Position numbers and translations under genes: made by a program | Shown: positions 1 through 37,977 of the stretch, piece after piece | How the letters are laid out: every line of letters begins with the position of its first letter | Numbering within the stretch: the stretch's first letter is position 1 | Virus record (IMG/VR): IMGVR_UViG_3300032249_000086 | Coordinates: 1-37,977 of that record | Length of the DNA: 37,977 nt | Direction: 5' to 3' (one strand) | Source: a virus | The notes under the pieces: generated by a model | Databases searched by the model: none | Told to the model about the DNA's origin: nothing | Seen by the model: the letters and a program-made list of their open reading frames with translations, nothing else

Positions 1-123
1 AGCAACAGGAATACCAAAAAATGTTGGGTCACTAATACCAGTATTAGGCGCTGGCTGAAATTCTGTAATACTTACATCATCATATACGCTTGCATTGTAT
101 TCAGACATATTAAGCTGTACGGA
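1..123. repeat. Direct terminal repeat (assembly overlap), left copy
   Basis: Bases 1-123 are identical to 37855-37977. The same gene reads in frame through both copies, so this is one genomic segment present twice because a circular molecule was written out linearly, not a biological duplication. The unique genome length is therefore 37,854 bases. A true short terminal repeat cannot be excluded from sequence alone, but the cut lying in the middle of a coding frame argues against a packaging end here. Confidence 0.95.
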
Positions 124-1590
124 TATTGAGCCATCATCATTAAATTGTTGCACTACTTTATTAATGCGAAATGGTTTAGCAACCCAACCATAATTAGCGT
201 TTGTAAGGGTAACAATGTCGCCAGCATCAAGCTGTACTCCTACAAAATTTACTGATACTTGTACCTGTAAATCTTCCCTTCCGCCTTTTAACATTCTATT
301 AGCAATGTATTGAGCTGTAACACTATTATTAGTTAATGGCAAACTAATAGACATTTTATTAACCGGTTCATTTGGATATAACAAATTAGGCTCAATAGCG
401 GCTAAATCAAAAGTAACAGAATTAAATGCATCTTGATTACTTAAATCAGGAAATTTAACTTCTATTACATTGTATGAAGATGCAATATCTAAAGGAGTAA
501 TTTGTATAGCAGAAATCATATTGCTATCGTTAATGTCCATAACGGATACATATGACGGGTTTTGTACTATTACGCCCCATTGCGCTGTAATTTCATTGTA
601 TTTAATTAAACAATCACAACAGCTTGCCATATCTTGCAAGTTTTGCATTACTGTACGATTTGTATCTAAAGTCCCATTAAATTTAAATCTTGCTTGTGTT
701 GATGGAATTCCGTCTGAATTAATATAAGCAAAAGAACCATTAGAATAGTTTGTTAAAGCATTAAGACTTGTAACATCAATTTGATTTGAATTAATAGCGC
801 ATCCATATCTAGTATTAATTAAATAATCATTAAAACAATCACCTGTATTTGTGCGACTATTTGTCACCTGAAATTTAGTAGTTTCAATGCCACGAATATT
901 TGCGGATTGACTATAAGACAAATGCAATATTGCAAATGCACAATTAGTCATTAATTTTGTTGCATCCCATGTATATACAAGACCACTTGTTTGCATTACT
1001 TCTATTGCAGTTTGTGTGCCACGGACAGGAGTATTAGAGCCGTTGTTATACATAAATATTTGTATCTTGCCAGCTACAGTCGTATCAGTAACGCCTGTTG
1101 ATTCATCAAGCAAGCCAGTTACATTAGGACTTGTAGAATCTGCAAATATTACTTTTTTGCCGCCATAGTAAACATCGCCAAAAGTAATAGTATCTGCTGT
1201 CTGCCCTGCGTTAGTGTTTGTAACTTCGCATATAGACAACACATAATACAACTCTTGATTATTGCTACTAATAGATAAGTCTGTAATAGTGCCGCCAACA
1301 AATGCACTACCGTAAACAACTGGTAGTTTATTGTCTGTAGCAGGTGGCACTTGCTGACGATTTCCAGGATTTGGGCTTTGTCCTGATGTGCCATCATCAA
1401 AAGAAGGATTATTTGCAAAGGCTTTAGATACAATAGTTGAAACAATTAAATTAATTGCCGTTGCTAATATTATGCCTGCCGTTGTAGCCGCAAACGCAGA
1501 ACCAGCTATAGCCGCCACAATAAGTGAACCAGCCGCATAAGTATATGTAGTTAGCGTTAATAAAAACAACGCAAGCCAAATTCTAATCAT
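1..1590 (-). CDS. Tail tip / host-specificity (J-like) protein, N-terminal part
   Basis: This is the first part of a gene cut by the contig ends. It starts at ATG 1590 (overlapping the previous stop as TAATG), stays open to base 1 and continues in the same frame at 37854 down to 36304, giving 1046 residues in all. I translated the whole left part and found no stop. It has a hydrophobic N-terminus (about residues 4-60, rich in Ala, Ile and Leu) and then a beta-rich body with a segment of the type VTLTNANYGW...FRINKV, which resembles the hub domains of phage central tail-tip proteins. Its place after the tape measure and distal tail genes fits the role of central fibre or receptor-binding hub. 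The odd point is that the first 19 residues look like a secretion signal. The family call is by layout and style and is moderately sure; the reading frame is certain. Confidence 0.85.
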   Translation of the reverse strand, partial: MIRIWLALFLLTLTTYTYAAGSLIVAAIAGSAFAATTAGIILATAINLIVSTIVSKAFANNPSFDDGTSGQSPNPGNRQQVPPATDNKLPVVYGSAFVGGTITDLSISSNNQELYYVLSICEVTNTNAGQTADTITFGDVYYGGKKVIFADSTSPNVTGLLDESTGVTDTTVAGKIQIFMYNNGSNTPVRGTQTAIEVMQTSGLVYTWDATKLMTNCAFAILHLSYSQSANIRGIETTKFQVTNSRTNTGDCFNDYLINTRYGCAINSNQIDVTSLNALTNYSNGSFAYINSDGIPSTQARFKFNGTLDTNRTVMQNLQDMASCCDCLIKYNEITAQWGVIVQNPSYVSVMDINDSNMISAIQITPLDIASSYNVIEVKFPDLSNQDAFNSVTFDLAAIEPNLLYPNEPVNKMSISLPLTNNSVTAQYIANRMLKGGREDLQVQVSVNFVGVQLDAGDIVTLTNANYGWVAKPFRINKVVQQFNDDGSISVQLNMSEYNASVYDDVSITEFQPAPNTGISDPTFFGIPVA

Positions 1591-2024
1591 TATTGAATCC
1601 AGTTTTCTTCTAATTTGGAAAATCCAAACTTGCTATATTTAACATCAGGACTTGTAACCATTTTTGTCATGCCAAACATTACTATGCGCCCTTCCTGTTT
1701 TAATTTATTGCCATGCTCAACATATTTTTTTAACAGTCTATAACCAATACTTGTATTACGCTTTTTAGGTATTACATACCATGCTAATTCTTGCATACAT
1801 AATGTTTTATCACACCATACTGTAGGAGTTATTACAGCCATAATTAAACCTACATCATCTTCAATATATATAATGCCAGCACCAGCTAATATTGTGTCTA
1901 AAAGCCTATTCCAGTAAGGCTCATTATCTAAACTTTGGTACTGCACAATATTACTTTCAGCCCTAAATAATTTCATCATACTTATTATTTGTTGCTTATC
2001 TTGTTTTGTTGCTTGTCTTATCAT
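1590..2024 (-). CDS. GNAT-family N-acetyltransferase
   Basis: The 144-residue protein has the shape of a GNAT acetyltransferase: an N-terminal IRQATKQD strand-helix, the central strands IIYIEDDVGLIMAVI and MQELAWYVIP, a basic turn KKRNTSIGYRLLKKYVEHG where acetyl-CoA would bind (a variant of the Q/RxxGxG/A loop), and a final YSKFGFSKLEENW segment typical of the fold's end. It would move an acetyl group from acetyl-CoA to an amine. Its start overlaps the upstream stop (ATGA at 2021-2024) and its own stop overlaps the start of the tail-tip gene (TAATG), so it is translated with virion genes. GNAT genes of unknown substrate occur in tail regions of other phages; a structural or host target cannot be told here. 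Confidence 0.75.
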   Translation of the reverse strand: MIRQATKQDKQQIISMMKLFRAESNIVQYQSLDNEPYWNRLLDTILAGAGIIYIEDDVGLIMAVITPTVWCDKTLCMQELAWYVIPKKRNTSIGYRLLKKYVEHGNKLKQEGRIVMFGMTKMVTSPDVKYSKFGFSKLEENWIQ

Positions 2025-2626
2025 GAGTTTGCAGGCGCATCCTTGCCAAAATAGTAATTAATATTAGTTATAAATGGAACACGGTTCATGCTTGTATCAT
2101 TAGGCGCAAAAAATTGCCAGTTGTTGTCGTTAGTGTATCTTCCAGCCGTTCTATTTTTAAGTATTAGCTGTATAGATGATGCGGCTACGCTAATTACGCC
2201 TACAAACTGCCGTAATTCTTCCATCCATTCTTCTTGTATAGAAAACGAATTAATATAACCATTAAAAAATTGATATAAGCCGCCCGCACCGCCAGTTGTA
2301 ATTAATGCGCCATCCGTATCAAAAAAACCTTTCCAAGCCTCAATTTGTGAGCCTTTAATTTGATTACCTAGCACCCATCCTAGCATTGCGGTATCAATGC
2401 CAACTAATGTAAATGTGGTTTCGTTAGCAGTCGATTTAATGTCCCTTTGCGTATCGCCAACCTTCATTAATACATTAACCGCATTAAAAGGTTGAGCATC
2501 AACGGCTGGTACTGTAATAGGTGCAGGAGTAGTGGCAAAACGATATGTAGCATCAGGCGTAGTCACACGCACAAAATCTGCGTAACGAATGTTATTAGTA
2601 TTTTCTACAGGTGTTATTACGTTCAT
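2021..2626 (-). CDS. Tail tip structural protein (distal tail / DUF1833-like)
   Basis: A 201-residue beta-rich protein between the tape-measure side and the J-like gene. The C-terminal stretch (TAGRYTNDN, then FFAPNDTSMNRV) resembles the end of tail-tip proteins commonly found at this position in siphoviruses, where a tail-tip protein follows the distal tail protein. It contains no enzyme motif. Both ends overlap neighbours by ATGA (2623-2626 and 2021-2024), which indicates coupled translation with the tail operon. The DUF1833 assignment is a guess from order and appearance; a virion role is well supported by context. Confidence 0.6.
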   Translation of the reverse strand: MNVITPVENTNNIRYADFVRVTTPDATYRFATTPAPITVPAVDAQPFNAVNVLMKVGDTQRDIKSTANETTFTLVGIDTAMLGWVLGNQIKGSQIEAWKGFFDTDGALITTGGAGGLYQFFNGYINSFSIQEEWMEELRQFVGVISVAASSIQLILKNRTAGRYTNDNNWQFFAPNDTSMNRVPFITNINYYFGKDAPANS

Positions 2627-3303
2627 AGTACGCTTTCAAACGCTTTAAATGTACCTGACCATTCAATAAAAGAATCATTAGTCATGGGAATTAAAGTGTA
2701 TGTTGGATAATCTCGTAATACTACTTGAAAAGTAATGCCAGTATAAGTAGAGCCGCCCATGCTTACAGTTGTCCCAAATTGCCCAATAACTGCATTTATA
2801 GGGCTTGTAACAGTAGTAATTAAATTACGATGAACTGGTATGGTTACTGTAGAACCGCTACCTCGTAATACATCAGCAGTTGCAATATAAGAATACAATC
2901 CTACTTGACAAAAATCACCTGCTTTTACTATATATAAACTAGAGCTAATAGAAGGTAGATTTCCTAATACTAAATTTTTATTTAATGAGCTTGTCTGCCA
3001 TTGACAGGTAGCAATCTGTCCTGATGTCATATCTCCTTGATATGCAATGTAATTTATCCAACCAGTAGAGCTAAAATTTAAATATTGTTGCAATGATTTA
3101 TCAGGAATACGCAATGAATTAAGCAATGCTCTACTCTTGCTGTAAAGCAAATAATTCATAGGCTTCATTTCAAAAGCAAACGGAACAACAGTTAATATTT
3201 CGCTTGTGCTAATGCGCTGGTTGCGGCTTACCACTTGACCCACAAAACGCTGGTCATTTATTCCTACTGATTCACTATTAGCTAGTATTAGGCTTAAACT
3301 CAT
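2623..3303 (-). CDS. Tail tip protein, probable distal tail component
   Basis: The 226-residue product is beta-rich and starts right after the tape measure gene (2-base gap). A central segment, GDFCQVGLYSYIATADVLRGSG followed by TVTIPVHR, resembles a motif of siphovirus minor tail proteins that sit at the distal tail ring, where the tape measure ends. The C-terminus (FIEWSGTFKAFESVL) is of the same style. It probably forms or caps the ring joining tail tube and tip. No catalytic motif is seen. The exact family is uncertain; the position-based role is moderately sure. Confidence 0.6.
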   Translation of the reverse strand: MSLSLILANSESVGINDQRFVGQVVSRNQRISTSEILTVVPFAFEMKPMNYLLYSKSRALLNSLRIPDKSLQQYLNFSSTGWINYIAYQGDMTSGQIATCQWQTSSLNKNLVLGNLPSISSSLYIVKAGDFCQVGLYSYIATADVLRGSGSTVTIPVHRNLITTVTSPINAVIGQFGTTVSMGGSTYTGITFQVVLRDYPTYTLIPMTNDSFIEWSGTFKAFESVL

Positions 3304-3305
3304 AA

Positions 3306-5213
3306 TTATCTTCCTGCTGGAATGGAACGATTAGCGGATTGATTCATGCTCCAAATTGTCATTTTGTTTTTAGCCAAAAACTGTATGCCTGATTGAGTAT
3401 CAATAGCATTCATACTTGCAATGTATGGACCATTAATAGTTGTGCCGCCACCGCCTAATGCCGCACCTAACTGGTGATTAGGAATGATAGTACCAGCACG
3501 ACTTGGCACAAACAATTCAGGACCACGCTCACCTACAAGACTAGGAACTCCTACTGGCGGTTCTCCACCGTCAGCAAATGAACCGCCAGCTAATAATACT
3601 GGACCACCGCCGCCACCAAAGCCGCCAAACGCTTTCATGCCCATGCTAAACAACTGCATCATTTGCATACGCAACTGTATTTTAATAAGGTCTTTAATAA
3701 CGCTTTCTGCAAAATTACTAAACGAAAATTTACCTGTTTCTACAAAAGTATTAATAGCATCAGTCATGTTGCTAGTTAATGTAGAAAATACTTCTTGCGC
3801 CATAGTAGCGTAGTTGTAAGCGTTTTCTGCAAACTGATTAAATGCTACATCCCAACCATAAGCAAAAGTTCTTTGTGTAGCAATAGATGTTTCTTCAACA
3901 TTGCGAGCCATTGCAACATACACGCCTTCTAGCTCACGCACTTTTGCAATTTGTTTATCATACTCAGCTATTACTTCAGGACTGCCGCCACGACCTGCCG
4001 CATTTTCTTTTTTCTTAGTAATTTCATCTATCATGCGACTAGTTTCATTAGTCACTTGATTTATAGCTTCTTGCACCCGTCTTTCATCTTGAGTCATTGC
4101 AAGCATTTGATTTTTTACTTTTAATTGCTGTAATGAATACGCTTGTTGTCTATCAAATTCATCGCTAATTAATTTTGCAACTCTAAGCATTTCATCTTGT
4201 TTTTGTTTTTCTGCCGCCGCTTTTTTATCTTCTGCACTTAACTCAATTTTTCTTTTTGCAGGAGTATCTGTTGCAGGTTTTTCTATTTTTTTCTTTTCTT
4301 TTTCATATTCTTTTACAGCATTAATAGTTTTTTTAAGACTATTTTCTATATTTACCATTTGTTTCCAAGCATCATCTTGGGATATTGACCCAAATAATGC
4401 TTGTGCGCTTACATATAATGTACGAAATCCTGCGCTTACGCCTTCTGTTACTACTGCTATTTGTCGTAATACATATGCTGTTGCATCTAGTAATGCGTTA
4501 TATGCCGCAAATGCATTTGTACCTTCTTTTGCTATTGTTTCAAAAAACAAATTCATAGAAGGCATTACTTTTTCAATAAAAGTTAATCCTAATTTATTTG
4601 CTATTTGTTCAAATTTGTCAGTAAGGTCTGCGGCTATTTTTATTGCTTCTTCATACTTTTCAAATTCTGCTGTGCCTTGTTGGATATATTGATTAAATAT
4701 TTCCATATCTGTTTTACGAAAAGCCTTGCCAAACAAATCCATTTTTGCGCCTGTTTGCGTAGCTTTGTCGCCTATTACAGCAATGCCTTTACTTGTTTTA
4801 TCTAATAACTGCTCAATAGATAAATTAGATAAATCACTTATAGATACGCCAGCTTTCTCAAAACTTTTACGCATCTCATCGCTACCACCTACGGCGGCAT
4901 CAATGTTTTGTACAAATTTAGTTAGGGCTTTACTACCATCTTCAAAATTGCCGCCTGCTCGTTGCGTAGCATTAGATAGCTGTAATACTTTAGCAATGCT
5001 TACCCCTGTAGCATCAGCCAAATCTGACATCTCATCAGAAAATTGCATGGCTTTATAAGTCATTGCGGCAAAAGCCGCCCCTGCAACTGCGCCTGCTTTA
5101 ACAGCAAAGTCGCCTATTTCACTTAATGATTTTTTTGCTCTTTGTAAGCCAGTCGTAAATTGAGCAGTATCAATTCCTAATACAACGCCTAATCTAGCAA
5201 GGTTTTGTGCCAT
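3306..5213 (-). CDS. Tail tape measure protein
   Basis: A 635-residue, mostly helical protein that sets tail length and is ejected with the DNA. N-terminal region: glycine/alanine-rich hydrophobic helix (AVKAGAVAGAAFAAM, about 38-52). Middle: long charged helices with heptad-like spacing (about 290-440). C-terminus: a glycine-rich run followed by SFADGGEPPVG and GERGPELFVPSRAGTIIPN, the hallmark ending of lambda gpH-type tape measures. It lies just after the G/GT chaperone pair, as in lambda. At roughly 0.15 nm per residue the protein would specify a tail of about 95 nm; this is an inference from known tape-measure scaling. Confidence 0.95.
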   Translation of the reverse strand: MAQNLARLGVVLGIDTAQFTTGLQRAKKSLSEIGDFAVKAGAVAGAAFAAMTYKAMQFSDEMSDLADATGVSIAKVLQLSNATQRAGGNFEDGSKALTKFVQNIDAAVGGSDEMRKSFEKAGVSISDLSNLSIEQLLDKTSKGIAVIGDKATQTGAKMDLFGKAFRKTDMEIFNQYIQQGTAEFEKYEEAIKIAADLTDKFEQIANKLGLTFIEKVMPSMNLFFETIAKEGTNAFAAYNALLDATAYVLRQIAVVTEGVSAGFRTLYVSAQALFGSISQDDAWKQMVNIENSLKKTINAVKEYEKEKKKIEKPATDTPAKRKIELSAEDKKAAAEKQKQDEMLRVAKLISDEFDRQQAYSLQQLKVKNQMLAMTQDERRVQEAINQVTNETSRMIDEITKKKENAAGRGGSPEVIAEYDKQIAKVRELEGVYVAMARNVEETSIATQRTFAYGWDVAFNQFAENAYNYATMAQEVFSTLTSNMTDAINTFVETGKFSFSNFAESVIKDLIKIQLRMQMMQLFSMGMKAFGGFGGGGGPVLLAGGSFADGGEPPVGVPSLVGERGPELFVPSRAGTIIPNHQLGAALGGGGTTINGPYIASMNAIDTQSGIQFLAKNKMTIWSMNQSANRSIPAGR

Positions 5214-5215
5214 TA

Positions 5216-5572
5216 TTATTTATCCTCAAATAGTTGCTTAGGCGCATCAGGTTTTGTCTTAATAAAATTTAATAAATTTTCGCTCGCTCTTGCTTTCTTG
5301 TCTTGTTCTGTTAATGGCGGGTACAAGTAATCGTACTGCGTTGGGATAATATCTCGTAGTTTATATGGTTGTTTACCTTTAGGCAATAGACTATTAAATT
5401 GTCCAGCCGTCAATGTTCCTAATACTTGTAGCACTCCAAAATTACCAATTAGCCCATCGTTATACATAATGCATATATCAGTAAATGTTTCTTCATCAAC
5501 TTCGTTTGGGTCAGTACCGTGTGCCGTCAGATACGCTTTTACTTGCCTACGGACTGACCTAATTACTTTCCC
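5216..5572 (-). CDS. Tail assembly chaperone, T extension made by -1 frameshift (GT fusion)
   Basis: This frame has no usable start near its true beginning. It is open from the slippery site 5566-5572 to the stop at 5216 and is entered by a -1 slip from the G gene, which yields a G-T fusion of 276 residues (160 from G, 116 from T). An ATG at 5467 in this frame lacks a Shine-Dalgarno sequence and is probably internal. In lambda the GT product binds the tape measure and recruits tail tube protein, while G coats the tape measure; the lambda GT product is of very similar length. Its place directly before the tape measure gene fits. Confidence 0.85.
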   Translation of the reverse strand, partial: GKVIRSVRRQVKAYLTAHGTDPNEVDEETFTDICIMYNDGLIGNFGVLQVLGTLTAGQFNSLLPKGKQPYKLRDIIPTQYDYLYPPLTEQDKKARASENLLNFIKTKPDAPKQLFEDK

Positions 5573-6045
5573 TTTTGGTCTTTGTAATTTGGGGCAATAG
5601 TATTAGAAATTAAATCAATTAATTCTAGCTGTACTGAGAATGGGAACAATTCTTCTACCATTGCATAAGTGACTGTAGACATATCAAAATCTTTTTCTTC
5701 AGGCACTAACAGGCTTATCATAGCCACAATACGATTTTCTGTAATATTTTTATTTTTTGCCGCCTCACGCATTGATTTGTCTTTAACAATGACATCATCT
5801 TTTTCAAATACAACGCCCATGTCAGGCGTAATTTTGTCTTTGTTTTTTACAAACTCTTTTGTAATTTCAGCATAATACTTATCTACTTTTTCATTATCTA
5901 CTTTGTTTGCTAGTTCTAGCAATGCTTCATATTCACTTGTAAGCGGCACTTTTACTTTAAAAGTATGACCGCCAAACTCAAATGAACGAATGCGTACATT
6001 GTCTTTATTAAAATTTGCGCCAAAGGCTTGTGCTAGTTGTGTCAT
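5563..6045 (-). CDS. Tail assembly chaperone (gpG-like)
   Basis: A 160-residue acidic, helical protein between the HK97 gp10-like gene and the tape measure, the standard position of the tail assembly chaperone. It would coat the tape measure before the tail tube polymerises and is not found in the finished virion. The N-terminus (SFEFGGHTFKVKVPLTSEYEALLELANK) is of the style seen in phage tail chaperones with a target-binding beta hairpin. The frame ends on a slippery heptamer (5566-5572), so a minority of ribosomes continue into the T frame. Start ATG 6045 is preceded by AAGGAAAATATAATAT. Confidence 0.85.
   Translation of the reverse strand: MTQLAQAFGANFNKDNVRIRSFEFGGHTFKVKVPLTSEYEALLELANKVDNEKVDKYYAEITKEFVKNKDKITPDMGVVFEKDDVIVKDKSMREAAKNKNITENRIVAMISLLVPEEKDFDMSTVTYAMVEELFPFSVQLELIDLISNTIAPNYKDQKGK
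5566..5572 (-). promoter_or_regulatory. Programmed -1 ribosomal frameshift site (G GGA AAG)
   Basis: On the minus strand the G frame ends AAG GGA AAG TAA. The heptamer G GGA AAG (5572 to 5566) lies directly before the stop at 5563-5565 and has the X XXY YYZ layout. It is the same heptamer used by the lambda G/T genes. After a -1 slip the frame reads GGG AAA GTA and stays open for the whole T extension. Confidence 0.88.
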
Positions 6046-6048
6046 ATA

Positions 6049-6561
6049 TTATATTTTCCTTGATTTGTATTTTATTAACTGCGCTCTTAGGTTATCGCCT
6101 AATTCTGATAATACTGCGGTAGTGCTTGATTCTAAAGAAGGGCGCATATAGGGCTTTGCGGCTATTTTGGCAGTACCAAACTCAGTAGCTATAGCCCTAC
6201 CATCACTTTCTATTCCGACCTGCTTCTGCCCTGTTTTTACATTAGTAAATTTTTTCTTAGCTAACTGCTTGCCTGATGCTGTTGTGACTGTACCTATTAC
6301 AACATCATTAGGATTTACATATATTGATTTTTTGTCTTTACGAGAAGGCTTTCTAGCTTCTATTCTAAGACTAGCCCTTAATGCGCCTGTATCTACTGGG
6401 GCAAGCTGTCTAGCCTTACTTAATACGGGAGCCATTGATTTTCTGACTGCGGCAGTCAATATTTTTTTTTGGTCTTTAATGCCAAAATCATCTTGCATCT
6501 CCGTCATTAATTCTTCTAATTCTTGTACGCCAGTAAACTGTACGCTGACAATCTTGCTCAT
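6049..6561 (-). CDS. HK97 gp10-like head-tail/tail completion protein
   Basis: A 170-residue basic protein with the family's signature near residues 55-65, APVDTGALRASL, and the ending FGTAKIAAKPYMRPSLE, both typical of HK97 gp10-like tail completion proteins. The family acts at the head-tail joint or tail end during assembly. It sits 3 bases upstream of the gpG-like gene and just after the short genes following the tail tube, which matches known orders closely enough. The call is firm for the family, less so for the exact place in the virion. Confidence 0.85.
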   Translation of the reverse strand: MSKIVSVQFTGVQELEELMTEMQDDFGIKDQKKILTAAVRKSMAPVLSKARQLAPVDTGALRASLRIEARKPSRKDKKSIYVNPNDVVIGTVTTASGKQLAKKKFTNVKTGQKQVGIESDGRAIATEFGTAKIAAKPYMRPSLESSTTAVLSELGDNLRAQLIKYKSRKI

Positions 6562-6563
6562 AC

Positions 6564-6782
6564 TTACATCTTTATAAATTTGTCATAGATGCAATTATTT
6601 AGCTTTGCTACATATTCTGTAATTTCTTCAGGAGTCATTTTATCGGCATGATTAGCGGCAATTTTATATACCGCATCAATACCTGCAATGCGCTGTTGTT
6701 GAAAGCCAAACCAATTCTTTGTTCCTGAATTGGCTTGGCTAATTAGATAACTTAACAAATCATTGTTAGACTGTATCTGCAT
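6564..6782 (-). CDS. Hypothetical small virion-operon protein
   Basis: A 72-residue, mainly helical protein (NDLLSYLISQANSG, then MTPEEITEYVAKLNNCIYDKF). I do not recognise a family. Its ATG at 6782 lies inside the previous small gene (17-base overlap) and its stop is 2 bases before the gp10-like gene, so it belongs to the tail operon. The length and place could suit a small connector or tail-assembly helper, but nothing in the sequence shows it. Confidence 0.6.
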   Translation of the reverse strand: MQIQSNNDLLSYLISQANSGTKNWFGFQQQRIAGIDAVYKIAANHADKMTPEEITEYVAKLNNCIYDKFIKM

Positions 6783-6924
6783 TTTTTGTAGTCTTTTTAT
6801 CTTGTGTAGTTTCTTGTAATACTACTGGATTAAATGGGTCGTTTCCATCGGCAAGGCATTTTGCAATAGCCTCATCAATATCTACGCCATCATACACCTT
6901 GCCATTAGCAAATTGGATTTTCAT
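6766..6924 (-). CDS. Hypothetical 52-residue protein after the tail tube gene
   Basis: A small gene read from ATG 6924 with a good Shine-Dalgarno (AAGGATTATT just upstream) to TAA at 6766. The protein begins MKIQFANGKVYDGVDIDEAI, continues with NDPFNPVVLQETT and ends in a lysine- and threonine-rich tail. It fills the gap between the tail tube gene (8 bases upstream) and the 72-residue gene, which it overlaps by 17 bases. Family unknown. Confidence 0.7.
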   Translation of the reverse strand: MKIQFANGKVYDGVDIDEAIAKCLADGNDPFNPVVLQETTQDKKTTKNADTV

Positions 6925-6932
6925 AATAATCC

Positions 6933-7427
6933 TTATGCGTTATTAGACCAGCCGTACTGATTTCCACGGGGATGAATTGTAAACATACATTTAGCTTCAG
7001 CCGTTGGGTTAGCATCAATATTAAATTGACCTACACGACCATTAAATGCGTAATAAACAATGTTTGCGCCATCAGTAGCAGAGATAACAAAAGTACGGTC
7101 TACAGTTCCGCTATAAGCATCGCCACGAATTAACAACAAATTAGCATCACTTGGATTCCAAGCGGCAGTAATTGTCATAGATGTAGGTGCGGCTTGCGTA
7201 GGAATTTTATCCGATTGACGGCTACCAGCTACACCGAAAGAAGCTACAGCATCATCTTGACCAAATGCTGGAATTTCTTCTACTGGTACTAAATTGCCTA
7301 CAACAGCAATAGCGGCTACAGAAGCAACAGTTGATAAAGCTGAAGTTGCTAAAGGAGTTGGGCTTGCAGAAGGTTGCATATACAATGCGGCTGAAAAACC
7401 CGGAAGTATTCTATTTGGTAGTGCCAT
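6933..7427 (-). CDS. Major tail tube protein (probable)
   Basis: A 164-residue, beta-rich, Ala/Thr/Ser-rich protein between the tail terminator-like gene and the tail chaperone, the usual place for the tail tube subunit. Features include MALPNRILPGFSAALYM at the start and TFVISATDGANIVYYAFNGRVGQF followed by AKCMFTIHPRG near the end, in keeping with a tube-fold beta sandwich. It has its own strong ribosome binding site (AAAGAGGTTT before ATG 7427), expected for a protein needed in many copies. There is no motif that proves the call; it rests on order, composition and the strong initiation signal. Confidence 0.7.
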   Translation of the reverse strand: MALPNRILPGFSAALYMQPSASPTPLATSALSTVASVAAIAVVGNLVPVEEIPAFGQDDAVASFGVAGSRQSDKIPTQAAPTSMTITAAWNPSDANLLLIRGDAYSGTVDRTFVISATDGANIVYYAFNGRVGQFNIDANPTAEAKCMFTIHPRGNQYGWSNNA

Positions 7428-7469
7428 TTTTAAACCTCTTTAAAAATAAAGTTAGTAAATATTATCTTG

Positions 7470-7895
7470 TTAAGATGGTACATAAAGAGTGCAATCCAAA
7501 ATAATTTGTTGCATTCCAATTTCATTATCATATGAGTTAAATAACCAAACTACATCTGCTTTAGATATATAAAACCCTGTTGTTGCTGGATTACCCAATA
7601 TCCCTGAGTAGCCATGCAATGATTGTAATATCGTATTTGAAATATTGAAAGCCTCATCTACAGTAACAGCAAATACAGAAACTTGAAATACTGGGGTATC
7701 TATACCTTTATTGCTCTGTGTAGTGCCTGTATACACGGGCTGATGCACATTTCTTAATTGCCATGTTACAAATTTAGTCTGCGTTTTATTCCAATTACGA
7801 TTGAAATTGACAAATACTGGTATAGGGTCAAGTATAGACTCCAGTTGATACTGTATGGCTTGTGCGTATATTGCAGGATTTTGTTGTGTTGTCAT
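7470..7895 (-). CDS. Tail terminator-like protein (gpU-like)
   Basis: A 141-residue protein upstream of the tail tube gene. The layout matches tail terminator proteins: an early strand PIPVFVNFNRNWNKTQ, a middle segment with PVFQVSVFAVTVDEAFNISNTILQSL, and a last IILDCTLYVPS strand. The family ends tail tube growth and joins head to tail. Its ATG overlaps the stop of the preceding gene (ATGA, 7892-7895). The call is inferred from position and general fold pattern. Confidence 0.6.
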   Translation of the reverse strand: MTTQQNPAIYAQAIQYQLESILDPIPVFVNFNRNWNKTQTKFVTWQLRNVHQPVYTGTTQSNKGIDTPVFQVSVFAVTVDEAFNISNTILQSLHGYSGILGNPATTGFYISKADVVWLFNSYDNEIGMQQIILDCTLYVPS

Positions 7896-8236
7896 ACTTG
7901 TGAATTTGGGTCATTTCTATAGCAAAGCAAAGTAACATTCATTCTATCGTTAGACTCACGAACATCTGTAATGCGCCAATCATTGCCACGCCATGTAATA
8001 CTATAATTTTCCTGATTATCTACAATCTGCTTTTGATTAGGCGTGTAGTTAAATGTTAAATTTACTAAATCAGCATAAACCCTATATTTTTCTGATATAC
8101 GAACACTATTAGAAACATCAGCAACAATAGCCCGTGTATTAAACCAAGGTGTAATAGTTGTGTCTTGTTCGCCATACACATCTACTGTAATAGCTACATT
8201 GTTTACTGTTACATTTTCGTAACGAGCTATTCCCAT
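7892..8236 (-). CDS. Head closure / head-tail joining protein
   Basis: A 114-residue beta-barrel-like protein between the gp6-like connector and the tail terminator-like gene. The segment WRGNDWRITDVRESNDRMNVTLLCYR is typical of head completion proteins of the SPP1 gp16 / HK97 gp7 type that close the DNA channel. Starts overlap in the TAATG manner with the connector gene (8236-8238) and by ATGA with the next gene. Family call moderate. Confidence 0.6.
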   Translation of the reverse strand: MGIARYENVTVNNVAITVDVYGEQDTTITPWFNTRAIVADVSNSVRISEKYRVYADLVNLTFNYTPNQKQIVDNQENYSITWRGNDWRITDVRESNDRMNVTLLCYRNDPNSQV

Positions 8237-8901
8237 TACAGCACCAAAGGCTTATATGGTCGGAGTAATTGTGCAACTCCAAATGGTATTTCAGAAAGAC
8301 TGCCAGCAGTAGTATTACTACGATTGTTGTATAAATGAGTCAATAAAAGTAAACCAGCTTGTTTAATTACTGGATATTGCGCTATAGGATTTGCCCTTGT
8401 TGTATAAGTCACAACAATAGGATTGGTCATAATATTATTAACTTCGCTTGGTATGCCATTACAAATAACTTTATTGCCTGTCGGGTCATAAAAATATTGT
8501 GTATTAGATAAAGTTACAAATACAGGCGGCGTATTGCCATTCCAATATCCAACGCTATTAATAACAACACCCGCTTGGCTTTGAAAATCTTGTGATATTT
8601 CAGGCAAATCTAAAGTCACTTGTGTGCCTGTAGCTGGAGTAGAGCCGTAATAAACTTTATAGCTAATTGAAAATATTGTCATACCTAAATAATCTTCAAT
8701 AGCCATTCTAGTAGCTAATTCAAGACCTTCTAAATATGCATCTTGGCTTTCGTCTTGAAATAAATTTAATTGATTTGTAATTTCATCAAGAGTTAGCCAA
8801 GCAGTCGTAATATCACGATTAGTCTGCTCAACCTTTTCATAATTAAAAGGATTTCTGCTTGTGCCGTATATTGCTTGACCAGTTGCGTTATCGTATGGCA
8901 T
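8236..8901 (-). CDS. Head-tail connector (gp6-like)
   Basis: A 221-residue protein following the capsid genes. The N-terminal half shows the helical pattern of gp6-like connectors: WLTLDEITNQLNLFQDESQDAYLEGLELATRMAIEDYLG, that is a LxEvKxxLrid-type start, then helices to a conserved YLG. The C-terminus has the helix VIKQAGLLLLTHLYNNR, also characteristic. It forms the ring under the portal. It is larger than the minimal (about 100-residue) family member because of a long beta-rich insertion. It lies 8 bases after the second capsid gene. Confidence 0.8.
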   Translation of the reverse strand: MPYDNATGQAIYGTSRNPFNYEKVEQTNRDITTAWLTLDEITNQLNLFQDESQDAYLEGLELATRMAIEDYLGMTIFSISYKVYYGSTPATGTQVTLDLPEISQDFQSQAGVVINSVGYWNGNTPPVFVTLSNTQYFYDPTGNKVICNGIPSEVNNIMTNPIVVTYTTRANPIAQYPVIKQAGLLLLTHLYNNRSNTTAGSLSEIPFGVAQLLRPYKPLVL

Positions 8902-8909
8902 TTTGTACC

Positions 8910-9944
8910 TTATGCAGGACCAACTAAACGAACACCAGCAAATACATCACGAATAGTAGAAACAACACGCTTTTCTGCAAACAGAGTAATAAAACCTGCT
9001 TGCGTTTGGTCAAAACGCTGAATGCTCATTAATTCACGGTCAGCAATAGTCATAAACCTGTCCCACTCAGCTAAATAAACTGGATAATTACCAGCCGCAG
9101 TTGTAGACATATATGGGTTAGGACATACACGATATCCAAAGATATAAACTACTGCGCCGCCATCATCATCGCCAACTTCAATAAAATTGTTAGCTGTTGT
9201 AGATGCTTTTAGCTTGCGTAATTGACTAATAGTAGTCGGGTGCATCATCCAGCAAGTAGTAGGCTTAAATTTATATTGTGCTGGCAATGCGGCATCAAGA
9301 TTAGCTAAATCATCATAAGAAACGGCACTATTAGACGCTTGTGCTACTGCTAATACTGTATGCCTACCGTTAGTAATTGCAGAGCCATTAGTACCAAATG
9401 CGGCGGCTGATGTTGAATTAGGATAAGAGTTAAGTCCACGCAAACCCGCAGTACCACCAGTTTGTACTGTAGTAGAACCTGCTTGGTCATCATTGAGCAT
9501 CATAGATAATGCTTCTTGCTGTGCAAACTCTAATGCAATATCAGCAACAATAGATTCTTCTAAATAATTTACATCTTCTAACACGGCTGTACGAATAGGA
9601 ACAGTAGCATTAATATTGCGTACTGGCAGTTGCCAAAATTGGACTGCTTCATTACCAAGGTTAGTTTTAATTGTGTAATCCCAAGGATTATCTGTGCCGC
9701 TTTGCAATAAAGTAGCATTACCTGTATTAACAACAAAGGCTTCATCTGAACCAATAGTTGTAATTACTCTTGCACCGCACATACGAAATGGATTGCCAAG
9801 GCGTAGTGCCGCAAAAGCATCATCATAAATAACACGACCACCAACCCCTGACCCTGAACCAGTAAGGGCTGATGCTTCTTTAAGGTTTACTGTTGCCTTG
9901 CCTTCAACAAGGGCTTTTTTTACTGCATCAAGGATTAGGCTCAT
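8910..9944 (-). CDS. Second HK97-fold capsid protein (paralogue without delta domain)
   Basis: A 344-residue HK97-fold capsid protein clearly paralogous to the one encoded at 10002-11342. Shared blocks in order include LKEASALTGSG.GVGGR near the N-terminus, the PIRTA.L.D...LE..VV/ADI/M segment, F.Q.EALSM...NDQ, GLRGLN and DQT..GFIT...EKR. It has only about 20 residues before the LKEASALTGSG motif, where its sister has about 102, so it lacks the scaffolding delta domain. I place the start at ATG 9944, as the further upstream in-frame start is a TTG (9956). An intrinsic terminator separates the two genes, so this copy is likely made in smaller amounts. It may form pentamers, a portal-vertex ring, or mix with the main protein, by analogy with T4 gp23/gp24. 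Confidence 0.88.
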   Translation of the reverse strand: MSLILDAVKKALVEGKATVNLKEASALTGSGSGVGGRVIYDDAFAALRLGNPFRMCGARVITTIGSDEAFVVNTGNATLLQSGTDNPWDYTIKTNLGNEAVQFWQLPVRNINATVPIRTAVLEDVNYLEESIVADIALEFAQQEALSMMLNDDQAGSTTVQTGGTAGLRGLNSYPNSTSAAAFGTNGSAITNGRHTVLAVAQASNSAVSYDDLANLDAALPAQYKFKPTTCWMMHPTTISQLRKLKASTTANNFIEVGDDDGGAVVYIFGYRVCPNPYMSTTAAGNYPVYLAEWDRFMTIADRELMSIQRFDQTQAGFITLFAEKRVVSTIRDVFAGVRLVGPA

Positions 9945-9967
9945 GTTTAATTCCAAATAGAGTTAGG

Positions 9968-9996
9968 AAAAATGGTGGGGCTTTTGACCCCACCAT
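9968..9996 (-). terminator. Intrinsic (partial) terminator between the two capsid genes
   Basis: On the minus strand a 9-bp perfect stem ATGGTGGGG / CCCCACCAT (9996-9988 with 9980-9972) encloses a 7-nt loop TCAAAAG and runs straight into TTTTTCC (9972-9966). It starts 6 bases after the stop of the first capsid gene. As the tail genes lie beyond it and no promoter is obvious after it, it probably works as a partial terminator that raises the amount of the first capsid mRNA over the rest. Confidence 0.85.
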
Positions 9997-10001
9997 CTTT
10001 A

Positions 10002-11342
10002 TCAGGTTGCTGTACCTGTCGAACGGTAACGCACGATTGCGTTAATATCAACAACAGAAGTTGCCAAACGCTTCTCACCGTAGAAAGTAATAAAGCCGGG
10101 CAATGTCTGGTCATAACGACGCATAATCATGTTAAGGCGGTCTACGATTGTAAATGCCTTATCAAAATCTCCAAAATACATTGGGTACAAGCTAGTTGTG
10201 CCAGCAGTACCAGTAGTAGTTTGACTTGGCAAATCAAGGTAGGAGTTTTCTACAACATCAAAACCTAACATTGTGCCAATAACGCCATCAACGCTTAAAC
10301 CATTGTTACGATTGAAGATTGGTGCGCCTTGTGAATCTACAAGCCCACGAATCTGTGACATAAATGTGCTATTAACCATAAACTTACAAGAAGGAGTACG
10401 GTACTGTTGTGGCAGAGCAAACATGAAATTTACAATGTCTTTGTAAGTTACATTTGAAGCCGCAACGGTATTGACGTTAGATGTAAGCTGGTCATAAGTA
10501 GCCATGCTATGCAGACCTGATGTAGAACCCGTGCCGCTAGTTCCAAACGAAGCCGCAGAGGTTTTTCCGCCTGTATAGGTAGAATTAGCACCGCCATATT
10601 GATTCAGACCACGCAGACCATTGCTACCACCATAAGGCAAAGATGTTGCGCCTTGGTCATTGTTTTGAATCATGGACAATGCTTCTGCTTGACTAAATTC
10701 AGCCAACATATCGCTAACTACATTGCCTTCTAAGCCGTCAATGTCGTCCAAAGCCGCAGTACGGATTGGGAATTGGCAGTTTAAATCTTGCAAAGTTAAT
10801 TGCCAAATGTTGGTGTTTTCAGTTGTTGCCGCACCGTTGTTTTGAATTGCATAACCCCAAGCCGCACCAGCGTTACCTACTTTTGCACGAAACTGATAGG
10901 TAGAGCCGTCAGTAGCAACTGAACGAGCAACGCCACGCATTGGGTTTAGCAAACGCAATGGAACGAATACAGGGTCATACGCTGTACGACCACCAACGCC
11001 TGCGCCTGAACCAGTCAATGCAGATGCTTCTTTTAGGTATGCATCGTATTGGCTTTCGTCAGCCCACATTTTTAATTCTTTTTGAATCTTAGCTTCGCCG
11101 CTTACAAACGCTTTTAGCTGTTCTTTTACAGAACGGTTTACTTCTTGGCTAATAGTTTTGTAGGTTTTAATTGCTGGAGTTGCACCTAATTGGCTAATCT
11201 TAGCTTCTAAGTTAGCAACTTTTTCTTCAAAAGATGCAACTTTTTCATCAACTAACTTAGTTGTTTCTACTTTGCCTTCTTCAATTTTAGCTACAGTATT
11301 AGCTTCAATTTCGTCTAGCTTTGCAATGATTTGCTCTGACAT
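10002..11342 (-). CDS. Major capsid protein, HK97 fold, with delta domain
   Basis: A 446-residue capsid protein. Residues 1-55 form a charged coiled coil (IIAKLDEIEANTVAKIEEG, then FEEKVANLEAKISQLG), the scaffold-like delta domain removed by the prohead protease; the mature region starts around the LKEASALTGSG motif (103-113). The rest has the usual HK97-fold blocks (PIRTAALDD, EALSMIQNNDQ, GLRGLNQYGG, and the ending GFITFYGEKRLATSVVD). It follows the protease gene by 10 bases, as in HK97-type phages. A paralogue lies directly downstream past a terminator, which makes this the likely main shell subunit. Confidence 0.95.
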   Translation of the reverse strand: MSEQIIAKLDEIEANTVAKIEEGKVETTKLVDEKVASFEEKVANLEAKISQLGATPAIKTYKTISQEVNRSVKEQLKAFVSGEAKIQKELKMWADESQYDAYLKEASALTGSGAGVGGRTAYDPVFVPLRLLNPMRGVARSVATDGSTYQFRAKVGNAGAAWGYAIQNNGAATTENTNIWQLTLQDLNCQFPIRTAALDDIDGLEGNVVSDMLAEFSQAEALSMIQNNDQGATSLPYGGSNGLRGLNQYGGANSTYTGGKTSAASFGTSGTGSTSGLHSMATYDQLTSNVNTVAASNVTYKDIVNFMFALPQQYRTPSCKFMVNSTFMSQIRGLVDSQGAPIFNRNNGLSVDGVIGTMLGFDVVENSYLDLPSQTTTGTAGTTSLYPMYFGDFDKAFTIVDRLNMIMRRYDQTLPGFITFYGEKRLATSVVDINAIVRYRSTGTAT

Positions 11343-11352
11343 GATATTTCCT

Positions 11353-12150
11353 TTATTTAATGCGTTTAGATAATGCCTTCAACAATTCCCGTTCCTTTAA
11401 GGCTTCAAGAATTTTGTCAGCTTCTTTTACCACCGCTTCAGGCTCACCCTGAGTAGGTGCTTCTTTAATGGTTTCCTTAACAACATCACGCTGTTCAAGA
11501 ATCTTCTTAAAGATGGAAGTAGCGGTGGTCGCATACTTCTTGGAAAGTCCTGCATCTCGCAAGGCTTCCTCAACTGTACGAGGATTAATATGACCCTCGG
11601 AATCAAAACATTCTAATTTCATTACTTCTGCGGCTGGATTATTAGGATGCATTACTACGCTAATCTCACGCAAGCCGCCTTTAGTAATTTGAAAATAGGC
11701 TTCAGTATCATCTGCGCCTGACATAAGCGGATTACCTTCTTCATCTACCATGCAGGCTTCTTCTGCATAAGCACCAACAGAAACGCCACCAAATAGTTTT
11801 GGAGATTCTTTTAATACTTTATACATATCTGAGCCGCCAGTTGTTTCCATAAACAACTTGCCTTTAGCTGTCATACCTTCATCGTCAAACGAGATTTCAT
11901 CCCATTGACCAACTGGCATACCCATGTCATTATGATTTAAAAACATAGGCAATGGCTTTTCTGTTTTGGCAAACTCATTTGCCCAGTCCATAAATCCTTC
12001 AGGCTGATAATTAAACCGTCTACCATCTGCGCCTTCTCTTGCGCCCCAAGTAGTAGCTCTAGCTTCTATTAGTCCTGTCGGATTGATTGCTTCGTCTGCG
12101 CTTTTGCCCAGTTGTACTTGCGCTTCGCAGACTAGAATTAGATTCTTCAT
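11353..12150 (-). CDS. Prohead protease (HK97 family)
   Basis: A 265-residue serine protease of the herpesvirus-assemblin-like fold that cuts the capsid delta domains during head maturation. The likely catalytic residues are His73 (MFLNHND) and Ser124 (LFGGVSVGAY); the later GGLREISVVMHPNNPAA block is a family hallmark. The C-terminal about 60 residues are charged and helical (KEADKILEALKERELLKAL), the sort of tail that is self-cleaved. The start at ATG 12150 has a weak GGGG ribosome site and lies inside the 74-residue reading frame that begins at the portal stop, so coupling through that frame is plausible. Confidence 0.93.
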   Translation of the reverse strand: MKNLILVCEAQVQLGKSADEAINPTGLIEARATTWGAREGADGRRFNYQPEGFMDWANEFAKTEKPLPMFLNHNDMGMPVGQWDEISFDDEGMTAKGKLFMETTGGSDMYKVLKESPKLFGGVSVGAYAEEACMVDEEGNPLMSGADDTEAYFQITKGGLREISVVMHPNNPAAEVMKLECFDSEGHINPRTVEEALRDAGLSKKYATTATSIFKKILEQRDVVKETIKEAPTQGEPEAVVKEADKILEALKERELLKALSKRIK

Positions 12151-12283
12151 TTATTGCCCCAAGTTTAATGGATTGGTCATTGTCTTGTATTGTATGGGCT
12201 TTTTCTACTTTTGTAGGAAGTTTATCATTATTAAACCGAATTTGTGAAGATAATTTTACAAAAATATCTTTTAATCTGCTCAT
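12059..12283 (-). CDS. Small basic protein overlapping the protease start
   Basis: A 74-residue frame beginning at ATG 12283, joined to the portal stop as TAATG with a strong upstream AGGGGC Shine-Dalgarno inside the portal gene. About two thirds are unique sequence (SRLKDIFVKLSSQIRFNNDK and onward); the last 30 residues overlap the protease gene in another frame and are Ser/Arg-rich, probably not under selection as protein. It may be a real small protein or mainly a translation relay from portal to protease. No family is recognised. Confidence 0.5.
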   Translation of the reverse strand: MSRLKDIFVKLSSQIRFNNDKLPTKVEKAHTIQDNDQSIKLGAINEESNSSLRSASTTGQKRRRSNQSDRTNRS

Positions 12284-13683
12284 TAAGTAGCCCCTATATT
12301 CATTTTTCTTGTCTGATTGCCGCCACCGCCGCCCGTATCTTGCGGACTGCTACCTGCTATTGGCTCTGCTGGTTCTGATTTTGCAACTAAATCATCATAG
12401 CCGTCAATTTTTGCCATGTTTAAATAAACTCTAGCTTCATTAGGAGTCATAATACCATTAGTAACGCCAGCCGTAACTAAATTCATTTGGTCTAATGCCG
12501 CACCTTTTAGAAACTCTTTTGTATCAAATCTTACGCATAAATTAGGATAGCCTTTAAATAAATGCTGATTTAATTTTTGTTCAATGCTAATAACCATTGG
12601 ATACATAGTTGTTTTATGGAATTCATCTAACATAGTCTGAGTATTATTAAATTTACCCTCGCCTACGCTTACCATCTGAGGCGGCACACCAAATAAACCG
12701 CAAATACGCTTCATTGTCTGTTCTTTTAATTTAGCCGCATCCGCATCCTGCAAAGTAAGCATATCTACGGTCTCAAAAGTCATACCTTGGTCTAGCAACA
12801 TACCTTGACCTGGCTTTGACAAATCCGTACTGCGAGAGCCTGTCATACTTGACCATGCTTCTTTTAATCTTGATGCAATTTCTTTATATTTTGCATCAGG
12901 TATTACTTGGTCTGTACGGAATAGCCCGCTAGGTTTTGCGCCATTTTGCATGACATAGTTAGCGTACAAATCAATGTCTTGGTCTAGTGCTACTAATTCT
13001 GTAGCTAAAATACCTTTGTTAAAACCACCTGAACCTTGCCAAGCGGCTTCTTTAATGTGCATTACCTGATGTGCAGATAATAGTTCGTCTTTATTAAATC
13101 CATAACTAGGCGTAGATAGGCGATATGATGGATAACGAGTAGGCGTAAGCTGTACTGTAATTAAAGTAGCATCTAGGTTATACATTTCTAATGGCGTAGC
13201 TAGTGAATCAGCTTGGTCTTTACGCCACCATAGGGTAAATGTTTCTCCAGCTAGGTCTTGCCACATACACCATTGATACCAAAACTCGTATTGGCTTTCA
13301 AAGTTGTTTGGATTAGTTAATAAACTTAATACTTGTTTAGCTTTAGCTTTATCACGATTAGATGTTGTTTTTGATTCAATAGCATCAACAAATTCTCCGT
13401 TTTCGCCTTTGCTCATAATGCGTATAGGTAATTGCGCTAATGTTCTTGCTTTAACGCCTACGCATGACATAACTGTGCTATTACGAGATAGCATTGACAT
13501 ATCTACTGTACGACCAGCAGATGTAACGCTAGATGTAGTTACATAAAGAAGCTGTTGCGATACGGTTTGTCTGCCGCCCTGCCCTTGATAAATGATGTTA
13601 TTACCAAGTTGGGTCTGCCCGAACATGGTATTAGATTCATTTTTAACTGCTTTTTTTCTACTGAAAATGTCTAATAAAGCCAT
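12283..13683 (-). CDS. Portal protein (HK97 type)
   Basis: A 466-residue portal that forms the dodecameric ring for DNA entry and exit. Family traits: TSSVTSAGRTVDMSMLSRNSTVMSCVGVKARTLAQLPI near the N-terminus (the S.V..cv...a...a.lP motif), ANYVMQNGAKPSGLFRTDQ in the middle, LDQGMTFETVDM, and GVPPQMVS.GE.. followed by FHKTTMYPMVISIEQKLN. The C-terminus is glycine-rich (DTGGGGGNQ). It lies 30 bases after the large terminase gene with an AAGGAGAAATC ribosome site. The family call is firm. Confidence 0.95.
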   Translation of the reverse strand: MALLDIFSRKKAVKNESNTMFGQTQLGNNIIYQGQGGRQTVSQQLLYVTTSSVTSAGRTVDMSMLSRNSTVMSCVGVKARTLAQLPIRIMSKGENGEFVDAIESKTTSNRDKAKAKQVLSLLTNPNNFESQYEFWYQWCMWQDLAGETFTLWWRKDQADSLATPLEMYNLDATLITVQLTPTRYPSYRLSTPSYGFNKDELLSAHQVMHIKEAAWQGSGGFNKGILATELVALDQDIDLYANYVMQNGAKPSGLFRTDQVIPDAKYKEIASRLKEAWSSMTGSRSTDLSKPGQGMLLDQGMTFETVDMLTLQDADAAKLKEQTMKRICGLFGVPPQMVSVGEGKFNNTQTMLDEFHKTTMYPMVISIEQKLNQHLFKGYPNLCVRFDTKEFLKGAALDQMNLVTAGVTNGIMTPNEARVYLNMAKIDGYDDLVAKSEPAEPIAGSSPQDTGGGGGNQTRKMNIGAT

Positions 13684-13713
13684 GATTTCTCCTTAATTTG
13701 TTTTGATTCTATA

Positions 13714-15381
13714 TCAAAAACTTCTAAAACCAAAGCTACTTGATACATAAGGATTATCTAATGAGCAATGCATAGCTATGATAAGAGCAATAATACCATC
13801 TACTTTAGCGGCTTTGTCAGCTTCGTTTTTGCGAATTTTAATATTACCGTTTACATCTTCGTATACTTCGCAGTTTCCTAGTTGCCAACCTACAAATGGA
13901 TTGCCATTATGCTTAATAGCTTTCTGTAGTATTAGCCTCTCTGTGTATTTGGAAGGATTATTTAATACTGCCATGCCCTGCCCTACTTTTTTAACTGGCA
14001 GACCGCCTTCATGCAAGATACTGACTAGACTAGCGGCATTATAGGCATCGTAGCCTATCTCTTTCATATTAGGGTATTTGGTATATTGCTGGAATATATA
14101 GTCTGCAATCTCCCTGTAATCCATGACATTACCTTCTGTCACTTTAAGTATGCCGCTATGTACTGCAACTCTAAATATATCGCTATAGTGTTTAGGTATT
14201 AAATCTAAACCCTGTTCAGGCAAAAAGAATTGAAACTCTGCTTCATAATCGTCATCAGCAAAACGCTTTAGAGTGCATACGCCATTTAAATCCCTTGTAC
14301 TAGCTAAGTCAAAACCTATAAATACAGCTTCAGGTTCTCTCTCGCCTATAGTTGTAATACTAGAATTATCCCAATGGCTTCTGTCAATCCATGCGCTATG
14401 TGCGCTAACAAATATGTTAAGTGTCTTACATAAAAATTCATTTAGAGCGGCAGGCTTAAATTTAGCTTCTTCTGCCCTGTTTTCAATAGCGTTTTCAAAT
14501 ACGCTTATGCCATGCATCGGATTAGCTTTAGCCCAAGTATTATGGTCACGCCAATCGTCTTGTGGGTCTAATCCGTACAGTAGCCCAAACCATCTAGGAT
14601 TGTCTGTAGCCTCGCCATGTAACATAGCTTGATACATAGACATATCTTCATAAAACTTTGTTTCTTTTGTAAAGCTGGCAGTTGTAATATATATACGCAA
14701 CGGGTTTTGTCGTGCCACCATACCCGAATGTAATACTTCTACTGAGTTGCGGTCTAAGATTTGTGCCGCTTCATCCACAATAACGCATGATGGATTTTTT
14801 CCGTCACCAGTCTTTTTAGTATCACGGCTTAACGCTTTAAATATTGATTGACTATCGCCTACCTTTTTAATTTCAAATTTATTTGTATTATATAAATTAG
14901 ATAGCGACGGCGGCATAGCTTCTATAAAACCTTTAGCCGCATCAAACACAATAGTAGCTTGTTCTCTGTTAGTAGCTAGGGTAAATACCTCTGCACCCGT
15001 TTCTCCGCATAACAGTTCGTATAATGCAATAGCCGCAGTCAGAGTTGATTTACCAGCTTTTCTCGGAATAAATAGTATTACATCTGTGACCATTCTTATC
15101 TCACGGTTTTTCTTACTACGAAAACCATAGATGGCACAAACAAACAATATTTGAAAAGGCTCTAATACTATAGGCTTACCAGCATCAGGACCTTTAGTAT
15201 GTTTGAGGGTTGCGGCAAAATTTAAAAAGTGTTGTGGCACTCTCTCATCAAACAGCCATTCCCATTCTTTATTCTCGTACTGATTAATAAAGCGTTGGCA
15301 AGCAAGCCGCACATCTCGGCATACATTTATATTTCCTTTAGCTACATCTTCTGCGTATAGCAGACCATCTTGCCAATTCAT
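13714..15381 (-). CDS. Terminase large subunit (Terminase_1 / HK97 type)
   Basis: A 555-residue packaging motor with ATPase and nuclease domains. ATPase: Walker A PRKAGKST (106-113), Walker B VIVDEA (200-205), coupling motif ITTAS (232-236). Nuclease (RNase H-like): the first acidic strand FIGFDLA (Asp358), GYDAYNA, and KVDGIIAL near the end. It pumps DNA into the prohead and cuts the concatemer. It overlaps the small terminase stop and is followed by the portal. Length and motifs match the HK97-type family, which usually cuts at cos sites. Confidence 0.96.
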   Translation of the reverse strand: MNWQDGLLYAEDVAKGNINVCRDVRLACQRFINQYENKEWEWLFDERVPQHFLNFAATLKHTKGPDAGKPIVLEPFQILFVCAIYGFRSKKNREIRMVTDVILFIPRKAGKSTLTAAIALYELLCGETGAEVFTLATNREQATIVFDAAKGFIEAMPPSLSNLYNTNKFEIKKVGDSQSIFKALSRDTKKTGDGKNPSCVIVDEAAQILDRNSVEVLHSGMVARQNPLRIYITTASFTKETKFYEDMSMYQAMLHGEATDNPRWFGLLYGLDPQDDWRDHNTWAKANPMHGISVFENAIENRAEEAKFKPAALNEFLCKTLNIFVSAHSAWIDRSHWDNSSITTIGEREPEAVFIGFDLASTRDLNGVCTLKRFADDDYEAEFQFFLPEQGLDLIPKHYSDIFRVAVHSGILKVTEGNVMDYREIADYIFQQYTKYPNMKEIGYDAYNAASLVSILHEGGLPVKKVGQGMAVLNNPSKYTERLILQKAIKHNGNPFVGWQLGNCEVYEDVNGNIKIRKNEADKAAKVDGIIALIIAMHCSLDNPYVSSSFGFRSF

Positions 15382-15848
15382 TTAGCAAATGGACCTCTAA
15401 GAAATTGTGCAACGGCAGAATCGTCTTCTACTTTGTTTGAGCTAAGACGGCTTCTAGGCGTAAGCCCAAGCTCATTCATAATCATAAATATATCTCGCAA
15501 GCATTTCTGTTTAATGCTGACATACGGATTAGGCATAATAGTTTTGTTGTTGTTTGTAACCAACACCATAGAAGATTCATTAATTTTTTTTGTGCATTTA
15601 ATAAAGTCTGTAATTGTGTCTGCTAACAAACTTAGCGAGTGTTTGTCTTGGTCGCTTCCTATGCCGTACACATCATACATAAAATCAGAAGTTTCTTTTA
15701 TAAATGTATCTCTGTCCCACAAATCAGGATTGTCTAACCAGTCTGCTTTAGGAATTCTTTTTTTAATTTTCTCAGGCAAAAGCATTCCCTGATTAAGACC
15801 TTTTGTTCCGTCAATCAGGTGTAGTTCAGGCGGTTTTTTATTGTTCAT
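15378..15848 (-). CDS. Terminase small subunit (P27 family)
   Basis: A 156-residue protein with the P27-type start NNKKPPELHLIDGTKG, a middle of helices (DKHSLSLLADTITDFIKCTKKINESS) and the ending NPYVSIKQKCLRDIFMIMNELGLTPRSR, the very typical C-terminal block of P27 small terminases. It binds the packaging site and hands the DNA to the large subunit. I chose ATG 15848 because the family motif begins right there; an upstream in-frame ATG at 15872 adds 8 residues and has no ribosome site. Stop overlaps the large subunit start by ATGA-style coupling. Confidence 0.88.
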   Translation of the reverse strand: MNNKKPPELHLIDGTKGLNQGMLLPEKIKKRIPKADWLDNPDLWDRDTFIKETSDFMYDVYGIGSDQDKHSLSLLADTITDFIKCTKKINESSMVLVTNNNKTIMPNPYVSIKQKCLRDIFMIMNELGLTPRSRLSSNKVEDDSAVAQFLRGPFAK

Positions 15849-15978
15849 TTTTTTATCATACCTTTTTTGCATAGCTATTACAAGTACCCCCCCTAATACA
15901 ACTCATATTGCGTGTATTTGGGTACGCGCCTGCTGTGGAGCAAAGCCAAAAAAGAATAAGTTTCTAATCATGCATAGC
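15849..15978. other. HNH-small terminase intergenic region, candidate cos region
   Basis: A 130-base gap in an otherwise overlapping operon. It contains a run of seven C on the plus strand inside GTACCCCCCCTAATAC (about 15885-15900), an imperfect dyad TGGGTACGCGCC, and no good promoter. In phages with P27 small terminase, HK97-type large terminase and an adjacent HNH protein, the cohesive-end site normally lies just here. No exact cut site can be read from the sequence, so the call is positional. Confidence 0.35.
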
Positions 15979-16416
15979 CTATAGCCCATTTTCTGCCATG
16001 ACATAGGGGTAGTCTTCCCTTTTATAATCCTTTACTGGTATAGCGTAATGACGGTATATACCACGCTGTTCTAGCCCTGTTTTAATGCTGTGGCATGGTT
16101 GGCATAGGGATTGAAAGATATTGCGCTGGAAGGCTTCTGAGCCGTAGTGCGCCCAAGGGAATACATGGTCTATATGTATCGCCTGTACTATGCGCCCATC
16201 ACTTAAACAACTGAGGCATAGTGGGTGCTTAGATAGCTGTATGTGTCTTAGCTTGCGCCATTGGCTAGTATTATATTTAGCTAATGCATCTATGCGTTTG
16301 TCAGTATGGTTATAACTATTACGACCACCATGTTCTAAGCATAATGTGTTGTACTTAGTGCGTAGGTTACTGCACCCAAGCATACTGCACTTAGTATTAC
16401 TGGGTACAGTAGGCAT
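15979..16416 (-). CDS. HNH endonuclease, packaging-associated
   Basis: A 145-residue protein with an N-terminal zinc-ribbon-like part (CSMLGC, then LCLEHGGR) and a C-terminal HNH nuclease: HPLCLSCL, IHIDHVFPW (the first His-Asp pair), then NIFQSLCQPCHSIKT, with paired CxxC zinc ligands. Genes of this type next to terminase genes of HK97-like phages help the terminase nick the cos site. Its location 130 bases before the small terminase gene fits that function. It follows the DUF5856-like gene by 3 bases. A free-standing homing nuclease is a less likely alternative. Confidence 0.88.
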   Translation of the reverse strand: MPTVPSNTKCSMLGCSNLRTKYNTLCLEHGGRNSYNHTDKRIDALAKYNTSQWRKLRHIQLSKHPLCLSCLSDGRIVQAIHIDHVFPWAHYGSEAFQRNIFQSLCQPCHSIKTGLEQRGIYRHYAIPVKDYKREDYPYVMAENGL

Positions 16417-16419
16417 ACA

Positions 16420-16785
16420 TTAACGCAAGAAGATTAGCTTATAGAGTGTGCTGTCTATAAGAGTGACTATGTTATCTACTTCGTTTTGTATGTTGCTGTC
16501 TTGCGGTAACTCTGCCCTAGCTTCTGTTACATATTGTTTCAGGCTTGCCATGTAGTCTACTGGGTCAATGCTTACAGTAGTATATGTATTAGGGTAGTCT
16601 TTAATTAATTCTCCTGTACTGCCTTGTATAGATTCAGCTACAGCATCAATTAATTCTACAATGCTATCATAGTAAGTAGCTAATGCTATGTGTTTAGCGT
16701 AACTGCCTTCACCTTCTACTCTAAAGTGCATTATGTGAGCTACTGTTGCGCTATGTAATAGATTGCCAATAAATTTACCGTACAT
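16420..16785 (-). CDS. DUF5856-like helical protein
   Basis: A 121-residue helical protein starting MYGKFIGNLLHSATVAHIMH, which resembles the phage DUF5856 family (ferritin-like/Dps-like helical pattern, histidines at about 11, 17 and 20, with KHIALATYYDSIVELIDAVAE following). I chose ATG 16785 because the family start matches it, it has an AAGGAATAAT ribosome site, and it sits 1 base after the IbrB-like stop; a frame extension of 12 residues upstream has no such support. Function unknown; the spaced His and Glu residues hint at metal binding. It closes the accessory cassette. Confidence 0.7.
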   Translation of the reverse strand: MYGKFIGNLLHSATVAHIMHFRVEGEGSYAKHIALATYYDSIVELIDAVAESIQGSTGELIKDYPNTYTTVSIDPVDYMASLKQYVTEARAELPQDSNIQNEVDNIVTLIDSTLYKLIFLR

Positions 16786-16786
16786 A

Positions 16787-17305
16787 TTATTCCTTTGCTT
16801 TAGGTTTCCAGCTATCGCCAAATGCTTCTTTCTTACGCCCTGCTTGTGTAGGCATACCTGCTCTGTCTACCAGCCTGTCTACTTCTTCATCTTCCATACC
16901 TAAACGGGCTTGTATTTCTTCTTTACTAACGCCTTCGTCTACTATGCCACGCACAATATTAGCCATAGATAAAATGCCATGCGTACCTCTAGCACGATTA
17001 TGTCGTATGGTACTCATCTGCCTATGTACTGGGTCAATGTCTACTGTGACTGTAGGGACCATTCCATTAAACCGTTCCATTAATTTTTTTTGCCCACTAA
17101 CGGTATATCTATGAAAGCCATCCACAATAGTATTATCAGGAAGAATAACAATAGGTTGTGTCCAGCCATCCTCAATAATAGATGTAACTAATAACTCCAT
17201 CTCAGGCGGGGCTACCTTATTAGGATTGTAGTCATTAGGTTTTAAATCTTTTCTATCTTTCCAAACTACTTTGCTAATTGGTTGTGTCTTAATATCGTGA
17301 GCCAT
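16787..17305 (-). CDS. IbrB-like ParB/Srx-domain protein
   Basis: A 172-residue protein with a ParB/sulfiredoxin-like fold: LKPNDYNPNKVAPPEMELL (box I region), a conserved IVDGFHRYTVSG (61-71) in the nucleotide-binding position, then TIRHNRARGTHG and a helical C-terminus with an HTH-like segment (SKEEIQARLGMEDEEVDRLV). Together with the PAPS-reductase-family gene just upstream (17-base overlap) this is the IbrA-IbrB pair known from E. coli, where it activates eib prophage genes. It probably binds nucleotide and/or DNA. Start ATG 17305 has a GAGGAATCGG ribosome site. Confidence 0.85.
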   Translation of the reverse strand: MAHDIKTQPISKVVWKDRKDLKPNDYNPNKVAPPEMELLVTSIIEDGWTQPIVILPDNTIVDGFHRYTVSGQKKLMERFNGMVPTVTVDIDPVHRQMSTIRHNRARGTHGILSMANIVRGIVDEGVSKEEIQARLGMEDEEVDRLVDRAGMPTQAGRKKEAFGDSWKPKAKE

Positions 17306-18476
17306 AATCCGATTCCTCTATATCTTCCATTGTTACGCCTATCTTATCTCTAGCCAAACTAGCATTAGCGTTGACTTGCCCTTTTCTTCTTTCTTTTAAA
17401 TCACCACGATTAGCAATCATAGCTAGAAATTTCCAGCTAAGACCAGTAATTAAATCAGGCTCTGTTTCATGCAACGGTCTATTAGTCTTAGATTTATGCT
17501 GTGCTAATAAATTTACTATGTTATTTGCGACTAATCCTTTTAGGTCTTTAGGGTATAGCTCTAATAATGCGTAAGTCCATTCTTTCCATGTCATGCCTTC
17601 AGGTAATACCATCTTGCCAAAGCCATACAGCTCAGTATTAGCGTATCTGCCAGCAGTAGCCGCCCCATGCACACGATTAATCATCTTGTGCCACATATGA
17701 GGCCATCCCTGTGCATAAATCCATAAGCCGCCAAGAGGTTCTTCTCCATATGGAGGGCATACCCGTTGCGTACTAGGTGCTACGCCCATCATACTCATAA
17801 TGTCATACGACCTGTTGTAATCCCAACCAAACAATCTAGGCGCAGTCCATACATCAAAAGTAGTCCAATCGTATATAGGGCTTGTAGGGTAGTTGTGTCC
17901 GTTTCTAGGTCCACCTATCCAATTTAATTTGGTTTTTTGCGCTACGCTACGATACCGCCGCAATGATTCATCTGCTCTAATACCTCTTACATCTGCAACT
18001 GTGCCGTGTTCAGGTCCATAAACATAGTGTGCAATATCAGGAACGCTATCGCCCCATTTAAACTCTTTAAGTTCAGTAACTACATTAGGGTTGTCAGGCA
18101 TATCTCTTACCCATAAGTCTTTTTTGGCTGGGTCCCAACATTGCCAATACGGTTCTTTGCGACTGCAAGCATTCCTATGTCTAATAGGAATACATAACCA
18201 TTTAAGCCGTACTTCAGGCATAAGGCGTACACGCTCAACATAGTCTATGGTGTCAGGATGTATAGCTTCCTCATCCCAAAAATAAACATCAAGCGGCAGT
18301 TTGTTTTTTTTCTTTGCTACTTCTAAAGCAAGGTTTAGGCAGACAGTAGAATCTTTGCCACCACTAAAAGAAACAACTACTTTGTCAAAATTATCAAACA
18401 AATATTCAAAGCGTTCTATAGCGGCATCATAAACATTAACGCCTTCTACTACTTCTTTTTTAAGGATTCTGCCCAT
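17289..18476 (-). CDS. IbrA-like PAPS reductase-family protein (DUF3440)
   Basis: A 395-residue protein with the PP-loop of the adenine nucleotide alpha hydrolase fold, VVVSFSGGKDSTVCLNLA (SGGKDS at 38-43), then YFWDEEAIHPDT, an RGIRADESLRRY segment and YPTSPIYDWTTFDVW, all as in PAPS reductase / DndC-like proteins. The C-terminal part (GLWIYAQGWPHMWHKMINRVHG and following) matches the DUF3440 extension of IbrA. It probably activates or transfers sulfur or adenylates a substrate; a classic CysH role is doubtful as the catalytic C-terminal ECG motif of CysH is not seen. It overlaps the Bug gene upstream and the IbrB-like gene downstream by 17 bases each. Confidence 0.88.
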   Translation of the reverse strand: MGRILKKEVVEGVNVYDAAIERFEYLFDNFDKVVVSFSGGKDSTVCLNLALEVAKKKNKLPLDVYFWDEEAIHPDTIDYVERVRLMPEVRLKWLCIPIRHRNACSRKEPYWQCWDPAKKDLWVRDMPDNPNVVTELKEFKWGDSVPDIAHYVYGPEHGTVADVRGIRADESLRRYRSVAQKTKLNWIGGPRNGHNYPTSPIYDWTTFDVWTAPRLFGWDYNRSYDIMSMMGVAPSTQRVCPPYGEEPLGGLWIYAQGWPHMWHKMINRVHGAATAGRYANTELYGFGKMVLPEGMTWKEWTYALLELYPKDLKGLVANNIVNLLAQHKSKTNRPLHETEPDLITGLSWKFLAMIANRGDLKERRKGQVNANASLARDKIGVTMEDIEESDYGSRY

Positions 18477-19329
18477 CTTTTGCGCCTTTTATTGTCCTGT
18501 CTATTGGTCTATATCTGTCTTGTTCTTGTTTTACAAAATTAGCAAATTGTTTCCTGCTCATAATATTTATGTTGTAGCCTTGTTTTTTCATCCACTCAAC
18601 AGTCTCAGGTTGCTTTAGGATTTTTACAAACTCTGTGTGCCACATATCTAATAATTTAGGGTCTGTGCCTTTAGGCGCAAACACTCCCCACCATAAATCG
18701 TCTTGTGTATTAGTAGGAATAATTTTTATGCGGTCAGAAGTAATCCATTGATTGACTACTGGAGCAGGTGAGTATGCAATGCTAGTTTCATTTGTTACTA
18801 CAGATTGCAATGCAGGTGCGCCACCTTTATAAGGTACATGAATTGTCATATATCCTTTTAGTGTCTGCGCCATCATAATATCTGCTACGCTACCAATGCC
18901 ATCTGATGCGTAAGTAATAATATTATTTTTTGCGTAATCCTTTAGCTCTGCAACTGTATTAGGCGGAAATGCTTTATTAGCAACTAACATCTCTTTTGCT
19001 GTTGCGACTAATACTACTGGCTCTACATCCCAATTAGTCTTTACTTTAGGTGTTAAATATTGCCCTACATCAATAGCTTGCGGCGTTACATGACCCATCA
19101 TTAGCGTTCTGCCATCAGGTGCAGATTTAGCTACTATGTCAGTCCCAATCATGCCTGATGCACCAGCTTTATTTTCTACATAAAATTTACCCTGCATTTT
19201 ATTTTCAAAATACCGAGTAACAATATCTGTGCCGCCGCCTACTGGATAAGCTACTACCATCTTGACGGGCTTCTGTGCTTGCACATTTAAAGAAGCCAAC
19301 ATAATTAAAGCTAACGCATATCTACGCAT
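18460..19329 (-). CDS. Bug/TctC-family tripartite tricarboxylate solute-binding protein
   Basis: A 289-residue protein with a signal peptide (MRRYALALIMLASLNVQAQ, cleavage probably after QA) followed by the family's core: VAYPVGGGTDIVTRYF, FYVENKAGASGMIGTDIVAKSAPDGRTLMMGH, and MTIHVPYKGGAPALQ, which form the carboxylate-binding loops. Family members bind carboxylates or similar small molecules in the periplasm for TctAB transporters or for sensing. It is slightly shorter than the usual about 320 residues but has no broken region. No TctA or TctB gene is in the phage. It overlaps the ParB-domain gene by 8 bases and the IbrA-like gene by 17, so it is a settled member of this operon, not a stray insert. 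Its codon choice by eye matches its AT-rich neighbours. Confidence 0.93.
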   Translation of the reverse strand: MRRYALALIMLASLNVQAQKPVKMVVAYPVGGGTDIVTRYFENKMQGKFYVENKAGASGMIGTDIVAKSAPDGRTLMMGHVTPQAIDVGQYLTPKVKTNWDVEPVVLVATAKEMLVANKAFPPNTVAELKDYAKNNIITYASDGIGSVADIMMAQTLKGYMTIHVPYKGGAPALQSVVTNETSIAYSPAPVVNQWITSDRIKIIPTNTQDDLWWGVFAPKGTDPKLLDMWHTEFVKILKQPETVEWMKKQGYNINIMSRKQFANFVKQEQDRYRPIDRTIKGAKDGQNP

Positions 19330-19942
19330 CTAAATATTCCTTACAAATAACCCACATTGCTTGTCCGCTATTTTCAAGAGTGTGTTGCTCTTTGGCTTTG
19401 CGTAATGCCTTAAAAATTGTATCTCGCTGGTCATGCTCTAGCATTACTGATAATGGAAACATCTCTTGGTCAGGTCTGTCGCTAGTATCTACATCGTCAT
19501 CTATTCCAGCATCTGCCACCATAGCATCTAAGCGTTCTTGGTCTTTATCATCTGCCAGCCTAGCTAAATCACTTTCATTAAAGCCAAGCGTACTTAAATC
19601 TACATTACCATCCTGTAGGGCTCGCAATTCTAAATCCAGCATAGAAGTGTTCCAATGCGAATTAAGGGCAATTTTGTTATCTGCCAAGATGTACGCTTTC
19701 TTTTGTAGTTCGGTCAGGTGCGGCAACCTAATGCATGGTACATCTTTTAACTCTAGCTTCATAGCCGCATATAAGCGACCATGTCCAGCTATCAGAGTAT
19801 TATTTTCATCAATCAGTATTGGATTATTAAATCCATACTCTCTGATGCTTCCTGCTATCTGAGCAATCTGTTTATCGTCATGTTCTCTAGCGTTGTTTGC
19901 ATAAGGGATTAATTTATCTATCTTGACTTGTTCAATTTTCAT
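19322..19942 (-). CDS. ParB-domain protein (methylase-partner type)
   Basis: A 206-residue protein with a ParB N-terminal nuclease/CTPase-like domain: VKIDKLIPYANNAREHDDKQIAQIAGSI, then LIDENNTLIAGHGRLYAAMKL (box II-like GHGRLYAA at 53-60) and ILADNKIALNSHWN. This is the version usually fused to, or located beside, phage DNA methyltransferases, but no methyltransferase domain follows here; instead there is an acidic linker (DDDVDTSDRPDQE) and a short helical end. A role in nucleotide/DNA binding is likely. It overlaps the wHTH-like gene by 11 bases and the Bug gene by 8. Confidence 0.88.
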   Translation of the reverse strand: MKIEQVKIDKLIPYANNAREHDDKQIAQIAGSIREYGFNNPILIDENNTLIAGHGRLYAAMKLELKDVPCIRLPHLTELQKKAYILADNKIALNSHWNTSMLDLELRALQDGNVDLSTLGFNESDLARLADDKDQERLDAMVADAGIDDDVDTSDRPDQEMFPLSVMLEHDQRDTIFKALRKAKEQHTLENSGQAMWVICKEYLDA

Positions 19943-20183
19943 TTGTCTGCACCAATGGCAATTTTTCAGAGTGATATGTGTATGACCAAATTTCTTTGCG
20001 ACCTCTCGCTAAGTTACTTGGTACTTTTTGCCTTGTTACATAACGATTTTTCATCAGATAACAAAGAGCCATTGATATTTGGCTTGCTTTTAATTCAGGA
20101 TAGACTTCTTTAATTGCAGTAAGTGTTACTGGCTCAGTCTTTGTCTTTAATAGTGTGCGTAGTTTTGATGCGGCTTGTGTCAT
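19932..20183 (-). CDS. Small winged-helix-like DNA-binding protein (putative)
   Basis: An 83-residue basic protein with a pattern of helices and a wing: LRTLLKTKTEPVTLTAIKEVYPELKASQISMALCYLMKNRYVTRQKV, where the LTAIKEVYPELKASQISMAL part looks like an HTH and YVTRQKV...EIWSYTY like a wing. It is the first gene after a strong promoter, and a 10-bp inverted repeat flanks its start, so autoregulation of the cassette is possible. The call is by pattern only. Confidence 0.6.
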   Translation of the reverse strand: MTQAASKLRTLLKTKTEPVTLTAIKEVYPELKASQISMALCYLMKNRYVTRQKVPSNLARGRKEIWSYTYHSEKLPLVQTNEN

Positions 20184-20217
20184 GATGCCCCCGTGTTGTA
20201 TTACATAGGGGCATCAT
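20182..20217. repeat. 10-bp perfect inverted repeat at the cassette promoter (possible operator)
   Basis: ATGATGCCCC (20182-20191) and GGGGCATCAT (20208-20217) form a perfect inverted repeat with a 16-base spacer. One arm covers the start codon of the wHTH-like gene and its GGGGG ribosome site; the other covers the -10 box of the promoter. Since transcription from that promoter would begin between the arms, the mRNA would hold only one of them, so a DNA operator is more likely than an RNA hairpin for this transcript. Read-through RNA from DUF932 would form a hairpin hiding the start. Confidence 0.7.
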
Positions 20218-20240
20218 ACTGGACTTCTAATATATGTCAA
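20213..20240 (-). promoter_or_regulatory. Sigma-70-type promoter for the ParB-Bug-IbrAB cassette
   Basis: On the minus strand TTGACA (20240-20235, perfect -35) is followed after 16 bases by TATGAT (20218-20213, five of six). The expected start near 20206 gives a leader of about 23 bases to ATG 20183. The -35 overlaps the DUF932 stop. This could be the main promoter for the cassette and the late genes that follow without a clear break. Confidence 0.75.
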
Positions 20241-21217
20241 GCAGTTAATAGCAATTTTGTAGCATTATTTTTCATGCGGTCGCCATTGCCAAACCAAGCT
20301 GAATTTAACCGAGCATCAGCACTATGAGTAGGCTTGTGATGGTCATAATACTCAGTTACAGCATTAAGCATAGCCCACTTTGTATAGCCTACCATTCCAG
20401 CCCCCATAGCTCCCCCATCAAATAAATTCATAATCTTTTGATAGGCACGATTATGTGACAGGTCATAGTCTTCTCTGTCAATCTGACTTAAAGGCGCAAT
20501 TAGATTTTTAATAAATACATCTGCTTGATTGCGATTCATTTGTTGGCGTTGTAATACTTTAGCCATCTCAATAAATGAGCCAAACGATGCTACCGCATTT
20601 CCGAGCTTTGCTTTTACAGCCGCATGGTCAAACTTTTTAATATGCGAGAAAGATACGCTGTGAGCATTTTCGTGATGCGCCATTGTAAGCGTGTTATTGC
20701 AGACAACTCTTACAGTCGTGAATCGTGCTGTTGTAGCCAGCGACCTGTCGCAAGATGTAGATAACAGTAAAAAACCGCCTACGCCATCGCCCTTAATGAC
20801 TTCTGCGTATTTACCTGTCTGTGCTAGAGCCCACATCCGCTTGCCGCCCATCAACGTTCCAGCCGTATGTATCTTGAATCCGTTTTCATCAATTAAATCA
20901 CGGAAAAACTCTAATACTTCTTTTGGTTGTACGGGTTTATACCTATCCGATACTACAGACAGAGGGGCTTTTGTATCGCTACGATGTAATACATTCTGTC
21001 CTGCAAAGTCGTAGGTAGCAATGCCGTAGCCAGTAGTAGATAAGCCTTTGTACTGTACGCCTGTGGTTTCTATAGTCCAGTCAAGCCCTGCCGCTTTCTG
21101 CCATTCTTCAATACTTGCATCTTGCGTTAATACTTGACCACTTCTATGCCAAGGCGTTTCGCCTACAAACGCCATCTCAACAAATCCATCTGCTCTTACT
21201 GTTAATTCTGCCGCCAT
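20237..21217 (-). CDS. DUF932 phage/plasmid-like protein
   Basis: A 326-residue protein of the DUF932 (TIGR03299-type) family: AFVGETPWHRSGQVL near the N-terminus, SDTKAPLSVVSDRYKPVQPKEVLEFFRDL, an inner GGFLLLSTSCDRSLATTARFTTVRVVCNNTL block, and NSAWFGNGDRMKNNATKLL at the end. The family is widespread in phages and plasmids; its function is not established. It is the last gene of the left early operon before the cassette promoter. Start ATG 21217 has an AGAGAGGAATT ribosome site. Confidence 0.88.
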   Translation of the reverse strand: MAAELTVRADGFVEMAFVGETPWHRSGQVLTQDASIEEWQKAAGLDWTIETTGVQYKGLSTTGYGIATYDFAGQNVLHRSDTKAPLSVVSDRYKPVQPKEVLEFFRDLIDENGFKIHTAGTLMGGKRMWALAQTGKYAEVIKGDGVGGFLLLSTSCDRSLATTARFTTVRVVCNNTLTMAHHENAHSVSFSHIKKFDHAAVKAKLGNAVASFGSFIEMAKVLQRQQMNRNQADVFIKNLIAPLSQIDREDYDLSHNRAYQKIMNLFDGGAMGAGMVGYTKWAMLNAVTEYYDHHKPTHSADARLNSAWFGNGDRMKNNATKLLLTA

Positions 21218-21230
21218 GATAATTCCTCTC

Positions 21231-21365
21231 TTATTTTATCCAATGAGCTAAGTTATAGCCCAATATTATTAAACCCATTATTGCTCCAAATGCTACGCCT
21301 ACTATTGCTACCGCTAACCACTCTACCCAATACGGTATTTGTTTGTCATCAAAAAAGAGCTTCAT
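21231..21365 (-). CDS. Small membrane protein, 44 residues
   Basis: Read from ATG 21365 to TAA 21231. The first 16 residues are polar and aromatic (KLFFDDKQIPYWVEW); residues about 17-38 form one hydrophobic helix (LAVAIVGVAFGAIMGLIILGY). The ribosome site CGAAAGGAA lies within the end of the cyclotransferase-like gene, which it overlaps by 17 bases. Function unknown; a single-span inner-membrane peptide is likely. Confidence 0.65.
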   Translation of the reverse strand: MKLFFDDKQIPYWVEWLAVAIVGVAFGAIMGLIILGYNLAHWIK

Positions 21366-21792
21366 TTGTATTCCTTTCGTATGCATCTTTTGTGAACTTT
21401 AATGCTTCTTCTAAAAACAAAGTATTAATATTGCAGTCTAAATAACCTTGTTTAATAGCGTTGTAATAACTGTGCGTAGGTGCAGAATAGCCGTCATAGT
21501 TCATAAAATATATAAATGCTTTTTTATATTTATGTTTAACTTTAACTTCTGTAATACCTCTGCCGTAATGATGTGGATAACCTTCGTACATATCTAGGGC
21601 TTGTAAGCAATCCTGAGTTATGGTCCACAAGCCGATTGGTACTACGCTACCCTTACTAAATTCAATGTCAGCTACGCCTCTAAAAACAAGCCTGTAGTTA
21701 AGTAATTGTCCTATGCCAACAAATTTAGCTTTAGGGCAACGCCTAGACATTTGGTCATGGTTAAGATTACTGCCGTATGCCGCATACAACAT
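21349..21792 (-). CDS. Gamma-glutamylcyclotransferase-like protein (GGCT/AIG2 fold)
   Basis: A 147-residue protein starting MLYAAYGSNLNHDQMSRRCP, the family signature (YGSN at 6-9 forms the gamma-glutamyl-binding loop). A glutamate in MYEGYP (Glu70) is at the place of the catalytic acid, and FIYFMNYDG follows as in the family. It would cyclise gamma-glutamyl groups, releasing 5-oxoproline, or reshape a related bond. I use ATG 21792 (ribosome site CGAAAGGAAATTAAT) instead of a longer frame starting at 21867 whose extra residues overlap the upstream gene. It pairs in the operon with an amidoligase-like gene. Confidence 0.88.
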   Translation of the reverse strand: MLYAAYGSNLNHDQMSRRCPKAKFVGIGQLLNYRLVFRGVADIEFSKGSVVPIGLWTITQDCLQALDMYEGYPHHYGRGITEVKVKHKYKKAFIYFMNYDGYSAPTHSYYNAIKQGYLDCNINTLFLEEALKFTKDAYERNTNEALF

Positions 21793-21793
21793 A

Positions 21794-21949
21794 TTAATTT
21801 CCTTTCGTTTTGTAAATTTCAATAACATCTGATGCTTTTTCTGCAATACGCAGAAACTCTCTTTCAAATCTTACAAAGTCAAATGGCTCTGCATTTTTGA
21901 ACATTTCTAATATTTCTGTCATTTGTTTGTTTGCTGTCATTAAGTCCAT
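21794..21949 (-). CDS. Hypothetical 51-residue helical protein
   Basis: Read from ATG 21949 (ribosome site CACGAAAGGAAAC) to TAA 21794, 1 base before the next start. The product is one or two charged helices (KQMTEILEMFKNAEPFDFVRF, then REFLRIAEKASDVIEIY) and ends TKGN, because the ribosome site of the next gene is encoded inside its last codons. A canonical extended -10 promoter lies just upstream. Confidence 0.7.
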   Translation of the reverse strand: MDLMTANKQMTEILEMFKNAEPFDFVRFEREFLRIAEKASDVIEIYKTKGN

Positions 21950-21976
21950 GATGTTTCCTTTCGTGTGGATATAAGT

Positions 21977-21985
21977 ATTATAGCA
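21977..21985 (-). promoter_or_regulatory. Extended -10 promoter before the 51-residue gene
   Basis: On the minus strand TGCTATAAT (21985-21977) is a perfect extended -10 (TGnTATAAT). No good -35 is seen, as is usual for extended -10 promoters. It lies between two direct copies of AATACTTAT, which may be operator sites. The expected start near 21970 gives a leader of about 21 bases that carries the CACGAAAGGAA ribosome site. Confidence 0.65.
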
Positions 21986-22000
21986 TAAGTATTACAAATA

Positions 22001-22246
22001 TTAATTTGTTTTGCATACAGTCACAAAACCGCCAGCTATTAAATCGTCTAAAAAATGCTGGTCGTTGTACCAGTCAATTTCTGAGCCGTTGTAGCATTTG
22101 CATCGTGTAGACACATCTTCCATAAATTGCTGTCTGCTAATAGATGGCGCACGACTGTCGCTACGCATTGCATCTACAAACTCGCTAGGGTCAGAGGCTG
22201 TCACAAAGCCTCCGCCGTCAAAAAAGTATATATATTTGGTTTTCAT
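22001..22246 (-). CDS. Hypothetical protein, 81 residues
   Basis: A small acidic protein with two similar ends: FDGGGFVTASDPSEFVDAM near the start and FLDDLIAGGFVTVCKTN at the end, so GGFVT occurs twice and may reflect a beta-hairpin dimer. Middle: RQQFMEDVSTRCKCYNGSEIDWYND. No known family is recognised. It starts 3 bases before the end of the amidoligase-like gene stop, with a CAAGGAGTTT ribosome site, so both are translated from one message. Confidence 0.65.
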   Translation of the reverse strand: MKTKYIYFFDGGGFVTASDPSEFVDAMRSDSRAPSISRQQFMEDVSTRCKCYNGSEIDWYNDQHFLDDLIAGGFVTVCKTN

Positions 22247-22248
22247 AA

Positions 22249-23058
22249 TTAAACTCCTTGTAATTGTGTTGCTCTTGCTTTGTAATACTGTGCTATTGCT
22301 GGTGTAATCTTGTTTCTGCGTACCATGCCAGCCAGCATTGTGTCGAGTGCTACCTTGGCTGTGTACTGCTCTTTAAATGCTTTAACTGCTGTATGGTCTT
22401 GCGCATCAGCTACCATGCCGAATGTCAAGCGGATGTAATTCTCTACTTTGTCTGCATCTGTTGTGCCGCTATGATGGCGAAACTCTACAGAACCCATACG
22501 AAAGAAGCTCTGCAAATTTAGTTTGAGGTAACGGGTAGAAAATAATTGTCCGAGTTGGCGTACTGTGCGAGTTTTGTCAATGTCGGAAAATAATACTTGT
22601 TGCGACTCTACTGATGTATTAGTCATGCTTCCGTAGAGTGAGCCGACATAACGATTTGCTTGGTTGCGGCGGCTTGCTGGTTGGATAGAATCCATGCCAG
22701 CCTCAAATTTTACAAAACGCTTAAACAAATTACGAAACTCTTTGATGCCCCAGTTAGAAACATTGTGATGAATGTGAAAGCCTGTAGACTGATTTACTTG
22801 TGCGCCGAGTGCTGTAATGATTTCGCATACTTGACGAATTGTTGCAATGCCAGCCTCGCCTTCTAGGATTGGGCTTACTACTTCAAAGCCGTCACGACCT
22901 TGGATTGAGCCATCAAATTTAATTTGAAACTTTGTGTAATCGCAACCGCTATAGTGTGAACGAATTGCTGGAATGCCAGCGTTGTTAAGAGCATCAACAA
23001 CTGTCTGCATTGGAACATTGAAGCACTCTAACTCTACACCAAATTTACCGTTAATCAT
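22249..23058 (-). CDS. Amidoligase-family (COOH-NH2 ligase) protein
   Basis: A 269-residue protein starting MINGKFGVELECFNV; the GVELEC strand (7-12) is the hallmark of the Amidoligase_2 / glutamine-synthetase-like ATP-dependent ligase family, with FDGSI...GFEVVSPILEG (metal and ATP ligands of the Exx-type) and GFHIHHNVS (His/Asn) following, then RYLKLNLQSF and VEFRHHSGTTDADKVENYIRL, the conserved late RxHxG.. part. It would join a carboxylate to an amine using ATP. I use ATG 23058 with the ribosome site CACGAAAGGGAG; an extension to 23112 is not supported. Neighbouring GGCT-like gene suggests gamma-glutamyl-type chemistry. Confidence 0.88.
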   Translation of the reverse strand: MINGKFGVELECFNVPMQTVVDALNNAGIPAIRSHYSGCDYTKFQIKFDGSIQGRDGFEVVSPILEGEAGIATIRQVCEIITALGAQVNQSTGFHIHHNVSNWGIKEFRNLFKRFVKFEAGMDSIQPASRRNQANRYVGSLYGSMTNTSVESQQVLFSDIDKTRTVRQLGQLFSTRYLKLNLQSFFRMGSVEFRHHSGTTDADKVENYIRLTFGMVADAQDHTAVKAFKEQYTAKVALDTMLAGMVRRNKITPAIAQYYKARATQLQGV

Positions 23059-23103
23059 TTTTAACTCCCTTTCGTGTTGGGGCTTTCGTCTGCCCATGTA
23101 GAT

Positions 23104-23131
23104 ATAATACATGAAAATAATACTTATGCAA
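23104..23131 (-). promoter_or_regulatory. Possible promoter before the amidoligase-like gene
   Basis: On the minus strand TTGCAT (23131-23126) and TATTAT (23109-23104) are 16 bases apart. The -10 is good (five of six) and the -35 poor (three of six). It is in the right place, about 46 bases before the start codon. The AATACTTATG element found near 21977 also occurs here in the opposite direction (23119-23128). Confidence 0.35.
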
Positions 23132-23203
23132 TATCTATCACAAATATATTTTTGTTTTATAAATCAATGACTTACAGGGGTCTAAACCAGCTAGAAAGGG
23201 GTT

Positions 23204-23224
23204 TTTGCCTATTTTTTAGGCAAA
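23204..23224. repeat. 8-bp perfect hairpin in the SSB-amidoligase gap
   Basis: TTTGCCTA (23204-23211) and TAGGCAAA (23217-23224) enclose TTTTT. There is no T-run after it in the minus direction, so it is not a standard terminator for the SSB gene; it may be a protein-binding site or an mRNA stability hairpin. Confidence 0.55.
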
Positions 23225-23247
23225 TATAAGGGTAAATCCTAATGGGT

Positions 23248-23311
23248 GGGGCTATAGACCACGAAAGGAGTTTGCAGTTTATTGAGTGATGCGGCACTCG
23301 CCTACAGCCCC
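23248..23311 (-). other. Nested stem-loop region after the SSB gene
   Basis: The minus-strand RNA just past the SSB stop can form an outer 10-bp stem GGGGCTGTAG / CTATAGCCCC (23311-23302 with 23257-23248, one G-U pair) with an inner GAGTG / CACTC hairpin (23299-23295 with 23288-23284). A copy of CACGAAAGGAG lies on the plus strand at 23260-23270 inside it. Role unknown; together with the hairpin at 23204-23224 it fills the genome's longest gene-free gap (23059-23319). Confidence 0.45.
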
Positions 23312-23319
23312 AAAGCTAA

Positions 23320-23736
23320 TTAAAACGGAGTGTTATCCATATCAGCATACGATGGTTCATTAGTTGTTTTTGGCAACAACTTAGCATTATAAGGGATTTC
23401 ATCTGCGTTTTCAGATTTGCCGCCTAACATCTGCATTTTTTCAGCAACAATTTTTGTTGAATACTTTTCAACACCAGTTACCTTGTCTGTGTATTTGTCA
23501 GTTCTCATACTTCCTGATATATAGACTTGGCTACCTTTTTTTAAATACTTGCCGCAGACTTCTGCAAGTTTTCCAAAGACAGTAATATTTACCCACTCTG
23601 CACCTTCTTTGTCTTTGGTTTTCCAACCGCAAGCAATACTAAAGTTTGCAATAGCATCGCCACTAGCAGTAAAACGCAACTCAACATCTTTGCCCAATCT
23701 GCCAATGCCTTGCCACATATTTAAATCTGATGCCAT
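23320..23736 (-). CDS. ssb: Single-stranded DNA-binding protein
   Basis: A 138-residue SSB with the OB fold: LNMWQGIGRLGKDVELRFTASGDAIANFSIAC, then EWVNITVFGKLAEVCGKYLKKGSQVYISGSMRTDKY, all family-typical, and a short linker ending in the acidic tip YADMDNTPF, which recruits partner proteins such as recombination and replication factors. It is encoded 1 base after the exonuclease stop, in an ERF-exonuclease-SSB set, the common phage recombination module. Start ATG 23736. Confidence 0.95.
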   Translation of the reverse strand: MASDLNMWQGIGRLGKDVELRFTASGDAIANFSIACGWKTKDKEGAEWVNITVFGKLAEVCGKYLKKGSQVYISGSMRTDKYTDKVTGVEKYSTKIVAEKMQMLGGKSENADEIPYNAKLLPKTTNEPSYADMDNTPF

Positions 23737-23737
23737 A

Positions 23738-24451
23738 TCAATACCCTTCTTTCTTTTTAAGTGCTTCTAGTTCAGACTCTACTTCCGCTAAAAACTGTAA
23801 TACTTCTTTTTCCATGTCAGCAATAAATTCTTTATCTCTTTCTACTCGTTTACAAAAGAATTGAAGATTGTGCGGCAACCTTGGGTCATAACTTACAAAG
23901 TCACACCATTGCCTATTCATAGTCCACATCTGCATCTGCATCTGCGAGTAATAAACCTTTGGTGCTTCGCCTGATTTAATTGTCTGCAAGTGTGTCTTAG
24001 TATGAGGGCATTTAATTTCAATTAATCCATCGCCGTTAATCATGCCGTCAGGACTTGCGCCTACCCATTGAAGTGTTGGGTGCTTAACAAAACCAGTTTG
24101 GTCTACAGTAACCCCGTAAATCATTTCATAGGTCATGCGAGCTTCTGCTTCTGTTTCTACTCCCCAAGCCATAGCATCATTAGAAAAACTGTCTTGCACT
24201 AAACCAGTCAATCTTTCTGTAATAATTCTCCACTTGTAAGCATCACGCATCTTTGACTCACCGCCCCTGCCTTTAGCAAGAATGTCTGATACGCTACCAG
24301 CCGATACATGACCTAACTTTTCAATTTTCCAAGCATCTGTACCCTGCTCTGCAAGCCCTGTTGTAATAACCGTAGTATTAGGTTCTATATTTGTAGTTAA
24401 TGAGCCGTTTTGTTCTGCAATTATTCTGTCTTCTGTTGTAAATGTAGTCAC
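23738..24451 (-). CDS. YqaJ-type (lambda exonuclease-like) recombinase nuclease
   Basis: A 237-residue PD-(D/E)XK nuclease of the YqaJ/lambda Exo type: GTDAWKIEKLGHVSAGSVSDIL (N-terminal glycine/serine loop), MAWGVETEAEAR (97-104), WVGASPDGMI (Asp135) and GLIEIKCPHTKTH (Glu145, Lys147) form the active site. It digests the 5' strand of double-stranded ends to make 3' overhangs for the ERF protein. The start is GTG 24451, overlapping the stop of the 58-residue gene as GTGA; the first about 30 residues are not conserved-looking. Coupled with SSB downstream. Confidence 0.93.
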   Translation of the reverse strand: MTTFTTEDRIIAEQNGSLTTNIEPNTTVITTGLAEQGTDAWKIEKLGHVSAGSVSDILAKGRGGESKMRDAYKWRIITERLTGLVQDSFSNDAMAWGVETEAEARMTYEMIYGVTVDQTGFVKHPTLQWVGASPDGMINGDGLIEIKCPHTKTHLQTIKSGEAPKVYYSQMQMQMWTMNRQWCDFVSYDPRLPHNLQFFCKRVERDKEFIADMEKEVLQFLAEVESELEALKKKEGY

Positions 24452-24624
24452 TTTTTTAGCCCTTCATTAATTGCCGCAAGGTTTCTAATCTTGTGCCATT
24501 TTTTTTGGTATTTAACATCTTGTGATGGCGGCACAAATCCAAAACGTATTAAAGTTTCCAGCACATTAGTTTTAGCTGATGGCACATACTTAAATTTAGC
24601 ATCTAATATTTCAATAGTTTTCAT
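24448..24624 (-). CDS. Hypothetical 58-residue basic protein in the recombination operon
   Basis: Read from ATG 24624 (ATGA overlap with the ERF stop) to TGA 24448 (GTGA overlap with the exonuclease start). The protein is lysine-rich: KTIEILDAKFKYVPSAKTNV, then RFGFVPPSQDVKYQKKWHK. No family recognised. Being coupled at both ends between the annealing protein and exonuclease suggests a helper of that pair or a regulator, which is only an inference. Confidence 0.7.
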   Translation of the reverse strand: MKTIEILDAKFKYVPSAKTNVLETLIRFGFVPPSQDVKYQKKWHKIRNLAAINEGLKK

Positions 24625-25193
24625 TCTGCTTTCTCCAGTTCTTTTCTGCGAGCCATAGCTTCTTGATTAATTACTTTTTTAGCGGCAAAGTCACTACCGC
24701 ATAATACTACTGCTTGTTCCCATAATACTTTTAACGCATCAATGTCTGTAGCTTCTGCAATATATGTTTTATATTGACTCAGCATTTTATAACTTGCGGC
24801 TGGCACTCTTGTTGCTTCTGCATCGTCATCTGCTTGGTACAGACCACAAATAGCGGCTAGGGAATACCTACGCAAATAAGTAAGACAACTGCCGTAGCCT
24901 TGTGGGTCTTGTTTTGGCAATGGGCAAGTAGCCGTATCTTCTATCCACTCGCCCGACTCATGTAATAGTCTTGTAGTAAGATGCAATTTACCATCTTCGC
25001 TAGGTGTAGGCATCTGCAAGAATGTAATTCCAGCATCATTTAAGGCTGGTTTTACCGCATCAATTACAGAAGAAAGGTCTGCGTATGTATTTTTAAAATG
25101 CGGATTCTTAGAGTTAGTATTAGCAAAAGTAATTGCTTTTTGCGCCTGTAAAAGTGCGGCTGATATTTTTGCTATTGTCGGTGTCGTGTTCAT
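24621..25193 (-). CDS. ERF-family ssDNA annealing protein
   Basis: A 190-residue single-strand annealing recombinase of the ERF family. The conserved core is present: KNPHFKNTYADLSSVIDAVKPALNDAGITFLQ (about 27-58), LTTRLLHESGEWIEDTATCPLP, and DPQGYGSCLTYLRRYSLAAICGLYQADDDAE (GS.LTY.RRY...). It anneals the single strands made by the YqaJ nuclease. The C-terminus is helical and basic. It is the usual partner of the exonuclease and SSB found just downstream. Confidence 0.95.
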   Translation of the reverse strand: MNTTPTIAKISAALLQAQKAITFANTNSKNPHFKNTYADLSSVIDAVKPALNDAGITFLQMPTPSEDGKLHLTTRLLHESGEWIEDTATCPLPKQDPQGYGSCLTYLRRYSLAAICGLYQADDDAEATRVPAASYKMLSQYKTYIAEATDIDALKVLWEQAVVLCGSDFAAKKVINQEAMARRKELEKAE

Positions 25194-25205
25194 GTCTTGT
25201 CTTTC

Positions 25206-25493
25206 TTAATTTTCAGTTTCGTAAATGGCTTGGCTTTCGGCATACTTTTCCATGTAGGAATAAGTTATATCCCAAATCTTTCTGCCAATAGCTGTATGGT
25301 CTTTTGTATCTAATACTAATTGCAATGCTTCCGCATCTGCAATGCTCATCTCAGTCATGGCTTCAATTATGTTGCCAGCTTGATACGCATCATACTCTTG
25401 CGTTCGCATAAGTTCGTCTGTACGAAAACGAATCTCATCGTCATTAGGTTCGTCATCAGGTTGATAATAGTTATCGTGCATAGTCATGCCCAT
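25206..25493 (-). CDS. Hypothetical acidic protein, 95 residues
   Basis: An acidic, probably helical protein (HDNYYQPDDEPNDDEIRFRTDELMR, then AEALQLVLDTKDHTAIGRKIWDITYSYMEKYAE). No family recognised. The ATG at 25493 is preceded by CACGAAAGGAAAC, the ribosome site shared by several genes of this operon, which here lies within the last codons of the upstream gene. Acidic small early proteins are often host-factor inhibitors, but nothing here shows a target. Confidence 0.7.
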   Translation of the reverse strand: MGMTMHDNYYQPDDEPNDDEIRFRTDELMRTQEYDAYQAGNIIEAMTEMSIADAEALQLVLDTKDHTAIGRKIWDITYSYMEKYAESQAIYETEN

Positions 25494-25494
25494 C

Positions 25495-25707
25495 TTAGTT
25501 TCCTTTCGTGTTTAAATATTCAATACATTCTTTGCAATTACATTTTCGTGTTTCTAGTTTTGCGGCTTTGCGTAAATCTTGCATTGTGTCAAAACCTTTA
25601 ACATGATTACCTTGGTCTGCAAAACACCAACCGTAGTCTAGCCACAACATAAAGCCATCTTCGCCATCTCTATCTACATCTCGAGTAACATCTAGTTTGT
25701 ATTTCAT
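25495..25707 (-). CDS. Hypothetical small early protein, first gene of the left operon
   Basis: A 70-residue protein with MLWLDYGWCFADQGNHVKGFDTMQDLRKA in the middle and a CNCKEC pair of cysteines (possible zinc knuckle) before the end TKGN. Family unknown. Being the first gene after the strongest early promoter (25752-25780) it is likely made early and in quantity. Ribosome site CACGAAAGGAATCAAAAC before ATG 25707. Confidence 0.72.
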   Translation of the reverse strand: MKYKLDVTRDVDRDGEDGFMLWLDYGWCFADQGNHVKGFDTMQDLRKAAKLETRKCNCKECIEYLNTKGN

Positions 25708-25751
25708 GTTTTGATTCCTTTCGTGAAATCGACTTTTTGTAGTCTATATGT

Positions 25752-25780
25752 ATGATAACAGAATATAATACTTGTGTCAA
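25752..25780 (-). promoter_or_regulatory. Strong sigma-70 promoter of the left early operon
   Basis: On the minus strand TTGACA (25780-25775, perfect) and TATCAT (25757-25752, five of six) are separated by the optimal 17 bases. The expected start near 25745 gives a leader of about 38 bases with the CACGAAAGGAA ribosome site. It overlaps the rightward -10 box, so the two promoters should compete or be co-regulated. Confidence 0.85.
25764..25769 (+). promoter_or_regulatory. -10 box of the rightward early operon
   Basis: TATAAT on the plus strand, 18 bases before the RusA ATG. No good -35 is found (AGTCTA at 17 bases upstream is poor), so activation may be needed or the promoter is weak. The expected transcript start (about 25776) leaves only about 12 leader bases, so RusA would be translated almost leaderless. 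Confidence 0.5.
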
Positions 25781-25787
25781 ATCCTAT

Positions 25788-26135
25788 ATGAAAACACTTA
25801 CAATCCCTTATCCACCAAGCGTCAATACCTATTGGGGCTTTCACGGACATAGGCGTTTTTTAACTCCTAAAGCAGTACAGTTTAAAAAAGAAGTAGCTCA
25901 TATAGTGAGCCAGCAACAAATAAAATTTGGCAATCAACGGCTGGAAATAAGTATTACACTTTATCCGCCTGACCGTAGAGTGCGTGACATTGACAATGTT
26001 GTCAAATCTACATTTGATGCCCTAGTGCAAGCTAATGCTTTTGAAGATGACTCCTGCATAGATGTGTTACTTGTCCAACGAGGTACAGTAACTAAAGGCG
26101 GCAAAGCAGAAGTCACAATAAAAGTTTTAGACTAG
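25788..26135 (+). CDS. rusA: RusA-family Holliday junction resolvase
   Basis: A 115-residue RusA: TIPYPPSVNTYWG (the P.P..N..W motif), then YPPDRRVRDIDNVVKSTFDALV and EDDSCIDVLLVQRG, in which Asp67, Asp69 (RDIDN) and Asp89-Asp92 are the metal-binding active-site acids. It cuts Holliday junctions made during replication and recombination so that DNA can be packaged. I chose ATG 25788 as the family start; an upstream ATG at 25752 lies ahead of the -10 box and cannot be on the same transcript. Confidence 0.93.
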   Translation: MKTLTIPYPPSVNTYWGFHGHRRFLTPKAVQFKKEVAHIVSQQQIKFGNQRLEISITLYPPDRRVRDIDNVVKSTFDALVQANAFEDDSCIDVLLVQRGTVTKGGKAEVTIKVLD

Positions 26136-26164
26136 AGCTTGCAGTATTACAGTCGTGCAACTAT

Positions 26165-26234
26165 CATAGGTGTGTTGGGCTAGGGTCATACCCGAAAGCT
26201 ACTTAGTCACTAGCACCGCCCAACACCTTCTATG
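26165..26234 (+). ncRNA. Three-way-junction structured RNA candidate before the replication gene
   Basis: A 70-base element. Outer stem: GTGTTGGGC (26172-26180) with GCCCAACAC (26218-26226), prolonged by CATAG (26165-26169) with CTATG (26230-26234) across a small internal loop. Inside are two hairpins: GGG-TCATA-CCC (26183-26193) and GCTA-CTTAGTCAC-TAGC (26198-26214), joined by TA, GAAA and ACC. It is too short and lacks a T arm for a tRNA, and lacks the CUGANGA core of a hammerhead. It ends 22 bases before the start of the DUF1376 gene, so it may be a cis-acting leader, a processed small RNA or a replication signal. Confidence 0.6.
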
Positions 26235-26255
26235 ACTGCCTTGACAAAGGACTGT

Positions 26256-26993
26256 ATGAATTTTTACCCGTTCCATATAGGCGACTATATATCCCACACA
26301 AGCCATCTTACGGATGAGGAAGATTTGGCGTATAGGCGCATGATTGATTTGTATTATCAAACAGAAGTACCATTTAAAGACGAGTGTTTTGTAGCTAGGC
26401 GAGTTAGGACTACGCAAGCTATAGCTAGAATTTTGCTAGATGAATTTTTTGAACAGCAAGAGGATGGCTGGCATAACAAACGGGCAGATGAGGAAATTGC
26501 TAAGTACCGAGCCATGCAGGAAGGCGGAAGGAAAGGTGCAGCATTAAGGTGGAATAAGCCTAGCGATAGCCCCCCTACTCTACCCCTAATGCAAACCAAG
26601 AACCAAGAACCAAGAACCATTAACCATATTAAAAACATATCCATACCTGAAGGTATGAATGTAGTTGTATGGAGTGATTATTTAAGATTACGAAACAAGC
26701 AGAAGAAGCCACTAACTGAAACCGCACTAAAAGGATTGCAGAGAGAAGCTGATAAAGCTAAGAAGCCATTAGTAGATGTACTACAGATTTGTTGTGAAAG
26801 GGGTTGGATAGGATTTAAAGCGGAGTGGATAGCTGAGAGCAATCAAGCCGCAAAACCTAATAATCAAGCATGGCGTACAAATGATGCGCTGATGATGGCA
26901 AAAGCTAATGAATTAGGGTTACACACGGTCGGGCTACAAAGGTACGACATAGTAAATAAAATTGATGCAACTTTAAGGAGCAGAGGACTATGA
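26256..26993 (+). CDS. DUF1376 replication-associated protein
   Basis: A 245-residue protein with an N-terminal DUF1376 domain, MNFYPFHIGDYISHTSHLTDEEDLAYRRMIDLYYQTE, and GGRKGAALRWNKP at about 90-102, a common lambda O-like/DnaD-like replication protein arrangement. The C-terminal part (WSDYLRLRNKQKKPLTETALKGLQREADKA and following) is a helical domain found in phage replication initiators. It probably opens the origin and recruits host helicase or loader. I chose ATG 26256 (AAAGGACTGT ribosome site); ATG 26232 lies within the RNA stem upstream. Confidence 0.8.
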   Translation: MNFYPFHIGDYISHTSHLTDEEDLAYRRMIDLYYQTEVPFKDECFVARRVRTTQAIARILLDEFFEQQEDGWHNKRADEEIAKYRAMQEGGRKGAALRWNKPSDSPPTLPLMQTKNQEPRTINHIKNISIPEGMNVVVWSDYLRLRNKQKKPLTETALKGLQREADKAKKPLVDVLQICCERGWIGFKAEWIAESNQAAKPNNQAWRTNDALMMAKANELGLHTVGLQRYDIVNKIDATLRSRGL

Positions 26994-27061
26994 TAATTAA
27001 ATCAATTTTTTGGCACATATTACAAAAAGAAATTGCAGAAAGGAAAAAAAATAAAAAATGA
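26990..27061 (+). CDS. Tiny basic 23-residue reading frame
   Basis: ATG 26990 overlaps the previous stop and its TGA overlaps the next start (ATGA at both ends), with a strong AAGGAGCAGAGGAC ribosome site. The peptide IIKSIFWHILQKEIAERKK is an amphipathic basic helix. It might be a real micro-protein or only a translation relay to the next gene. Confidence 0.4.
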   Translation: MIIKSIFWHILQKEIAERKKNKK

Positions 27062-27393
27062 CAGAACAAGACATAAGCCCATTTGCGGCATTAGATTTTA
27101 TTAGGGATAACGCTAAAGCTTACGCTATGGCAAAAGCAAATGTTGTGTATATGACGGAATACCGCAAATCAATAAAAGCTGATTTGATGGTTAGATGCGT
27201 AAATATGACACTAGGCGATAAAGAAACTTATGCGTATTCCCATGCAGACTATAAAGCCCACTTAGAAGCCCTAAAACAAGCTGTAGCTGAAGCCGAAAGA
27301 CTTCGATGGCTCATGATAGCCGCAGAAGCAAAAATTGAAGTATGGCGCAGTTTAGAGTCTTCGGCTAGGGCAGAAGGCAAGAGCACACAATGA
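27058..27393 (+). CDS. Hypothetical helical protein, 111 residues
   Basis: A helical, Ala-rich protein with a coiled-coil-like C-terminal half (HADYKAHLEALKQAVAEAERLRWLMIAAEAKIEVWR). The middle MTEYRKSIKADLM contains conserved-looking basic and acidic residues. Proteins of this size and style lie after replication genes in several phages but I cannot name the family. Ribosome site GAAAGGAAA lies within the tiny upstream gene; its own stop overlaps the next start (ATGA). Confidence 0.7.
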   Translation: MTEQDISPFAALDFIRDNAKAYAMAKANVVYMTEYRKSIKADLMVRCVNMTLGDKETYAYSHADYKAHLEALKQAVAEAERLRWLMIAAEAKIEVWRSLESSARAEGKSTQ

Positions 27394-27761
27394 AACTAAT
27401 GCGCTCTGCTGTAGCACCGCATATTGACTATGGCTTCTTGTACGGCATAGATAAAACTAGCCCTAAATTTGTACCAAGTGACATTGATGGCGTAATAGAA
27501 CGCAATGGAGTATTTTTGTTTTTAGAGTGGAAACAATTTTTAGAAGATATGCAAGAAGGTCAAGAAAAAATGCTTATGGCATTAGCTAAAAAGCCTGATG
27601 TATTTGTTGTTAAAATAATTGGTAACACCACTCATGAAACGCCTGTAATTGAAGAATTTTCTCTTATTAAAAATAATAAATGGGTCAATCAAGGCACAAC
27701 TTTATCGCAATTCTATAAGTTTTATAAACGATGGCTTATATATGCCACAAACAAAAAATGA
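27390..27761 (+). CDS. Putative small PD-(D/E)XK nuclease
   Basis: A 123-residue protein with the core PSDIDGVIERNGVFLFLEWKQ: Asp33 (DIDG) in one strand and Glu46-x-Lys48 (EWK) in the next, a plausible D...ExK active site, then MLMALAKKPDVFVVKII as a following helix and strand. The pattern fits a minimal restriction-like endonuclease or a VRR-NUC-type resolvase, and it sits next to an HNH nuclease gene. The fold call is by motif only. Stop and next start overlap (ATGA, 27758-27761). Confidence 0.6.
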   Translation: MKLMRSAVAPHIDYGFLYGIDKTSPKFVPSDIDGVIERNGVFLFLEWKQFLEDMQEGQEKMLMALAKKPDVFVVKIIGNTTHETPVIEEFSLIKNNKWVNQGTTLSQFYKFYKRWLIYATNKK

Positions 27762-28030
27762 ATAAAAATGAGAAAAAAACTCTCCGTAAAATTGCTGAAT
27801 TGGGATGCGCATTATGTAGGCATCTCGGCTTTGAGGGAACGCCAGCGGAAATCCATCACATTAGAAGAGGTGGCATACGAAGCCGCTCTCCTGTTATCCC
27901 GCTCTGCCCCTATCACCATCGAGGAACAAATACCAGTATTCACGGAATGGGTAGAAAACGCTTTGAAGCAAAGTATGCCATTACAGAAGAACAACTTCTC
28001 GAGCAAACAATGGGATTAATAAATGAGTAG
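27758..28030 (+). CDS. Ref-like HNH recombination nuclease
   Basis: A 90-residue HNH-type protein: LGCALCRHLGFEGTPAEIHHIRRGG (zinc Cys pair and catalytic His), then SPVIPLCPYHHRGTNTSIHGMGRKRFEAKY, the highly characteristic block of phage P1 Ref-like nucleases (cPyHH.g....iH..g.k.fe..y). Ref proteins cut DNA at RecA-paired sites and promote recombination. It starts in ATGA overlap with the upstream nuclease-like gene. I chose ATG 27758 over the longer frame from 27731 that overlaps coding sequence. Shorter than P1 Ref, it holds only the core domain. Confidence 0.8.
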   Translation: MNKNEKKTLRKIAELGCALCRHLGFEGTPAEIHHIRRGGIRSRSPVIPLCPYHHRGTNTSIHGMGRKRFEAKYAITEEQLLEQTMGLINE

Positions 28031-28169
28031 CTGGTTAATAATTCTTACGGGGTTAATATATGTATACATTGCTGGAGAGCAGTTGGTTAAAGGAGATTTT
28101 GGATTGGCTTGTATGTATGCTGGATATGCTTTTGCAAATTATGGGGCTTACCTGATTGCTACTAAATGA
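28023..28169 (+). CDS. Small membrane protein, 48 residues
   Basis: ATG 28023 overlaps the end of the Ref-like gene by 8 bases; stop TGA 28167 overlaps the next ATG. There are two hydrophobic stretches, WLIILTGLIYVYIAG and LACMYAGYAFANYGAYLIA, separated by a short polar turn, so it is a likely two-span hairpin membrane protein. Function unknown; it could be an early membrane modulator. Confidence 0.65.
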   Translation: MSSWLIILTGLIYVYIAGEQLVKGDFGLACMYAGYAFANYGAYLIATK

Positions 28170-28285
28170 GTTTCACTATTTATACACACGATGGGTATAA
28201 ATTTATCCAATACTTTTTTAGTATGGATGAGCTTATTAAATCAATGTTAAAGAACCCTAAAGACAGTTACCATCGCAATCTATAG
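28166..28285 (+). CDS. Hypothetical 39-residue protein, last gene of the right operon
   Basis: Begins with ATG 28166 overlapping the previous stop (ATGA) and ends with TAG 28283-28285. The peptide SFTIYTHDGYKFIQYFFSMDELIKSMLKN has an FIQYF...MDELIK pattern of a small beta-alpha unit. It runs 6 bases into the end of the convergent SprT-like gene, so the two opposing operons meet without a terminator in between. Confidence 0.6.
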   Translation: MSFTIYTHDGYKFIQYFFSMDELIKSMLKNPKDSYHRNL

Positions 28286-28633
28286 TTCCAAAGGGTCAAA
28301 GCCTAATTCTGTTGCTACCATCTTGCAACGGGTTCTAAAAGGTTTTCCATGTTGCAACCACTTATCGCCTTTTTGTTTGTAAAAACTCATGTGTACGCAT
28401 TCATGAGCAAGTGTAGTTAGAACAGTATAGAAGTGACTACAACGCCCTGACGATATAGTAATAGTATGTTCATAATCACCACCCGTATCTAACAAATATG
28501 TTCCCATCACTTCTGTATCAGGAGTAACAATAAATTCTATTTGTTCAGGCAACGGCATATCCCACTTAGTAAATGGATAAGTGCAATATAAAGTGGAATA
28601 CAAATTCTGTAAGATTTCAGGCGTTAATCTCAT
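28280..28633 (-). CDS. SprT-like metallopeptidase
   Basis: A 117-residue SprT-like zinc peptidase: LAHECVHMSFY gives the HExxH motif (His77, Glu78, His81) and GKPFR preceded by His95 supplies the third ligand region, as in SprT/Spartan proteins, which digest proteins stuck to DNA. A structural zinc-ribbon is missing, so it is a minimal version. It is the last gene of the leftward late operon and shares its ATG with the stop of the phosphoesterase gene. Role in the phage not known. Confidence 0.85.
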   Translation of the reverse strand: MRLTPEILQNLYSTLYCTYPFTKWDMPLPEQIEFIVTPDTEVMGTYLLDTGGDYEHTITISSGRCSHFYTVLTTLAHECVHMSFYKQKGDKWLQHGKPFRTRCKMVATELGFDPLEL

Positions 28634-29613
28634 ACTTTGTTTATACAGCCTCTAAATTCAAACTCTCCTTCTTGTTCATCACTAACCATAATCATTTCAG
28701 GCATTAACATTCTGTCTTGGTCAAAGGAAAGCATTACAAAGCCACTACGCCAGTCTTTTGGACCATCCTCACAATATTCAAATGTTGGTGACATTGGGTC
28801 AGCTAGACAACCAGTTTGTACGCCCCAATAAGTTCCTTGATAATTGGTAATAGGCTGAATGGCAAGAACGTGCGTATGCCCCGTAATGATGTTCGTGTTT
28901 CCAGCCGCTTGCAAATTGGAATAACCCGCATTTCTGCCGCCACGATGCCGATGTTTTACTACCGTATCTTCTCCAATCCAATATGACCAACAAGTCTTCC
29001 ATTCAGGAAAATGATATTTAAGACTAAATCCATCAACACCACTATATTCAGGCACTTTATTTACAAGCCACGATTCATAACGCATATCGTGATTACCTAA
29101 AGTCCAAATTAACTCACAACCTGCTGGTCGATGTTTGGCAATTTCATCTAAGTGATAACGGCAAGCATTTAATTCTTGCAATACATTAGGTTTTTTATCG
29201 TAGTTAATGCTTGGAAATCTGCTAAGTATTTGCCCGTCAAACGCATCCCCATTACAAATAATGACTTGCGGCTTAAACTCTTTAATCATTATTAGTAATG
29301 CTTTAAACGCTGTAGTTGTGGTGTCGGTAAAGTGAGCATCAGAAAAAACAATAACTCGTTTTACTTTATCTACATCTATACCCCTGCGGACATTGTGTGC
29401 CGCTAATTCTCTTTTTTTTGGTTTTTCTTTTTTGGGGTCACGCAATGAACTATGCGTATCTAATTTAATACCATACCTAATTTCTAAGCTGGCTCGTCTA
29501 TTTAATACACTTCTTGGATTTGTATTAGTTGCTTGAGCTACTAAAGTTGGACTTCCTAATTTATTCCAAAGCGCAATAAATTCTTCATCTTTTTTTTTGC
29601 TTATTTCAGCCAT
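28630..29613 (-). CDS. Calcineurin-like metallophosphoesterase with N-terminal HTH
   Basis: A 327-residue protein. Residues about 8-50 (EFIALWNKLGSPTLVAQATNTNPRSVLNRR) look like an HTH. The phosphoesterase domain has all classic motifs: SDAHF (Asp92, His94), NGDAFD (Asp123), LGNHDMR (Asn174, His175), and TGHTHV (His246, His248), with a di-metal centre. It may act on nucleic acid ends or nucleotides. It overlaps endolysin and SprT-like genes by a few bases. The HTH suggests DNA targeting; the substrate is unknown. Confidence 0.9.
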   Translation of the reverse strand: MAEISKKKDEEFIALWNKLGSPTLVAQATNTNPRSVLNRRASLEIRYGIKLDTHSSLRDPKKEKPKKRELAAHNVRRGIDVDKVKRVIVFSDAHFTDTTTTAFKALLIMIKEFKPQVIICNGDAFDGQILSRFPSINYDKKPNVLQELNACRYHLDEIAKHRPAGCELIWTLGNHDMRYESWLVNKVPEYSGVDGFSLKYHFPEWKTCWSYWIGEDTVVKHRHRGGRNAGYSNLQAAGNTNIITGHTHVLAIQPITNYQGTYWGVQTGCLADPMSPTFEYCEDGPKDWRSGFVMLSFDQDRMLMPEMIMVSDEQEGEFEFRGCINKV

Positions 29614-30130
29614 AATCAGTCATTTTAAGAGCCTTTTCTTTAACCTCTGCAACACGACGGCTCCAGCCTTTACCAAAAGTTTCAAAAGTTCGTAGTGATT
29701 GTAAAAATTCAAGACGTCTAGCGCAATATAGCTCTATGAGTGTATTAGGCTCAGATGACGCTTTTTTGACTAATGCCATAGTAATACTACCGAAACCACC
29801 ATCAGGATTAGCACCAACGCTTTGCTGTAATAGTTTAATTGCTCTCCCTGTCCCCGAATTAACAGCAACATCGAAAACGCAATAATCAAGACCATCCACA
29901 AGCTCATCAGCTCTGATAGCATCCCAATATTTTCTTTTATATAACGGTTTCACCATTAAAGGAGTTAAGGCTTTCATCTCCTTTTCGTTGGTAGGTCTGC
30001 CCATCCATTCTTCCCAAACCCTTGCAGTAACGCCTAAATTAGTCATGCCGCCCGGGTCTTGAGGGTGATTTACAAAGCCGCCTTCGTGCGCCAACATTAA
30101 ATCTACACATACATCAAAATTATTTTGCAT
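29606..30130 (-). CDS. Endolysin, GH108 family
   Basis: A 174-residue peptidoglycan hydrolase. The N-terminal GH108 domain carries the catalytic Glu16 in LMLAHEGGFVNHPQDPGGMTNLGVT, a diagnostic block. The C-terminal half (FDVAVNSGTGRAIKLLQQSVGANPDGGFGSITMALV) is a peptidoglycan-binding PG_binding_3 type domain. There is no clear signal peptide, so it needs the holin upstream to reach the wall. It overlaps the holin gene by 11 bases. Confidence 0.95.
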   Translation of the reverse strand: MQNNFDVCVDLMLAHEGGFVNHPQDPGGMTNLGVTARVWEEWMGRPTNEKEMKALTPLMVKPLYKRKYWDAIRADELVDGLDYCVFDVAVNSGTGRAIKLLQQSVGANPDGGFGSITMALVKKASSEPNTLIELYCARRLEFLQSLRTFETFGKGWSRRVAEVKEKALKMTDYG

Positions 30131-30530
30131 CTTTTTCTTTCGCTCTCATATCCATAATTTTTTCAAGTGTGCGACCACCAAAGTAAAAACTCATAATTAG
30201 CATACCCCATTGACCAAGCAATTCTACATAGGCTTTGTTTGTATCAAGGTCAAATGCGCTCATCATAGCAAAAGTAAAATATCCTAGCAAAATAAAAATA
30301 AGTGTCATAGGTCTAATGTTTTTAGATAACCAACTATCGCTACTCATGTCTGCTTGTAGCCTTGCGGTCAATTCATGTTGCTCTGCCGCATCAGCATTAA
30401 TTTTGGCTAGTTCGCCATTCTGTTGCATCTCTAATAGTTTTAATTTGGCTTGTTCAGCCTGTGCTGGGTCAGGAAATATTTTGTCTAATATCTTGCCACC
30501 AATGTCTAATAATGCGCTTAATGGAAACAT
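30120..30530 (-). CDS. Holin of the 3TM family
   Basis: A 136-residue protein: an amphipathic N-terminal hydrophobic-tipped stretch (FPLSALLDIGGKILDKIFP), a charged helix (about 25-60), then two strong membrane segments (about 73-91, PMTLIFILLGYFTFAMMSA; about 104-119, LLGQWGMLIMSFYFGGR). The NIRPMTLIFI...GGRT layout is that of the phage Holin_3TM family. It makes the inner-membrane hole that lets the endolysin through. Directly upstream of the endolysin gene. Confidence 0.9.
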   Translation of the reverse strand: MFPLSALLDIGGKILDKIFPDPAQAEQAKLKLLEMQQNGELAKINADAAEQHELTARLQADMSSDSWLSKNIRPMTLIFILLGYFTFAMMSAFDLDTNKAYVELLGQWGMLIMSFYFGGRTLEKIMDMRAKEKDAK

Positions 30531-30986
30531 TTAAAAAGCTCCTAAAATAAATTTGAGCCACAAAGTAACTATTAATGCGGCTACAAAACAATAAAACTGC
30601 ACCCTGCGTACTGCTTTTAAATCGTGCTGATATTCCTCGTTATTTTTTCGTTCCATGTTTTCAATATCTAGCTTGATTTTTAGTAACGCATCCCACTCTT
30701 TAGCACCGTACTGCTTTACAAACTTAATCTTTAAATCGGCTTCTTCGTCTGATATTTGTTTCTTGCGCTTCCATTCTTCTAAAGCCTTTAGTAACGCTCG
30801 TTCCTTTTTAAATTCTGTTTCTCGTCTTGCTCGTATGCGCTCTTGCGCTTGCTGTTGGGCAACATCTACTGCATCTTTTTGTATGTTTTCAATTTGTTTA
30901 GAAACTGACTTGCCAGCTTGACGAGCAGAATCCAGCCCTGTACTAAGCCCTTTTGCTCCTTCGGACAACCCCAGCAAATCGGACAT
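30531..30986 (-). CDS. Coiled-coil protein with C-terminal membrane anchor (lysis region)
   Basis: A 151-residue protein, highly charged and helical from about 20 to 125 (VAQQQAQERIRARRETEFKKERALLKALEEWKRKK), then one membrane helix at the end (VQFYCFVAALIVTLWLKFILGAF). It ends one base before the holin gene. It could be a tail-anchored accessory lysis protein or an antiholin. No signal peptide or lipobox for a spanin is seen. Function not established. Confidence 0.65.
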   Translation of the reverse strand: MSDLLGLSEGAKGLSTGLDSARQAGKSVSKQIENIQKDAVDVAQQQAQERIRARRETEFKKERALLKALEEWKRKKQISDEEADLKIKFVKQYGAKEWDALLKIKLDIENMERKNNEEYQHDLKAVRRVQFYCFVAALIVTLWLKFILGAF

Positions 30987-30992
30987 ACATAA

Positions 30993-31160
30993 TTATTGAA
31001 TTTTGAATACTAGAGTAATTAAGGTCACAATAATAAAACCAGCACTAGCAAGAAGTATTTGCTCTATGCGTTTTAATCTTGCACAAATAGAATCGTAGCG
31101 AATTTCGCATACGGCTTCATGAGAATTTAACCGAGCATCAGTTTCATTAATTGTTGCCAT
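30993..31160 (-). CDS. Small XhlA-like membrane protein, 55 residues
   Basis: Read from ATG 31160 to TAA 30993. A polar helix (TDARLNSHEAVCEIRYDSICARLKRIEQ) leads into one membrane span (ILLASAGFIIVTLITLVFKI), the layout of XhlA-type haemolysin/holin helper proteins. It fits between the glycosyltransferase and the tail-anchored coiled-coil gene and probably belongs to the lysis cassette. Recognised by layout only. Confidence 0.6.
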   Translation of the reverse strand: MATINETDARLNSHEAVCEIRYDSICARLKRIEQILLASAGFIIVTLITLVFKIQ

Positions 31161-31162
31161 AA

Positions 31163-32206
31163 TCACGCCATGTAATAGTCGAGGTTAGAAATAAGCCTTT
31201 GGTTGTCAGGCTCTAGGTCTACTGCTATCTTGCCGTGTTTTATAGAATCGGTTTTATTACCTAGATGATACGCTGATATAGATAATAAATCATGCGGTAA
31301 AAAACCCCATACTTCAGGATTCATTGTATATACAAGTGCTTTATCTTTAATTTCTAATGCACGCTTGCATGAATCATAACATTCTTGCCATTGTTGTTTA
31401 GCGTAGCAAGATTGTGCAAGCTCTACCCAAGGCTCTCTAGTATTAGGTGCTTCTGCACACGCTTTTCTAAACCATTCTCTGCCGTCTTGACCTAAAGCAT
31501 CATAAGTCTTGCCAAGCAAACGCATGGCGTAGCAACGCTCATTTTGCCAAGTAGCTTCGGGCATTTCTAAATATTTATTAAGGGCAACAATAGCATCTAA
31601 ATGCTTGTTATAAAAAGTAAGTTCACGGGCGTAATAAAAAGCGTTTCTCGGACAACGGGGGTCTTCTTTGATTGAAACTTCTAATAAATCAAGATATTGT
31701 CCACGGCTTTTAGTAGGGTCAGGTTTATGTACCACCAATAATTTATCAGTATGCGCCCATACTTCATTAGTCCGAATATCAGGAACGGGATACTCATGAC
31801 AAGGATGATGCCAATGGTAACCTTTTCTGTGATGTATTTTTTCATAAAAAAATGCAATCCCTTGCCCCCAATCAAATTTGTATCTAAGGCGAGTAGTATT
31901 TTCTTGCCATACACGCTCAATTTCCTCACGCCAGCCTTCTTGTAATTCTTCATCAAGGTCTAGGCTAATACAAACATCTATGTCCGCAGGTAATAAGCAG
32001 AGAGCAACATCCCTAGCAATATCAAAACGCCAAGGACTGACCACAATATTATGAGTAATCGCCCCATATTTTTTAGCTTCCTCTACCGTATTATCTGTAG
32101 AGCCTGTGTCCGCTATTAGTACCATATCGGCATCTTTAGCGGATTGACAGAATCGCTCTACAAATTGTTCCTCGTTTTTTGATATTGCGTAAACTGCTAT
32201 TTTCAT
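31163..32206 (-). CDS. Family 2 glycosyltransferase with TPR-like C-terminus
   Basis: A 347-residue protein. GT-A domain: MKIAVYAISKNEEQFVERFC, LIADTGSTDNTVEEA (33-43) and SLDLDEELQ (metal-binding DLD at 83-85) are typical of family 2 transferases using nucleotide sugars. The C-terminal half (from about 190) has TPR-like repeats (FYYARELTFYNKHLDAIVALNKYLE, then LAQSCYAKQQWQECYDSCKRALE), common in protein-O-glycosylating enzymes. It starts 16 bases after the collagen-like fibre gene, so that fibre, or the host surface, is the likely acceptor; this is an inference. Confidence 0.88.
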   Translation of the reverse strand: MKIAVYAISKNEEQFVERFCQSAKDADMVLIADTGSTDNTVEEAKKYGAITHNIVVSPWRFDIARDVALCLLPADIDVCISLDLDEELQEGWREEIERVWQENTTRLRYKFDWGQGIAFFYEKIHHRKGYHWHHPCHEYPVPDIRTNEVWAHTDKLLVVHKPDPTKSRGQYLDLLEVSIKEDPRCPRNAFYYARELTFYNKHLDAIVALNKYLEMPEATWQNERCYAMRLLGKTYDALGQDGREWFRKACAEAPNTREPWVELAQSCYAKQQWQECYDSCKRALEIKDKALVYTMNPEVWGFLPHDLLSISAYHLGNKTDSIKHGKIAVDLEPDNQRLISNLDYYMA

Positions 32207-32222
32207 GTCTTATCCTGTTACA

Positions 32223-34649
32223 TTAAATTGTATAAACTGCTTCTACTCTTGTGTTAATAGGCAAGCCTGATGCAAATACAATAGTTGTTCCGTTTGAAAC
32301 AGTTACATCTGAACCGCCAACCATTTCTATTCCATTACAAAACACCATTATTTTATTTGCTGTGTAAGTAGTAGATGTTGTAAATGTTGTTTGAGATGCT
32401 GTGGCAGTAAATGTATCGTAAATTGTCCTGCCTACAACAACGCCTAGCGATACTTGACTTGCATTAGATGCTGTGCCAGTTAATGCGGCAGTAATCGTGC
32501 CAGCAGTAAAGTTTCCGCTTCCATTTCGTTGCACTAATGCGTTTGCAGTATTAGTGGCTGCCGCAACTAATGATGTTCCCCATGCTGTGCCAGTAGACAC
32601 AGCAACGCCTGATGCTGGATATACAGTTGGTCCTGTAGGTCCAACGTCTCCTTGTGCGCCCTGAGGTCCTGTTGGTCCACCAACGCCTTGCACACCTTGA
32701 ATACCTTGGATTCCTTGAGGACCAGTAGGACCAGTAACCCCTTGTGCGCCCTGTGGTCCAGTAGGTCCAGCCGCTCCAGTATCTCCAATAGCACCAGTTG
32801 GTCCAGTCGGTCCAACAATACCCTGAATACCTTGTTCGCCTTGAATACCCTGCGGTCCAGTAGGTCCTGTTGGTCCAATAACGCCCTGTATTCCTTGAAT
32901 TCCCTGTGCGCCAGTCGGTCCAGTAGGTCCTACAACTCCTTGAATTCCTTGGTTGCCTTGTATACCCTGAATTCCCTGCGGTCCTGTTGGACCTTCAATA
33001 CCTTGAATGCCTTGTGAGCCTGTTGGTCCTGTAGGTCCGACAACTGTAGAATCTGCGCCTGTTGCACCTGTAGGTCCAGTAGGTCCAGCAATTCCTTGTG
33101 AACCAGTAGGTCCAACAATTCCTTGCAAACCTTGTTCACCTTGGATTCCTTGGATGCCTTGTGGTCCTGTAGGTCCAACATTGCCCTGTATACCTTGCGC
33201 TCCAGTAGGACCAACAACGCCTTGAATACCTTGAGCACCAGTTGGTCCTGTAGGACCAGTTATACCTGTGCTACCTTGTGGTCCAGTTGGTCCAAGCTGT
33301 GTATAGGTTACTTGTTGCGTAGTAACAATTACGGCTGGAGAAATTGGAGTTGTTGGGGTTGTGCCGCTTGCAATAGTTGTTAAAGAAACTGTTGTTGCTT
33401 CTGCTTGCCAATATAACTGAATATAATCTCCAGCGACTACTTCAAAAGTGTAATTACATACAGCAATAAAATTACCATCAAATCCAGCCCGTGAAGGTGT
33501 AATTGCAAATAATGATGCTGAATCGTTTATATCTGTGCCGTTTTTTCTTAACCAAACCCTTGCATCTACGACATCATTGTTAGTATTTACAATTTGTAAA
33601 GAATAAGTAAAGTTATACACGCCATTATGTGCGTATGTAATCCTGTTGCCGCTTACAACGCTTACGCCATTACTATCAGGGTCGGTAGTATTTAAATTAA
33701 CTGCATATGCAGTTGTGGTGCTTGCAATAGCTTGATTAGTGGTATCAATAAAACCGCCCCAATACGCAACCGTACCGCCTGTTCCAATAGGACCTTGTGC
33801 GCCCGTAGGACCAGTCGGACCAGTAATACTATTACCTTGTATACCTTGCAAGCCAGTAGGACCTGTTGGACCAGTAATACCCTGAATTCCTTGTGCGCCT
33901 GTCGGACCAACAAATCCTTGCGTACCCTGTATGCCTTGTGGACCAGTTGGACCTTCTGCTCCTTGGATGCCTTGATTACCTTGTGCTCCTGTAGGACCTA
34001 CTGCTCCAGTTGGACCAGCTACCGTAGAGCCAGCTCCAGTAGGACCAGTTGCTCCTGTATTTCCTTGTGCTCCTGTTGGACCTGTAGGACCTTGAAAACC
34101 TTGTACGCCTTGTTCACCTTGGATGCCCTGCACTCCTGTAGGACCAGTATTTCCCGTTGCGCCTGTAGGACCAGCAACAGTAGATGCAGAACCTGTTGCT
34201 CCTGTAGGACCAGTTGCACCCGTGTCACCTTGTATTCCCTGTATTCCCTGAATACCTTGTACGCCTGTAGGACCAGCGTTGCCTTGAATTCCCTGTGAAC
34301 CAGTAGGACCAGTTGGACCTTGCACAGTTGATGGCGCACCTGTAGGACCTGTAGGACCAACATTGCCTTGTGCGCCTTGAATACCTTGTGGACCAGTTGG
34401 ACCGTTAATACCTTGAACACCTTGTAAACCTGTTGGACCAGTAGCGCCTGTTGGACCAACGGCAGTAGATGCCGCACCTGTAGGACCAGTCGGACCTGTG
34501 TTGCCAGTCGGACCAGTAGTGCCAGCTACGCCTGTTGGACCTCTAGCTCCAGTTGGACCACCTGCTGTTCCTGCTGGACCAGTTGGACCAATAACACCTT
34601 GGTTAATCGTTAATGTAACTTGCTGTGCTTTGTCGTATTCAAATGGCAT
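32223..34649 (-). CDS. Collagen-like tail fibre with inner C1q-like domain
   Basis: An 808-residue fibre protein. Order: short N-terminal piece (1-20); first collagen block of G-P-T, G-P-Q, G-I-Q triplets (about 21-292); a C1q/TNF-like beta domain (about 293-452, with [12 protein letters not shown] and [10 protein letters not shown] and [11 protein letters not shown]); second collagen block (about 453-673); and a C-terminal adhesion-like part (674-808) with [13 protein letters not shown]. Such trimeric fibres are used in phage tails. Thr is strongly enriched in the Y position, as in glycosylated bacterial collagens such as BclA. The two blocks use different glycine codons. The sequence also creates spurious frames on the other strand. 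Confidence 0.93.
32636..33295 (-). repeat. Collagen triplet repeat block 2 (GGA-CC codon style)
   Basis: Tandem imperfect 9-base repeats coding G-x-y triplets (mostly GPT, GPQ, GIQ). Glycine before proline is mostly GGA here (GGACC), on the coding strand. It encodes fibre residues of about 453-673. Confidence 0.85.
33775..34590 (-). repeat. Collagen triplet repeat block 1 (GGT-CC codon style)
   Basis: Tandem imperfect 9-base repeats coding G-x-y triplets of fibre residues about 21-292. Glycine before proline is mostly GGT (GGTCC) here, unlike block 2. Confidence 0.85.
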
Positions 34650-34657
34650 GATAAGTC

Positions 34658-35143
34658 CTAAACATTAATAATTGCATCAGAGCGCACAATAAACAACAAG
34701 AAAATAATCATGTCATTTGCTGGAGTAGAGCCGATAGATGGAAAACTTACTTTAATGCGCCCTGAAAAACCAGCACCATTAACGCTATTAATATCTAATT
34801 CAGGCTGGTTTGCTATTAATCCCCAAGCGTTATCTTCAATAATTAACGTAAATGTGCCAGTTAAATTGTCTTTGTTTGCAATGGTTAGCGGAATTGCAGT
34901 AGGTGTAGGCGTGTAATCGCCAATGTCAAAAGTCAAACCATAGCGTGAATCTTTTACATTAGTAAGAGTTCTGCGTATGATTTGCGCATCAATAGTTGCA
35001 TTAGTTAAATTTAAAGGAACGCCATCAGAATCGTTAAGTGTTAGATTCCAATAGGTATTTTGATTCCAAACTAACTCGCCAGCAATAATTTGATTGTCAA
35101 ACCCGCTTATTTGAGTAAGCGTGTTTTTATTAAAGACTGCCAT
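34658..35143 (-). CDS. Baseplate/fibre-associated beta protein
   Basis: A 161-residue beta-rich protein directly upstream of the fibre gene. The pattern [43 protein letters not shown] resembles the Ig-like N-terminal domain of BppU-type baseplate proteins, which hold fibres on the tail. The end [18 protein letters not shown] is hydrophobic. Start ATG 35143 has a TTGGAGAAATC ribosome site. The call is inferred from position and sequence style; moderate to low confidence for the exact role. Confidence 0.55.
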
Positions 35144-35169
35144 GATTTCTCCAATTCTCGGTATTTAGG

Positions 35170-35185
35170 AAGTGGTACTCCACTT
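35170..35185. repeat. 6-bp hairpin before the baseplate-like gene
   Basis: AAGTGG (35170-35175), loop TACT, CCACTT (35180-35185). It lies in the 76-base gap between the 47-residue gene and the 161-residue gene. There is no T-run, so it is not an intrinsic terminator; an mRNA processing or stability hairpin is possible. Confidence 0.45.
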
Positions 35186-35219
35186 ACCCATGAATCATGT
35201 TTTGTCTTGTTACTTTATT

Positions 35220-35363
35220 TTACTTTAATTCTTCAACTACGGGTATATTTTGCCATTTGCCTGTATAGCCTTGAGCCTCGTTTATATATCGCACTTGTAA
35301 TATGACATCACCATTAATGGTTTTATATATGCGAAACTCAGGCGTACTGTTTGGGTAAGCCAT
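35220..35363 (-). CDS. Hypothetical 47-residue protein in the fibre region
   Basis: Read from ATG 35363 to TAA 35220. The peptide AYPNSTPEFRIYKTINGDV followed by QVRYINEAQGYTGKWQNIPVV looks like two beta hairpins. It begins 2 bases after the stop of the 85-residue gene. Small proteins of this style near phage fibre genes are common but unnamed. Confidence 0.7.
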   Translation of the reverse strand: MAYPNSTPEFRIYKTINGDVILQVRYINEAQGYTGKWQNIPVVEELK

Positions 35364-35365
35364 AT

Positions 35366-35623
35366 TTACTCGGCTACTAGCGTTTCTGTTGTTACAACAG
35401 GCTCAGGAATTGGTGGAATTTCAGGTGTTACATACTCAGCAATTACGCCATACTCACCCGCATTACCTTTAGTCCAAATTTCTTGGATGTGTGCATATTT
35501 GTCAGTAGCGTTAATGCCTGCAGGCATTTCTTCATTAAATTCTTCGTACTTAACAATGCACGAAAACATAGTGTGTTCCGCATCATCCCACTGCAAATTT
35601 TTTACATATTCAATAGTAAACAT
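35366..35623 (-). CDS. Hypothetical 85-residue protein in the fibre region
   Basis: A small acidic protein: TIEYVKNLQWDDAEHTMFSCIVKYEEFNEEMPAGINATDKYAHIQEIW, ending in a proline-rich, acidic tail (PEIPPIPEPVVTTETLVAE). Beta-rich with a flexible tail; no enzyme motif. Ribosome site AAGGAAAAATA before ATG 35623. Probably a minor tail or fibre assembly protein by context. Confidence 0.65.
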   Translation of the reverse strand: MFTIEYVKNLQWDDAEHTMFSCIVKYEEFNEEMPAGINATDKYAHIQEIWTKGNAGEYGVIAEYVTPEIPPIPEPVVTTETLVAE

Positions 35624-35634
35624 TATTTTTCCTT

Positions 35635-36303
35635 TTAAGAAACTCGTACAAAAAGACCGACATAATTCTGACTTTGAGTAACATTACCATCACCGTTGTA
35701 ATTAGAACTTCTTGAGCCAGTTCCGCCCATTGCCCGCCATGTGCCTGATAATGTAGTAGTTCCAATAGGGAGTTGATATCCACTATTGCCCTCGGTTTGT
35801 CTAATGCAACAAATTGAATTCCAAATAGTAAAAGTTATACTATATGGAACACTAGGATTTTCTGAATAATAATTTTGTCCAACTGTAACTGATTGTGAAC
35901 TTGAAACTGTAGATGGATATCTTAAATTACTGCCTGCAGTAGTTGCGCCACCTGCAATGGTGCTTGTAGTACAATTTGCCGCCCATATTACGCTACCAAT
36001 AGCATCAATGTTTGTAGTAACTACTGCACCTGTTTGTCCGTTAAGAGATGTTACGCCGCCGCCCGATGCGCTAATAGTCACGCCACCAGTAGAAGCGGAT
36101 ACCGAAATACCAGTACCAGCAGAAACAGACGTAACTCCAGCATTGTTAAGAGTTACGGAAGAACCTAATGCAACTGAGCCGCCGCCACTCATGCCTGTGC
36201 CAGCAGTTACGGTAACGGCTGAATTTTGTAAACCCGTATTATCAGTTGCTCCTGATGTATTTAATTTATTAGCAAATAAAGCAAGGTTAAGTGCTTGTGT
36301 CAT
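35635..36303 (-). CDS. Small tail fibre-like protein
   Basis: A 222-residue protein: after a short helical N-terminus (TQALNLALFANKLNTSG) come Gly/Ser/Thr/Val-rich beta repeats (VTAGTGMSGGG, VSAGTGISVSASTGGVTISASGGGV, then LNGQTGAVVTTNID), the style of phage fibre shafts, and a C-terminal globular head with RAMGGTGSRSSN that often forms the receptor-binding end. It overlaps no gene but starts 1 base before the stop of the J-like gene. Likely part of an adhesin. Confidence 0.75.
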   Translation of the reverse strand: MTQALNLALFANKLNTSGATDNTGLQNSAVTVTAGTGMSGGGSVALGSSVTLNNAGVTSVSAGTGISVSASTGGVTISASGGGVTSLNGQTGAVVTTNIDAIGSVIWAANCTTSTIAGGATTAGSNLRYPSTVSSSQSVTVGQNYYSENPSVPYSITFTIWNSICCIRQTEGNSGYQLPIGTTTLSGTWRAMGGTGSRSSNYNGDGNVTQSQNYVGLFVRVS

Positions 36304-37977
36304 TTAGACTGCTCCTGTTCTAGCAAAAGTTTGTTGAGTCATAATAGTAAAATTGTTATTAGGCGTGTATTGCAATGTATATGTTCCAGTTGCGGTTGTA
36401 AAATCTACTGTTTCACGCAAGTTTACTCCATTACTATATAAATTAAAAGCTAAGCTATTATAGCTAAATGGATAAATAGTTTGACCTATAGTTGTAAATA
36501 CATCCACATTTACTGGCGTTCCGTTAGCTACGCCTAAATTATTTGGTGACCATTGAACAATTTCTAATATTCCGCTTACATTATCCGTAAATGTAATAGT
36601 TTGACCGCTTACATTGTAATCTTGCGAATTTACTACTGTCCCGTTTAAAAACAACAATTCAAATCCATCAACAAGTGTAAACCCTGATGCTGTGTAACTG
36701 CCTTGTGTTGTTAGCGTAGTTTGATTATGCGTAAATGAAGCATAAACGCCACTAGATGAATTGACAGATTTAAACGAAATAATACATATAAAATCACCTG
36801 CCGCCGCACCGTTAGCTAATGTAACTGTGCCTGTTGTGCCGCCTGTATCAGTATATAAACTAGGTTGTAATTTAATGCCATTTCTAAATACCCAACATTG
36901 TCCTGATATATAACCTGCGCCTCTAGTCACGCTAAATACAGTCTGACCGCTTGTAGCCGTAAAGTTTTGTTCTGTATAGTTAAAATTATCAGGCGTTTCA
37001 AAACCGACCACACGCCCATAAATATCAATAGTTAATGTAGCTACAGATGATGTTTGTGTATAAGCACCGCCAAAATCTAAATATTGTTGCAATGAAGCAA
37101 CAATGTTTCCGTCTGTATTATTAGTAATAGCAACTTGACCAGTACCAACTGTAGTCGTTCCTGTCTGTAATAGTTGTCCTGTACGTTGGTCTAAATCAAT
37201 AATATTAGTACCATCAGGTAAAGCTGACCATAAAGATGGGTCATGTAAAAGTATTTGCGTAGGAGTAAATCTAGCTGTACCTGCCGCATATTCAGCAAAT
37301 CCCGTAGCAAAACTAAATTTTCTACCAGTACGATTTGCATACAATGGAAATACAATAGTGCCAAAATCAGGAACGGCATCGTACCAAGTGTAATCGGCTG
37401 GATTTGTGCTTATTGCTGTGCCGTCTTGATTAGCTAAACCATAGTGCGTTTTATTTCTAGGATTTAGACTAAAACCAGTACCAGTAAGGCTTGTGCCGTA
37501 AGCTATAGCAACATATTTTAGGCTGTATTGAAATGTTGTTGGTCGCCATTCAAATAATGCGCTTGCAGGACTGTATGATGAATTAGCAAGACTATTAACC
37601 ATACGACTGAATATGTACCAGTTTCCAGCAGGTATATTATTTAGTGTAATTAACGGAAGTAAAAAATTGGTTGTCCAAGGTGTACCGTTAGATTGCACTT
37701 CGCTTGTGCCAGCAAAATACATTTGTTCTTGTAATGGATTAGAAAAAGCTGAATACCAAACTTCTGCATACTGCGTAATGCCAGCAGGTGATGTTGTTAC
37801 TTGCACAACAAAATAAGGATTTGTAGCAGTTGGATATTGTCCTGTAACAACAGAAGCAACAGGAATACCAAAAAATGTTGGGTCACTAATACCAGTATTA
37901 GGCGCTGGCTGAAATTCTGTAATACTTACATCATCATATACGCTTGCATTGTATTCAGACATATTAAGCTGTACGGA
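36304..37977 (-). CDS. Tail tip / host-specificity (J-like) protein, C-terminal part
   Basis: The continuation of the gene at 1-1590. The frame runs without a stop from 37977 to TAA 36304. Bases 37855-37977 repeat 1-123, so the unique part ends at 37854. The apparent start at 37962 (SEYNASVYDDV) is internal: it is residue 495 of the 1046-residue product. After a segment with SITEFQPAPNTGISDPTFFGIP come fibronectin-like stretches (SPAGITQYAEVWYS), then three related modules of the type FTATSGQTVFSVT...VFRNGIKL near the C-terminus (about the last 226 residues), probably carbohydrate-binding or spacer units. The N-terminal half belongs to the other contig end. Confidence 0.85.
   Translation of the reverse strand, partial: SVQLNMSEYNASVYDDVSITEFQPAPNTGISDPTFFGIPVASVVTGQYPTATNPYFVVQVTTSPAGITQYAEVWYSAFSNPLQEQMYFAGTSEVQSNGTPWTTNFLLPLITLNNIPAGNWYIFSRMVNSLANSSYSPASALFEWRPTTFQYSLKYVAIAYGTSLTGTGFSLNPRNKTHYGLANQDGTAISTNPADYTWYDAVPDFGTIVFPLYANRTGRKFSFATGFAEYAAGTARFTPTQILLHDPSLWSALPDGTNIIDLDQRTGQLLQTGTTTVGTGQVAITNNTDGNIVASLQQYLDFGGAYTQTSSVATLTIDIYGRVVGFETPDNFNYTEQNFTATSGQTVFSVTRGAGYISGQCWVFRNGIKLQPSLYTDTGGTTGTVTLANGAAAGDFICIISFKSVNSSSGVYASFTHNQTTLTTQGSYTASGFTLVDGFELLFLNGTVVNSQDYNVSGQTITFTDNVSGILEIVQWSPNNLGVANGTPVNVDVFTTIGQTIYPFSYNSLAFNLYSNGVNLRETVDFTTATGTYTLQYTPNNNFTIMTQQTFARTGAV
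37855..37977. repeat. Direct terminal repeat (assembly overlap), right copy
   Basis: Exact copy of bases 1-123. It lies in the coding frame of the J-like gene and closes the circle. When a unique genome is needed this copy can be left out. Confidence 0.95.

Follow-up and report, generated by a model that had tools for sequence, protein, structure and literature searches.

In Escherichia coli, IbrA and IbrB activate eib genes. Enzymes of the PP-loop type adenylate their substrate, which a nitrogen or sulfur nucleophile then attacks; nucleotides are bound by ParB/Srx domains. Relatives of IbrA are present in 215 cultured phage records and relatives of IbrB in 234, and IbrA/IbrB pairs are mentioned in a few papers (PMC4490671); in the open-access literature no paper was found that ties IbrA/IbrB to a slot filled by a cupin, a TctC protein or a symporter. 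For the Bug/TctC family a P-x-G-G-x-x-D-type ligand loop has been described (PMC8556258, PMC5812351).

The window, by which we mean the whole 37,977-base virus record analysed here, is a freshwater phage. Six open reading frames (orfs) run along its minus strand in the order wHTH, ParB, TctC (Bug), IbrA, IbrB and DUF5856, as the preliminary description had them (Table 1), and are followed by HNH, TerS and TerL. The first four junctions (wHTH/ParB, ParB/TctC, TctC/IbrA and IbrA/IbrB) are overlaps of 11, 8, 17 and 17 nt, which agrees with the range of 8–17 nt given earlier. A 1-base gap, also mentioned there, separates IbrB and DUF5856 if the latter is read from an internal ATG (16785), whereas with the TTG start as listed the two overlap by 35 nt. 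The promoter ahead of the run, previously called strong, is near-consensus and the best such site in the region, but matches of this kind are as a class no commoner than in shuffled sequences. All six genes are found together again in three relatives (L003, L004 and L006), and since the whole set recurs, the run is beyond chance; the refuting case named in the preliminary description, that the six would never be met together in other genomes, does not hold. The proposal of a six-gene unit survives in part: ParB-X-IbrA-IbrB, X being the slot that TctC fills in the window, is co-inherited, whereas wHTH and DUF5856 are neighbours.

Table 1. Features of the six-gene run and its flanks in the window (all on the minus strand).
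Feature	Coordinates	Strand	Remarks
Promoter-like site TTGACA-16-TATGAT, ahead of the run	20240-20213	-	11/12 consensus bases
Small protein read as wHTH, start of the run	19932-20183	-	No Pfam, PHROG, NCBIfam or PADLOC match
ParB, stand-alone ParB/Srx-type, first core gene	19322-19942	-	phrog_620, PADLOC MTase_II; kept in cassettes
Slot gene X, a TctC/Bug-type solute-binding protein	18460-19329	-	PF03401; signal peptide MRRYALALIMLASLNVQA-Q
IbrA-type PP-loop enzyme	17289-18476	-	SGGKDS; PAPS reductase domain and DUF3440
IbrB-type ParB/Srx protein	16787-17305	-	phrog_2159, 209 bits
DUF5856 protein, non-core neighbour	16420-16821	-	PF19174, 70.2 bits
HNH endonuclease, opens the packaging block	15979-16416	-	PF01844

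Elsewhere in the window, a GGACT/AIG2-like protein (21349-21867) and an amidoligase (22249-23112) lie upstream of a DUF932 gene, a set that recurs in relatives, sometimes on the opposite strand; a glycosyltransferase-2/TPR protein adjoins a collagen-repeat tail fibre gene (31163-32206 and 32223-34649), and a candidate SprT-like metalloprotease (28280-28633) scores slightly under the Pfam cut-off.

ParB and IbrB score 25.5 and 18.4 bits with ParB_N, below its cut-off of 26.3, and PHROG backs both identities strongly (183 bits with phrog_620 for ParB; Table 1 for IbrB). The stand-alone ParB also matches the ParB portion found at the N-terminus of phage fusions between ParB and a methyltransferase (PADLOC MTase_II, 123.6 bits; phrog_498, 168.5 bits), a likeness that points to DNA modification. 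IbrA has Pfam scores of 44.4 with PAPS_reduct and 59 with DUF3440, and is followed by an IbrB-type ParB, so that the two genes qualify as an IbrA/IbrB pair; the DGFHR and RHNRARGTH motifs are invariant in the IbrB alignment.

Scans with IbrA and IbrB returned more than 200 viral loci, from which duplicates were then removed. The conserved core is ParB-X-IbrA-IbrB, which is smaller than the six genes and far wider in its spread, with about 100 distinct viral loci in a sample biased to the best-scoring IbrB relatives (one scan took the best 80 of more than 500 matches). With order counted over recognised genes alone, between which some loci have others, the full order was observed in a first set with a cupin as X in at least 52 loci, TctC in at least 6 (plus the window) and a Na+:solute symporter in at least 4; among the viral loci listed in this set, none has ParB and lacks X. 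A wider set adds at least 41 cupin loci and at least one symporter locus in the same order, together with at least 10 loci in which ParB and a cupin depart from the plain order (the cupin follows IbrB in nine, and one has a split IbrA match). Most of the remaining loci end at contig ends, and among the listed loci not so cut the exceptions are only L272, where IbrA is preceded by a further PP-loop enzyme and what is likely a glutamine amidotransferase of class II, and L316, with a membrane protein and then two ParB. The cassette often stands directly ahead of packaging genes. Many cultured phages, and genomes, have an IbrA-IbrB pair with no recognised X, so X is dispensable in some settings; the IbrA profile found no relatives among the genome contigs.

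In L272 the protein at 700-1269 begins MCGIAG, has a weak GATase_6 match and lies between the PP-loop enzyme and IbrA, at the expected position of X; it is possibly an ammonia source. The L316 protein (2-772) is a multi-pass membrane protein without a family match, heading a cassette that has no cupin, TctC or symporter. Extra genes in some other loci encode a short-chain dehydrogenase or a second PP-loop enzyme, which is shorter and lies in or beside the cassette (L083:4047-4820, L116:1183-1887, L038:6837-7535 and L045:6374-7156). In Streptococcus phage D4276 (L049:2276-3511) and Pseudomonas phage Amjad_SA (L047:4691-6649), SNF2/DEAD-type helicase genes abut IbrA, with AcrIIA5 nearby in D4276.

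The slot gene is nearly always a bicupin, with a minority of phages carrying either a Na+:solute symporter or, like the window and six of its relatives, TctC with a signal peptide, and no record examined, many of these being fragments, has two types. A cupin profile matched once in each of seven cupin records and found nothing in the window, five other TctC phage records and five symporter phage records; of 30 records, TctC was detected in the six TctC ones and in none of the 24 from other phages. In a tree built on IbrA joined to IbrB the TctC phages occupy three places (the window group, L015 and L081), each beside cupin phages, so that three changes are needed (bootstrap 5–95% range 3–3) and the starred branches force at least two. 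L343 has a symporter sharing 59–62% identity with the symporters of L034 and L038, yet the IbrA proteins of these two match its own at only 38%, and its nearest IbrA (52%) comes from a cupin phage; by these comparisons the symporter has entered at least two backbones. TctC and cupin genes of closely related phages also have the same start, an ATGNNTAR overlap with the ParB stop. From the tree placement of TctC, the symporter mismatch of L343 and the common overlap we conclude that the slot gene has been exchanged among phages as a unit, and the conclusion that unrelated small-molecule-handling genes have repeatedly replaced each other in one slot is well supported. The tie is more than positional, because cupins adjoin IbrA-IbrB in other positions in Endozoicomonas, Flavobacteriales and Gemmatimonadetes contigs, the order symporter, PP-loop, ParB, IbrA, IbrB occurs in an unannotated gut phage, and in Pseudoalteromonas phage XCL1123 a cupin of the ectoine-synthase type separates IbrA from IbrB (L044:3592-3984). 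As the preliminary description had it in essence, the PP-loop enzyme of IbrA type and the ParB-type proteins form a real co-inherited unit with a small-molecule-handling gene, but a periplasmic sensor is no general part of it, most phages filling the slot with a cupin that lacks an export signal, or with a symporter. A soluble cupin, a periplasmic binding protein and a symporter have no obvious single step in common.

TctC of the window scores 120.8 bits with PF03401 (cut-off 27). Among viral contigs a search with the single window protein returned nothing and an alignment query returned relatives; cultured phages gave one weak match (25% identity), in an unannotated gut scaffold. A signal peptide can be read in all TctC versions, the ligand loop is retained as Y-P-V-G-G-G-T-D, and the AF2 model (pLDDT 82.7) matches the closed, ligand-bound TBP structure 8hka (TMq 0.82). 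Values of dN/dS are about 0.1–0.2 in most TctC pairs and about 0.04–0.09 for IbrA and IbrB, rough figures since synonymous sites are near saturation, so that by this measure TctC evolves about 2–4 times faster than its neighbours; it is under purifying selection, and with its signal peptide, dN/dS, Bug fold and ligand loop it looks functional. All seven phage proteins fall in a single clade (support 100/100) that excludes every cellular Bug protein sampled. That phages took TctC from a host only recently was considered and rejected, since this clade sits on a long stem. A PTxxExG segment of about 25 residues is missing from the six close members and present in L081 and most cellular proteins. 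Between L015 and L002, TctC is 75% identical and IbrA also 75%; between the window and L002, IbrA is 92% identical and TctC only 67%, and these identities suggest a TctC that recombines separately from the genes around it.

The cupin occupant, modelled as a bicupin with pLDDT 92.2, has no PHROG family and no match in 50,697 phage records, and the plasmids gave one match (Paraburkholderia), beside which no IbrA or IbrB was recognised. Its closest folds belong to the ureidoglycine aminohydrolase family (1sfn, 1sef, 4e2q and 1rc6; Z 17.6–18.5), other families lying within 1–2 Z units. The conserved set H146, H148 and H190 appears to differ from the metal ligands of AllE.

By terminase, the nearest cultured phage is Methylophilaceae phage P19250A, with a TerL 70% identical to that of the window. 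The two phages have a collinear structural (head and tail) module, mostly at 53–71% protein identity, and in both DUF5856 and HNH homologues lie side by side upstream of the packaging genes; unlike the window, P19250A has no match for ParB, TctC, IbrA or IbrB, so the packaging-side neighbours are separable from the cassette. In L015 and L021 DUF5856 is placed upstream of ParB, and in L002 it was not detected. Given its relocation in the first two, its apparent absence from L002 and its place beside HNH in P19250A, we group it with HNH-TerS-TerL, and as a core part it was rejected. Rejected likewise was wHTH, which is confined to the nearest TctC relatives of the window and absent from the cupin cassettes.

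Docking of TctC to a host TctAB is a possibility; among the window orfs scanned, TctC is the only part of TctABC recognised, with neither TctA nor TctB. If the host is one of the Methylophilaceae this import route is doubtful, because P19250A infects that family and none of 39 genomes of probable members (0/39) has TctA or TctC. These genomes were taken as Methylophilaceae on the RuMP hexulose-phosphate synthase family, which exceeds its cut-off in 35 of the 39, mostly in two copies, and on their small size; the major head protein of the window was not found in them, which is uninformative. One TctC phage (L081) has 67% GC, an indication that TctC cassettes extend to hosts of very different kinds.

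That the module is co-inherited is well supported; as to its role, the reading we favour, with a probability of roughly 0.4, is that ParB-X-IbrA-IbrB acts as one functional module, likely in nucleotide or phage-DNA modification, with X providing or handling a small molecule that its chemistry requires. IbrA, as a PP-loop ATP pyrophosphatase, would activate a substrate with ATP, the two ParB/Srx-type proteins would bind nucleotide or DNA, and nucleotides or phage DNA would most likely be what is modified. A bicupin, the usual X, would act in the cytosol, the Na+:solute symporter of some phages would import the small molecule, and the exported TctC/Bug protein of the window would capture a solute, probably a carboxylate, in the periplasm. 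We infer the interchangeable function of X, the common small molecule and the DNA or nucleotide target alike; modification is favoured as the role because of the PP-loop and ParB/Srx chemistry, the ParB match to methyltransferase fusions and the proximity to packaging genes. Only tentatively do we extend this to an undescribed phage system in which IbrA/IbrB/ParB attaches or inserts a group derived from a small molecule, a need met interchangeably by bicupin, Na+ symporter or TctC. As IbrA/IbrB pairs are present in hundreds of phages, the swapping fourth gene would offer a direct handle on the substrate, since the ligand of TctC or the solute of the symporter may reveal the co-substrate of the module, and, if true, the swaps would add a rare example of a single viral operon in which non-homologous genes have replaced each other repeatedly.

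The faster evolution of TctC, and the common occurrence of IbrAB without X in cultured phages and genomes, would also fit a cargo site, in which TctC, cupin and symporter are independent genes of host fitness or metabolism lodged at a convenient transcribed position while IbrA/IbrB and ParB act alone. Few gene types, all related to small molecules, occupy about 100 loci, however, with only L272 and L316 different among the listed uncut loci; moreover, the cupin stays with IbrAB under a changed order and a symporter accompanies IbrAB in an unrelated gut phage, so we regard this as somewhat unlikely. Homology to IbrA/IbrB raises the question of whether the module instead activates host or prophage genes, as that pair does for eib, with X as a ligand-responsive sensor; TctC proteins can signal (for example BctC in Bordetella; PMC5812351) and the cupins match ligand-binding domains of the AraC type. 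In the window neither target genes nor a sensor kinase were recognised, a position ahead of packaging genes does not suit this role and a symporter would be an unusual sensor, and such reprogramming is in our view unlikely.

A sulfur modification of DNA, phosphorothioate or other, of the Dnd/Ssp type had been suggested by the pairing of a PAPS-reductase-like PP-loop enzyme with ParB-type partners, and weak DndC, SspD and BrxP matches do exist. The DndC equivalog TIGR03183, however, gives 16.5 bits against a cut-off of 290.4, and no desulfurase, DndB, DndD or DndE was seen among the orfs scanned, part of which were searched with the Dnd models; membership of the Dnd family is not supported, and this chemistry is very unlikely. 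To TctC as a periplasmic superinfection-exclusion or decoy protein, in the operon by chance, we give very little weight: it is exported, fast-evolving and sporadic, as such a protein might be, but its Bug motif and fold are retained and the cupin and symporter in the same slot are left unexplained.

Phage TctC has the fold, signal peptide and P-x-G-G-x-x-D-type loop of Bug/TctC proteins (BugD, Bug27, TphC and TBP), and differs from them in its phage-only clade, in the lack of PTxxExG in six of the seven proteins and in having no TctAB recognised nearby. The cupin occupant is 12–15% identical to the ureidoglycine aminohydrolase bicupins. Mycobacterium phage Obutu gp1-gp6 (ParB, two small genes, PAPS reductase, ParB and terminase) resemble the cassette in order, but genes for a cupin, TctC and a symporter are all lacking, and gp2 and gp3 are small proteins without an assigned kind. 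The IbrA/IbrB of E. coli and phages (PHROG 2302/2159, 'PAPS reductase' and 'ParB') are a homologous adjacent pair, as in the cassette, where IbrA is only 33% identical to the protein annotated as IbrA in Escherichia phage PhiR5_2 and the pair is preceded by a second ParB and the slot gene X.
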